64,000 nucleotides of DNA from Aquanectria penicillioides (lineage: Eukaryota; Ascomycota; Sordariomycetes; Hypocreales; Nectriaceae), in contig PYIU01000011.1 in the NCBI GenBank assembly GCA_003415625.1, positions 2,183,001 to 2,247,000 of the forward strand. The letters are read 5' to 3'. The notes beneath the pieces were generated by a model. The model searched no databases. It had not been told where the DNA came from and saw nothing but the letters and a program-made list of their open reading frames with translations. Both the position numbers and the translations under genes were made by a program. Position 1 is the stretch's first letter, and each line of letters starts with the position of its first letter. Below are positions 1 to 64,000 of the stretch, one piece after another.

Positions 1-94
1 GACTCGGCGCGGCGGCTTCTGGGGAGGTCTTCATGTACGGTGTAGAATCTAGGCGATCCGTAAAAGCAAGCGGGGCCATTGACTTGGCCGACAT
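1..94 (-). CDS. possible N-terminus of a gene running off the left edge
   Basis: On the minus strand an ATG at 94 opens a frame that stays open to the edge of the window, about 31 codons. The peptide starts MSAKSMAPLAF and is rich in Ser, Pro and Ala, as the disordered N-termini of many fungal proteins are. No domain is visible and the family is not recognised. An open stretch this short can arise by chance, so this is only a candidate first exon. Confidence 0.35.
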   Translation of the reverse strand, partial: MSAKSMAPLAFTDRLDSTPYMKTSPEAAAPS

Positions 95-1346
95 GCTTTG
101 AGAGGAGGCTTTTGATAACGCCAATTGCCTCTCTAAATGAGCAATTCTGGCTTCAAGTGCTTTGACGTATATTTTACTAGGTGGCCTGAGAGACAAGTCA
201 GCATTAGCTCATGCAAGCCATGTGAGGACGACATACTTGCGCTTGTTCTCGGTGAAGTGATAGACACATTCCTGGCCTCGATAGCTGCAGGCAGAGCATC
301 TCACCGGATTTCCATCACACTAGACATCAATAAGATGAAATTCGTTACAGACATGAAAAAGAGAGGCGAATACCTTTGTCTTCTTTTCTCGACACCCCAA
401 ACATGCGGTTGAGATCCGCTGCCGCATCTTCAGTCCGACTTCCGCCATTGTTGCAATCGTAATTATTCAAAATAGCGAAAGTGTCGGCTTAAAGATAAAT
501 ACATCTCATAAGGAACCTGCAAGAAACTGTGACGTGGGCGATACTGCGTCACCTCGTTGCGCTTTGCTACCGAGAGGTTGGACGAGAAGGCTCCAGTCTG
601 AGAATGCCATTTGCGGAGACGCTCTCCCAGACCGAGGAACACACTGAAGTTGTCTACTCCGCTGCATCACGTGGAGGCGTCGCAGTCAAAGTAGTGTCTA
701 GCGGTTTTGGGCAAGCTCCGTCTTTTAGCAACCCTGGGGGCTGTTGAGAAAGCTAAACTAGAAAGAGTTGAGCCAAGGGTTCGTGGCATGACGCATGCAC
801 AAGCACTTATCAACATTCACTAACTATTCCTGGCTAAGGCCCTCCAAGACCCACGGCCTGCAGGAATGGTTCCTTTCTGTGCAAGACTAATGTTACGCTA
901 CGTGGTGTCCTATGTCATGAATTCAAGGATTGCTACTGTTTCCAACATGTATTCGCATAGAATTTCGTGCGTTCCTCGCTTGATGTGTAGGAATCCATAG
1001 TGAGCACGCTGAAGGGTTAGGATGGATTCATGTTTTCAGTGTAGGGTAGCCTCTAACTTCGTCAAACCCCCGGCATGAATTGCAAGCATCGCCCAACTAA
1101 ATCATGTTTGAAGATCTTCAGGTATCTGAATTGCTAGAGATCTTGGTGAAAACTTCTAGATGAGTTATTCTTTTGCTTATGGCTGAGTAATGTAGAAGCA
1201 ATCCTTGATTATTTTAGTGAATAAAGTTCTAGTTATGTCGTTGAAAGCGGGACATGACAAGGAAATTCTACTTTCCAAATTCTACTTATCTACTTCCTTC
1301 TGTATCGTACTATATTGTAATGGGCATATCCTAGCTGTCCTCTCTT
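95..1346. other. intergenic, no supported gene
   Basis: About 1.25 kb with only short unrelated open frames on both strands (the longest about 90 codons, near 137-412 and 1205-1477) and no recognisable domain. I see no tRNA, repeat or transposon end here. The right part holds the 3' flank of the AtuA-like gene. Confidence 0.5.
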
Positions 1347-3309
1347 TCAGATCTTTCCTCTATCCAGAAAATTTAAAGGGACATCTACTTGTTTACACCT
1401 CAGATACTCCGCTAAATTCTTTCCCAGTACATCATAGCTTGAGTTTGCGCCCACTCCACGATCTAAGTGGTCCTTGAGAAGAAAATGTACAGCTACTGAT
1501 GTTAGATTTTGTTGGATCGAGTACCTAGAGCAGGAGACTTACCCCAAAGATTGGAAAGCTCGAACCTAAAGATGGGCTTTCCGACATAATCATCGCCTAA
1601 TAGTTCCTTCAATTTTTCAACTGTCAAGATGCTCCGAAGCCAGTCCCATTCATCTGCGTGTCGTACGAAAAACCCTACATTGGAGTCTGAACCCTTGTCC
1701 CCAGATCGAGCGTGGGCCACGTATCCCAGTGGTGCTCTGAGAGTAGGTCCCACCTCGGTGAGGTCAATTGGATTCAAAGTCTCATATGTCGTTTGGCTGT
1801 GGACAAATGGTTCAGTATCCATAGCAACAGGGACATGAATTCGCACGTCTTTGAAAGGAAGGTGGCAGATTTGATTGACGCGGCTCTGGGAGATGAGCGT
1901 CACCCAGTACTCATAGTACGGCTTTGGGACGCCTTGTCGCGTATCCATAGCAAAAGTGGCCCCTGGGTAACCCTGCATTATGTTGTCCATAATTGGTTGA
2001 AGAAATTGACTTGGTAGGAGATCAAATTCATCCCTTGCCTGCGCAAAGATTCTGAAATCGACAGTTGCCGAGTCCTGATTTCGAGGATCCGTGGGGGATC
2101 GTCCGTGGGTGCGAAATTTGAGACAGGTATATTTTGATTCGTCCAAGGCAAAGCGGATTTGGCGCTCCAATAGCTGAGCCTTTTCCTCAATATCGAGACC
2201 GCACAAGAAGTAATGAGCCTCGGCTTGAAACCCACCCTTGGCTGTAAGACCGACTTTGGTGGTGGGTGGGGGCTTGTGGCTACCAACGTTTGACACGAAC
2301 CTATAACCTGTCAGTAATAGTTTCAAGCAGCCTAAGTGAAGACTCACACTCTGTTTTCGCCTGCCTGCTGCATCTTAATCGCATCTAGCACAGCCACTAC
2401 ATCACTGTGATAATACAGAGGGCCCTGGATTTCATATAAAAGTTGGGCTTTGCACGTCTCAACTGTCACCATGCCTCCACGGCCCTTTTCCTTCGTGATG
2501 AAGAACTCTCCATTGGGCAGTATCTCAGCAATCGGAAAGCCAACATCAATAGATGTTCCAGGCAACGATTTGAATCCCGAGAAATTGCCACCAGTGACAT
2601 AGGTCGAGCACTCAATCAAATGTCCGGCTACGAAAGCGTGAGCAAGTCTGTTGTAGTCTTCGCGTCCCCAACCAAAGTGGTATGCGGCACAGGCAATGAG
2701 AGGAGAAGCATCGGCTACTCGGCCGCAGATGACAATATCTGCACCACCTTTGAGCGCTTCGACAATCCCCCATGATCCAAGATAGCACTGAGCATAAATA
2801 GGCGAATATTTCCACTCAGACAACTTTTTACCTAGACTATGTTAGTATTGTTGTAATATTCGATGTCAGGGTGATGATCTCTTACCCGTGGCTAGACTTC
2901 GAAATTCGGCACCATTCTCCAAATCTTCTCGAATCACATCCATCACTTCGTCACCCCCAACCCAAGCGACGTTGAGATTCAGCCCTTTAGAGCTGACCAT
3001 CTCCGTCACCACATTGCACAGCTTTTGCGCGTCACTTGCTCCAGCATTGACAGCCATCTTGATCATACTAGACGCCACGTGAGCTAGGGCAGGTTCAAAA
3101 GCCTCAAGGAACGCAGTCTCAAACTCGGCAGAAGCTCCGCTACTGTTAATTTTACCAGCGGCCCTCGTTGTCATATTCATCTCGGACATCCAGTCGCCGA
3201 CGATGAAATCAACATCTTCATTCATTGCAAGACGCCTGAAGGCATGTCGTCGGTCGGTGACGGCACCGGACGCGGAAGCAATTCGGAGTGTGAGACTTTG
3301 TGATCCCAT
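1347..3309 (-). CDS. AtuA-like (DUF1446) acyclic terpene utilisation family protein
   Basis: Four exons (3309-2886, 2831-2348, 2300-1543, 1492-1347) sum to 604 codons, giving 603 residues. The N-terminal part is the DUF1446/AtuA core: an early IASASGAVTD segment, then VGDWMSEM, and mid-protein GADIVICGRVADASPL. The C-terminal part is the small AtuA-like domain, with the RSGDKG motif near residue 480 and a final exon reading AVHFLLKDHLDRG, the usual end of the family. AtuA is needed for citronellol/geraniol catabolism in Pseudomonas; the fungal members have no settled reaction. The start is the only ATG placing the conserved N-terminus at the start. All introns are short with canonical ends. 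The gene is divergent from a bZIP regulator, which may control it (inference). Confidence 0.85.
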
Positions 3310-3720
3310 ACTGAATGATTTGCAAGACAAAGAGGAATAACCAAGTCAATTGGAAATATTTTCTCATTGAAGCCGAAGCCGGGCCTTCATATAGGCTCTC
3401 GCATCCGTATACTACGCAACATGAGACCGTACATGCATGTGGATTCAAAATGCAGCCATTAGTCATGTCCCTCTAAGTGGGTACTCCTGGAGTTGAGATA
3501 AGCTCAATCCCAGAACGGTGGCATGACTCGTGAGATGTGTCCCACTCCTCACTCTAATTCAGTCAACAACTCATCCCTGGCCTTCTATCCTAGTTGAATT
3601 GTGGCGGCCTTTCACAGCTTTACACTCTAGCTGCCGAGAACTCACTCGGGCCCCGAACAGTGGAAGGAACCTTGGCAGTATCGGGCAAGGATCTTTTTAG
3701 GTGGTTGCTCACAAGAGGTC
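3310..3720. promoter_or_regulatory. divergent promoter region, AtuA-like / bZIP
   Basis: A 411 bp spacer lies between two start codons pointing away from each other, so it must hold both promoters. No convincing palindrome or TATA box was picked out by eye. Confidence 0.45.
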
Positions 3721-5000
3721 ATGGAGGACGCCGTGCCTCCCAGTGCCCCTGCTCGCCAGGGTTTGAGAAAACGACCTAGGCTCGTCTCATGCCTGACGGA
3801 AGAGCAGGTTACGCAAAAGAGAAGCGTCGATAGGCGAGCACAGCGGGCTTTGCGCCAACGAACAAAAACCTTGGTGGCAAATCTTGAGCGGCAGGTCGCG
3901 TTTCTGCAAGACACTTGTGATCAAAAGGACCAGGAACTACGCTTTCTACGTGCACAAAATAGGATTCCTTTACGGCGCTCTGGTTCCATCTCTGAGCTTG
4001 GCCCAAATAACATCTGCCAGCTTTGTGGGGCTGAAGGTCTCTCTGACCGTATTGGTGAGCTTATGGGGTTCGTTCCAAGTTTCAACACATCTAATGAGTA
4101 CAAACTGTAGACCAAGCAAGCACGGCATACATAAACGATAACACGCCACGCCCACTTACCAATAGTGCGGATACATCATCATCGGATTCAAGAATTGCCT
4201 CGCCCAAAAATATTTCCACAGGTACTGTCCCATCTGATGTATCACCATTGATACCAAGCAAGGCACACACGGCTCTCAGTCTCCACCTCCAACCAACATG
4301 TCCTCTGGATCACATCCTTCTCAATTTTCTTAACTCTCGCAAGGATATGGTCTCTAGGGGGACCCCTCTTGATACTGTACTTGGGCCAAGAATCCCGGAC
4401 GTACGAGGACTCATTGACAGCGACAAAGCGACATGTGTGCATCCCATCAGTGCAATCTTATCCCAAGTCCTATCAACATTCCCCGGATTCAAGACGCCGG
4501 AGAGATTTGCTCTCTGTTATATCATGTGCTTGACAATGAAGGCAAGATACCAAGCTCGAAAGTTGACTGGATTCTGCTTGACTAATCATTTGATTCAGTG
4601 GCAGGTTTCTCCGACTCGAGATAATTACATTGCGATGCCTTCGTGGTTGCGGCCAACCGTGACACAAATCACCACTGCACATCCAATCTGGATCGACAAT
4701 ATCCCATGGTGAGACCATCAGACCCTTGGGTGATGTAGCTAACAGCCCATGAGGCCGGAAATGAGAGACACATTAATTGAACGATCAAAGGAACTGCCGC
4801 ACCCGGATTTTTCACCACACTTCTCTCCAGGAGTGTGCGTGAACTGGCCATTCGACACACTCGATGCTGTAGCACATTTAGACCACGAGACCGTACTACA
4901 TAGTATCTTCATAAAACACATTCGGAACTTGAAGAATTGGACAATGAGTTCAATTTTTATGGACAGGTTTCCTTTCATGAAGGGTTCGGTCAATTCTTAA
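3721..5000 (+). CDS. bZIP transcription factor with DUF3425 domain
   Basis: Three exons (3721-4054, 4111-4708, 4754-5000) sum to 393 codons, giving 392 residues. Residues about 30-75 are a fungal bZIP: a basic region with the KRSVDRRAQRALRQR core, then a leucine heptad region starting LVANLERQVAFL. A Ser/Pro-rich linker follows. From about residue 190 the protein matches DUF3425, including the WLRPT segment and a Trp-Pro-x-x-x-Arg junction restored by splicing from 4708 to 4754, then NWPFD near the end. Proteins with this pairing are nuclear, sequence-specific regulators. The second intron has an unusual acceptor (CATGAG), chosen because it alone keeps frame and rebuilds the conserved motif. 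Targets are unknown; the divergent AtuA-like gene is the obvious candidate (inference). Confidence 0.85.
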
Positions 5001-5152
5001 ACATTATTCAGTTATCATAATATCATGCGGGGTTTCAACGTAGGTAGTGATAAATGATGCAAAATAATGCAGAAAAGGCCTGCGTACGAACACCTGCTCA
5101 TAGAAAACGCCGAAGAAATCTATGAAGGGACTAAGAACGCTTTAGGCGCCAA

Positions 5153-7090
5153 CTAGAATAGAATAAAACAGTCATTTAATAAAGCGATAATGCTTTCATG
5201 CCACCTCAAGTTACTGTTGCCCTCTGTCTTGCGTAGTTCCCAAACCTGTTGCACCACAATGGCTAGCTGTGTGCAGACACCTAACCCTGATCTGCTAGTA
5301 AATCCATCCAGACACGCTGATATACGCGTCTGTAGGTCTGGGTCGCGGGTTTCAAATGCAACAATGGCGATCGGCCACAGACTGGGACAAAATGGTCGCG
5401 TTGTACTGATTTGCAGAGATTCCATGTGAAGCAGGGCTTGCTCAACCAAGTCTTGGACTTCATCGAGAGGTACATCTCTTGCAGTCCGCTTTAGGTAAAT
5501 TAGCGCGGCAAAATAATACATATAGGCGTAGTGATAGACAAGATTTGTGTATTCTTGCCCGATCGTCAGCGTCGGCTTTTTTGGCACTGAAAGATAGAGC
5601 TCAAGCTCAAGACGATCTAGCTTGTCCGATATTGTTGATGGATCACTGGGACCAGTGGGATCTTGAAAAGGGCCGGCTTCTATTCTTATTGCATTGATTG
5701 AATGGATTGCTCTTAGCATTGGCTGGGGCAGACCATATGCCACATCCAAAACGTACTTCTCAGGCTGGAATGTTAGAGTAGATGAAAGGTCCCAACGGGC
5801 AGCATTGCGGTCTTCCGATAGGAGTTGTGCTTGGACAAGGGTCGCCATGGCGGTGAACAGTTGATAAATAACAGAGCTCGACTCAGTCTTGTACCAAAGC
5901 TGCATGTCGAAATGGTTAACCCACTCTAGGGCGCCTCGGAGATGAAGACGCCAAAATGGGGTAGGTACTGTGACGGCTTCATTGAGCACGCACATTAGCA
6001 GCGCGCCGAGGATTGATATGTATTGGCTCTCATCGTGAAAGTGCTGAATGTTCTGGCTCAAGTGAGCAATGCCCAAATTGTGATGTTCGAGGGCAACCTT
6101 CTCAAGACGTCGCCTGGGGTGGCTCGTATGTTGAGCAATTGACAGATGGAATGCAGATGCTGAGCACGTAAAGTGAAACAACGCCGTTGCCCCTGTCGAC
6201 GTGCCTGCAGTCGCCTGCGCTCCCGCGAGAGCAATAGGCATCAGGGCTGTGCGAAGGGGATTGTGAATTCCCGGCACTGGGTTTAAGCAGTCGCAGAGAT
6301 GGGATGCCCAGTGCTCTATTAATTGGCGTTGAAGACCCAAATCGGGTAAGACATCCAAATGACGCAAACCCACACCCGCAGCGATGGCGTTTGATTGGCG
6401 ATCCTCGGGGAGGGCTTCTGGTGTTGACCAGTGAGATTGTCGTTGAGACAGCCACGTATTAGTGGAATAGTCGATGCTCGGCTCATTAAATGGCAAGGGG
6501 GTAGATATCCCTTGAGTGTCGTTATCGTAGGCTTGGTTATCAACCGATTCGGCCTGGGTTGTAGATTGGTTGTCGGCTGGTGGGGATGAGATTCCCCTTG
6601 CTAACCCTTCACCCAGAGCCTTGTAAGAACGAACCAGCTCAGCACACAGTCCGCTAGTGGAAGGCGCTTCGTCATGGCCTATATCCGAACTGGGATCAGA
6701 TAGTGCGTTTGTAGGCGGCTCCAAAGAGTGATCTGAAGGCGTGGCACTCGCTTCGCCTCCAGGGACATCTTTCGAGGAGTCGGATTGGCCAGGGGGGTCC
6801 TGCTTCTCAGCTGGTTTCCTACCCTGAAACTCGATAACGCTGGTTGCGGGGATTCGCGTGGCGTTTCTCGAAGAAGACGTGGTCGAGTTGAAGTTGGACG
6901 GGCTCCGTGCCATGATCCATGACACCTTGACGCCATATCCCTGACAGCATAGCTTCAGGCGGCGACAGCGGTTGCAAACCGGTTTGGTCTCGTCGCACTT
7001 GACCTTCTTCTCCCTGCAGGTCCAACACCCGGAAAAGGTTCTCGTACGGAGCGGCCCCGCGTCAGCCTGGGAACGAGACCGTTTTGGCAT
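5153..7090 (-). CDS. Zn2Cys6 transcription factor (Fungal_trans_2 type)
   Basis: A single uninterrupted frame of 645 residues. The binuclear zinc cluster lies at about residues 20-50 (GCWTCREKKVKCDE, then CNRCRRLKLCC), preceded by a short basic tail. A long Ser/Pro-rich linker leads into a helical regulatory domain from about residue 230 to the C-terminus, of the kind classed as fungal-specific transcription factor domain 2. The ATG is the first in frame and sits about 20 residues before the cluster, as usual for this class. It has no introns, unlike most neighbours. It is probably nuclear and binds CGG-containing sites; its targets cannot be read from the sequence. The neighbouring bZIP and AtuA-like genes may belong to its circuit (inference). 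Confidence 0.9.
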   Translation of the reverse strand: MPKRSRSQADAGPLRTRTFSGCWTCREKKVKCDETKPVCNRCRRLKLCCQGYGVKVSWIMARSPSNFNSTTSSSRNATRIPATSVIEFQGRKPAEKQDPPGQSDSSKDVPGGEASATPSDHSLEPPTNALSDPSSDIGHDEAPSTSGLCAELVRSYKALGEGLARGISSPPADNQSTTQAESVDNQAYDNDTQGISTPLPFNEPSIDYSTNTWLSQRQSHWSTPEALPEDRQSNAIAAGVGLRHLDVLPDLGLQRQLIEHWASHLCDCLNPVPGIHNPLRTALMPIALAGAQATAGTSTGATALFHFTCSASAFHLSIAQHTSHPRRRLEKVALEHHNLGIAHLSQNIQHFHDESQYISILGALLMCVLNEAVTVPTPFWRLHLRGALEWVNHFDMQLWYKTESSSVIYQLFTAMATLVQAQLLSEDRNAARWDLSSTLTFQPEKYVLDVAYGLPQPMLRAIHSINAIRIEAGPFQDPTGPSDPSTISDKLDRLELELYLSVPKKPTLTIGQEYTNLVYHYAYMYYFAALIYLKRTARDVPLDEVQDLVEQALLHMESLQISTTRPFCPSLWPIAIVAFETRDPDLQTRISACLDGFTSRSGLGVCTQLAIVVQQVWELRKTEGNSNLRWHESIIALLNDCFILF

Positions 7091-8320
7091 GATATGCTGG
7101 GGTGATAGACAAGTGGAATGGGAATGAATTGGCCAAGCCCGTGGCTCTCATGTAGAATGTGAGATAGAGATCGTCAGGGGCTAATCTCTATTTGGCAGTT
7201 AAGCCCGACGAAGCTAGGAGCACCAACAGAATACGCATTACCAGAATGGGTGCGACTAAGCGACAGAGCAGAAAGCCCCACTAATAACCCAACAAGATTG
7301 GACAATGTAGCGAGGAGGGGTGGCTAGTATCATCCAAAGCTCGAACTAATAATGATGACAAGAACCCCTCAGGAGATTAATAATGATCTACTTATGGGCA
7401 TTTTGGGATTTCTTGGGAGCAACAGGTCACGGAAACAAGGATGAAGTGCTCATACTCTTCGTGGCAGTAGTGATCTCAAAATATTGCGTGTATGATGGGA
7501 GACCGAACGGGTGAGGATATTATAGTCTGTCGAAGCGTAGCTAGACATTTTGAAATGCCATCACCGTGGAGGGCTAAGGATGTCATAGTCCTGAAATGGC
7601 GGGGGAGTGCAAATACGTCAGATAGCTACCCCAGAGCTCCGAGGCGGAGTATCATGGACTATTTTAGTTATCTTATCACCATGCGCCCGAGCTTCATATT
7701 CATCCTTCATAAGAGACATAGGTGAAGTTGGCAATTCAGCATTTACACCTCGGGATTCTTCCCGGTTATCGAAGCTTTAAAATGGCGTCCTTTTGAGTCA
7801 ATAGTGATGCCAAGAATTCCATGGATGTCAATACGACTCATATTTCTCTTTAGGCGAGTGGCGGATAACAAAGTCCTGGATGTGGAGCTTGGGCAAGGTC
7901 TAGGGGATCATGAGTTGCCAGCTTCGTAGTTCAAATGACCCCCTTGAAACATTTCCATAGCAGAAATAGAGGCTATCAGAATGCAGGTTGCTTCACATGG
8001 GATATCCGAACGACGTATGTTTCAAATACGCTTAGGTTACGGCTAACCTTCTTCCATTTAGCTTACAAAGCAAAGGATAGTATGAGTTCCCAAATCCAGA
8101 GAGTTGTCATTAAATCATACATCTTTTCCAGGTTAGGAGTCTAGGTTTTAAAGAATATCCAAAGAAGTGCAATAGCCCATCACCAATTAGCTGTATTGTA
8201 AGACACAATACAAGTGCTACGTTGGCGATACTATCATAGTCCATGACTGTCTATAAAAACCTACTGAATTGCGTGGTCGTGGCAGGTATCAGTCTACGCC
8301 TCACTCGGAACACGTTCCGA
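7091..8320. other. intergenic, no supported gene
   Basis: 1.2 kb upstream of the Zn2Cys6 gene. Open frames are short and unrelated to any family I recognise. No RNA gene, array or transposon end was seen. Confidence 0.5.
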
Positions 8321-8659
8321 TTATCTGGTCGGATTCCATCCCTCAGATAAGAACTCTACGAAATCACTATCAAATCCCACCGCGTTCCCTAGCATATCGC
8401 CAATAGCGTTAGGTCGTGAACAGAATGGAGATGGACGGCAAGGCGGGCCGATTCCTCCTAGGGCGCCGTATTTGGTTAGCACCTCTGGATGAATATCGGC
8501 GGCTGCGGTTAAAGTAAAGAACTGACAATAGAGGTTGTAGAGAAATATGCTGGCATGTACCTTGACGAAGAGCGGGATTAGTGGTGTGTGGAGTTAGGAA
8601 ACTACAAAGTCATTATCGAACACGTTTAAGCTCAAGCCATTTAATAATTCCAAGCTCAT
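8321..8659 (-). CDS. small hypothetical protein or gene fragment, 97 aa
   Basis: A two-exon model on the minus strand: ATG at 8659, exon 8659-8606, a 45 nt intron with GT-AG ends and a CTAAC branch-like element, then exon 8560-8321 ending in TAA. It sums to 98 codons. The second exon is rich in Gly, Pro and Cys (segments IHPEVLTKYGALGG and GPPCRPSPFC), which looks like real protein rather than a random frame. I do not recognise the family. No signal peptide or membrane segment is visible. It may be the surviving C-terminal end of a larger lost gene. Confidence 0.35.
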
Positions 8660-8856
8660 GTTCTCCTACCAATTTAAGCCAATTAAATAAACGTGAGATC
8701 ATCCATTATAACTCCCTTTGGCGGGAGTAGTCTTCGCCCTCACGAGACTTGTTCCTAATTTTGCGAGCGTGACAAGATGAAATGATAAAGAACTGCTCGC
8801 GGCGACGAGAAAAAGCATATAGTGATGCCAAAGAGCATTGTGCAATCTTCTTGTCT

Positions 8857-11800
8857 TCAGGGCTGATATAAACCTGTGCTTTCGCATCTCAATATCAAGA
8901 CGCGACCAGAAGCACATCCGAGTACGATAGTGGATCCCTTTACCCTTGAAACCCATGGTCTATATTGGTGTGGTAACCAAAGGAGTCTTTCTCCATTGTA
9001 AGTGATCCAAGACCGATCAAGGCTCAAACTGAAGCCTACATATGGCGACCGAACCCCAGCAGCTCGTAAATCGAGAGTGCCAATGTCGGTGTGTAAATGG
9101 TCAGTTTCTTGATCAAATTCCAGATCATCATGGATCTGACCAACGTCGAGCGTCGATAAACAACGCCCACTGTTTGGATCCCAAATCTTGACCGTCTTGT
9201 CATATGAAGATGAAGCTATATACCTGGAATCTCGAGACCAAGCCGCTGAAACGACCTGATGGTCGTGGCCTATGAGATTGAGGAACCAGTTACCTGTTCC
9301 TGGGTTCCATACTTTGATAGTCTTATCAGCCGACCCAGAGATAAGATGAGCTCCATCCCGGGACCAGGCAACACATGAAATCTCGCCACCATGCCCGTTC
9401 ATGGTTGAAACACATTGACGACTTCTTGTATCCCAGATCCTGGTATTACCGGCCGACGCCGTTGCGAGATGCGTGGAATCCGGTGACCAGGCGATTGGGT
9501 TGGGCGTATCTGGATGACCTCGCAGAGTTGCGAGACACTGGCCGCTCTGAGCATTCCAGATAATAACTGTACGATCCCTTGACGAAGATGCGATCTCACT
9601 GTTATCTTTTGACCAAGCCACTGAAATAACTCCGTTTGTGTGACCCCGCAGCGTTTGCTTGCATTGCCCAGTTGTCGTCTCCCAGATCCTCACTGTTTTG
9701 TCATAGGAAGCCGAAGCAAGCCAGGTAGACAGTTGAGACCAGGCTAACGAGCAAACTGAGGTATCATGGCCTTGTAAAGTGTGGATGCACTCCCCAGTTG
9801 TGGTACCCCATATCCTGATATCTCGAGTGCCAGAGGCTGAAGCAAGGCGCAACCCATCCCCTGCTAAGGCCAATGTACGGACTGAGGCGTCGTGGCTATC
9901 CATTTTCGACTTCAAGGTCCAGTCGTTCTCCATGATTGGCTTGGTAATAAGCCACTGTGGCTCGCACTTTCGATAGTCGTTCCTGATTATGCTATCTACT
10001 GGGCTGAATATTAGAGCTGAGGAGTATACTTGAAGAGGATGATTTTTAATTCCCACAGTGTGCCGTTGGAGGAATTGGGATGCGTCTCGCACTCTTGCAG
10101 TTAACAATGATGGTGAAGGGGTTAGTCGCTGCGTGGACATTAGCAAAGGAAACATTACGCAAAGGGCATCTTACATGAACCACGTTTTCAAGCATTGATA
10201 TGGCAGTAGTCGCTTCAGGTAGATGCCCCAAGAGATTAAGCGCCTCAAGCCAGTGCAGGAAGTGATTTTGCAGAAATTGATCGACCAAACCCCCATCCTG
10301 CAAGTAGCCTCCTGCGTTGCCATGAAGACGACACTTTTGCAAGTGATGAGCCCAGTATGTACAAAAATACGACATGTTTGCCAGTGGATCTGGCTGTGGT
10401 GCCTTCACCTGGTCGATGGAGACCCCCGGGGATCTAAGTGCATAAATGTCCTGGCGAAGTATTTGAGTCATGACTTGAATAGAAATTTGGACGATGTCGG
10501 AGTGTATCCCGAGTTCCCCTTCTTCAAATATTCGATGGGCCACTGATGTCAAGAATTCGCGTACGGACATGTGGAAAAAATGGATCGAATGCCCTCTCAA
10601 GGTCAGGAGTGAGCTGCAAGACTCAATAAGTTGCTTCGTCTTGTCGAAATCCAATTTGGCACCAGAGAAGTTGACAAACACCATTAACTCCTCCACTGTG
10701 ATGGGCCTGTACGCAACATAGGCAATCGACAAAATACGCTTGTAATTCTCGAATTCGGGTGAATGGCTGATTTGAGAGAAGACGTCAGCGTAAATGTGAC
10801 CTAGTCCTTGTGACATTTTCCTCATCATCTCTTGCTGGTCCGATGCATCCGTTCCTCTGAGCTCTTGACATAGTAATGTTACAAACAGGAAACAGTCATT
10901 TGAGAGTGACCAAATCTGCTCTTCGACATAGGCTCTTGTGTGATCGTCGTAGTGATTGGATCTTGCCAGTTGATTCACTTTGTATTTGATGTATTCCCTG
11001 ACCGCTGAACTGACAGGGTCTTTATTCAACTCCAATGAAAGGGTTCTCAGGCCGGCTATGGAACTCAAAGAAGCCTCGATGGCTGGTGAGTTGCGACTTG
11101 AGATAAGCCACTTAACCTTTGGAATCGTGGAAGATTGGCGAATGATGAGATCTAGAAGCAAATTTCGTTGCTCTAGACACTGATCAAGGGCATCGATGAT
11201 AATGTAGGTCCTCGGTAAGGTTGGAGCGTCTAAAATGCGTTCAAGAACACCTAAAAGAACTAACCAATCATCATCGATATTCTGAGTCAGGTTGATCTTC
11301 CAGAGTGCGTCCTCAATTCCCTGCCTCGCGAATGAGGGTTTCGGTTTAAGAAATTGATGAATCAAGCCACCCAAAACGTCTACGCCCTTGTTAAAACGAC
11401 TGTTGGTTTCTTGACAAAAGAAGAACGATAAGGCAACGTTATCCTCTTTGTTGCAAAGCCGCTCAAGTTGATCAACAAGATTACATAGAAGCATTGTTTT
11501 GCCTTTGCCAGGATCCCCGCGGATCCACAAAACCGGACTCTGCGGACTGTCACGCCACTGTTGAAATTCATTGTTATCGAGGACCCAGCGGTGCAAATCT
11601 GGTAGAAGACCCCCTTTGGATTCTTCAATGTGGCTCTTTTGAATCCAAGGGTCGACTAGGTTTAGTTGAGTCAAAGCTCTACTGACTAGATCTGAATCTG
11701 ATTTGACGTTAGTGCTGGAGATCGAAATGAGAATGAATATGGCTATGTTTAAGCTTACCAAGTTCGAGAACGGTCATCCGGGCATATTGATGCACAATAG

Positions 11801-14800
11801 CCTTGATAGCGGCTGCAGCGGTTTTGACAGCATATGTCTCCCACACTAAACGTGTAGGAACAGCGTGGCCATCAGCATAGTCACACACGCCGTTGACTGT
11901 GATCCAAGGAAAGTCTGACGAAAAACCAATTTTTTCTCTGGCAAAGGCAATGACGCCGTGTTGTTGAGCGATGCGATCACGATCGCTCCCAAGCCTGAAC
12001 GATACATCTCCTGATGCTATGCTACCACAGAAAATTTTGGGTGTTTGAAGGTCTCTTGAATCGGATTCCAACTGGCCTTTCTTTTTCCGCTCCTCTCGAA
12101 CTATTAGGGAATAATCCTCACACCCAAGTTCAGCACAAGGGGTTGAAGCAGCATCCTCACAGATGCTCCCGGGCTCGCTGCCGCAGATTGAGCAATGCGA
12201 CGATCTTCGGTGTTTGTGAGCATATGTATCCGTAAATAACTTGTCTTCGGCAATTCCAGGATAGGTAGAACCTGCTCGAAGCTGCTGGTCTTCGTGGAGA
12301 ATGACGAGTTCAAGAGACATAGCGGTCATGCCTTCCAACAAGGATGCGACGGATTCCGCTTTCAGGGTAGCCATGAACTTCGTAAGTTCTTCGGTTGACT
12401 CCTTGGGATTGGAAATGAGAAACGGCCTTGAACTTAGAGACCGGGATGGCTCAAGTTCAAGATGATCCGTGCTAATGATCACATCTCCTAACCGAAGATG
12501 ACTCGTAAATCCGCTTGGCACGCCCCCACATATTCCCATCAGAATCACAAGCTTTAGGTCTGGGAAACTATGTCGTAGTCCAGCGTCTGATATACCGTAT
12601 GGGTCTTCATCCATACTAGTAGTCAGTGCTATCACGACATTGCACTTGGAAATCCGACCAATAGAGTAGAGATTTGAATCCCTATCGGATTTTCCAATTT
12701 GATCATCTCCACCGAGGTATTCATCTAGAAGCCGAACCATGGCGTTGTGCTGATGGACGAGCCTGCAGATGATTGCAATATCGAAGTCATGCGGATGGAA
12801 ATTACGACTGTAAGGAATTCGGGGTCTGAGGATCTGTTGTTGCGCCGTACCAAGATCCGTGGGAATCGGTGTGGCTGAGGTAATCCTCTTGCGATTTTCT
12901 TTCCTATTCCCCGCATGATCAATGGATAGTTCAAGCATTCTGCATCGAGCCTCTCCTTCTTGTGCAACACTTTTCAAAGCTTCGATTTCTTGTGTTGGCA
13001 AAGCGGTCATGAATGTGATAAAAAAGCCGCCTAGGCGCTTTTCGATAGCTTGAAGTCTCTGCCGCCAATCGATGAACTTCGCAGCCACTCTAAGTGAGTT
13101 TATGGTGTTGGTAGAATACAGGTCAATAATAGACCGTATTTGGAATTCTGTTATTAGCATGTATAATGTCGTAAGGTGCTGTATAGCTTCAACCCTTAAG
13201 TCTTCGTCCATTGCCAACACATGCCATTCTAGGGCGACAAAGTACGGCATCATCAATGTGACGTATACAAACCCATCGTAAATGCTGGGGCCTACGAGTC
13301 TTGGCTTTTTTAGCAAGGGTAGTGCAATAGAGACGCCTGCCATAACAATCGAGGCGGGGACAGTAGTCTCTAAAGCATCCTTGGTGAATTTCTCAAGTAA
13401 TTGGTTGGTCACTTTGGTCGCTTGTGAGTCGGACACATCCTCCTGGCACGTAACCACATGCCCTAATAATGTGGTTCCGACATTACTTTCGGTGATGTGA
13501 TCCAGAGCAAGATCGACTATTCTCTCAAGCTGCGCTTGAAGTGAGTTCGTATCGCCTTGAGGGATTTCCCCTGGAACATTCTGGGTATCATCAACTGCAA
13601 CTCCTCTCACCGCTCCTTGTTGAGAGCCTTTCTTGACTCAGCAAATGTCTAGAAACGATGCATGGGTAACCAAACACTCACCTGTAATTAGCGCTCTTGA
13701 CAGAAGATCCTCATATTTTTGGGTTAGTTCAGGCTCTGCAGATACAAGACCAGCATATGCTTTGTGCCATAGAGAGGCTGACACCATCGTCGAATGTGGG
13801 TAGCAAATGGATCGTTGATGGTATGAAAAGAGTGCCATTCCAAATGAGTTCCAATTTGAGAAACATTGTATTTTTTTCCCCGTCCGAGTTTTAACACTAC
13901 TTTGTTGTGGTCGGTTTTTATCCATGGTACGGTCATGGACACGGATAGGTAAATCTAGATCCGAAACCCCTTCATTGATGAATGGTAGAATGGCATCCGG
14001 TTTCCCGACGAGAAGAAGGATAGCAAACATTTGCTTCCGCGATGCCATTTTCTCGTCTGCATAACCAGGTACGCGATAGGGGAGGGTATCAAACACCTGG
14101 GCTGTGCAATACTCGACTATGGAATCCTTGTCGCTATCCCGGATTCGAGTGACTGACCCAATAAGGTGGATAAAGTAGCTCTGAATGATGGTGCGAGTGA
14201 TAAGAACTTCTTGCTTTTCCAGAGGTATGAAGCTACTGTCATCTCCGCGGTCAGTCTCGACACGAGATATTTGAAGAGCGTCAAGCAGTGCTTCGCCTTC
14301 ACTCCAGCGCTCAAAGTTTCCAGGCGGCACGTTTAGATTATTGATAAAGTCGTGAATATTCTCCATGTGCGCAATTACCGGATCATGCCCGCTGTCCGCG
14401 TCTGGATAGAAGCCGGCCCACTCTGCAGTTCTCAGCTCGTCATTTGTATAGAGGTTGTAATCAAACGTCGTGTCGTCTGGTATTACAGGGATTGTCTCTT
14501 CAATCAAATGCTCCGTAGGTGGTACCTGCTCTCCTATCGCATCACGCTCACTCATCAGGTCTGTGAGGGTGCTTCGCTCTGCTGAGTCGTCCAATTCGTT
14601 AATGCCAGCTGAACTGTCAAAATCCTGAGCATCTCCATCTATCAACGCGTCGGGCAACAGCCGTAACGTGAGAAACGCAAGAAACTGCAAGTGTGAGGCG
14701 ATGTGCCTTGACATTTCGTTTTGGCGATTGAAAGAAGCTGGCTTCTCATCCGTACTCAATGCTGTCTCGTCATTTTCGAATTTGACGTCGCCGCTGAATT

Positions 14801-16436
14801 TTACCCCTTTCTTGGCCTTGTTTAGATGCGTGACTACCTCGGATGTGCCCTCTGCGGTGTTATCCAGTGTAGTATCAGATGCGACCAGTTTTGGCTCCGG
14901 TGGTTTCTTTTGCGTCTTCTCCAACGGTAGTTGGCAGAGGATGCACTTTTCAACCGAACGGACCAAGTAAACCCCCTTGCCAGTAGCACGGGAAATAGTT
15001 GTCAAATGGTGTCCTTGTAAGTGATCGTCCAGGGCGTCGTAACTCGGGAACATCGCCGCATCTTTGTGAACCCTTTTGTCAATGTTGCATCTCCACGGAA
15101 GTGGTTCATGGATGCACCATATCCAATCCATGCCGTGCTCATTCTCCATGTGTGATGCCCAATCTCTATACCCAGAAAAAGTGGGAATGGATTGGCAGGC
15201 CGATGAAAGGCACACGTAGGATTGGAGATCGCTGTCAACATGATGTCTTCATTGCCGTCAGTAGGTGTAGCAGGGATATGCAAGCTTCAATACTCACCTC
15301 CACCAGTTTCTGTCGTCGTAGTTGTGTCTCTCATGCATCTTTCGGCAAAACAGACAACGTGCCGGGGATCCGTCGGCATTTTCCTTCGGAGCAGGAGGGT
15401 ATTGGTGCTTGCTGATTTGTACAGAAGAGGCATTTCCTCGGTATGCTGGTATACGCCTAGTTGTTTCGAACGGGGCTATGGAGGGGAGTTTGGAGGTTGT
15501 AGTTGAATGCTCCGTCACAGAGTGGGAGACGATCTTTCTACTTTGCACAATTATCCTGATCTGGTTATCATTTGCATCGAAACCTTTGTTCGGAACCCGG
15601 GGGTCTTTGCTGAATGTTTGGGTCGGCTCAGACGCATCTAGACCTTGGTCTAATGTTTTTTGTTCCTCGTCATTACTGCGGTAATCAGCTTGGAGCTTCT
15701 GGTCATGCGACTTCCAGTATAAAAGTCTAGCAAATCTGTGCGCCATGGACTTGGCTAAGTGTTGGCACAGGCTATCTGGAGCCTTAGGATATAGTGATCT
15801 CACGGCAAGAGAAGCCTCAGTTTCGAACAAGAGCAGCTCTTTCTGCCGCTTGACAGTAAAGACTTTGATTCGGGCTGCTAGTGTGGAAGTTGACGACTGT
15901 CGTATAGATATGGCGAGCCTATCTAGCTGGCCCTCGGCTTCGTGGATGCCATCAAACACGACGCCATAAAACTCGCTGTCGCTGTATCCGCTGGTATTGG
16001 ATTCAGAATCGTCACCACATGAACTCCATTCGGAGTCTTCTCCAGATACACATTCTGCGGGCAGCACTATGAGAGGTTCAGCAGGACCTTATGAGCGTAA
16101 CCAAGCTGGCCACATACACTGTACAAGGTTTGTTCGTAACATATCAAGAGCTAGAAGAACGACATCGCGATACGCGGGATGGCGCTTCAGCCGTTCATCC
16201 AGGTTGGCCTTGACAGACGCAAAGACGCCCAGGTAGGCTGCCCAAGCGCTGAATCTTGTCTGCATTTCCTCTAGAACCTGCCTCTGCATGACAGATCCGT
16301 GCTCAGCTTCAAGCGCAGCAATTGCCCGCACAAATAGCCCGTCGCATTCACTTGCAATATTGAAAATCGGCATCTGGTCATCCTTTGGCACATCGAAGTG
16401 TGGCGTAGAGGAGTTAGCTCGCGACTGTTGCATCAT
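8857..16436 (-). CDS. NLR-like STAND protein: NACHT_N-like, PNP_UDP, NACHT, six WD40 repeats
   Basis: Six exons (16436-16118, 16066-15298, 15231-13682, 13615-11759, 11697-10175, 10128-8857) sum to exactly 2,430 codons; introns are 46-66 nt. Residues 1-880 form a helical region plus a Cys/His-rich stretch (CLFC near 348, CILC, a RHIASH segment). About 915-1095 resembles the NACHT_N domain (MAGVSIALPLL). About 1150-1498 is a nucleoside phosphorylase-like (PNP_UDP) domain with GICGGVPSG and LRLGDVIIS. NACHT follows: Walker A GDPGKGKT near 1560, Walker B YIIIDALD near 1665. Six WD40 repeats occupy roughly 2076-2330, then a short conserved tail. In this family ligand binding by the repeats drives oligomerisation, and the N-terminal effector signals cell death or incompatibility. 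The repeats differ from each other, so they are not of the near-identical, fast-evolving type. The order NACHT_N then PNP then NACHT is unusual. A divergent S8 protease gene shares its promoter. Confidence 0.85.
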
Positions 16437-16901
16437 GATGACACCAAAAGCGCCTCATGCGCCACTAACCGCAACGGCCGTTACACGTCGGGGAATGAAG
16501 CGAGTATCTGGGCTTTGTATTCGCAACAAGGCCAGAATGAAAGCCTTTAGAATGATCTTGGAGAGCTTGTCTGTTAAATGCACTCTGGATCAAGCTTGTT
16601 CCGGTATCTCAAGTCATCTTGCTTGCCTAAGCAAGGCTGTCCAATCGATGAGAACTCTGTGAGTGTCACAAATTGCACATTCTGCATGAGCTGAACAAAT
16701 TCCATCAGCCACTTAAACTCTGAACCCCGCTCGCGTTTACTTTAGGAATGGTGCCGTGATCAGGCTGAGGACTTCGCTGATAATGCCCTCGTGTCAACAG
16801 CGACATCAACATACAATTTCCTTCACACTACGAGCAGACGGCCTCTAGCTGCCAGCACGTTGTCGGATTCTCCCATGATGACTGCTAGTCAATAAAACAA
16901 G
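16437..16901. promoter_or_regulatory. divergent promoter region, NLR / subtilase
   Basis: A 465 bp spacer between the NLR start (minus) and the subtilase start (plus). The two genes must draw their promoters from this stretch, so co-expression is likely (inference). No specific operator was recognised. Confidence 0.5.
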
Positions 16902-19900
16902 ATGATGCAAGAAACCGGAGATATACCGGGAATTATAGGGGAGGCAACGACCATCCGGGATAGCGTCGAGTGGGCGATCCTCGGTGGGCTTCATGGACAA
17001 GTTCGTCGACTCGCTGACATCGAATACCAAAACACAAAATCCATCAGCAAAAGGTCCAAACGAAGGAAGAAACAACTCCTCCAGGACCTGAACGAATGGA
17101 AGCAGCTCAATATTCAGATGCGCGAAGCGTTGAGTCGGTCAGACCATGGCGTCCTACTTGACCTCGAAGCGGAGGTCGGTACTCCCGCTATAGTGTCCGC
17201 TCAGAAGGCCAAACTAGCGCTGCGAAACCTTTGCAACTGTCTGGAACCCGTGGTAAATGTAGATGGCCTCATCCTCTTCCAGGCAGTTCGTCAGCGGAGT
17301 CAAGCTGGGAGCGGTGGATATCCCAACCTAGTCAGCCTCATCGACCGTCTGCAATCACCAGAAAACCCGACCGAGAAATTTCAACTGGTTTCTCGATCAA
17401 GCGAAAGCAGAGCCTTGTTTATTCTGGAACCAGACTACGATATCAAGCCATTGAGAAGAGACGTAACTGCCTTTAACAGCTTCCTTCAAAAGATTCAGCT
17501 CTCCAGTGCGTCATTGGCAGAGTTGACAACCCCATCTTTACCTCAGCCGACTATTCCAACCGCTCCAAGTTTGACGTATGAGGGATTTGGTAGTCGTTTT
17601 CGACAGCAAGCTGTGGCTGCGTTCCGGGTCATATTCTCAAATATCACAAAGTGCAACCGCAAAGGAAAATCAGCACACAATGTCCTTCTCCAGCTCCCAT
17701 TCGTTCAAGACGTCATATCGAACGATGCTTCGGTCGCGAGCTATCAACTGCACATGTTTCTTGGAAACTGCACGGCTGCATCATGGCAAGAGACTCGGGT
17801 GAAGACGATGTTGTAAGTTCTCTTTGACTCGGTGAAATTTAAACAGAAACAGTCATTAACACTGCTTCTCTTCAAAAGAACAGGAACACCATGCTGGAGG
17901 CCGTCTCTATGCCGGGCAATTGAATCAGCACAGGATAGGAAAGTCGGATTAGAACTTCACATTCCAGACAGCAAAGAAGCTCTGCATTGTGGTGATTTGG
18001 GAGTGCAGGTTCCCCTGCCAGGACGTTGTCCACCTAAAAAAGACTACGATGGCCAGCTTCCACATAAGCTACTCCGTGAGTTGATCGATGCTGGAGTTCT
18101 CAACCAAGCATTGACTCCATCCCAACGCTTCAAACTGCGAAATACCCAACCATTCAACCATGCACAGAGGAAATCTCTCGCAATCAAGCTGGTATTGGGT
18201 TTGTTGATATCTCTTGAGTCAGGGTACGTTATCAAAACATGGGATGCGGCACAAATCTGGTTCCTCGCCGCAGAGGGCGGAGAAGAACTACGGGATTTAC
18301 CATACGTTTTGTGTGAGATTGCCAGCGAGGCAGACCGGAACCTATTATCACTCCCTAGCTTGGATTCACTCGCAATGGGACCGCCACCACCATGTCCCGT
18401 TTTCACTCTCCTGGCGAAGGCCTTGCTGGAAATCGCCGCGGGAGATTGTTCTTTCCTGGAGATGACTGGCCCTAGTGAAGTAAATCAAACGAAATCAAAC
18501 GAGCTAAGAGATCTCATTGGCGAATATGTGGAGGATTATGTTAGCAATGCCATGGGCCCGTCAGTTGCTTCACTGACGCTGCTCAGTGCAGCCCAAGCAT
18601 GCCTGTTATTTCACGAACAGCACTGGGGCAGGTTTTGTTGCTGCAGAACAGCCCCAGAAGAACACATCCCGTTAATATTTTAGAGGTTGCGCACCATCTG
18701 ATTTACAACGAGATTCTCTGCAAACTGGACCCAAGTCTACCACCACTTCCGTCCAATACTGAGGGAGAACAAGTCTCTCCTGACGATAATCAGATTCCAG
18801 AGGGACTGGTAGAAGAGAAACCAGAGATCGTGAGTCCGCGGGTTCATGAGATTGGGCATGCCGAGAACGATGGTCCTGCTGTCATGATTGAGTTATTTGA
18901 CGACGAACTTGTGGTAGATAGCAAGTCCAGGTGAGTCAACTAGTAGCTGTCATCCGGGGTTTAGGCACTGACCGTCAACTTGAAGTGAAACGACCTGGGC
19001 CACTAAATTCTTCACACAATTGGAGGAATTTCGAACCTCATTCGGAGCCATGCCGGCAGCGCATTCCAGGGGTACCAGGCGAGTGAGGATTGCTGTTATC
19101 GACACCGGAATTGATTTCAATAACCCATTGATACAAGGGATATGCAGTTTGAGCCCAAGCGCCATCAGCCACGACCGGTGTCGTAGCTGGGTCGGGAGTG
19201 AGGATGACTTTCATGACAGCATCGGCCATGGCACCAACTGTGCCTACCTAGCTCATAAGGCTGCTCCAGATGCTGACATTTACGTGGCGAAAGTATTCAG
19301 TGATACGAAGTTCAAGCTGTACCAGGCCGAACACATAGCGCATGTAAGCCGACCTTTGCAAAGCTATGAGTATGATGGATGTCACTTCCTTGGAATACTC
19401 GGCGCGGCTTGACTTTCTTGGACTAACGAATTCACTTTAGGCCATCAAATGGGCTCTTGATGTTTGGGACGTGGACATTATATCCATGTCTTTTGGATTG
19501 CAGCCTCCAAAATTGCCAGAGCAAAGAACCGAGTGGCTTAGAATACGTTCAGCAATCCGAGACGTTATTGATGAGGCGGGGCACAGAATCATATTTGCAG
19601 CTGCTTCAAACGGTGGCTTGAATGCGCCTCGCACGTTTCCTGCGACTTGTCGCAATGCTATTTGTGTGCATGCCTCCGACGGGAAAGGCAATGACGGCCG
19701 TATCAACCCTAAAGGAGAAACGGACGAAAATTTTATGACTCTTGGTGTTGCAGTCGAGCTGTTCGAGGCGGGCAAGCCAGTATATAAATCTGGGACCTCG
19801 TTTGCAACTCCGATAGCCGCAGGAATTGCGGCGAATATTTTGGACATTTCCCAAAGGACCACAATGCTTCCCGATGAAGTGAAGCACCAGCTGAAGAGGG

Positions 19901-20061
19901 GTGATGGGATGCGTACCATGTTCCACTTGATGTCGATATACGACTCTAGAACAAAATACCGCTACGTGGCCCCTTGGTGTCACTGGCAAGATAGCTGGAG
20001 AGCGACCATGGGTGACAGTGTATGGTTGGATATTGAGAATAAGGTCTTGGGTTTGGTTTAG
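16902..20061 (+). CDS. DUF7580-like / subtilisin (peptidase S8) protein, het-Q2-like
   Basis: Exons 16902-17812, 17879-18930, 18986-19343 and 19441-20061. The first ~600 residues are helical and resemble fungal DUF7580 proteins found upstream of subtilases. The C-terminal ~330 residues are an S8 domain with all catalytic parts: Asp at 19101-19103 in AVIDTGID, His at 19227-19229 in GHGT, the oxyanion Asn in AAASNGG, and Ser at 19798-19800 in SGTSFATP. No signal peptide is seen, so it is probably cytosolic. The four exons total 2,942 nt, which is not a multiple of three. The frame breaks around 18,630 and can be repaired either by one missing base there or by a 47 nt intron (18605-18651) with a weak GTTATT donor, giving about 964 residues. 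It is divergent from the NLR and lies 480 bp upstream of the gasdermin-like gene. Function as an activating protease is inferred from this context. Confidence 0.75.
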
Positions 20062-20541
20062 GTGGTAATGGTTAATCTTCCATAAAGTAGAGTGTTCAAC
20101 TACTGGTGCGAGGAGAGACTTCTTAGCCGGTTGCTGTACTGATGGCTTAGCTTGCATAGATGATAAATGTTGGGGTATCCGGAGTTCCGTACACTATTGA
20201 GGCTAGATTGCCGTCCCTACACTTCTAGTGCTTCCCGTGAGGAAAACCAAATTTCTGGCCGCCCTGATTTTGGCATTAGGCATTGGAACAGCTTCGACAT
20301 CTGATGATTCATCAGCTTGTCACATGACTATTGCGAGTAAGACGCTTCAATCCTTTGTCCAACCAGGCACCCAATCGCCAATCTTGATCCCCGCCACACT
20401 GCAGAAGCTCAGCTAGCGGTCATCAGCTTCAGCCTGATTCGGATGGAACAATTCACTCCCGGCTTTGTACCTTTCCCTTCTCAATTCAATACCTCGAAGC
20501 ATCCAATTTTCCCTCAAACACTCCATCCTATATAGGCCAAC
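20062..20541. promoter_or_regulatory. spacer and promoter of the gasdermin-like gene
   Basis: 480 bp between the subtilase stop and the next start on the same strand. A CTATATAGG element lies 13-20 bp before the ATG at 20542, and pyrimidine-rich DNA precedes it, as is common near fungal transcription starts. Confidence 0.35.
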
Positions 20542-21393
20542 ATGTCAGTGAATCCGAAGCCGTCATATCACCTCTGTCCCGACTTCGCCATTGCGCCCCC
20601 GCCCGATGGACATCTGACGCTCGGGTCTATCCTCAAGAACCTCAACGTCGACGGCGTGTCGCACCCGCTCAATGTGAATGACGTCGCAGACATCCCAAGC
20701 GATGCCATCTTTCCTCGCGGGGAGCCGCACACCATCACGGGGTTCTCTCGGACGCTACGTAGCCTCAGATCAATTGAAGGAAGCATCTGGGCCAAACTCT
20801 TTGGTCCCGATGGCCCAGGTGGCAAGCTGAGCTTTCTGCGACAAAGGTCCGATGAGGAGGTTCTCACTGTCGATTCGCTCCTTACCCGCTACTTCATTCC
20901 TAGCGAGGAATACATGAAGAAGGCACTCGAAGCCCCCGGCGTAGTAATGTTTGTTCGGGTCACGAAGATGAAGGTGCCGATATACCTGGTTACTGGTATA
21001 AAGGTCGCAGTTGGTGCGAAACTCTCAATGGCCAAGGCAAATAACACGAAGGTTTCTGGCGAAGCTGCCGCCACGGATCCCAATACAGGCACATCTGGTG
21101 GAGTAAGCGGTGGCTATTCTGGAGAAAGCTCATCGTCCATGGGTTTTGATGGCTCCAAGCCATTTGTCTTGGGGATTCGCGTACGCAAGATTTGGTGGGA
21201 AAAAGACAGCGGGCGACTGACCTCGGACAACATTGCAGGTAGCGTGTTGGACGATTCTGATCGGGATGATGACAGTATTTTTGTCAATGTCAACTTCGAT
21301 GACAACGCCCCTGATGGTGTTAAGTTTGGCAAGACATTCGAAGAGGGAGAGGATTACACAGGGCCCGAGCCTTGCCACTGGATTCTACCGTAG
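20542..21393 (+). CDS. candidate fungal gasdermin-like protein (het-Q1/rcd-1 type)
   Basis: A single exon of 283 residues with no signal peptide and no hydrophobic transmembrane helix. Pattern: a short strand with LGSIL at residues 27-31; alternating hydrophobic/polar strands at about 134-163, including IYLVTGIKVAVGAK; a Gly/Ser-rich loop at 183-200; another strand FVLGIRVRKI at 208-217; an acidic linker at about 226-246; and a short C-terminal tail. Position and alternation of these strands recall the pore-forming N-terminal fold of gasdermins, and the length is close to that of Podospora HET-Q1 (known to be 278 aa). HET-Q1 is released by the subtilase HET-Q2, which removes a short C-terminal piece; here an S8 gene lies directly upstream. 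The assignment is by pattern and context, not by alignment. Otherwise it is a conserved fungal hypothetical protein. Confidence 0.5.
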   Translation: MSVNPKPSYHLCPDFAIAPPPDGHLTLGSILKNLNVDGVSHPLNVNDVADIPSDAIFPRGEPHTITGFSRTLRSLRSIEGSIWAKLFGPDGPGGKLSFLRQRSDEEVLTVDSLLTRYFIPSEEYMKKALEAPGVVMFVRVTKMKVPIYLVTGIKVAVGAKLSMAKANNTKVSGEAAATDPNTGTSGGVSGGYSGESSSSMGFDGSKPFVLGIRVRKIWWEKDSGRLTSDNIAGSVLDDSDRDDDSIFVNVNFDDNAPDGVKFGKTFEEGEDYTGPEPCHWILP

Positions 21394-23757
21394 GGTGTTT
21401 AATGTTATTTTAGGTTATTGAAGTGTGTGCTATTCTATTGGGATGGTCTAGATCACATTGTTCGTGAAAGTATAGCACTTCCGCGCACATATATTTTTGG
21501 AACCAGCTGCATAATGGCCCGTCCAAAGTAGGTTGAAGAACATTGCCGGCAAGATTGATAATTCAATCGGTCTCGTCTACCTTCGAATGATAAACTCTTC
21601 TAGCTTCGATGATGAAATAAAGAAAAGCTGAAGCGAAAGCATTAATACCGCCCCGCAACTTATTAGTTCAGGCAGAGCTGGAGTGACCGTGCAATCTAGG
21701 ACATGAGTTACCCCAGTTTGATCATCTCCAACATCCATTTTTTTAGCATCTGATTCGACTGCTAGCCTTGCACGCTGGCAAGAGCTCAGTCGACGTTGGT
21801 TGAATGCGGGATTATACGGCAGTGTGATAGTCGTATAATTGGATGGTTGGTGCGAAACAGTGCATTGATAAACATTCTTGGTCTTGATTCAATTCGATTT
21901 CGGTTGCGCCATCTGTCTTTTTGCTTCTCTTCAACAAGGTGTCCATGATCTGGTTCAACATGGCACACCAACCAATAACGCAATACACGTCGAGAGGCTC
22001 TGATACTTAGATTGCCATCGGTACCCAAGCATCGACGTCGAGGCCTAAGCTTCTAGAGATCTCGAAACGCTTCTCCGCAAGAATGTGGATTTTTTGAATT
22101 GCCCTCCGAAATAAGTTGGAGAATTCTTCTCCTTGCCTTTGGCAATCACCACCTTCATTTAGCCCCTAACTTGACTCGTCCAAATTTGCAAAATGGCTCG
22201 AACCGACCAATAGATTGTCGATTTTGCGATCCCAATACCGAAAGCCTGGTACTTGATAAACCAATGGGTAAAGACAACGACTATGGGCTAGGTCAGTAGC
22301 ATTAGCAGAGTTCTCTGTGTCAGAAATTCCCGGTCAACTCTAACCTGATATCAGCAGATCCTACGATGAAAAATCATGGTGTGAGCTGTATCTGGACTGA
22401 TTCCAAACTTGCTCTCCCAAACGACACTTCGAACGCACATCGACTTGGAATTATGGGCTGGCTTCTGGCCTGTGGTCGAACGCGAGCATGTGAATTGACT
22501 ACATTCACTAGATCCGTCAATGGTTAACTCGGTCGATCAAATTACAAGGAAGCGATTATCGTGTTATACTCAACCAACAGCTTTATAATCCCAGATGAAA
22601 TGACGATCGCCCACCTTCTACAGCTCATGTTTCCTCGGCGTCTTGTTGTTATGACTTCAATCGGGATCGGCTAGCGATCAAAGTCGCGGGAAATAGGGGC
22701 CCGAAGGCCACTTCCAGATAAGGATCACCTAGAAATTCCATTCGAAGTCCTTTCATCAAGTTTTCCGGGTCTTCTTCGCCTCTATCTCTCACTAGAGGTA
22801 AGCGACTTTCCATCAATGGTTCCTTGGGTGATTGTAAGGTCATTCTGAAGTACCTCCATGGTCTCGTCAAGAAAACCCCAGTTGCGGGAACGAACAGGCT
22901 GCCTCCCTGCGACTATACTCACAGATCTAATTGAGAAATATATATCTAAAAGCAAGGATGCTTGTTCTCATCGGCAAATTTTGCGTTCTACCTATGGCTC
23001 TGAGGTGGTCATGGTAGACCTGGCATACGCTGATAGTCACCTAGCGCTACTGTGCAACTAGGGTAGATCTACTGCGCACAAATTTGAAACAAGATGCTGG
23101 AACTCAAGAGAGATTGATGAAAATTCTTGTCTTGATGGGTACGAGGATAAGTGCGGATTCAACAATCGCTTCTGGTCGCGCCATTATGATTTGTCAGATT
23201 CATAGTTTGTTGGTGGAAGGGGACACTGGCCAAAACACACACCCCACCCAGAAGGGTATAGGGTAAGCAGATTCGGTGATGGCCGAATAGCCTTTCCAAG
23301 CAGCTGCGAACAACTTGGGAGAGGGTTACAGCATCTGATCAGACGCTCTAGAGTGCCCTTTAAAGAAAAGAAGAAAAGAAGAAAAGAATATAAAGCGGAA
23401 AGTCATAAATAAAGGAATATCATGGGGCTGCACCGGGACCTCAATACAGTCCAAATGCAAGGAATTTAGAATTTCAAAAGTAAAAATTGGTTGGAGAAAA
23501 CTACCTATTTATTTCTTATGTCTCTATGGTCCCTTTTATCTCCCTTGACCTCCCTGATGACAGGTTGATCCACATTACCGTAGACCACCAACTCAATAGT
23601 CATCAAATTCAGATTCGTTAGACTAGCATACATGTAGGTCCAGAATGCGACAAAAAGAAGTATACTTTTCTAGACCACTATCTGAATCTGCCGTGGCCCT
23701 GAATCCCTCGCTTGTTTACTAGACTGGTAGAGTAGCAGTTGACTGAATGGTGTCTGC
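21394..23757. other. long intergenic region, no supported gene
   Basis: 2.36 kb without a convincing coding model. Short frames exist on both strands (for example minus 22649-22870) but none shows a domain or credible exon structure. A polypurine tract lies at its right part. Decayed genes cannot be excluded. Confidence 0.5.
23362..23389. repeat. polypurine AAGAAAAG-type tract
   Basis: A run of only A and G built from about three imperfect copies of a 9 bp unit (AAGAAAAGA-like). Simple repeat; no function inferred. Confidence 0.7.
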
Positions 23758-24192
23758 TTAGGATTCTGCAGCTGCGGTCTTCTTCTGAATCAAGGCCATG
23801 ATAGGTGTCGGATCGCAGTATAGTTTTTCCTCAAGAACCCGATCCTCGTCGTCAAACGTGACTATCTCAGTCTCGTGAAAGTCGATTTCCTCCCCGAAAA
23901 CGCTTAGGCGGTTGCACATCGTGGAGAAAGCAATTTTGCCAGTAAGATCTGTACCCTGAGACACAACCCTGCGCTCAACCATGGCCCAGAATCCTAACAA
24001 TTTCTTGAACTCAGCCACGATCTCGGCATGGCCCCGAGAGGGTGGTGCAGCCATTCCATTGAAGTACATGACTGCATTTGGATTCAGGAAAGACACAAAC
24101 TTGTCCCAGTCTTCTTGGGGCGAGTCGGCCGTGAGAGTGATGACAAATTCCCAAAATTCGTCGAGCTTGGCAAGTATTCTTTCGGAGGACAT
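23758..24192 (-). CDS. SnoaL/NTF2-like small protein
   Basis: A single exon of 144 residues starting MSSERILAKLDEFWEF. The helix-then-strand pattern, a FLNPNAVMYFNG segment near residue 40 and a central GHAEIVAEFKKL match the SnoaL-like NTF2 fold, a cone-shaped alpha+beta barrel used by polyketide cyclases, isomerases and dehydratases. The frame stays open 26 codons upstream but contains no ATG there, so the start at 24192 is fixed. No signal peptide. Substrate unknown. The nearby methyltransferase and reductase make a role in tailoring a small metabolite possible, but this is inference. Confidence 0.7.
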   Translation of the reverse strand: MSSERILAKLDEFWEFVITLTADSPQEDWDKFVSFLNPNAVMYFNGMAAPPSRGHAEIVAEFKKLLGFWAMVERRVVSQGTDLTGKIAFSTMCNRLSVFGEEIDFHETEIVTFDDEDRVLEEKLYCDPTPIMALIQKKTAAAES

Positions 24193-25636
24193 CGTGTAGG
24201 TGACTTGAAAAGTGTACTTGTAGTTGAACTGGGTTTTAAGAAGGCTTGTGAGGTTGATCTGCTCAAACAACTCGTAACTCTAAGCCAAGATATATACCAT
24301 TGTAAAATTAAGGCTGACGTGAGACGATGAAAGCCACAATATCATTTATCATCCCCAGCGCATCATACCACCAGATATAAGTTCTACAATTGCCTGTTGA
24401 GATTCAGTCAGGGAGTCATGTAAATCTTATATCACGTGCCGCGTTGATATACAGCCATTCGCAGCCAAATAAATACCGAGCAAGCCACGTGCATTTCATT
24501 GACTGTCCTCTTTTAGCTTAGCCTTTTTTAATACCGTAAGAGCTAGAGCAATAATCGATACCTCAAGCTGACAAGCATTTCTTGACTTTACCAAAGTCCA
24601 GTTGACAGTGCTGTTGCGAGAGATCGACAGCGAATCGATCTGTAGGGTGCGTCCATAATTGGCGCTATCATTCACTGGACTGAAAATGGCTTCCAAATCC
24701 TTTTCCGACATTAGAAAGGGCCACTTCACACCAAATATTCAGCTTGCTCCAGCGATTTCAGGGTTACCCTTAGCTAACACAAGATACAAGTTCTGGAACA
24801 ATCTGGGTGTATGCGTCACAACTGTAAATTCACACAGAGAATTGAAAGCTTATGCATGGTAGTCTGACGGGGGGTGATCTTATCTTTTAATTCAATAAGT
24901 GCCCAGAGGTTTGCTTTTGATGTTTTCAGAAGCCCCATCCTTCGGTCCCTTTGGGGATCAACACATATTGGTCTATGACTGATCCTCATGCAAGACTTAA
25001 ATCAACGAAATTTCCAGATCAAATCTCAATCGAAATTGATTATTACACATATTCAGCAAAATATTGCGTATTCCCATCTCAATGGATAGCCAATATTATC
25101 GGAGGGATGATTGAAGCCGAAGAGTGTTGTCGGATTGGAACATTGAATAGATCATTTGGATAGCAAGCGCAGCTCCATAGGGCAGTGGTATCAGCCGAGA
25201 AAGTTAGGGTAAGAAATCTTCGAATGCATTGACTCGTCAAGGATTGCTAGATCGCCTAATGGCTTCATGATTAATAGCTACTGTATTGCAGAACACGGAA
25301 CTAAAATAGGCTGAATGTTCATGAAAATTAACATGCACCCAAACGCTTGGGGAAACTCGTCATGTAGAAATCGAGGCATGCCCCTCAATTACATGCCACC
25401 ATGACGCGTCAGGGTGCGCGAGTTAGCTACCTGTATCACGTTTTTGCAGGGTCCCTAGTATTATTCGGCTACAATGGTCGTCGTCATTGGCCCGCATCCT
25501 TCCGTCGTCTTCCCCGTCAGCTGATGAAGATGTATGATCCTAAGTATGGCAACTCATCATAGCTCAGTAGTTAGGGGGACGCCAACAGCGGGGGTTATAT
25601 AATGCAGAGGAACCCAGAAATGAAGCCAGTTAAGAC
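24193..25636. other. intergenic, no supported gene
   Basis: 1.44 kb. A 77-codon frame on the minus strand (24496-24729) and a 70-codon frame on the plus strand (24951-25163) have no recognisable domain or credible start context. Likely promoter for the genes on both sides. Confidence 0.45.
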
Positions 25637-27138
25637 ATGCGTGCAACAGAAACCAAAGCCACAAACACGAGTATGACTGACGCGAATTCGGGATCTGGAA
25701 TTATTGTGCCCGATGAGCAGGTCTGTAGTCCAAGCCGATATTGCAACGTGAAGCGGACTGGAGTTAATTGCCCTAGCCTGTTGATGATGCTGACTCAACT
25801 TTTGGAGATGCGAGTAGAACCACCTCGTTCCATGTAGCCTGTTTCAATGCTAATGCCTCATGCGACCTAAAGGTTTCGTCATCAACTGCGAGCGTCTCTA
25901 CTTCTATTCTCAATTATCGTCGGGAGAATGGAAGAACATATCACGCGTACAAGGATGGAAGTAAGACATTTCCAACACCTCGTCGCCCATTTTCGCCTTC
26001 GCTAACCTTTTTAGAATATGTGTACCCTAATGATGAAAGGGAGAATGAACGGCTAGGTACGATGTAGACCATTTCTTGACCGGGAAATCTGATCTAACCA
26101 AAAGACTACGTCGATAAGATCTGCAGCACAACATATTTGTCCTCACATTCCGTGATAGACTTGGTTTGGCCCCTCCGAATGACCCCGATGCCAAGGTTAG
26201 GCATGTTCTCGATGTTGGTACCGGCACCGGAATTTGGGCTGTGGACTTTGCAGATGAGCATCCGGAGGCGGAGGTAAGCCAGCTTGTTCCGCTGGTGATG
26301 AAGTTGGAGCAAACTAATGAGCCTCTCAGATCATTGGTGTCGATCTCTCTCCCATTCAACCAAGCTTGTACAATGCCTCAATTGTGTCACTTCGTGTCAT
26401 ACATTTCTGACGATTGCCACAGTACTCCTCCTAACCTCAACTTTCAAATTGACGATATTGAAGAGGAATGGACTTACTCAAAGCCGTTTGACTACATTCA
26501 CTGCCGCTTCATGACGGCAAGCATCGCAGACTGGAAGGAGTTTCTTACCAAATGTTTCAAGTATGCTCTCCTAACAGCCCGCTAACCACCATACCCCCTT
26601 CGGTGACGTCCTTTGTGTTTCTAACACCATGCAGCAATCTTGAACCTGGTGGCTACGTTGAGCTGCAGGAGGCCGATCTGACTGTCAAGTCTGACGATGG
26701 AACCCTCTTGGAGGGTAATGAACTGGTTCGCTTCCTCGATCTTCTTCAACAGGCGTCAGAGATGTTCGGGCGCCCTTATCTGAACATCCCATCTCTCGTC
26801 GACGTTATGACTGAAATCGGCTTCGTGGACGTAGTGTTGGAGAAGTTTAGGTGGCCTAGCAACAGTTGGCCGAAGGAGAAAAAGTATAAAGAGCTGGGAA
26901 CTTGGTGTTATGCAAATTTCGCGGGTGGCCTGGAAGCCATTTCAATGGCACCACTAACCAGGGCACATGGATGGTCGCCAGAGGAGGTTGTTGTATTCCT
27001 TGTCGACGTTAGGAAGGTATTGGGAGACAGGAATACGCATGCCTACTGGCCAATGTGAGTGCAACATAACTGTCGTCTTGTGATTATTTCTGACTCTATA
27101 CTAGCTATTCAATATATGCGAAGAAGCCAGAGGCTTGA
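25637..27138 (+). CDS. LaeA-like SAM-dependent methyltransferase
   Basis: Eight exons (25637-25720, 25777-25960, 26015-26056, 26119-26273, 26330-26367, 26423-26560, 26635-27054, 27105-27138) sum to 365 codons, giving 364 residues. The N-terminal part is disordered and leads into the typical NYRRENGRTYHAY and ERENERLDLQH blocks. SAM-binding motif I is LDVGTGTGIWAVDFA, followed by a VDLSPIQP segment after splicing and IDDIEEEW. The end reads YWPIYSIYAKK, usual for LaeA/UMTA-like proteins. LaeA itself is a nuclear regulator of secondary metabolism, but most paralogues of this size are of unknown substrate. An extra in-frame 39 nt intron (about 25838-25876) cannot be excluded. Exons 3 and 5 are very short. 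Neighbours are a SnoaL-like protein and an SDR. Confidence 0.85.
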
Positions 27139-27632
27139 TCACTGGGGGGTCGATTTCGTTCATTACCGATATTTGCCCATAAATTGAACCAATCCGTTAT
27201 TCCAGTCATTAAATCTGGCTGACAAGTCAGTTGCTATGAAAAGACTGTCTGGAAAGACTGGCCAATCTCGACGCTTTAAGTTGCTAACTCTTGCCTCTGT
27301 AGTATGCTAGCAAACTCACATTTTCGGGTGTCGAGTGCACGCACACACGACGGACACGGTTCAGTTCAAGATCGGCTTTCAGGCAGGCCTTATTGGCAGC
27401 GCCCAAGTTAATTTGCCATACCCCGTACCACCTGTACACTAGCCTCGATCTGAATCACATGAAAACCAGTGCCAAATTCTCTCCAACGAAGGCAAAGTTT
27501 GTGCAGCACTCTCAGTTTTGAATCGAGTCATGCATAGTTTAGCAGTTGATTGATATGAAAGGGGAAATGGTCTATAATTAACTCTACCAAATGTCTGGCC
27601 TGAATGTTCCTCCAATACCTGTGATATTCTGT
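27139..27632. other. convergent intergenic spacer
   Basis: 494 bp between the 3' ends of the methyltransferase (plus) and the SDR (minus). It should hold both transcription terminators. Nothing else seen. Confidence 0.5.
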
Positions 27633-28481
27633 CTAATAATCCGTGCTCGTAGCGATTGACTGCATCTTTTCAGCAGTCTGGGTCAGCTTTTGAATTTTGT
27701 TTTGCAGCATCCCAAAACAATCCGAACCGAGAGGAATTCTCAGCTCGCCGGCTAGATCAGCGCCCATCCCGGTCCCCGTTACAACCTCGTAAATCCGCTG
27801 CACTCCCTTCGAGGGATCTCCAGGTTGTTTTCCATGCATACCACCGAGCATGCCACCGATATCTGCATATCCATCTTTCTTTGAGCTCATGTTGCGTCCT
27901 TCGGAATTTCCCTTCAGAAAGTTGGTTCTAAAGATACCTGGCTCGATAATGTGGACTCTAATACCGAACGGCGAGACCTCCTCGTTCATGCTCTCGGAGA
28001 GACCCTCAACTGCGAACTTGGAGGCTGTGTAGATAGGCCCACCATAGCCTCCGAGTATTCCAGCTCCGCTTGAGATTTGCAAAATGATGCCTGAACCTTG
28101 CGCTCGCATGTGGGGAATCAAGGCCTTGGTGAAGTTGAGCAGGCCAAAGAAATTGACGTCGAACTGATATCGAGCTTCTTGCTCCGTGAGCTCTTCAACA
28201 GCGCCCATTTGGCCGAAGCCGGCATTATTAACGAGCACATCAATACGGCCGTGTCTGGCAACGGCAGCATCAATGACAGCTGAGATTCTGGAACCGGGTG
28301 CAGTTACCTCTATTTCCACCAGATCAGCGTTGGGCTGGTCTCGAAGAGATTGTGGAAACTTTGCCAAAGCGCGAGCGGTAGCAACGACAGTATGACCATT
28401 GGCAACGGCAAGCTGTGCTAGGAGCAGACCGAAGCCCGAGTTGGCTCCCGTGATAAACCAAACAAGCTTTTGAGATGTCAT
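27633..28481 (-). CDS. classical short-chain dehydrogenase/reductase
   Basis: A single exon of 282 residues. The Rossmann cofactor motif TGANSGFG lies at residues 11-18, NNAG at about 86-89, the catalytic Ser at about 138 (ISSGAG) and the YTASK motif at about 151-155. The tail has the usual helix-rich substrate lid. Such enzymes are NAD(P)-dependent oxidoreductases; subclass features resemble the retinol dehydrogenase/oxidoreductase group common in fungi. The start is the first ATG and fits the family. Cytosolic. Substrate unknown; it is possibly linked to the methyltransferase and the Zn2Cys6 regulator beside it. Confidence 0.9.
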   Translation of the reverse strand: MTSQKLVWFITGANSGFGLLLAQLAVANGHTVVATARALAKFPQSLRDQPNADLVEIEVTAPGSRISAVIDAAVARHGRIDVLVNNAGFGQMGAVEELTEQEARYQFDVNFFGLLNFTKALIPHMRAQGSGIILQISSGAGILGGYGGPIYTASKFAVEGLSESMNEEVSPFGIRVHIIEPGIFRTNFLKGNSEGRNMSSKKDGYADIGGMLGGMHGKQPGDPSKGVQRIYEVVTGTGMGADLAGELRIPLGSDCFGMLQNKIQKLTQTAEKMQSIATSTDY

Positions 28482-29086
28482 TGTTTCCTGTAGAGAGTGT
28501 GCTTGAAATGGATAGTTTGAGTGTTATTAACAGACTGGTTGTTGTGGTGTGAATATTCTCAAACAGTGAGGCAAAAGAGTCGTCTTATACTTCTCCATCG
28601 CATGTATTGATCTCGTAGAATCCTGCTGCGCTGACTAGTTGTTGTCATCAGAGATGCGGCCACTGACGCAAATTCGCAATTAGAGCGGACTTAAGGGGAC
28701 CGTCTCTCTAGGTCGAGAACCCTGGCGCTAAATGATGACAATTGCACACGCGCCTATTCCGTTCTGTCGGGGAAAGGTGGGGCTCAGGTCCGACGCTGAT
28801 GATAATTCCCCGCCATACGTCGGAGCTCTTGATAGCAGGTGAATGCGGCACAGGCCGGACTTATCCTTAGATACGGCGTGCAGAGGCCGATTGATAAGCA
28901 TGTTGCTGATCTTAAGGTGCGGCAGGGGATAGTGTCGGTTGTTCTGTCATGGTCCTTGATGGGAAACAATTATACCGTTTCAGCCGTTGTCCTGCTGTAC
29001 GGAATATTCACAGGTGATATTGGTAAAGCAAATCGGGAAGACTAAAGGGGCTGAAATAGTATATTACACCACTGCTACACTTCTGT
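28482..29086. promoter_or_regulatory. spacer between SDR and Zn2Cys6 gene
   Basis: 605 bp holding the SDR promoter and the 3' flank of the regulator gene; both are on the minus strand. No clear site recognised. Confidence 0.35.
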
Positions 29087-31350
29087 TCAAAATTCAAGCT
29101 CCAGGTTTTGCCAGTCCCACATTCCCTCTAAAACACCCAAATCCATGCCTTGCAGCCCATCTCTCCCGGTCAACGCACTTGGAGGCTCCCAGTTATTTCC
29201 TACGCTCAGCGCCAGCCCTTCGTGCAATACCGTTCCAGATATCTCGCTGACCGGGCCGTTGACAAGGAAATCATCCCCACCAATGTTCGGAGCAGGTATG
29301 GCATCATGAGATGACGGTTGATTCAAAAGTTCTCTTTCAGACACGTGGAAACTCACTTGGGATATCATGGCACTCAAAATACTCCATGTGGAGGTGCCCA
29401 TCTTAGTATAAGCTCGGAGGCGAAATGAAATGGACAAGGCCACTCCGATCGCCGCGGCCATTTCGTTGCGTCTTGGAAATAATTTTGCCTGGTTATCGTG
29501 GATTAAGAGCGCACACAAAAGCGCTGCGATGTCAAAAGGGCAGAAAGAGACCATGAAATACCTGGTCTGAACTGGAAAGCAACCGTCAAAGAAGCTTTTG
29601 CTTACCGACATAGCCCTCAAACAAATATCGATGCCTCGGTCAAACAAGTCGGTCATCTGTCCATCCTGATATCTCAGGTATTCTGCTTTGCTCAGATGAC
29701 CCTTTAATATCATGATTTGAGCCATGTATCCAACGCAATTTAACTGCAATCGTTGAAATACCAGTCGAGGGCATTCTGCATCCCAACGCTTGTCGGGGCT
29801 CTCCAAGGAAAAGACAGGGGGCAATGATGCAACCCATGCCTCGACGGTGGTAAGCTTCTCTTGCAAAGTGATTTCTTTTGCGGGACCACCCTCGGATAGA
29901 GCTCTAGCTAGTTGGTTTTCGAGGATTTTGGCCACAGTTGCGGAAGGTATATCCGAATTGGCCTCTGATAGATGGAGTGTGGGGCTAGGATACGGAACTC
30001 GATCATGAGGTTGTATTAGCAATGGCCGATTAAAGGTTGCAGCCATGAGCCTTGAGGGCATTAGTGTTTGTGTAGGATTCAGAATGACAGACACTCACCT
30101 ATCCCATGTAGCCAATACACACCAAAGCCGCCGTCTTGAATCCCTCTCAAACTCAGTCAATTCGTAAATTGAATCGTCAGTATCAATCCCTATGTAGTAG
30201 TTTGTCAGTGACCACTACTTATATCTGATGGGAATCTAGAGGTAGTTTGCTTGTAGCCACATACCAAGTTCTTGCGACTGTCTCACAGAAGCAGCTAGAG
30301 CATGCCATGAATCCAAGAATTCTGCTTCTGCTTTGAGCCATGTAGCTCCGAGGAAGAGCTGTTGGGCATGGACAAGTCCTCCAGCGCCGGGTGGCAGGAG
30401 GCCGCTCAAGGTATCCGCGGATGACTGGTAAATCTTGCCGAGAATGGTAACTGAGTCTCCAAAATCAGCTTCTAGTTGCTCCTGGATATTGGCGGGCAGA
30501 AACTGCGTCGAAGTGGCACAAATGCGGAGAAGTAATGCGGTTAGAGCGATAAGGTGAGCGTCGCATCGATTTTGAACGTCGCGACGCCGTGGCCACCAGT
30601 CAACATAAATTTCCGTAAAGGTAGGTTTATGCAGGATGCAATAGTGATGGTTGACATTTTCAAAAAAGTTTTTCACAAGAATATCTGCATATGGCCTTGG
30701 TGGAACCGCACGGAACGCCTGGAGAGCTGGGCCGGAGAGCTCAATTAGTTTTAGGTTGGTAGTTGATGGCTGCGATTTCTTGGTCACAGGTTAGCAGCTG
30801 CGGGATTAGTAACTGAATGAACTCACGACAATCGACTCAAATACTGAATCGTTGAGGTAGCCTAGTGATGTAAGAGCTGTAGCTGCGTCTTTCGGAGATG
30901 CAGCTCCGTCATCAGGCGGCGTAGTTGTATCCTGCTCTGCAACCTCAAACGTCGACTGAGATAGCGTCGCTTGACCTAGTACTCGCCTGTTGCAACAGTG
31001 AGTATCTGATGATTGATTGGACGGGCAGCATCACGATATAATACGTACGCTTTTGTCTTGCCTGGTGAAGAGGACTGATAGTCACATTGGTGGGCCACTC
31101 TGCGGTTCTGGCAGTGATTACATGGCCATTGACGGTCGCATTTCTTTTTTCTGCGCTGACATGGAATACACGACGTGGCTTTTCGGCCTCGTTTGTGCCC
31201 AGTGGCGGACTGCATTGTTTCATCGCCCATTTCAGTCGCGTCCAACTCGTCGATGGTTGGCGATATCGCTGCTGAGTCGAGGCTGGCGAACGAAATATGC
31301 CGACGGTGAGCGGGGAATGGAACGGCCTGGCGGGAATCATCAGGCCTCAT
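29087..31350 (-). CDS. Zn2Cys6 transcription factor (fungal_trans type)
   Basis: A multi-exon gene on the minus strand. The first exon, starting at ATG 31350, encodes a zinc cluster at about residues 58-88 (SCIPCQRRKKKCDRQ, then CNHCQNRRVAHQC). After an intron with a GTACGT donor come an acidic linker, then the fungal-specific transcription factor domain beginning FFENVNHHYCILHKPTF, the region found in PF04082 proteins. Further introns fall near 30,181-30,255 and 30,055-30,105; phases match at each join that I checked (for example TKA to RVLGQ, and WDR to LMAATF). It ends NLELEF at 29087. Nuclear regulator. Its closeness to SDR and methyltransferase suggests it could control them (inference). 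Confidence 0.85.
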
Positions 31351-32485
31351 GTGCTTACTCAGCCCCAGGCAATATCCGATACATGATGGGAAATGGAACT
31401 GCTATCGGGAAATCACCAGCATTGTGTTCAAATGCAGTTGAGTCCAGGTCTCTCTTCGGCCCATATCAGCTTCTGTCCTACGATAACTAACCAGTTGACT
31501 TTGCTTGTAGGCAATGACGTCACAGGCGCCTTTCACGGCGAAGACACCGATTCGTTTTCCCGCTACAGCACAAGTCTGTGGGTATTTTGCAACGAATACG
31601 AGTCACCATCTCGTTGAACTGAGAACAGCAATAGAAGATAGGAAATCTATACAGCCAGCCTGGCTAGAACCTTGGCCAGCCATGGTCTTCACCAATCGGC
31701 AACTTCGCTACGATTGAATGTCTCCGCTGTATTCATCCCCTACCGCCATAGCCCGAGCGCACTTCATCCCCGGCCCTACCGTCGGATTTTGCTCCCCGTT
31801 TTGTTTTCTTGAACGACGTTAACATTACAGGCCAGGAGCATAAGCACCTGATTAACTGTATTTAATATGTGCTAGTAAAAAAAAGCAAGACACTCGTTTC
31901 TAGAGATGTGACCAAAAGATGATGCAGGTGTGGGTCGCTGGTGGCTGGAGTGTGCAACATCAGTGCAGTATGTCTTTTACAGATTCTATGCGCTTCAAAT
32001 GATACCGCAGAGCGGTTCACGGCCATGTTAAACCCAATACCAGATGATCTGTCGGTTCTAAAATCCGCCTTGACAATGTCATTTCTGGAAATTGTCGACA
32101 TGACACGACCAGGCCAATACGAGCAAGGTGAAAAGTCTATTACCTTGAAACCGGCGATCAATGCGCTCATACTTTTCGCACTAATCATCGTCCACCCAGT
32201 CTTCGGCTATGGCGTGGTCCCGCTGTCGCCGTGGTGCCCTTGGAGACGCTGAAAATAGCACCAAAGTAGCACCAGGAAGCTCGTATGCACAAGCCAAGTC
32301 TCCACGCTCGACGGTTTCTTCGGCTCTAAGACAGGCAAGGTCCCGAGATTGCTTCGCCCCACTGGTCTGAGGGAGATGATGATCACAATGCGAAAGCGGG
32401 AGACAAGAGTATAAAGCGTCGGGTCCTCTTTGCGCACATCTTTGGGAGTGAGTGAGTGGGGATATCGACAAGACACAGAATCATC
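31351..32485. promoter_or_regulatory. divergent spacer, Zn2Cys6 / aspartic protease
   Basis: 1.13 kb between the starts of two divergent genes. Short frames on both strands lack domains. Probable promoter DNA for both sides; no clear operator seen. Confidence 0.4.
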
Positions 32486-33754
32486 ATGTCTCCCGCCAGC
32501 CGTTTCCTCTCTGCGGCCGTCTCTGCCTTGTGCATTGCTGCTGCGTCGGCCGCCGTGCTTGACCTGCCCATCGTTGTAGACAATGGCTACGTGAGTAAAA
32601 GAGAATTCAACTCCAGTCTAGAGCGCTCAAATTGACTTTCTCCAGAAAAGCGTTGAGCTTGCCATCGGCACTCCCGCGAAGACCTTTCGCCTTCTGTTCG
32701 ACACCGGAAGCGCCTCGTCGTGGGCTGTTGATGGCACTTGCACCACCACATGCAAAAATGTGAGCGGGTAGGTTTCCACGATTCGCACTCTTCATAGGCC
32801 CTTGAGGTAATAACAGCCACTAGATACAAGCGAGTTGGCTACAACATCAACGGCTCGACCACTGGCCATTACACTGGCGGCTACGCCGATATCGTCTACT
32901 TGGGAGGCAACACCGCCGGCCCAACCGTATCCGAGGTGTGGAGCGCCGACGGTCTGACTTGGAACCAGTCTTTTATCGCCGCAAATGAGAGCAACTGGGT
33001 GGCTTTGGCCTCAGACGGCTTCATGGGCATGTCATTTAGCTCCATCATCGACGGCGGCGCCAACACCGTCGTCGAGACGCTCATGGCCGAGGGAAACCTG
33101 GATGCTGCCAAATTCGGAATCTATTATGGCACCGAGCTGAACGACACAAAGGGCCAGCCCGGCGACGGAGTGTTGACCATCGGTGGGTCTAGGGAGAGCG
33201 AGTATGTCGAGGGCGATCTCATGACTATCCCCATTACCCGCGTCGACGGAGGATACGATGTCTGGCGCAGCATGATTATCGGCGTCAACGGAACCTGGAC
33301 CACTGCCAACGGCACCAAGGTTGAGACGACGACCGATTTCGATATCGGCACTGTTGTCTTCGACACCGGTGCTGGGTCCGTCACACTTCCTGATAAGCAG
33401 AACCTCAAGGTTTATGAGTCGATCGGCATGAACTACACCGCCATCCTTCACGGCGACCACATCCCACTCTGCAGCGAATTCAACTCTTCGTGGTCGGTGT
33501 CATTCAGCTTTGGTGACTACCGCTGGCCTCAGGTTGTGACCCTCCGAGGAGACCAGCTCCGCCGCCCCGGCTTCGCATACAGAGATGATGCTTGCTGGCC
33601 ACCTTTCGAGGGCGGCGGCGCAGCCGGCTTCACTCTTGTCGGCACACCATTCCTGACCAACTTCTATACCGTGTGGGACTACGGATCAAAGGCCAACGAG
33701 ACTAACATTTCCAACTTTGACCCCACCTTGTCGTTTGGATACCTCAAGAAATGA
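32486..33754 (+). CDS. secreted aspartic protease (peptidase A1, pepsin-like)
   Basis: Three exons (32486-32590, 32646-32767, 32824-33754) sum to 386 codons, giving 385 residues. The N-terminus is a signal peptide (MSPASRFLSAAVSALCIAAA followed by a small-residue cleavage site). Both active-site Asp motifs are present: FDTGSASSWAVD near residue 60 and FDTGAGSV near 253. Several N-glycosylation sequons (NGS, NET, NIS) occur. There is almost no propeptide: the mature-like KSVELAIGTP strand begins only about 16 residues after the predicted cleavage site, shorter than the usual fungal pro-region. Extracellular or wall-associated protein degradation is likely. No GPI-type tail is seen. It sits between a regulator and the aromatic cluster without an obvious link to either. 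Confidence 0.88.
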
Positions 33755-33888
33755 ACCTTAACGAGGGCGAGGGAGTACAGCATATAGAACACAAAGACTA
33801 GAGAAAGAACAATATCATTAACAAAAAACAGAAAACTGTCATTCAAAAGCACTAAAACGTTCACGCGCTATCAAAAGAGGCCGCCCTT

Positions 33889-35057
33889 TTAGTTTGAAAC
33901 AAACGATTCAGGATCTGCGCCTTCGATCCGATAGAACCCAAGAGCAGTAAGCATGGGTTTATCGTCGAAGCGGTACAAATAAACCTGATCGTTGTTGGAA
34001 AAGTGTTGGTATCGGTTCCAAGCTGGGATGCAAAACGTATCGCCTTGCTTCCAATCCATCTTCTTTCCATTGATATCGGTCCATCCACTGCCTTCGATGA
34101 CATGATAGACGGATGATGCCGTCTCGCGAACGGATGGAGACTTGGCGCCAGCGTCCAACCGCTCGGCGGAAGCTCCTATGGTTCGACTTACTATGCGCAA
34201 TCTCAAGTTAGCTACCAGTTACATTCCTGTCCAAGGGTCTCTTACGTTCTCTCCCATCCTCCTTAAGGTACCGCGCCGTAGCCCAAGCACTCTTGCTGTC
34301 CCCCAATCTGGGTTCCATCTTTGCCCACGGGAAGACAATTGGCGAGTCCTCAGCATCTTCCGCAGGATATCTCGACTCCGAAAAATGTTCATTGAAATGA
34401 ACAGGGAAGTGCACAAACTCTGGGAGATCAAGACCGTCGAGCCAAATTACAGGCTTATCGTCACCACCTTCCTCATCCACGCCCTTTTTGCCATGGTCAT
34501 GCCAGTTCCACGTAGGCGTAACAAGGACATCACGCGGCCTCATTGGCACACGGCGGCCATGCACTGCGGTGAAGCCGCCTTGGCCTTCAATGATAAAACG
34601 CACGGCAAAGGCTGAGTGTCGGTGAGCAGGTGCCGTCTCACGTGGCATCACCAGTTGCAGCCCAGCATAGAGTGTATCCGTCGTGTAAGGAGCAACTAGA
34701 AGGAAAGTGATTAATTTCTGCGTTTCGTGCGAAAACAAATCTTGACAGCTTACCTCGTTTTGGATTAACCAGCATCAGCACTCGCCTCTCCGCTTGCTCC
34801 TCTTTGATGAGGCTGCCAGCACTCAGGAGATATGGGCGAATGCGCTCGTATTCCCAGATGAATGGTACAGTGATTGGGTTCGGAGCAGCAGGGTTTAGTC
34901 TTGCCATCTGTGCCCACAACGGGGAAACGTTAACATCACCTAGTGCCTTGACGAGTTCATCGCCGGTCTTGAAGGACTTGTCTTGCACCATCTCCCTTCC
35001 ATTCTGCTTCAGCTGCAAAATGTCAGGTTTCATGCTAGTGTGTAGTGCTTCCGCCAT
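33889..35057 (-). CDS. gentisate 1,2-dioxygenase (bicupin)
   Basis: Three exons (35057-34754, 34695-34246, 34190-33889) sum to 352 codons, giving 351 residues, a normal length for the family. Two cupin domains are clear. The first has the HRH metal-binding segment within [16 protein letters not shown] and a downstream NWHDH. The second has [16 protein letters not shown] and [11 protein letters not shown]. The last lines ([19 protein letters not shown]) are typical of fungal gentisate dioxygenases. The enzyme uses Fe(II) and O2 to open the ring of gentisate (2,5-dihydroxybenzoate) to maleylpyruvate. It is divergent from a broken FAH-family hydrolase, the usual partner that handles the next product. 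All joins keep phase, so this gene appears intact. Confidence 0.9.
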
Positions 35058-35439
35058 GACTCTTGGTGTTTGTTAATTATTAACTGCAGAAATAGGTTGA
35101 ATTTGATTGAGCTTGATCATTATGTACAACTTTTGTAGGTCAGATTTGTCATGGTCCTTGGCTGTGTTCCGATACATCCCCGGACTGTGGATCCTCCCTA
35201 CGCAACAATCCTCAATTAGATGGACAACCGGATCAAGTGGTCTTACAGAAGAATACGGAATACTCTATTCGGGGAAGTGTCGGAATAGCAGTTCAGTGGA
35301 GTCGGCTGATCAGCCATCAAGCTGACTCAAAGTGCTAAATTAGTCAGTCAAATGTCACCACAACTACTCAATTATCACAGCCAACTCTCCTCATTCATGA
35401 CACATAGCAAGAATCCTTGCTAGTTGTTACTATTGCGAT
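35058..35439. promoter_or_regulatory. divergent promoter, gentisate dioxygenase / FAH pseudogene
   Basis: A 382 bp shared promoter. It holds CGGAAT at 35256-35261 and 35281-35286 with CGGGGAA between them at 35270-35276, plus a TTCCG at 35167-35171. CGG triplets are typical contacts of Zn2Cys6 regulators, and one is encoded 1.4 kb away. Confidence 0.45.
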
Positions 35440-36488
35440 ATGCAAGTCGCTTGGGAACGTCTGATTCGGTTTGTCGCCACAGACGGGCGCGTCTTACGCG
35501 GCGAACCAATTCTTCTCAACCCCCACTTCGACATTGGAGACACGGCAGAAGACGCAAAGCTCCAGGTCAAAGTAATCGAAGGCGATGACCTTGACGACGC
35601 CACGGGTACGGCAAAGGTGACAGATGAAGTCGTCACAATTGAGCGACTGTTGGGACCGCTTGCCCCAACTGATGTCCGAGTCATTTGGTGCATCGGATTA
35701 AATTACGCAACACACAGTAAGTAAATAAGCCCCCGACTATTTGCAATATTCTCATACCGAGCCAGTTTGAGAAGCTAGCAGGAAGCCATCCCAATTCCCC
35801 TTCATGTTTTGCAAGCTGTCCGGGGTCCAAGACCACAATGCTCCGGTCATGTTTCCAAGATTGCACAAGATGACCAAAGTGATTATGAAGTAGAGCTAGT
35901 CAGCAATATCTCTCATGCTCTCCAATTCGGATACTGAGACAGCATCCATGAGTTAGCGTCTCATTATTGGAAAAGACGCAAAAGATGTTAGCAAGGAAGA
36001 AGCGCTTGATTACGTCGCTGCGTACACGGTCGTCAACGACATCTCGTCTCGCAAGCTACAGCGTGGTCCTGCATTGGCAGGCCCAGTACCACAATAGGGC
36101 TTCTCCAAAAGGTTCGACACGTTTGCACCTCTGGGGCTTGTATTGGTGCGCAGCACCCTCATCCCCAACCCAGCTTCACTGCATCTCCGAACTATCGTAG
36201 ATGGAGACATTCGTCAATATTCTGGTGTTGGTGATCTGCTGTTCGATATCCCTTACTTGATCGCATACTTCTCAACAGGCACCACACTGCAGAAGGGAAG
36301 CATTTTCATGACCGGCTCTCCTGAAGGTATGCATTTTATCGTATAATCTTTTGAAACTTCAAGTAAACTGATCTCATACAGGTGTTAGTGCTGGGCTTAA
36401 TCCTCCCAAGTATCTTATGCCGGGGGCCAAGTTGAAGGTCCACATCTCAGAGCTTGGAACACTTGGGAATAAGGTAGGATTTGCTTAA
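35440..36488 (+). pseudogene. fumarylacetoacetate hydrolase-family gene (fumarylpyruvate hydrolase-like), broken
   Basis: The frame opens with an N-terminal FAH-like domain and the IWCIGLNYATH segment, then a 55 nt intron (35717-35771). Conserved blocks follow: FPFMFCK, QDDQSDYEVEL, an intron ending near 35,955, IIGKDAKDVSKEEALDYV, NDISSRKLQ, FDTFAPLG, IFMTGSPEG, and after another intron a C-terminal GTLGNKVG. Two lesions break it. A one-base loss near 35,850 shifts frame between the PVM and KIAQDD segments. An in-frame TAG at 36095-36097 stands where the family has Trp (TGG), just before GFSK. No splicing choice of normal length removes the stop. The intact enzyme would split fumarylpyruvate (or maleylpyruvate) into pyruvate and a C4 acid, the step after gentisate ring opening. 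Sequencing error is an alternative for the frameshift, less so for both lesions. Confidence 0.8.
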
Positions 36489-36811
36489 TTGTACGAGGTC
36501 AAGATATCAGAGAGGGGAGGCCGGTGTAACCCCGAAAATTCATTCTTGCAAGAATCCCATGGCGACATGTGGCTCCAAGACGCCATCAAGCCGCCTTAAT
36601 CTGCTCCTGCCGTAGTTGAGGTGTATGTGGAGATTCGGAATGCGGAACGGAAGTGGAAGGTGGGCCTTCCTAAAATAGCCAATGCGTACTTGCTGCGTTG
36701 CTTAAAATCAACCGGCTGAGGGCAAGCGATGGGGTTGGAGGGGCAAGAGCTGCCTGCACCTTGCCATCTTAATCCCTATCCTCCAATCCTGAGTTCTTGG
36801 GACAATAAAGA
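36489..36811. promoter_or_regulatory. promoter of the cluster Zn2Cys6 regulator
   Basis: 323 bp. It carries three close CGGAA copies at 36636, 36643 and 36648, on the plus strand, about 165 bp before the regulator's ATG. An open frame also crosses this spot, so chance or residual coding cannot be excluded. Confidence 0.4.
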
Positions 36812-39528
36812 ATGACGAATATCAAACCCAGCGACAGTGCCTCCAATGTTGCGACGGCCAAGAATTCCCATAAGAATGTTGACGGCTTTGATACGTCCAA
36901 TAACAAGCGACGTCGCACTGCACTTGCTTGTAGCCCTTGTCGCATCCGCAAGTCTAGGGTAGCTCTCCTCGGAACCCGCTTCGGTGCCTGGCAGCATCTC
37001 CTTGTACGTCTCTTCATCGCTAATCTATGTATTTGTAACCCAGTGCAACGGAAGTCGCCCAAAATGTTCATTATGCGAGAAAATGGGATTCGAATGTGTG
37101 TATGAAATGCCTAATTCATCGGCCAATCTCATAATTGGAAAAGAGTGCGTACGGAAACATCCCTAAAAGATGAAACAAATTCGTATATTTAACTTAACAT
37201 CTCTTGTAGCATTATTACCAGTTTAGAATCACGAGTTGAAGCACTCGAGAAAATAATGCGACACTCAAATGGCTGGTTAGATACTTCGGATCTAGAAAAC
37301 CATTGCACAACACCAACATCCTTCCCAAGTGAAGTTATATCAGAACCAACGGCCCCTGCAGTGGGCACAGTAGTTGTCAGTCTGCAGAACCAAGAGTCAG
37401 ATCAGCTAGCAGATGCCAATGAACCTGACGGTATGGCAATGTCTCTTATTGATGAACAAGACTGTGGTTACTTTGGTAAGTGGAATGGCATAAGCGATAG
37501 TAACATACCCATTGTTCACAGTGATAGGCCCATCATCCAATATCTCCCTCATGCGTGTCATTTTCCGAGCGATGGCGAAGAGAGGACCTGGAAGTAACGT
37601 ACCGAGCCCTTCATTGAATGGGGAAGTATATGCGAAGGATACAAATACCACCAATATTATTGAAACCCAAGCTCAGCCATCTGGCGATCATACCACGACA
37701 GCACCTACATTATGGGATGGACATAATCATCTCCCTCCTGATCACGAAACTGAGTATCTGATTGGAAAGTACTTTTCTAACACCGGCATGTTGTTCCCCT
37801 ACATCCATGAGCCGTCATTTCTCGAGACTTATCGCCAGTTAAAACAAAAGCAGTTCCATGCTAAAGTACGCCGGACCTGGCTGGGCCTGCTGAATATGGT
37901 ACTCGCAATGGCAACGTGTGGGTTGAGCAACGATGGAGATGACAAACGTCTTCTCATCACTGTCAAATCTGATATTTTCTTTAAGCGAGCACAAGAGCTT
38001 TGCAAAAAGCAAATGATTAGGGGGACGACTCTGGAAACAGGCAAGTTAATTTTACGTTCCAGGCTGCTGGCTGGTTGCTAACTTTATCTAGTCCAATACT
38101 TGCTGCTCACTAGCCAATACCTGCAGGGGACACAAAAGGCCGTGCAGACATGGATCACTCATGGCCTCGCCGTAAAAGCAGCGCTTTCCATTGGACTACA
38201 CTCAAAAGAGGCTTCACGAAATGCACCACCGATTGAACAAGAGATGAGGAAGCGCACGTGGTATGGATGTGTGATTCTAGACCGGTGTGTTATGCACATG
38301 AGATGACGATTGGATAACATTCTAATTGGGTATAGAAGCCTAAGCATGACCTATGGTCGACCAAGCACTATTCCGGAAGATTACGTCAAGCTTGATCTCC
38401 CTACAGTGGTCTCAGGAGATGTTGGGGGAGAAATTGGGGTTGCCTTTTATACAGCTACCATGTGGGTCTTCATCGTCTCGTCTCATATACTCATACCTAA
38501 CGTCTCAGAACATTGTACAAATTCCTTTGGAAAATTATGGGCAGTCTCTACGGAAACAACTTGGGTTGTGATGAGCCTTTCGAAATGGACATTCCCGCTC
38601 GAATATTTCACCTGCAGCAAGAAATGACTTCATGGCGGCAAGCATTACCCCCGGGGCTATCACTTGTTTCACTCTCCAACATTGTACATGTGAATCAAAT
38701 AGCGCCACAAACTGAGCGATACCGCTTTATTTTGACATTGAGATACCTCAACACCCAGCTGCTCCTTCAACGACCGATGTTGACCAAGTTACTCAAGGCC
38801 GATATCGACCCTGCCAGGCCGCAACATTCATTAAATCAGGCACAGACTAGACTCACACGACAATGTGCCGAGTCGGCAGAGGAGATAATCTTCTTGATTT
38901 ACCACGTGCTTACTACTAGAGAATTGGGAAACGACTTTCTCGGGGCGTGGTGGTTTACAATTTATTACAGTAAGAAGGCCTCTTGTTACCGATTAGCAAC
39001 TTAATCACTGTTATCTGATTCGGTATTTAGCATTCAACGCAGGGCTGGTCATATTTGGCAGTCTTCTTATTCCCATTGACGATTCTGAGGCGGAATTTAG
39101 CAGACTTCACCGAATGGAGAGCGGGAGAGATACATTATTCAAGGCCATTGAAGCTCTTACTCGCCTCGGTACAGGTAGTATACTGCTTCGGCGATGTATT
39201 GCATACCTTCGGCAACTATTGCGTTTAGTTGATGAATTGAGTAAGTCAATCCGAACACCTGGCTTGGCTGCATCACTTGGAATCCAGCTAATTTGGAACA
39301 TCCAGTCATGGCACCAGCATTTGCGATAAAACGCGGGCCACATCAGGTGTAGGCCAGAATCTATCGATATCAGTAGCCGGCTTCACTGAAGAACTCGATC
39401 CAAACTTGATGATGGAACCTCCTCTCCTACAAAATTATGCCGGGTTGGAAGACGAGATCGACCTCGGTCCATATGTCAACAGTGAATTTCAGAGATGGTT
39501 TGCGGGCTCAGTGTGGCAAGATAGGTAA
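36812..39528 (+). CDS. Zn2Cys6 transcription factor of the aromatic cluster
   Basis: Nine exons (36812-36958, 37044-37144, 37210-37475, 37522-38040, 38092-38284, 38336-38461, 38509-38969, 39031-39240, 39347-39528) sum to 686 codons, giving 685 residues. Splicing exon 1 to 2 restores a perfect C-x2-C-x6-C-x6-C-x2-C-x6-C cluster (ACSPCRIRKSR, CNGSRPKCSLC). A short coiled coil follows (ITSLESRVEALEKIM). The middle is the fungal transcription factor domain (FSNTGMLFPYIHEPSFL, then LYLQ-like helices and SMTYGRPSTIPEDYV). Intron 4 begins GCAAGT, a GC-AG intron. The last intron (106 nt) is longer than the rest; choosing its acceptor at 39346 keeps the C-terminal frame. Position inside the catabolic genes suggests it is their pathway regulator (inference). 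Confidence 0.87.
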
Positions 39529-39809
39529 CTTGGGAGACAATAATTGAAGGAATCTTAGCACACGATTGTATGATAAGCCGATTCTACATCCCCGGAAGGT
39601 GGTAAACTAAGTAAAGACACATAGCATGCGTCGTCAATAAATTACGCATAGCTCAAGGCATCGGCTTCTTCTGAGTGGGACCATGTTGTAGGGTCATCGT
39701 GCCGAAAGACTTGGATTGAATTGAGTAGGATTAGAATACTATACTATTTGAAAGTACGATAGTGTCAGCCCTCGCATCCCACTTTCCCATAAAGCCCCCC
39801 TAGTGAAGA

Positions 39810-41601
39810 TCAATGACTCGCCAATGGTCCAGTATAAACCTTGCGCCCACGCACAATCCAGTCGGCAGTGGCTAAAATGAGAACTGATCCAAGCACAACA
39901 CCCGCATAATTCATGTTTGTAGGGGTAACAGGTTGAAATGGTGGCAGAAGTAAAAAGATGCAAATAAAAACATTATAGCAGATAGCCAAACCATTGGTGA
40001 TGACGCCGACTGTGGGTGAAAGACGCCAGGGGCCATACTGTAGCTTCTCGGGAGTCCATATTTTCCTATACAGCATAGCGACAATTGGGAGGAGGTATGT
40101 CAGACAAAGAGTTACCACAGTGAGAGAAAGTATGGCGTTGAAGGCTGTGGTGGATGCGATATTCAACAGGCCAAGTATGACCAAGAACACGGAAGAAGAC
40201 ATGACTGCATTGGATGGAATGTGTCGTCGACGGTCTAAGCGTGATAGCCAAAGGCAGAAAGGAGGAGCACCGTCGCGAGCAAAGGCCCATAGAGTGCGCG
40301 AAGTTGATGCGAGCAACCCCACTGTAGCCAATGATGCTGAGATGATGATTGTGCACGTCATTGCGCTGGCTGCCGGGAGATTGCCTCGGGTCATTTGTGC
40401 GAATATTTCTATAGCTGGAAACCCGGTCGGGGTATCAAGCGCAGTTTGGAGATCTCCCATGCCAAAGAGCAGAGCAATGAGCATCGCGAAGCCCATCACC
40501 CCGTTAATGACTAGGGAGCCGACCATAGCGCGGGGGACACCAACACGGGGGTCATTCATTTCTTCGGACATATGCGTTGCAGAATCGTAGCCTTTGGTCG
40601 TATTAGATTGAACTTTGACAGGTTTGAGATGCTTTCATACCAATCATGATGTAAGAGGACGTCAATAATCCAAGACACCATGCTATTCCGTCACTCTCCC
40701 AGCCGGTACTGTTTTCAAAATGCGTGAAAGCGAATTGCGCCGAGTTTCTGGTAGGTGGAAGAACGGCAATGGCGATAATCATTGCGAAGAAGAAGAGAAC
40801 ATGAAGCGTCATGATGAGGTTTTCCAACATGGGTAGGAGCCTGCTCCCCCATAGGTTAAGACCAAATGCAATGGCCAATACGGCAATGTATAGCAGAGTG
40901 CCATGCCATCTTTCCGGAGTGTAGTCGGGGTAGTTCAGAGTAATGAGACCTTGAATAAGTGTTCCCGATGCAAACGGTGCGCTCGCCGTTAACGCTAGCC
41001 ATCCAAGCAGGGTAAGCCAACCGGAATACCAACTCAAGATGGCTCTATGCGAAGGAGAGCTCAATTGTGCGATGAAATGATATTGACCACCTGCAGATGG
41101 ATACCTTTGAATTTTAGTCTAATTACTCTGGATATGGGGAGATTGGAGACTCACATGGATGCTGGCTCTGACAGCGACATGGCTGTGCAAATACTCCCAA
41201 TCAAGGCAGCTGTACTTGGGGGCCACACGATTAGATTGTACAGTCTTAGCATTCAGTGATTCGGATCCTGACCGATGAAGCCATAAACAAGCGAAACTGG
41301 GCCACCGCTTCTCAAAGCCGATCCCATGGTGCTGCAGAGCCCCTCCCATGTTGCCATGAGCGACACGGCAAGGGAGAGCATCGACAACGTGTTGAAGTTT
41401 TTGTATGTCTATTTCGCGTTAACATGGTCATATGAGACGCAAGCAAGAATATTACCTCTACTGTTGATTGGCAAGGCTCAGCGACGACAAAATCTTCCGA
41501 CGCCGGCTCGGCCTTCTTCGAGGTGGCTGGAATTTTCCCATTAGCTGAGCTTGATGCGGTTGGGCATTAGAGTTCCTCTTACATGGAGTTGGAGACGCCA
41601 T
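39810..41601 (-). CDS. APC-family amino acid/choline-type permease
   Basis: Multi-exon minus-strand gene. After a tiny first exon (ATG at 41601) and short introns, the protein reads through a cytosolic N-tail into SMLSLAVSLMATWEGLCST and MGSALRSGGPVSLVYGFI, then SLSEPASMYPSAGGQYHF rebuilt across an intron near 41,100-41,150. These are hallmarks of fungal GABA/choline/basic amino acid permeases of the APC superfamily. About twelve hydrophobic helices follow, with GYDSATHMSEEMNDP-like sequence at the join near 40,570-40,600 and LASTSRTLWAFARDG later. Plasma membrane importer. Within the cluster it may bring in the aromatic or amino-acid-like substrate (inference). It is divergent from the FMN dehydrogenase gene and convergent with the regulator. 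No lesion seen. Confidence 0.85.
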
Positions 41602-42024
41602 GTTGGTAACAAACCAAACGATGATAGTAAAACGAGAAGATAATTTTTTTTGCTCAACTAGAATAATGATGAGCATTCCAAAAAGCGAACGACAAAAACA
41701 AGAAGATTATCATTGATGATGATATGAAATAAATAACCTTTAAAACTAGCTACTGTGAAAGTTAGTCTCATAACTTCCCCGCATTTTACGATCCAGGCCG
41801 GGAGCATCCCCGAGCAAGCAGCTGATTGGTTGTTTAAGAACACTTGTGAACCCCTGAGACGGTCGGGCGAGGGTAATCAAACGACATCGGATGCGGAAAC
41901 ATATTCGGAATGTTCCTATCATCTCGTTATCTTGAGGGCATAGATATCTCTGGCTTCACGGCCTAGCGATATCGACTCTCCAAGACGCAGTGTACCACAT
42001 CTGCCTCAATCGCATCACTGTGGC
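41602..42024. promoter_or_regulatory. divergent promoter, permease / FMN dehydrogenase
   Basis: A 423 bp shared spacer. It contains CGGAAA at 41894 and CGGAAT at 41906 in the same orientation, with another CGGAT at 41888, fitting the motif seen across the cluster. Confidence 0.45.
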
Positions 42025-43650
42025 GTGAGTAGTCGTCGATCGGCAGATATGTCGAGAAAAATTCCTGTACTGGAAATTCAGCAGCACAACAAAGCCGACG
42101 ACGTATGGCTAGTTGTTGATGGTCAGGTTTATGACATGACGGCCTTTGCCCCAAAGCATCCAGGAGGGGCGGAAAGTATGTCCTTTTGGTGTACGCTTTT
42201 TGTTTGGTGCCGTCGTATTGCTAACACCGCCACTAGTCATCTACAAATATGCAGGAGGCGATGCCTCAGAGGAGTATAATGGGGTCCATGCGCCCTCCCT
42301 CATCTCCAAGATGCTTGAGAAGCAGTATCACATGGGGCCTTTGGATCAATCGACAGTTACAGATAGCTGGGAGGCAACAGCTGCCCCCAAGATTGCCCAG
42401 ACGACCAACGCATCATCGCCAGAGAAACCAGACTTGAGTGAGATCATCAACCTCTACGACCTTGAGGATGTTGCTAGTCGGACACTGTCCAAAAAGGCAT
42501 GGGCATACATCAGTGGAGCGTCCAACGACAACATTACACGTGATGCAAATGCAACTGCGTTGAAGCAAATTTGGTTTCGTCCAGCCATCATGCGAAACGT
42601 AGGAACTGTCGACACCAAAACTCGTCTTTTCGGATGCAATCTCAATGTTCCAATATTCATCTCGCCTACCGGTGCCGTCAGAACTGCAGGTCCGGAAGGC
42701 GAGTTGGCATTAGCCAAGGCGGCTAGCACCAGGGGTATCATCCAGTGCATTTCCACCCCGCATCCTATCCATATCAGGAAATTCTTGATGTCACTCCACA
42801 GCATGCTTTCTTTCAGCTGTATGTCAACAAGGACCGTAAGAAGTCTGAAGAGGTCCTCAAACAGGTTACCTCCTCAGGAAAGGTCAAGGCCATCTTTGTC
42901 ACAGTGGACCTTCCGGTGGTATCAAAGAGAGAAGCAGATGAGAGGGTGAAACCGGAAACGCCGATTGCCAACGTCAACATGGGCTTGACGACGCGGGGCA
43001 AAGACAAGAAGGGAGCCGGACTTGCTCGCCAAAATGGCTCTTTCATTGACCCAACCTTGAATTGGGATGATATCTCCTGGATCAGAGCAATTACAACATT
43101 GCCTATCGTCGTTAAGGGCATCCAACGATGGGAAGATGCCAAACTAGCTATGCAGCATAGGTGCCAAGGAATTGTCATAAGTAATCACGGTGGTAGGGCA
43201 GCAGATACCGCGCAGCCTGCTATTGTCAGTTTGCTTGAGCTACACAAAAACTGCCCTGAAGTCCTTGAGTCGATGGAGATCCTCATTGACGGAGGTTTTC
43301 GAAGAGGCTCGGACGTGGTCAAAGCGATATGTCTCGGTGCTTCCGCGGTCGGATTTGGTCGACCATTCCTGTATTCCGTAAACTACGGCCAGGAGGGCGT
43401 AGAACACGCCATTGACAGTGAGTCTCGCTGTACCTCGAAACTAATGCAGGTCTCAGTTGGCGCATTTTTACTGATGATTGAAACAGTCATTCGCGACGAA
43501 GTCGAAACGGCAATGCGGCTTTGTGGCATGACGCATCTTATGCGGGATGCCAGCCCAACCTACGTGAACATAGCTGAGCTCGACCACCTTGTAAGAGGTA
43601 ATAATCACCCTTATGCAAAGAAGATAGTCAGGAGAGATTCCAAATTATGA
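42025..43650 (+). pseudogene. cytochrome b5 / FMN-dependent 2-hydroxyacid dehydrogenase, one frameshift
   Basis: Domain order is that of flavocytochrome b2. An N-terminal cytochrome b5 fold has heme ligands in KHPGGAE and in the later DASEEYNGVHA segment. It is followed by an FMN-dependent alpha-hydroxyacid dehydrogenase barrel: IFISPTGA, PIVVKGIQ, the catalytic His in SNHGGR, LIDGGFRRGSDV and GFGRPFLY. The start may be 42025 or the in-frame ATG at 42049. From 42049 the exons 42049-42175, 42237-43417 and 43487-43650 total 1,472 nt, one short of a multiple of three. The frame breaks near 42,756 in a CCCCG run within the conserved ISTP-ASYPY block; one missing C would repair it, and no intron can. 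Substrates of the family include L-lactate and mandelate. A real mutation or a homopolymer sequencing error are both possible. Confidence 0.75.
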
Positions 43651-44538
43651 GGTCTGCCCATGTTGCAGAGCTATCTCACACACGTCAGGTTGAAGTCAGA
43701 TAGAAATCGCAAAGTTTTACAGTTGGCATAATTGTAAATATTTACGCATTGTTGAATCAATGGTGACAGTTGCGAGGGCCACCAAGGCTGCTGGGAATCA
43801 AGATGTGAACAGCGCGATGCGCACCCAATCGTTCTGTTCATCCTCTTACGGTCCTCGCTTCATGGATTGCCTATCTTATCTTAGCAATATACTCTGAATG
43901 GTCTGGTTTATCTTTCATAAAAACTTCTATTATACAAACCTAAATGCCGGGACTAATTTGATGTTATCGCGGATCTGTCAGGAGGGCCGTGGGGGAGTTA
44001 CTTCGGAACGGAACGACGGAACGGAACGACGGAACGGAATGGGGGATCGGCATCATGCGACCTACCAACACAATGATAACAAACGTAACCAAAATTAGTC
44101 GCGATTAAATATGATTAGCTAATTCGTGTGTCAATCCGAATTCAAGTGGCACTGTTGGGCAGTAGATTGATGTCCCCTCGATGGCCTAGGTTCACGACAT
44201 CAACCGGGTGATAGTGCGAAATGTAAGTCAGCTATAGCTCGCCCGGTTTACTGCAATCCGACAATTCAGTGTTATCTTTCCATGACCTGGCTCTTGCTCC
44301 TTACGAGAATTATAGAACTGATCGCCGTGGAGAGGGCAAAGGTGTACAATCTAAACTCGGCAATTCTCGGGATATATTCTAGAGAGAAGGCCGCACAGCA
44401 TATTCACGTATAGCGAGTGGAAATTTGAGAGCGACAAGATTGAAATAACGAATTCGTGGAATACAGAACCTATCCCCAGGTGGTCTAAGAAGCCCGGTTG
44501 GGCAGACTAGGCCTGTCTATTGAGATTAGCCACCCACC
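43651..44538. other. convergent spacer with CGGAA array
   Basis: 888 bp between the 3' ends of the FMN dehydrogenase (plus) and the FAD monooxygenase (minus). No gene seen. It holds the 13 bp tandem array annotated separately. Confidence 0.5.
44004..44040. repeat. 13 bp tandem array containing six CGGAA boxes
   Basis: Nearly three copies of a 13 bp unit (CGGAACGGAACGA). CGGAA begins at 44004, 44009, 44017, 44022, 44030 and 44035, spacing alternating 5 and 8 bp. It lies between two convergent genes of the cluster, so it is either a low-complexity repeat or a binding array away from a promoter. Confidence 0.75.
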
Positions 44539-46088
44539 TTAGTGGCCGTTCTGGGTTGCCGCTTTTCTGCGAGCATTCAGCATTTCCTTGACATGAGCCT
44601 TCATGTCATAGCTATTTCCTTCAATCAGCCTAGACCCCAGTGGCGCATCATTGTACTTACAGGTTCATTTCTTCGATAGTCAGCTTATTTTCTTCATTCT
44701 CAACGGCGTAGACGGTTGTATTCGTGTTACTGGAGAAACCTTCCATCTGTCAACCTTATGTGTACCTTGCAGGAGGAGATGGGTCTTACCGATACGCTCG
44801 TTAATATTCTCTCGTGCACGAGCTGATGCCGCCTGAACTTTGGTCCCCCTTGGCCTTCGGACCTGTTCGTAAATTTGTAGAGCCTCTCGGATGTCACCGG
44901 TGAAATTCTCCTTGCCAAAGACAAGCCCCAAGGCTGCCGCATCCTCAATAGCTTGACATGCACCCTGGCTTTGATCGGGCATCATCTTGACAAATTCAGT
45001 TAGCATCAGTGCACTTCCCAGCCTATAGATCAGGCCTATACTCACTGGATGCGCCGCATCACCCATGATGCAGGCTAAACCCTTTTGCCAGAAGGGGTAG
45101 GGTTCGTGGAGCCACAACCTCCATGGGCGGACTTCGTAACCCAGCTCCAAGTGCTTGAAGACTTGACGATCTAAATCCGGATACGGAGCCAGTAGTTCCT
45201 CGACGGTTGCAGCTTGGTCCCACGATTGATTGGCTAGATCTCCAGCTTCTCGGGGGAAGAAGCAGTAGTAGGACAGAAGACGACCGCCATTACAAGGAGA
45301 TAGGACAATCTTGAAATGTGTGTGGTAGCCACCCCAGTATTCGATGGCGCTGTTCTTGGAGTAATCGACCAAGCCAAGCTCAACCGCCTTCTTAGTATCC
45401 ACGTTGGTATGGAGGCAGGTGCAGGTAGCAGGCTTGCGAACTGTCTTGATGCCCAAGACTTGACGGATTGTGGAGCCAATACCATCAGCCCCGATAACTA
45501 CGTCATGCTTCACCTTGGTCCCATTGGTGAAGGTGATCTCGCCAGTTTCGAGGTTTACACCCTCAGCCTAGCACAACCTCAGCATGAAGGCACTTAGAAG
45601 CATCAGTTTCTCCAGAAATTACCTTGTGATTAACGATCAGTTTCGCTGGGATACCTTCTCCATGATTCCCAATGGCACTGTCTTTCAGCATCCGATGCAT
45701 ATACTGCCGGTGAAACATATAGTACACCTATCGAGTAATTAGCACATATCCCGAGTAAAACATGGGATAAACGCACATATCCCCATCGCTCCTTATAGTC
45801 GGATAGGTCATACACACTGACGGGCTCACCCGTCTTCCAGTCACGGCTGATCAGCTTCTCTAGAATGACGGGATCACCAAGCTCAATGTTGACTTTCCAG
45901 TCCTCAAGCCATCGGGTCCCATTGGCGGCACATGAGATTGATGCGCCAACTTCTCCTGCAAAGTCAGCTCGCTCGTAGATGGTGACTTTGTGTCCCTGTC
46001 TACGAAGGGAGACTGCTGAAGCCTGGCCGCCGATACCGCCACCAATAATGGCGATATCAAGCTGCCTCCAGGTGTTTCCAATGGCCAT
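44539..46088 (-). CDS. FAD-dependent monooxygenase, salicylate hydroxylase family
   Basis: Six exons (46088-45777, 45727-45623, 45567-45046, 44985-44790, 44739-44661, 44611-44539) sum to 429 codons, giving 428 residues. The FAD dinucleotide motif GGGIGG lies at residues 16-21, the DG motif in VVIGADGIGS at about 164-173, and the second FAD motif GDAAHP near 311-316, joined by splicing to the conserved DQSQGACQAIEDA. Flavoprotein hydroxylases of this group use NAD(P)H and O2 to hydroxylate benzoates, for example salicylate or 3-hydroxybenzoate. With a gentisate dioxygenase in the same cluster, a hydroxybenzoate to gentisate step is the most economical reading (inference). No lesion seen. It is divergent from an SDR gene. 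Confidence 0.88.
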
Positions 46089-46631
46089 ATTTGGATGGTT
46101 GGAAGTTCTCTTTTCCTGGAGTGAATTCTATGTCGTGTTGTCGAATAATGTAAGGGTACGATCTGAAGGCTGGCCTGTGATATTTCACATCACTCAGTCT
46201 ATTATTAAACACTGCAACTTCCGTCTCTTTTTGGTCAATTGATAAGCTAGGAAATATGCGGCTCGCGGTTGGCCACGAGAGTGTCCCGATCTATCCCCGG
46301 TATCAGCCACTACATGGTCTTGACTCCTTGTGTATGGAAAACTCAATGGTCAACCCCACAATGCGCATCTCAGCCATCCGACGCGCAGTGGCGCTACGAG
46401 CTTCCTAATGTTCCGAATTTTGAGGAGAGAACCGGTTCCGCAATTCCGTTATTATCCATCACGCGACGTGGCAATCTTTCTAAAATATTCTTCAATTGGT
46501 AAGAAAATATTGGAGAGCATTCAAATAAAAGCTAACGTCAGATGCAAAAGACGCTGTTCAGGCCTTGGTAGTGTGCATTCTGCGATAGATACTTATTTCT
46601 AAGCCATCACGGCCATCATCCATATACCAAA
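46089..46631. promoter_or_regulatory. divergent promoter, FAD monooxygenase / SDR
   Basis: A 543 bp shared spacer. TTCCG (CGGAA on the other strand) occurs at 46411-46415, 46436-46440 and 46444-46448; the last two are 8 bp apart, matching the spacing seen near 50,080 and in the 44,004 array. Confidence 0.45.
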
Positions 46632-47483
46632 ATGGCTTCATTCACAAACGTGCGCGATTCATTCAACATTAATGGTCGAAATTACGTCGTGACAGGAGGT
46701 GCACAGGGCATTGGTTTCGCAGTTGTTGACGCGATAGCCCAAATGGGCGGAAATGTGGTGGCGCTAGATATCAAGGAGACCCTGGGACAGGATTTCAACG
46801 CCTTAGCAACTAAATACGGGGTCAAGGCTGCTTATGTTCACACTGATGTGACTGACGAGAAGAGCCTTACCGATGCTTTCACACAAGCAGTGGAAGTATT
46901 AGGCACCATCGACGGGTGCGTAACTTGTGCTGGCCTCGCGCTGGAGAAGGCATTTGAGGAAAGCGGTTGGGAAGAAGCAAAACGAATTCATGACGTCAAT
47001 GTGAGTTTCAACTACAAATGAGAAGGTTTAAGCTAACTTGGAGAATAGGTTATTGGGACGTACTTTTCGACACAGCTTACAACCAAGCAAATAAAGAAAC
47101 AGGGCAGTGGAGGTAGCATTGTGCTTGTGGCATCCGTGACTGCTCACACAGTACTACCACACCACCGTATGTCTGCTTACAGTGCAACAAAGGGAGCGGT
47201 GAAAACTCTATCCCAGTCACTGGCCGTCGAGCTTGCACCATACAAGATCCGTGTCAATACTATATCCCCAGGCTTCATTGACACGGAGATGACGCAGGAA
47301 GTAAGAAAAGCGAATCCGGCAATGAATGAGATTATGGTGAACACTCCGCCACTCCAGCGTATTGGTACGAGGGATGATCTCACTGGAGCGGTTATCTATC
47401 TTCTTAGCGATGCTTCCAGTTACACCACTGGCGCAGATATTGCTATTACGGGAGGTCTTCACGTGGGTCGAATCGGTACCTAG
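46632..47483 (+). CDS. short-chain dehydrogenase/reductase of the aromatic cluster
   Basis: Two exons (46632-47000, 47049-47483) sum to 268 codons, giving 267 residues. The cofactor motif TGGAQGIG lies at about residues 22-29, the Asp of VVALDIKE at about 46 favours NAD(H), and the catalytic YSATK with Ser in LVASVTAH follows after the intron. The C-terminal ITGGLHVGRIGT is usual for classical SDRs. Closest in style to sorbose/mannitol dehydrogenase-like fungal SDRs, but this does not fix the substrate. Its place between the monooxygenase and the ThDP enzyme suggests oxidation or reduction of an aromatic alcohol, aldehyde or dihydrodiol intermediate (inference). Confidence 0.88.
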
Positions 47484-47781
47484 GATATCAGCTAGTTGCT
47501 TATCAAACACCAAATAAGTATACATTTTACAAAATATGATGGCTTAACCTCGTGAACGTTCAATAAGCTCCGAGGTGTTGAAAGCATGGCAAAATGCCGA
47601 ACCTCATTTGTAATATTCTTGTTTAAACTTCCAAATCATGGCGATAGACCTCTGCGCCATCGCCAGTCCTCGCTCCAGCGATCATCTGCAAGGAGGCCTA
47701 AAGTTGATGAACAAAAATTACCCCAGTAACATTGAATTATACCATTGGAATTTGAATATCCAGATATGTTACGTTGCCTAC

Positions 47782-49827
47782 TTATTGGTTGTCCCATGAA
47801 CCTGCCAGACGAACTTCCATGGTCGCTGAAAGTCCTCCTTGAACAGCTGCTATGGCCTCCGGGAGTAGTCTTGTGAGATCCCGAGCACTAGAAACTACTC
47901 CAGCCCACGCTTTTCCACCAGCAGCAGCCTTTGCAATACCAGAATAATCAGGTGTCGGCGAAAATGAGATGTTGAGCTCTTCATTCGACACCTTAGATCC
48001 ATAACCATTAGGGTGAACGAGCTCCAGGGAGTTGCGAGGAGCATTCCAGCCTATTTTATTGGTTAGTTTCTAATGACAGCTATTTTTTTCAAATCGAGTG
48101 ATCAAGAATGTGAACAAACCTTTGTTGCTCAATACAATCGTCAGAGTAGGCAGCGAATACCTTCGCGCGATCCAGTAGACGGTTCCTGGGGAACCAAACA
48201 TATATGTTCCGTCTCCAACAATTTCGCAAACAAACTTACCTTTACCGGATCCGCCAGCGACCCAGTCTGAAGCAAGCTTGACGCCAATGGTGCCTCCGCC
48301 AGACCATCCGAGACCACCACCTCCACCGTTGACAAGCTGGCCGGGAACATCAACTTGAAGTTGATCATAGACAAACATGGCGTTGGTCACAGCCTCAATA
48401 CACCAGATTGTATCCTGCGGACATTTCTTCTTAAGCTCAGAGCAGAGATAAGAGCTGCTGGGCGACAAATCATCGCTCAGCGGGGGCGCGGCAAGCTTGG
48501 CAGCCTTCCCCAATTCCAGGCGGCGGTCCTCCGCGAGTGCGGCCCAGCGAGAGATGTATGGCTCGCTTTTAGTCAGCTGGGAGAACTTCTCATGTGCTGT
48601 GATGTATTTATTTAGCTGGCTCAAAGCTGTGCAAGAGTCCGCTTTGTATCGCTGGAAGGCCGGAATATAGTGTAGCGGCATATTCTGCTTGAGAGGGTCG
48701 ATATCAATGTGAATAATCTTGGCGTCTGCCTTGATCTTGCACTGTGTCGGAATCCAGGGGACGTCACAGTCCAGGATAATCATAACATCGGCTTCCTGGA
48801 TACTTTGATGTTTCCCAATCCTTACCCCTAGGGAAGCTCGGTGGGTGTACGGAAAGCAAACATCGCTTCCAAGGGTATCGAGAACACGGGTACCCGGAAT
48901 TGCTTCGACCAGCTTAACCAATTCAGGAACAGTAGCGTGGTTACGACCAGAATAACCTGTAATGATTAGAGGCTTTCGAGCTGCAGCAAGGAGTGAAACG
49001 ATCATCTCAACTCCCTCTTGCGGCAGTGCTGCTGGAGCAATAGGCTCCCAAAGTTGTTGGTCCAGATAGTACGGCGTGATATCCTCCTCCATGACTTCTC
49101 GGGCACCGACCAAATAGGTTGGGCCCTTTGGGTCGCTTCTTGAAAACTGGAGAGCGCGATTAACCATCTGTTTCACATTCTTTCCTGTTTTGAATTCACC
49201 CGTATATCTGCAGAACTGCGATACGATTTGCTTTTGGTCTGGAGCATCTTGAAGCCAGTGGATGTATTCGGTTCGGGAGCCACGCATTTCTCCCTCCAAG
49301 GTGAATGGCGAAAGGCCCGCGAATACGAGAACTGGGCAACGTGCAACTGAGGCATTATGCATCGCGCATCCAAGCATTTGAGTGCCGACGTCAACATGAA
49401 CTAGCACGCACTGGGGCTTTCCGATGAGGCGCGCAAATCCGTCTGCCATAGACATGGCTACCATCTTTGCAGCAAATTAGTTTGCATATCGTTCTTCTTT
49501 TTTTCAAGGCCGTGGCTTACTTCATGCGGGCAGGTGATAACTCTGGGAAACTTGGTGCCTCGAGGAGTAGTCCCTTTTGCCAGCGCCTCCATAATAGCGG
49601 GATGATCTGAGCCCAGGTTGACAAATACATGGCTAACCCCGGCCTAGAGTTTATCGTGTTAACACATGGCAAATAGAGTAATATTCCATCATTGCGTTTG
49701 CACCTAAGATGCGTCAAGTACTCACCTCAGCAAGCGCTTCGAAGAAAGCACTAGATGCAGAATATGTTTCCCTATGATTCCATTTAAGTCGCAAGGCTCC
49801 ATAAGGAACTCGCGTGGTTACTTACAT
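47782..49827 (-). CDS. ThDP-dependent 2-oxoacid decarboxylase-like enzyme
   Basis: Five exons (49827-49826, 49771-49726, 49643-49521, 49464-48120, 48050-47782) sum to 595 codons, giving 594 residues. The N-terminal PYR domain carries the ThDP-activating Glu in TCPHE at about residue 57. The central domain and the C-terminal PP domain follow, the latter with GDGTYMFGSP and, about 26 residues on, NKGWN, where splicing joins K-G to W-N. This is the ThDP signature of acetolactate synthase, benzoylformate decarboxylase and relatives. The start codon is split: only AT lies in the first exon, G in the second, and the frame upstream has a stop but no other ATG. Beside a mandelate-type dehydrogenase, a benzoylformate decarboxylase-like role is plausible but not shown. 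The gene appears intact. Confidence 0.85.
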
Positions 49828-52500
49828 TTTGCTGATGTATTTGATTGTGTCAATGATAGGATCGTATCACAATTCAGCACCCTGGAACACTGAAATTGAA
49901 TTGTCGGATACTGTTTTATTACCAGAAGCCTGCCCATTCAATGATTCAGAAATGTCAAATGGAAGTGCCTTATCATCCTTTATTCCGTGACAATTTTACT
50001 AGAACTAAGGATTACCAACGCCAAATCGCTTTCCGGGTGCTAGAATGCACCTAACACTTGGTGGAGAGATCATATCGGAATGCCGGAACAGCGGAACCGG
50101 CACCTCCGTAACTTCTTTGGTGCACCATCCGGCATTAGTTTGCAAAGCGCAGCTACTAGATTTAGAAGCTCCGGTGCCGCATTCTTGACTTAGACAAAGT
50201 TGCCTTGCTTATTTTGGAGATGCTAAGATATTCACCTACCTCACCTCTGCCTTTGGCTGAGGCGCCGGTCCCTCCCAGATCCATGCCATATGAAAAAGTT
50301 CAAAGATCCTCGACGTCCCTCCAAGATGATGGAACTCCATCTTCAATATAAAATATTGAAAACCTTTCGACCTGTTGCAGCTCATATGTGAAGCATGTGG
50401 TCAATGGAAGAGGACCAAGCTAGTATTTTAGTTTTTAGGATGCGTCATAGTCTTGTCAGAACTCTCAGAAGACCTCCATGCTTTCAATAATATTTCATAG
50501 CAGTCGATTTTCTTTCAACATTATATGCAGGCGCAAACTATGTGGTGGCTTCTATTTCTCCTTAAACCTTGAATCTGAAATATCCCAGTGCCCCCTATTC
50601 TTCTCGTTATAAAGCAGCCTGGCGGCCACATTGTGCGACCAACCCATGATCACATGGGATGCTATAGGGTAGGCAACTCAACCGTGCCTCTTGGCGGCTT
50701 GATGCATTGCAACAAAGTGCACATTTGCCCTGTCAGCCATTCGCTACGTCACAGTCACACTAAAAAGTGCATTTTGTAGCCACTGGCCCTTTGACACGTA
50801 TTTTGTGGATGCCTAGAACGCCCCAAACCCCTCTTTGAGGCTGAATGCTACAAAACCATGTGTCACGGCAAGGGAAGTGTGTGCAGGTTGTCGATTCAAG
50901 GCTCGTTCGATCAGCCCTCCAAGTAAACTTTCTGCCACTGCCCTTGGCGCGAGGTTTTTTCTTTCTTTTCAGCTCCTAGTTTGCAAGAAACCAGATTCAG
51001 TGTTTCTGTGTCACCCACAACATGAGTTACCAGTTTTACTGGTACTCCTATTACTACCCCCAACCAGTTAGCTGGGTCCTCTCCTCTCCTCCCCCTGCTC
51101 AGGTTTGGGTGCCGACGGTCTCGTATCCGTACCATTATACACAACACAATATCCAGGTTTTTCGTATCAGCCCCAGTCCGCATATAAACTTTCTAAACAT
51201 TGATAGCATTACTCACCGTCGATCTCGAATCAAGAACCTGAGAGTGGATACTGCTGGTTGCTATGCTTCAAGGAGGAGTACTGGGACACACTTAAACAAT
51301 ACTTTGGACCGAATTCAATCACGCAAATCAATACTCCCTCGGATGCCTTGCGAGCGTACATGTATGCTCACCCGCATATCGTGTCCACGAGACAAGATCT
51401 TCACTGGCAAATTACAGGCCCAAACTTTGGCCATATATCTCTAGGAGGAAACTTATCCGCTTGGGATATTGCGAATAATTGTATATGAAAATTCGATCCC
51501 CAGTCAGGGTAGGACAAGGAAATGCTACCTGGGAACTATCCAGCCACGTGCTGTCCACGCGTGATGGTCTTCGACAAGCCCTCCTGCGAGACCCATGAAG
51601 GATTCAGGCGAGGCGCGTTCTGCAAGAAAAGTGCCCAAACCATTTTCTCAGATTATTTACGAATGCCTATTGATTAGGAAAGGCGCCCGACGCGACGCGA
51701 TTGTTTGGTGTGTCACCATCACCCCATTCCGTAGACACGATTTCTCCACCCACAATTTCCCGAGAGTTACTTGCATGTTCTCATCTCATAAACAAAATTC
51801 AGGTAGAATACTCACAACGCGCAATTCCAAATAATTATTATCTGGGTAGTCTAACGGGGAAGTGGACCAGTTGATTCTGATAGACATTTCTTTTATATGG
51901 GGACGGCTGAGAGCCCAACTTTTCCAGCCAGTGACTCGAGACTTGCTCATATCATTCTTTTGCGAATTTTCTAACACCAACTCCCGCTAAAATCTGGCTA
52001 GTTGCTAATCATCGTGCCTATTTTTTTTCTTTTTGACCCGGCGTAACTAGGTTGATTTTCAGATGTCAGATTGAGCACAATCTAAGATATGATGGTATTC
52101 ACATCGTTGCACAGTAAAGATCCTGGTAACTGGAACGAAACCCGTGCAGCTGAATCAATTCAAGTTATGGAGGGTTTGCATCTAATGGTATGAACACGGA
52201 ATGATGTGGTAGGGCCAATCTAAAGTGTGAGCTAAGCTAATTAGCTGCTATTAAATTGCATTTGAATTTTTGATTAAATATTTCTGCCCACCCTAGATTA
52301 TAGCTGCCCCAGACCCCTGATCTTATCCTACATAGTAACCCCCCCTGCACTCACAACCCCACTCTAGTTTCCAGTATTGGAGCTACCCATACAAAATTCA
52401 CCTGGATAGCAAAATATTTTCAGTTAAAGGACAATTTTCATTAAGTGGGGCTCCAGTTACTAAGATTTGTGTTGTAGATTGTGTTAGCTAAGCTGACTGC
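49828..52500. other. long intergenic region, ThDP promoter at left
   Basis: 2.67 kb. At its left end three CGGAA boxes at 50076, 50084 and 50092, exactly 8 bp apart, lie about 250 bp upstream of the ThDP gene. Around 51,022-51,488 two overlapping frames encode Tyr/Pro-rich and then mixed sequence (EEYWDTLKQYFGPN), perhaps two exons of a small unknown gene, but I could not find a splice join that keeps phase. No transposon ends seen. Confidence 0.45.
50076..50096. promoter_or_regulatory. triple CGGAA direct repeat, 8 bp period
   Basis: CGGAA starts at 50076, 50084 and 50092 on the plus strand, upstream of the ThDP-enzyme gene on the minus strand. Regular spacing of CGG triplets (CGG-N5-CGG) is a form recognised by some Zn2Cys6 proteins as direct repeats. 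The regulator is not identified. Confidence 0.4.
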
Positions 52501-54447
52501 TCATTAAACGAAAAGGGGCAATGTGTTGCATTGGATTTCGTGGATTACCGATTTGCTTCCCAAGCCAATTACGTGTTCGATCAGTTTGGTGAGCCGTCAA
52601 CCACCGGAGCCAGTTTGCCAGACGGTTGTAATACACCCAGGAGGGGTTTCATTGAGGATATTCTTCTCGAAATGGCTCCCTTCAAAGATCCACTCTTCTC
52701 CTTGTACACGCTTGTTGGACTGATATGCACCCTCCAGCGTGTGCTCGTATCTGCTTCCAACGCCGCTACACTAGACGACCTGAAGCAGATATTTCCTGAC
52801 GAAGCTCCATTGACAAATATTGAGCCTAAATATGGCCACGTCAGATTTACTAATTACCACCATCCCTCTGAGTCTCACCGATCTGGAGCGCCGTATGCAT
52901 CCTTGCTAATGTCTGGTGACTCGTTTGCAATCGCCTCGTTCAAATCGCGAAGCTCTGAGCCGGAACCGTTAGCTTTCCTCGACTGTCCTCCTGATGTCCT
53001 GGATCATCGTTATGACAAAGCCCACGCAGCCAGAGTTGTTTGTCTCGGCAATGACGTGGAGGGCTGTTTCCGAGTCATGGAACAAGGCGTGGAGGGAACC
53101 ATCATCCAGATGCCAGAAAACGTAGGATGAGAGTCGTTTCTAATTACATGAACCAGGATTAATAGGCTGTGATAGTGCGCTCATAATACCTTTGCTAGGG
53201 CAATATCCTTAGTTACCTCTGAAGGTGAGCTTCAGGTTACTCTACATTCGCAGTCATCCTGATTAGAAACAGACCAACATGTACCGGATGTTTATGGGCC
53301 CCCCACCTCAGAAGTCTTTGATCTCAGGTTTGACTTTGACATCAGTCTCGCCAGGAAAGACGCGGGGAAAATTGCGCTTCAGATGGATTATTCAACTACA
53401 CCATTTAACTGGACTAATGACCCGAATTCTGCTGCTTTTCAATCCACAAATAGCGAAGAACAATACCCTTCGTCGTTTGAAGAGTTTGAGACCGATTCAG
53501 AGCAAGGAGACCTTCGTCGTTCACTTGATCGAGATTCGATCTATGTCAAACGAGACCTAACCACGTCTTTGTTCCATGAAAAGAGGCAGTGCAATACCGG
53601 AGGCGATAATTGCAAGGAAATGGAGGATAGAGAGATCCGGGCCGGCATCGTCGGGAATATGACTGCCGGGATCAACTATTTCGTCTCCATCCTAGTGAGT
53701 CATGTGTCTAGCACCTGGTTGATAGGCGGAGAGAAAACTCACAAACACAGGCAACTATTGAAAATGGCAACTTAAAAGTGGAGGATGCACGTGGGCGACT
53801 AAACGTTACGGGAGAAACCGACCTAAAAATGCTAGTAGCAGGAATTGGAAGATTCGACATCTCCAAGGCAGATCAAGGCAATCCCGTCATGACGCATGAC
53901 GAGCCTATCAGTATCCTCAAAGAGAGTGATGAGGTTGCAAACCCAAATGCCTGGATATCATTTGATCCCTACTACCAAATTAGCTATTACTTGGCCACGC
54001 TGAAAGGCGTGGGTTTGAGAGATTACTCTCGTTCAAGCGCGACTATTATTGGGCGTCAGAGCGCTCGCGTTGTCACTGATCTGGCATCCCAAGCTGCCGT
54101 GTTTCCACCTCTGAATCAAACGTCACCAGTCAATACCGGCATCGTGAGCAACATCTCAATTCCCTCTGATGATATTTTATATGGAAGTTCAAAGCTTGGC
54201 GGTACGTTTGAGCTAGGCCTCCGTTTAACATTTGGTCTGCGATTGGATTTCTCGCCTGCCCACAGCTTGGCTAATTTTAACGTTGTTCTCCCGGATGTAA
54301 GCGATTCTTTCCGGCCATAAATGCATTCAGTTAACAACGATCTAGATTGCCCTTGTATACGACACTGTCGTAGGACTAGGCAGCCAACCTGAAGATCCGC
54401 ATGAAAGGAAGATGACTTGCGGATTCTATTACGTTATGTACGCTTGA
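52501..54447 (+). pseudogene. remnant of a subgroup C GH18 chitinase (C-terminal half)
   Basis: Three blocks in order match the long non-catalytic C-terminal region of killer-toxin-like fungal chitinases. 52,523-53,130 has LDFVDYRFASQANYVFD and, near its end, ARVVCLGNDVEGCFRV. 53,279-53,700 has YRMFMGPPP and then, in another frame, FDFDISLARKDAG. After an intron (about 53,697-53,751), 53,752-54,320 has ATIENGNLKVEDARGRL and FDPYYQISYYLATLKG. A stop at 53,128-53,130 and a frame change near 53,330 break the reading. The LysM, chitin-binding and GH18 catalytic domains that should precede are absent from the 1 kb upstream. The end may extend through one more intron to 54,447. So this is a truncated, decayed copy with no chitinase activity expected. 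Confidence 0.75.
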
Positions 54448-55600
54448 GTTGAATTGAAATGTGGAGAAGCGAAAATGCTGACAGAACCAGAAATGAAGTT
54501 TACCAACGCGCGGAAAATGGGTGAGCATACGAAGAGTACTAAATTCATGGAATAAAAACTTATCAAATCAACAGAGAGCAAATAGGGTGGGGTGATGGTA
54601 ATAAAGCCACTCTTGGCTCCGGCTGGGTGAGTGTATCTATCCTTATTGGATCAAATGGCTTTTAATACATAATAGCAATATCCCCACGTTCAGTGTTACT
54701 CAAACGACCCCCATTATCGATGAAATAACGTATCATTATTGCTTTACGCCGCGTTAAAGTCTAGAGAAATGGAATCCTAACGTGTTGACTCCCAGGCTGC
54801 AAGTCGTTGGGCAATAGGGTACAATGGTAGATGAAATATCGACCAGAGGCCTGGAAGGAAGATTTCGTAACGGGCAAGTTTAAGTGCATTGTGGTGCGCA
54901 CTTTGCACCACAATATCGCAACTGCGTTGAGACCATAACTCACTTCGTCATTGATGTCTTTGGGGGCTCCTCACCTTACCCCAATCTGCCAGATTTTATC
55001 TAAATGGAAGAAGCACTGCAGAATGTGTCCGCCATGAAACCCCTCAAAACATCTCTCTGTCTGTTCAAAATTTCCAGCAACCATGTACGCGTAGATGAAT
55101 ATTAATCAAGAAACTAGTGAGAACTAATGGGAGACAGAACGTTAAGTGTTATAAGTTGAGAAAGCAGCGCGAATTATATCATTGTGTCAATCTGGAGTGA
55201 TTCACTGAGCTCAATTTTTCATACTACTTGTAAATTCATCAATTAAGTTAATTATCTAGCGTTAGTGCCTTAGTAAGAGGGCTTTTGCTTTGCGTTCAAC
55301 GAATCCATATAGTAATAATTTTATATTAAGCTCGACTTATTGTGCAGTTCACTGTGTATTGATGTGACGGAGAAGTCAGGGATTTCCGGGTTCACAATCC
55401 ACTTACTTTCGCTGTTTAATTATCGAGTTCATTGTTGAGATTCAAATATACGTGCATAAAGGAGTCCTGTGTATTTCATGAACCTGCATCTTAGATACAG
55501 ATCAAATAGTGAAGCCATCGAGCACAATGGTCAACCTAAGGAACTACAACTAAACATTCCCATTCACACGTAAAAATACAAGATCAATGTAAAAACCGGA
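54448..55600. other. AT-rich intergenic, no supported gene
   Basis: 1.15 kb without open frames of interest, noticeably AT-rich from about 55,100 to 55,560. It flanks the decayed chitinase remnant. Confidence 0.5.
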
Positions 55601-58046
55601 CTAGAAACCTCCGTCAGAGAAAAATGTCCCCGCTGCATTAACCGGCCATTCAAACATCAAAGGGTCTAAGTACTCCATGCTAGGGTCATTCTCCAAGCCA
55701 GTGAAGGAGAAGCCTGGCATAGCGTCGGAAGACCCACTTGTGTTGGTACAGGAGATATCAATAAACGAAAAATCGTCACCAGAAAAGTTGGGGAAGGGCG
55801 CGGTCTGTTGTCGATCTACGGTTTTGACTGTCATCTCGGGCTTCTTCACAGGGCCGTTACGAGTGGCTGATCGCGTTATGGTGGCAGTTGGGAATGGATT
55901 TTCAGGCCCCTCTTCACGAGAAAGGATTCCCCAGCGGATAAGCGGTTCTCTCATTGACGTCAATTGTTTCCAAAGCTTCCGCGACACTCGAGAGGACTTG
56001 CTGTAGGCGGCTGAGAGGCTCAACGCCATTTCAAAATTTCGGCTTACCGACTCTGAGTATTGCGCTCCGAAATGTGGAGAGAAACTGATTCGGTTTTGCT
56101 CAGTATACGACACAATCAAGAATAATAGGGCGCAAGTTGAGGCGAGGAAATGTTGGAAATGGGGATGCTGCTTTCGATAAATGTCGGTGCTTCTTTCCAG
56201 AATACATAAGATGCTGATGGAATCGGACACAATCTCCAGACCCGGTTGAATCTTCTTGTTTGCGAGAGAGTTGGATTCTGAGAGGAAAAACGGGCGCAGT
56301 AAAATCCCACGGACCGCATTGGCTCGAAGATAGAGCACCGTAGTCCACGGCGGTGGCTTGGCTGATGATGATGCCCACTTCTCTGGGTGAGTGAAGTTGT
56401 GCTTCTTCAGTGCGCGTTTTCTCCATTGTTCAACCTGTAAATTTGTAACCTCCAGCGAGTCTTCGTCCTGGCATGTGCCTCCTCCCGCTACACGAGAGAT
56501 TGGCTCATTGAATTTGTGGCTCATGAGAGTAAATGCCATCATTGCTTTCAAATACGGAGTGTGTGCCTGGGACGTTGAGCGTCAATACATCACGCACATT
56601 TCCTCGGAATGCTTGGTGAACACATACCAAAGATACCCGAGCCATGTCGAAGTCGGATTCCTGGAAATTTGAAGGAAGACCAGCGGCTGCACTCCACTGG
56701 CGATCAAGGACAAGGATGCTACATGACAGAATTGCCACTTCCTCTCGTTGTCGATCGTTCTCAAGATAGTGTTGAGAAACATCACGGCTGTGCAGTCCCA
56801 GTTCCATGGCCATCCGGCCAGCTAATCCACATGTGCGCCATGCAAGGCGGAGCCTGCACTTGAAGAAATGATAGAAGCCCTGCGTGCAGTGGTTTAGCAA
56901 GAGTGGATCCTTTCTCGTAGGTACAAATACGAACCATTAGAAGTGCTACAATGACGTCTTTTGTGCTTGAAGCTGGGCTGCCCGGCTTCGAGTCAACAAT
57001 GTCTCGACAGTAGTTGTGCAGGTTTGTGGCGACATTGGATGTGGATGTGGACTCGGCGGTGAGAGCCACAGCCAGAGCCAAATTCAATATGAGGAGGTCG
57101 TTTTCGTCAACTTCAACCTCTACCTCGTTTCTGCCGCCTTTTTCGCTACAGGAATAATTGAACAGCATTTCCGCTTGGTCTATCAGGGCCTCGATGTCGC
57201 ATATCGGATGTAGCTCGCCAATGACTTCATGGTAGACACGCAAAAGGCGCGTAGTCTCAGGTTTGGTGAATAGATCGATAAATTGAAATAGAGTCGGTCG
57301 TGAGCTTTTGGTCACTAGTCTAGTGCTCACAACGGAGTCGTCGTCTTCTAAATCTAAGGCGAGGTCCTCGTCATCAGATTGGCTCTCGTCGAAGCTAGGG
57401 ACCCTGTGTCGGCCCGATTCAGTATTGGGAAATTGGCCCTCTTCGATTCTGATCCGGGCGGCGATTAAACTATAGTCTGGACTAGTCGGTCCGTGGAATC
57501 TCTGAGCGGTGCGCTTCGAGGAGCAGTTGGCACGAGGCACTGCTGCAATTTGTTTTACACGATTCGAGGGAGCATTCCTGTCAGCTGTAGGTCGAGTCTG
57601 GCTCGCCTGTGGCAAGATGCTGCTGATGAAGTCGACATTCTGGCCTTCCGAGGTCATCTTGACCTGTGTTACGAGAGTGTCGAGTTGGCCCTGCATTGTG
57701 GCCACGAGCTCACCAAAAGAAGTGATGGCGCTGGATAAATGTGAGTGCGAGACATGCACATCATTTTGCCAGGAAATACTTACTCGGGCATCCATTTGGC
57801 ATCCTTGAAGGCTGCAGGTGAAATACTCTTTCCAGATCTTGTCGTTACCATGGCGGCTCGTTGCTGTTCAGAATGAAAGGAGTAACAGCACTCAATTGAG
57901 CGCCCCAAGCAATACTCGCAAGGCTTGCGTCCATCGCAGCGACCTTTACGTCTCCGGCATGCGTCGCAGGCTCGTGGCGTGTACGGAGCGCGTCGCTTGC
58001 AGGGCTCATTTGCGGCCTGGGACATTGATCGCTTCTCGGCACTCAT
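55601..58046 (-). CDS. Zn2Cys6 transcription factor
   Basis: Four exons on the minus strand with phase-consistent joins near 57,732-57,784, 56,891-56,940 and 56,556-56,607. The zinc cluster lies at residues 27-54 (ACDACRRRKGRCDGRKPC, then CLGRSIECC), with a basic N-tail. A coiled-coil-like segment follows (LVATMQGQLDTLVTQV), then an acidic stretch (DEDLALDLEDDDSVV) and the fungal transcription factor domain. The core GFYHFFKCRLRLAWRTCGLA is rebuilt by an intron with a GTTCGT donor, and TPYLKAMMAF by the next join. Start: first ATG upstream of the cluster. It stands alone between the chitinase relic and the dienelactone hydrolases, so its targets are unclear; the hydrolases are candidates. Confidence 0.85.
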
Positions 58047-59222
58047 GACGATTCCTTATAGCTCAACAATGGAGCCACGATGTATTCGATCCGCACGTTT
58101 GTAGTGTCGTGATGGTGCTTGTATCTTCAGTGTAATAATATGATGAGTGTTTTTGCTCTTTAAACATTGAAGCCATTGCACATAGCTTCGGAGCACACGA
58201 GGTCTGGGCCGCGTCTTGAATAAAAGGGCTGGGGCATGACTTCTTGTAGAGTCAAGTTAGTCATGAAGGCCTCGGCCGGGAGGTATCCAATGTATCCCCG
58301 ACCGGTGCACAAATGAGCGCTATGGCTGCGAGTAGATAAGGGCGCGTGGGCGCTGATCACGGGGGCTCTAGCTGGCAGCTTGAAGCCATCCTTGCAGAAG
58401 TTCCATGTTGGGTTTTAGGATCAGCAGTTGTATTGCTGTGCTTATGACGCTATTATAGATGATGCCTCGAGAGATTCCCAAGATTATTTGGTGGTCTCGA
58501 TATCCTCTGCATTGTAGCTCTTTTCTTTTCCATCTCATCTATCCGTATCGCAATGCCAAATGACAAACCTGGCCCGAGGCAGGCAAAACACTCCAGGATT
58601 CAGAGTTGACGCCAACAGCAGCCGATTGCAGACGCAGATTGCGGGGTAAATCGTTGCTGGCGTGCGCCCGCTCTTCGCAAGCCAATCGGAACCGAGTGAT
58701 ATCGTTCAAATCGTTCCGTGCGATGCGAGATTTGGCTTTCTACAAGGGTGCTGGCGAAATTGGTGCTGTGATAGATAAAGATCAGCTCGAAATGGGCAAA
58801 TGGTGCGAGGATGAGGCTGCGATACGTAGGCCACTAGCCGATTTGAAGGACTTGATTAGAAATGCTACAGATTATAGCCGATGTGATATCCGACCCAAGC
58901 AAATCTCTGATGAATCTCTGATGAATCTCTGATGAATCTCTCTCGGGAAATTCTCGACTCGACCCGGTAGTAGAGGAACATACCAAGAAACCCCCCTAGT
59001 AGCTGCGCCGCCAGGTCCATCTCGCTTACAGGAGGTTACACTTGAGATTGGAGATTCGGGGACCACGGAATGCGACCCATCCAAACACTACTTGCCATCG
59101 CCCTGCTTCGCGATTAATCACATGTCCGTATCAAGACATCTCTTGAGACTCAAGTCGCAGAATAGAGTACCAATTATAGACCAACTACCTAGTCATCAAA
59201 TCCGGCTATGAACCTTACTTTA
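58047..59222. other. intergenic with a small tandem repeat
   Basis: 1.18 kb. A 108-codon frame at 58606-58932 has no recognisable domain and no credible start context; it could be an eroded gene. A short tandem repeat at 58,904 is annotated separately. Confidence 0.45.
58904..58936. repeat. 11 bp tandem repeat, three copies
   Basis: Three exact head-to-tail copies of TCTCTGATGAA (58904-58914, 58915-58925, 58926-58936), followed by a partial fourth. No function inferred. Confidence 0.85.
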
Positions 59223-60122
59223 TCACAAATAATGATTGAACCACTCCACGGCTTGCCTCAAAGCCTGCTCCTTGGCAAATCGCTGCTCCTTCTCGGACAA
59301 GTCCCCGCGGACAGCGAAGCCGTGCACTACGCCAGAGTATAGGCACACTTGGAAAGGCTGGCCAGTTATCCTAAGAATCTGCTCCGACTTGTGACGGTTC
59401 TCGTCGGGGAATATTGTGTCGGTATCAGCTGCTGCGATCGACAGTGGGCCCGTGATGGCGGCGAGTTCTTCTTCCGAGACAAAGCTGGGATGCGCAATGT
59501 ATCCCACATCGACCCCGTTCGCATAATGGCGTACAACGTACTATTTTCGTCATATTAGCAGCATTTTACATCAGACTGTAACAAAGCCCTTATAAGTTAC
59601 CTTGGCCCCAAAACAATATCCCAGGCCGCCAATTCGCTTCGCGCCGTATTTGTCCTTCAAAGTCTGAATAGCCGCAACCACAATGGGATCGACAGCCTCA
59701 GGCGTGTGTGGATTATCGCCCTTCGATCCCTGGGCAACCCACTTTGGGATGTCCGTCTTTTCTAAAGCACCTGGTTGGATGGGGTCTCCATTGAAGATGT
59801 CGAGGACCATGCAAGTATAGCCATTGTCTGCAAATTGGTCTGCCATAAGCTGGCTGTTGACCCAGATTCCAAAGACATCGGGGATATAAAGGAGGGCAAC
59901 GTCACCCCGTTGCTTGTCGGGCGATGGTGTCGCAACATAACCGTCCCATTTCGAGGCTATTTTCGTAGCCTTGCCTCGAGGATTGCCGCTGCACAAATGT
60001 CACCGGTTAGCTACAGATGCAGTGAAACGAACGACCAGTGGGTAGAAATATATCTAGCAAGGCGAGATTTACTTGTGTTCATGACCAGTAGTACAACAAT
60101 CTCCTGGGGGTTGCGAAGCCAT
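59223..60122 (-). CDS. dienelactone hydrolase family protein
   Basis: Three exons (60122-60073, 59988-59601, 59540-59223) sum to 252 codons, giving 251 residues. An alpha/beta hydrolase fold with the Cys nucleophile in GLGYCFGAK near residue 141, the Asp in AAADTDTIFPD and the His in VHGFAVRG. This Cys-Asp-His triad marks dienelactone hydrolases, which open dienelactone to maleylacetate in aromatic catabolism; many fungal members have other or unknown ester substrates. The short first exon begins MASQPPGDCCTTG, the usual fungal N-terminus. It is divergent from a second dienelactone hydrolase-like gene. Cytosolic. Intact. Confidence 0.9.
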
Positions 60123-60782
60123 TTTGTGACACTTTTAGACCAAGGGATAAGGCTATATGATGTACCACACTCTTAATCGGACGACTTCAATCAGGCTATC
60201 ATCGGAGTCATTGGCACCACTTGGCTTAAAACCAAAAACCCATTTCTAACCAAACTCGCATCTCAACTGTCGCAAAAACCAGTGGCATAAAGATTGCACA
60301 CCCGAGTCAACGGTGGCGTAGCAACCGATCCCTGTCGCAAGTAGCATCCCAGTTCCGTTCCGGTTCCGATTCCTAAACCCTTCCGCCGCCCCGCTCCCTG
60401 ATACGAACAATCAAGCACCAAATCAGGCCAATCATTCTGGCACTGCACATTTGTACTCTGTAATTAGAATTCAGGTTCCCGATGGAAAATCGCACAGATG
60501 ACTCCAAGAGCGAAAGCGTGACGACGCAGGCAGCAAAGATGGATCGAGCGGTTATTCGTAGCAATTAGCTTCAGGAAACTCGGCCCCGAGATCTCAAGCG
60601 CTCCGGAGTCGCATCCAATTCCGGGTTGCGTCCGATTGTCATTGATTCGCGGTCGGCTCCGGCTTGGTCTAGATAGGGCATTCTAGTCAATTACATTAAC
60701 TGGGCCATTTTTATTCATGGTAGCTTTATGTTGCGGTGATATCAAGATATTCACTCAACTAATTTGACAGAAATTCGCCAAA
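60123..60782. promoter_or_regulatory. divergent promoter of the two dienelactone hydrolase genes
   Basis: A 660 bp shared spacer. It holds four TTCCG boxes (60353-60357, 60358-60362, 60364-60368, 60381-60385), that is CGGAA on the minus strand, the same pentamer that recurs in the gentisate cluster. Other CGG/CCG-rich stretches lie at 60,590-60,665. Confidence 0.45.
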
Positions 60783-62179
60783 ATGAATAGCAAATATGAG
60801 GTTCTCCCATTCCTCCCAGAAACCCGCCTTAAAGAATTTGCGCCAGGTCTGACAATCCTCCAGCCGCTCTCGAGACGGGGAGTTGGACCTGGTCTTATCG
60901 TTCTCGTGTCTGAAACTGGTGTAGCTGGTCCTTCAACATTGGCCATTGACAATGGCGTCCCATCGCCTCTGATGAAATGGGGCGAGGAGGGCTATACTGT
61001 CGTCGAGATTACCAAATCTGCACTAATGAAACCAGATGATGCCCTAAGATGGGCTTTGGAGGAACTAGAGACTTGCAAAACTACCCAACCTAAAGATGCG
61101 GTAGGTTTACTTGGTAGGCTAAACAATACGCTCTGAGACATTGAAAACATTTGTTAATGATGTGAGCAGCATATTCTCCAGAACTTTGGAACCTCGTGGC
61201 GCTAGGTCTTGAATCTTTCCCACAGATTGTAGGAGCATCAATTTATGGCAGCTTGGAGGGAAGCGAGTCAACTTTGGCAGTAGCCGCGCTTCCACAGGTC
61301 CACCATCTCGCTGGCAAATTATCTACGCTCCCATCCCGGACAAAGGATTTGACAGTGTACGAATACCCCACTGCCAAGTCATTTCTTTTTGCAAGTCCGT
61401 TCCAAAAACTATTTGAATATTCTCTGGAGTCGGTGTCACATTCTCGGAACCTTACTTTCTTCAAACCCCTTATGAATGGGCCGTACTTTGATCTGGAAGC
61501 CATCTGGGATGAACACACATATTACGAATTCGAAAACCGCTCTGTTGAGTGCACCATGGCTACCATGGTACAGGAGCCATATGTAAACCACATTACAACT
61601 GTATGTATCTCCCACTTATTATGGTCATCCTGACTGACGCTTACAATATTAGCTTACTGGCGGCATCGGGCGAGACAAGCTCACTGCATTCTATCGCGAT
61701 CATTTCATTTTTCAAAATCCAGAGGATACAGATACAGAGCTGATTAGTCGATCTGTTGGAATTGACAGGGTTATCGACGAGTTTATCTTCAAATGCACGC
61801 ACGACGCTCAGATTGACTGGCTGTGAGTTGCTTTACTTGTCTATGCGAGACACTTTAATTGACTTTTAACAGCCTCCCCGGTATCCCGGCCACTGGACGA
61901 AAGCTTGAAATTCCCTTGACTGCTGTGGTCAATATTCGTGGGGACAGGTTGTATCATGAGCACATTGCCTGGGATCAAACGACTGTGCTTTTCCAACTAG
62001 GCTTGATGCCAGAGTACTTGCCGTTCCCTTATCCGCGTGCTAATGGAGCAAATGGAACTTCTGCGAAGCAATTGGAATATCGTGTCCCAGGGACTGGATT
62101 GGATACAGCTGCAAAGCTGAGGGACAAGGATGCGCTAGAATCTAACCAAATGTTCGCGTTTAGCGTCCGTGAAGTATAG
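60783..62179 (+). CDS. dienelactone hydrolase-like protein with C-terminal SnoaL-like domain
   Basis: Four exons (60783-61113, 61170-61600, 61653-61822, 61873-62179) sum to 413 codons, giving 412 residues. The first ~240 residues form an alpha/beta-hydrolase-like domain of the carboxymethylenebutenolidase type, with segments AYSPELWNLVALGLES and SFLFASPFQKL. I do not see the canonical Cys motif, so catalytic competence is uncertain. The C-terminal ~160 residues (LTGGIGRDKLTAFYRDHFI, then ELISRSVGIDRVIDEFIF, and RLYHEHIAWDQTTVL) match SnoaL-like polyketide-cyclase-type folds, a fusion known in fungi. It may act on lactones or related ring-cleavage products (inference). It shares a promoter with the classical dienelactone hydrolase. 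Confidence 0.8.
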
Positions 62180-63059
62180 TTGGATAACTGACAGAGCTGG
62201 TATTTTATTTTAGCTAGGCCTATTAAGTATCAATGTCAAGATGTCTTGGTACTGGTTTCATCGATGAAGTCTAAAAATGCGTGAGCGATGTCAAACAGTC
62301 AATGATTAAATGGGTCGTACCATCTTTCTTTTTCAGGCTGTCTTCAGATCGAACCAATCGTCCCTCGAGTTGTATTGTCATGTGGTCGTGATAAACGGTA
62401 TCGGGGCACTCGGATGTGCAAGCCTAGTCTGCATGGTCCACTTCACGATAGCCGTCATTACGAATGCATCGCCGTTCCAATTTGTCGATACTAAGACGAA
62501 TTGCGGATTGCACTTATTGCCCGAAATATGAAAAGCATATGGTTGGTCCTTTGAACTGGTCGTAGAAACAGCCGATAATTATTCAAGTTTTTCTCCTGGC
62601 GTGGTAGAAGTCAGTTGTCCGCTTTTGCCCTGCTGCTATCAGATTATGCCCCACACCAAACAGGCAGCAGTGCATCATGAAAATCATCCAAAGCCTCAGC
62701 AAAAGTAGTCATTTGATGGTAGATGTCTTGGCGCCGATGTTGATTGATTCGCTGAAAATTGCCTGGTGACAACATGTCTAGCCTTAAATAAGCTGTTGAG
62801 AACGAATCATAGTAATGCACACGCAACTGTTTGATGAGTCAGCGGTTGTGAGGCTTATGATGTTGGTCCGGAAAAAAACAAACCTTCCTCCATTCCCAAC
62901 GTGATTCATCAGACGCGTCAGGCAAGCCATCGAAGTTGTCGGAATCCGAAACCACTCCCACATCTGCCATATGCTAGCTAATATCCAAACTCCCCTTTCT
63001 GTGTCACTTCCACGAGCTGCAAAACCCCCTTCTTTGGATAAGCATTGAACTTAGATATC
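62180..63059. other. intergenic spacer, no supported gene
   Basis: 880 bp between two genes on the plus strand. Short frames only (for example minus 62644-62826). It holds the promoter of the RNA exonuclease gene. Confidence 0.5.
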
Positions 63060-64000
63060 ATGACCGAGGCACTCCAGGTGGCGACGTCATTACAAGACCC
63101 GGAAGGCCTGTCACCCGGTGCTTCTTCTGAGGAGCCAAATCCGTCCATCCAGCCGTCTGAACTATACCTTCAGCGATTGCAAGGTCTAGTGCACTCCACC
63201 AGAAGACTTGAGTCCCGGGGGTATGTTTTCCGACAGCTATCCCAGTCTGAAGTAGAGAAAAAGGAACGATGCGGGAAGTGCCATCGGAGTGAGCTTCTTT
63301 CGTCCAACTTGAGTGTTTCCTTTAGTTTCTAAGCCGTCTAGGACTCGAAAGAAATGACAGAAAACGGCGAAACAGGACGGCAAAGAATAAGAGGCCCTCT
63401 GCACAGTCGTCAGAGCCTAATCCCGAACCCAGCAATGGCGTCAGCCTCCTAGTTGACGACATTACCAGTCCACTGGAGCAATTATCATTGAGGAATTCCA
63501 ATAAATCACAGGCGGAGTGCAGGTTCCACTCAGGAACTATTTCTAATCGAGTACGTTTTGTAACCCAGTGAAGTTTAGGGAAGATTGCGCTCACGAGATG
63601 CAGAAATGGACATGCTGCAACGGATCCACCTTATCTGCACCATGCAGCGAACAGGAGTTTCACGAAAAAGACTTGACAGCCGCGAGCCAGCTTAAAGATC
63701 TTTGGAGATTCTACCAAACGCCTCCGTCTAATAAAAAGAGTATCCGGACGGCGATTGTTCTCGACTGCGAAATGGGAGTTGCCGAGTCTGGAGAATCAGA
63801 ACTAATCCGGCTATCTGTCGTCGACTTCTTTACCTGCGAGGTGCTCGTCGACAGCCTAGTCTGGCCTGAGAACAAGATGAGCCATTTCAACACCAGATTC
63901 TCGGGTATAACCAGACAAGCAATGGTGGATGCCCGGAAGAAACGGACCTGCATATTCGGAAAGATGAACGCAAGGCGAGCAGTTTGGAAGTTTGCCAATC
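63060..64000 (+). CDS. RNA exonuclease, Rex3-like, cut by the window end
   Basis: Starts at ATG 63060; the frame is open a few codons upstream but without an ATG. The first exon ends in KCGKCHR, half of a zinc-binding site. An intron follows, then a basic linker rich in Arg and Lys (RNDRKRRN) and CRFH. A second intron runs to about 63,598, before WTCC. From about 63,730 comes the DEDDh exonuclease domain: IVLDCEMGVA (the first Asp and Glu), ELIRLSVVDF and SGITRQAMVDA. It runs past 64,000. Rex-type 3'-5' exonucleases trim structured RNAs such as MRP RNA and snRNAs in nucleus and cytosol. The exact exon limits in the linker are tentative. Confidence 0.8.

What the first reader, a model, noticed from the sequence alone, without database searches (positions are those of the whole stretch)
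8857..21393. Candidate NLR - subtilase - gasdermin cell-death locus
Three neighbouring genes fit a known fungal logic: a pore-forming gasdermin-like protein kept inactive until a subtilisin-like protease clips it, with an NLR as sensor. Seen in sequence: a complete NACHT/WD40 NLR, a divergent gene with a full S8 Asp/His/Ser triad, and directly after it a 283-residue beta-patterned protein with no signal peptide. Established: Podospora HET-Q2 (subtilase) activates HET-Q1 (gasdermin-like), and fungal gasdermin genes are often next to protease genes. Inference: this locus is a module of that kind, here with a PNP-bearing NLR in place of an NLR fused to the protease.
Basis: partly seen in the sequence, partly recalled or inferred. 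Interest (0 to 1): 0.88.

Follow-up and report, generated by a model that had tools for sequence, protein, structure and literature searches.

The report
Fungal gasdermin, protease and swapped-sensor locus
This stretch of fungal DNA holds a likely suicide kit: a pore-forming gasdermin, the protease gene beside it that probably switches it on, and a back-to-back partner gene whose front half recurs at similar kits in the same genome while its back half is exchanged, like an interchangeable detector.

Summary
The 283-aa ORF (20542-21393) is a fungal gasdermin by profile (RCD-1 2.3e-9, HET-Q1 6.9e-5), predicted fold and 76 relatives. The gene before it (16902-20061) encodes DUF7580 plus an S8 subtilase with complete catalytic residues. 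Gasdermin-S8 pairing is already known; here 6 of the 7 gasdermin loci found genome-wide have S8 within 4 kb.

The NLR claim needs correcting. Its NACHT-WD40 part was not seen to travel with the pair (0 of 67 relatives share a contig with a gasdermin hit). But it is the C-terminal half of a larger gene whose N-terminal module (16436-13787) does. A genome-wide search finds 7 module copies: 6 lie head-to-head, 0.3-0.6 kb from a DUF7580 gene, and the seventh lies beside gasdermin pieces. An eighth sits at another gasdermin-DUF7580-S8 locus. All 5 such loci found carry the module, with different C-termini: NACHT_N-PNP-NACHT-WD40, RhoGEF, NACHT, annexin, kinase-PNP.

Best reading: a cell-death locus in which a partner with exchangeable sensor or decoy domains licenses a DUF7580 protease that cuts the gasdermin. 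The pair is known; no such partner was seen in the paper listings and passages examined. Function is untested.

The parts
20542..21393 (+). Fungal gasdermin, 283 aa, single exon
21250..21327 (+). Variable, low-confidence linker (residues about 237-262) with a conserved aromatic-Asp-Asp spot at F252-D254; predicted site of cleavage (inference)
   Evidence: Low pLDDT 233-261; column counts: F or Y in 50 of 65 rows at 252, Asp 57 of 65 at 253, Asp 62 of 65 at 254; the HET-Q1 pore chain aligns only up to profile position 238
16902..20061 (+). DUF7580-subtilase (HET-Q2-like) gene; exons 16902-17812, 17879-18627, 18684-18930, 18986-19343, 19441-20061; the second intron (GC-AG) is uncertain
17589..18620 (+). 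DUF7580 domain
19080..19893 (+). Peptidase S8 domain with Asp, His, Asn and Ser
   Evidence: model of a homolog (P0083) matches subtilisins
8857..16436 (-). Partner gene: N-terminal module fused to NACHT_N-PNP-NACHT-WD40 (gene model from ORFs; several introns, those of the module not resolved)
13787..16436 (-). Conserved N-terminal module of the partner: helical-looking RF..W..YLGVFA....LD.RL part and zinc-finger-like Cys/His motifs
13038..13775 (-). NACHT_N domain (Goodbye-like according to PMC9815663)
11772..12809 (-). PNP-like (nucleoside phosphorylase superfamily) domain; below Pfam cut-off but with clear relatives
10175..11697 (-). NACHT (NPHP3_N) NTPase region with P-loop GDPGKGKT
8857..10128 (-). 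WD40 repeat region
16437..16901 (.). 465-bp shared intergenic stretch between the two divergent genes (between first ATG codons)

Best explanation
A regulated cell-death locus of three genes. The gasdermin is made inactive, held by a short C-terminal tail after a flexible linker. The DUF7580-subtilase cuts that linker, and the freed N-terminal domain makes pores and kills the cell. The subtilase is controlled by the divergent partner gene next to it: its conserved N-terminal module couples to the DUF7580 half, and its exchangeable C-terminal domain (here NACHT_N-PNP-NACHT-WD40) senses a disturbance. Shown: gasdermin fold, intact S8 residues, conserved pairing, repeated head-to-head module with swapped C-termini. 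Inferred: cleavage, pore formation, coupling between module and DUF7580, sensing role.
For: Gasdermin identity. Pairing in this genome: S8 within 4 kb of 6 of the 7 loci; random placement gave at most 3 in 50,000 trials. Pairing elsewhere: 8 of 76 gasdermin hits share organism and contig length with one of 92 protease hits, some with consecutive gene numbers. Module: 7 copies found genome-wide, 6 head-to-head with a DUF7580 gene at about 0.30-0.56 kb between first Met codons, the seventh beside gasdermin pieces; an eighth at the C2 locus by similarity to copy F. C-termini differ. Outside this genome: P0074 (Myotisia) joins a gasdermin N-terminus with the module, P0162 (Purpureocillium) joins S8 with the module, P0007 (Trichoderma) joins the zinc-finger part with a gasdermin. 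Known biology: HET-Q2 is thought to cut HET-Q1 at F238 of 278 (PMC10989679, passages).
Against: No expression, cleavage or death data. The module also accompanies DUF7580 genes with no gasdermin found nearby (C12: DUF7580-S8; C3:1683k: DUF7580-PNP), so it tracks DUF7580 at least as much as the gasdermin. The loci may be old copies of one cluster, so the adjacencies are not independent events. The protease needs a GC-AG intron to be intact. Partner synteny in other species could not be searched directly. DUF7580 hits weaker than the six best (C2 excepted) had no module copy. The NLR carries candidate effector domains of its own (NACHT_N, PNP) and could act alone. At C2 the gasdermin lies between protease and partner.
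Confidence: 0.55

Rival explanations
1. Plain two-gene module: DUF7580 is itself the sensor, the subtilase cuts the gasdermin, and the divergent gene is an unrelated NLR neighbour.
For: The published picture is a two-gene cluster of gasdermin plus multidomain sensor-protease (PMC10197012, passages). NLR-type sequences were not seen with the pair (0 of 67), and NACHT proximity is explained by local density.
Against: The partner's N-terminal module is head-to-head with 6 DUF7580 genes, beside a seventh at C2, and joined with gasdermin or S8 in predicted proteins of other species.
Confidence: 0.25
2. The cluster was duplicated as a block and the partner is a hitch-hiker kept by a shared promoter; its varied C-termini reflect ordinary domain shuffling in fungal zinc-finger/NLR families.
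For: The same order recurs, and the module family has weak members elsewhere (C2:1573062 and C10:3793419), so a search from this copy favours copies most like it.
Against: Module copies are only 25-33% identical to this one, yet linkage is kept; it is also kept where S8 is replaced by PNP and where no gasdermin was found.
Confidence: 0.15
3. The NLR gene is a self-contained death receptor (NACHT_N as helical membrane effector, PNP as enzyme) and the gasdermin pair is a separate system beside it.
For: NACHT_N is Goodbye-like and overlaps MLKL-like N-termini, and PNP is a common NLR effector (PMC9815663, passages).
Against: One reading frame joins the start of NACHT_N to the module that faces the protease.
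Confidence: 0.1
4. The protease is a decaying gene and the locus is no longer functional.
For: No GT-AG intron restores the frame near 18605-18683 with conserved residues kept; the closest relative (Ilyonectria P0077) has Tyr at the catalytic His and internal gaps; a broken sister locus exists at C8:4753k.
Against: One GC-AG intron with a branch-point-like motif and TTTTAG acceptor keeps the frame; the other three introns are GT-AG, and the S8 exons are open with all catalytic residues.
Confidence: 0.15

Closest known systems
HET-Q1/HET-Q2 of Podospora anserina (fungal gasdermin and its S8 protease)
   Same: Gasdermin of similar length (283 vs 278 aa) with linker and short tail; an S8 protease partner; profile match to the HET-Q1 pore chain.
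   Different: HET-Q2 is a 388-aa protease (PMC10989679, passages); no DUF7580 is mentioned there. HET-Q1/Q2 is a non-self recognition system. Here the protease has a ~600-aa DUF7580 half and a divergent partner.
Gasdermin/Q2L gene clusters of fungi (about 80% of fungal gasdermins lie near a protease gene; PMC10197012, PMC12881547, PMC10989679, passages)
   Same: This pair is a member: S8 protease with extra domains, next to a gasdermin. [quoted passage not shown]
   Different: In the passages read, the sensor parts (WD40, ANK, TPR, NLR, kinase-like) are in the protease protein itself; a separate head-to-head partner with swapped C-termini is not described there.
nwd2/het-S type NLR-effector clusters (PMC12881547, passages)
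   Same: NLR gene beside a pore-forming effector gene.
   Different: That link is an amyloid motif; no amyloid motif was searched for here, and a protease stands between.
Plant head-to-head sensor/helper NLR pairs with integrated decoys (PMC12258605 passages; PMC5067614 abstract start in a listing)
   Same: Divergent pair, one member with a conserved part plus swapped extra domains, including a second copy of an RGF3-type RhoGEF.
   Different: The executor here is a DUF7580 protease, not an NLR; the partner has NACHT at only 2 loci.

Membership tests
Fungal gasdermin (RCD-1/HET-Q1) | Sequence homology to the gasdermin pore-forming domain | tested here: met
   Profile hits 8jyz, 8jyx, 8jyy, 9uv9
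Fungal gasdermin (RCD-1/HET-Q1) | Gasdermin fold | tested here: met
Fungal gasdermin (RCD-1/HET-Q1) | Short C-terminal tail after a cleavable linker | tested here: inconclusive
   Low-confidence stretch 233-261, then short strands; cleavage itself not tested
Fungal gasdermin (RCD-1/HET-Q1) | Pore formation and cell death | not testable with these tools
   Needs expression
HET-Q2-like (Q2L) protease | S8 domain with complete catalytic residues | tested here: met
   PF00082 on two ORFs; D, H, N, S read
HET-Q2-like (Q2L) protease | Gene within 10 kb of a gasdermin gene | tested here: met
   480 bp between protease stop and gasdermin ATG; recurs at 6 of 7 loci, 6 of 8 with the broken one found later
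HET-Q2-like (Q2L) protease | Cuts the gasdermin | not testable with these tools
   Needs co-expression
NLR with protease as N-terminal domain | Protease and NACHT in one protein | tested here: not met
   They are on opposite strands in separate genes
Fungal NLR (NWD type) | NACHT with P-loop plus repeat domain | tested here: met
   PF24883 3.2e-32, PF05729 2.1e-13, WD40 3.4e-59; GDPGKGKT read
Fungal NLR (NWD type) | Annotated N-terminal effector domain | tested here: met
   NACHT_N 70.8 bits over cut-off 30; PNP below cut-off
Paired receptor with integrated decoy (plant-type) | Head-to-head arrangement | tested here: met
   6 of 7 directly found module copies
Paired receptor with integrated decoy (plant-type) | Both members are NLRs | tested here: not met
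   The executor is DUF7580-S8 or DUF7580-PNP
Paired receptor with integrated decoy (plant-type) | Swapped domains act as bait for a pathogen factor | not testable with these tools
   No ligand known

The most novel reading that the evidence does not exclude
Fungi use a split receptor. A partner protein with a conserved N-terminal module and exchangeable C-terminal sensor or integrated-decoy domains (NLR, RhoGEF, annexin, kinase-PNP) is encoded head-to-head with a DUF7580 executor (protease or PNP) and licenses it; in the protease form this leads to gasdermin cleavage and lytic death. This would be a fungal counterpart of plant sensor/helper pairs feeding a pyroptosis-like pathway.
Probability: 0.42. 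Interest if true: 0.86.

Novelty: new variant of a known kind. Interest (0 to 1): 0.7.

Why it matters
What stimuli activate the sensors of fungal gasdermin pathways is called a major open question in PMC12881547 (passages). If the partner is the trigger, each C-terminal domain points at what is being watched, and a set of paralogous pairs in one genome makes the question directly testable by deletion and domain swap in harmless laboratory fungi.

Tried and rejected
NLR as conserved third gene: rejected as stated. 0 of 67 NLR relatives share a contig length with a gasdermin hit (the script held 66 of the 67 lengths; the missing one, P0224, was compared by eye and does not match). That protein search began at NACHT_N, scored only the 7,988 candidates sharing most words, and so says nothing about the module. 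NACHT near 3 of 7 gasdermin loci within 10 kb gave P 0.011 against whole-contig placement but 0.06 against placement within 300 kb; 1 of 7 within 5 kb. Not claimed.

PNP genes near gasdermins (2 of 7 within 10 kb, P 0.0066 whole-contig, 0.025 local): looked at after the fact, not claimed.

Gasdermins beside the other DUF7580-S8 genes (C12: L029 and L032; C8:4208k: L030) and beside the DUF7580-PNP gene (L031, held only up to C3:1684400): none found by profile. The same scan unexpectedly found gasdermin pieces at C8:4753k (L033).

CHAT proteases near gasdermins: none of the 11 hits lies within 10 kb of the seven. The seventh gasdermin (C1:8148862) has no S8 hit nearby; of four ORFs scanned there, three gave F-box, NAD-binding and amidohydrolase families and one gave nothing.

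Annexin: the Pfam scan of the L022 ORF gave E 4.5e-12, but the genome-wide annexin search did not list that place among its 12 matches; the two disagree and the scan of the ORF is taken as the better look.

Kinase-PNP at C2: PNP is by similarity to the window's PNP (35%; 37%); Pfam listed only the kinase for that ORF, and the kinase-PNP ORF overlaps the zinc-finger ORF in another frame.

Fold of DUF7580: the model of homolog P0083 was matched only in its S8 part, so DUF7580 stays untested; a kinase-like fold was suspected only from the order of strands and helices. Naming the module AcuF-like is from memory, and Pfam did not support it. A weak HeLo match was seen in one copy only (L020, E 2.8e-4, 21.2 bits under the 23.2 cut-off).

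Literature: the listings (titles and abstract starts; several capped, e.g. 10 of 1,488 and 6 of 388 papers shown) showed no paper on a head-to-head partner; two searches found no paper with the word DUF7580. Passages were read in five papers, no paper in full. The primary paper on gasdermin-protease clusters (doi 10.1073/pnas.2109418119) is not held, so the partner may be mentioned there.
Full report
WHAT IS THERE. The window is G000:C3:2183001-2247000 of an unnamed 53.8-Mb, 13-contig genome. The best-matching named proteins come from Ilyonectria, Fusarium and Trichoderma, so a hypocrealean fungus is likely (inference); the species was not determined. Three genes matter: a partner gene on the minus strand (16436 down to 8857), a DUF7580-subtilase gene on the plus strand (16902-20061) and a gasdermin gene on the plus strand (20542-21393).

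THE PROTEASE. Its ORFs hold DUF7580 and Peptidase_S8. Asp, His, Asn and Ser are all present. Homologs from other fungi align over most of the length, and the model of one of them (P0083) has a subtilisin as its C-terminal part. Three of four introns are GT-AG. The fourth is not clear: of 67 GT-AG or GC-AG pairs of 40-150 nt that keep the frame open, one, the GC-AG pair 18628-18683, also keeps both flanking conserved stretches; it gives an open 961-aa frame. A frame break cannot be excluded without RNA. The nearest relative, in Ilyonectria, shares organism and contig length with the nearest gasdermin relative, yet has Tyr at the catalytic His.

THE PAIR IS NOT CHANCE, AND IS KNOWN. A genome-wide protein search gives 7 gasdermin loci (all 7 also match the profile). 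Six have an S8 gene within 4 kb; there are about 25 S8 genes (my merging of the 30 exon hits). Random placement on the same contigs never exceeded 3 of 7 in 50,000 trials. An eighth, broken gasdermin locus found later (below) has no S8 found in the 8 kb held. Elsewhere, 8 of 76 gasdermin hits share contig length and organism with one of 92 protease hits. Examples: SGCOL_001369/001368, V8F33_012603/012602, N0V84_011133/011131, V8C40DRAFT_231594/231593. Reviews state that about 80% of fungal gasdermins lie near a protease gene, mostly S8 (passages). So this part is a new member of a known kind.

NACHT_N, PNP-like, NACHT and WD40 parts are real. Its relatives (best 39% identity over 58% of the query) sit on contigs of other lengths than the gasdermin hits (0 of 67; 66 in the script and one by eye). 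None of the 67 combines NACHT_N with PNP as here, by BLASTP at 1e-5. NACHT hits lie within 10 kb of 3 of 7 gasdermin loci; local NLR density gives that often enough (P 0.06). Taken as an NLR, the third gene was not seen to be conserved.

THE PARTNER MODULE. Comparing the minus-strand ORFs with the DNA around the other gasdermin loci gave an unexpected result. The stretch 16454-13641, upstream of and in frame with the start of NACHT_N, has relatives at other loci. It starts with a helical-looking part (RF..W..YLGVFA....LD.RL) and continues with Cys/His motifs that look like zinc fingers (weak Pfam matches only). A genome-wide search with the first exon gives 7 copies. Six lie head-to-head with a DUF7580 gene, with about 296-564 bp between first Met codons (starts are approximate). 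The seventh (C8:4754342) has no DUF7580 nearby, but lies about 0.5 kb after gasdermin pieces on the same strand: two ORFs matching profile positions 3-35 and 113-184 in order (E 1.1e-8 and 6.6e-7; positions). That locus looks broken or incomplete. An eighth copy, at the C2 gasdermin, is found through copy F (8.9e-7 for the first part, 4.8e-8 for the zinc-finger part). The six strongest DUF7580 loci all have a head-to-head copy; the weaker ones, other than C2, showed none, and the one whose DNA I held (C8:4208k, L030) showed none by profile.

LOCUS TABLE. A, window: gasdermin + DUF7580-S8 + partner ending in NACHT_N-PNP-NACHT-WD40. B, C1:8070k: gasdermin + DUF7580-S8 + partner ending in WH_RGF3-RhoGEF, with CNH in a following ORF. 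C, C1:7515k: gasdermin + DUF7580-S8 + partner ending in NACHT. D, C10:3519k: gasdermin + DUF7580-S8 + partner with an annexin match (one search did not list it). E, C12:3155k: DUF7580-S8, no gasdermin found, partner followed by a weak kinase match (E 0.0014, below cut-off). F, C3:1683k: DUF7580-PNP in place of S8, no gasdermin found, partner with no named C-terminal domain. G, C2:2071k: gasdermin between DUF7580-S8 and a partner followed by kinase-PNP. H, C8:4753k: gasdermin pieces and a module piece, no DUF7580 or S8 found in the 8 kb held. Two gasdermin loci showed no module: C1:649k (TPR and S8 in neighbouring ORFs) and C1:8149k (no S8). In B, C and D the zinc-finger part and the C-terminal domain are in one ORF. 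In A one ORF runs from the zinc-finger part to the first 28 positions of NACHT_N (E 0.018), which continues in the next ORF. In G the joint is between overlapping ORFs. The RGF3 domain has a second copy elsewhere (C8:3175420), so one of the two is a duplicate, as a decoy would be.

OUTSIDE THIS GENOME. The 235 proteins collected for other reasons were scanned with a profile of the eight module copies (the copies themselves match it by construction). It finds two: P0074 (Myotisia, E 3.3e-14), a gasdermin N-terminus joined to the module, and P0162 (Purpureocillium, E 6.8e-12), S8 followed by the module and a SAM domain. P0007 (Trichoderma) joins the zinc-finger part to a whole gasdermin by BLASTP. 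These may be fused gene models of neighbours or true fusions; either way the parts lie side by side. Shuffled module sequences gave 0 hits at 1e-5 for 250 queries.

HOW IT MOST LIKELY WORKS. Partner and DUF7580 protease are made together from one divergent promoter region. At rest the protease is held inactive. A change sensed by the partner's C-terminal domain is passed through the module to DUF7580, the protease is freed, cuts the gasdermin linker, and pores follow. Each step after the anatomy is inference. That the module goes with DUF7580 even where S8 is replaced by PNP or where no gasdermin was found argues that module and DUF7580 are the coupled pair. The odds given to the rivals overlap, because some of them can hold together with the best reading.

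LIMITS. The module search starts from one sequence, so more distant copies can be missed, and 6 of 7 is a statement about close copies. The loci may descend from one duplicated cluster. The partner could not be searched in other fungal genomes. PNP in the NLR is under Pfam's cut-off. The main paper on such clusters is not held, and PMC12881547 already speaks of two- or three-gene clusters for such pathways, so lack of a report in print is only as good as the searches listed under Tried and rejected.

Noticed in passing
G000:C8:4752977-4754557 (L033:1478-3058): Gasdermin pieces followed by a module piece on the same strand, with no DUF7580 or S8 found in the 8 kb held; looks like a broken or incomplete sister locus.
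   Followed up: partly
G000:C3:1682894-1686567 (L031): A DUF7580-PNP gene with a head-to-head module partner and no gasdermin found: the executor domain after DUF7580 is swapped (S8 to PNP).
   Followed up: partly
L018:5742-9844 (C1:8075792-8079894): An RGF3-type RhoGEF (WH and RhoGEF in one ORF with the zinc-finger part; CNH in a following ORF); a second RGF3 copy is at C8:3175420.
   Followed up: partly
P0162 (Purpureocillium lavendulum, 1620 aa): One predicted protein with S8, then the module, then SAM and a long C-terminal part that resembles Hsp70-like ATPases by eye (not supported by the Pfam scan).
   Followed up: partly
   Followed up: no
window 11709-13787 (-): NACHT_N and PNP-like domains in tandem in one NLR; 0 of 67 relatives showed both.
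   Followed up: partly
G000:C1:8148862-8149458: A gasdermin-like gene with no S8 or CHAT hit nearby.
   Followed up: partly
L023:5382-7084 (C1:644381-646083): NACHT and WD40 pieces with an in-frame stop a few kb from the TPR-S8/gasdermin pair at C1:649k; no module found there.
   Followed up: partly
window 5156-7147 (-): Zn2-Cys6 transcription factor with Fungal_trans_2 domain beside the locus. The other nine ORFs scanned were five enzymes or enzyme-like proteins (an aspartyl protease among them), one permease and three without a match.
   Followed up: no
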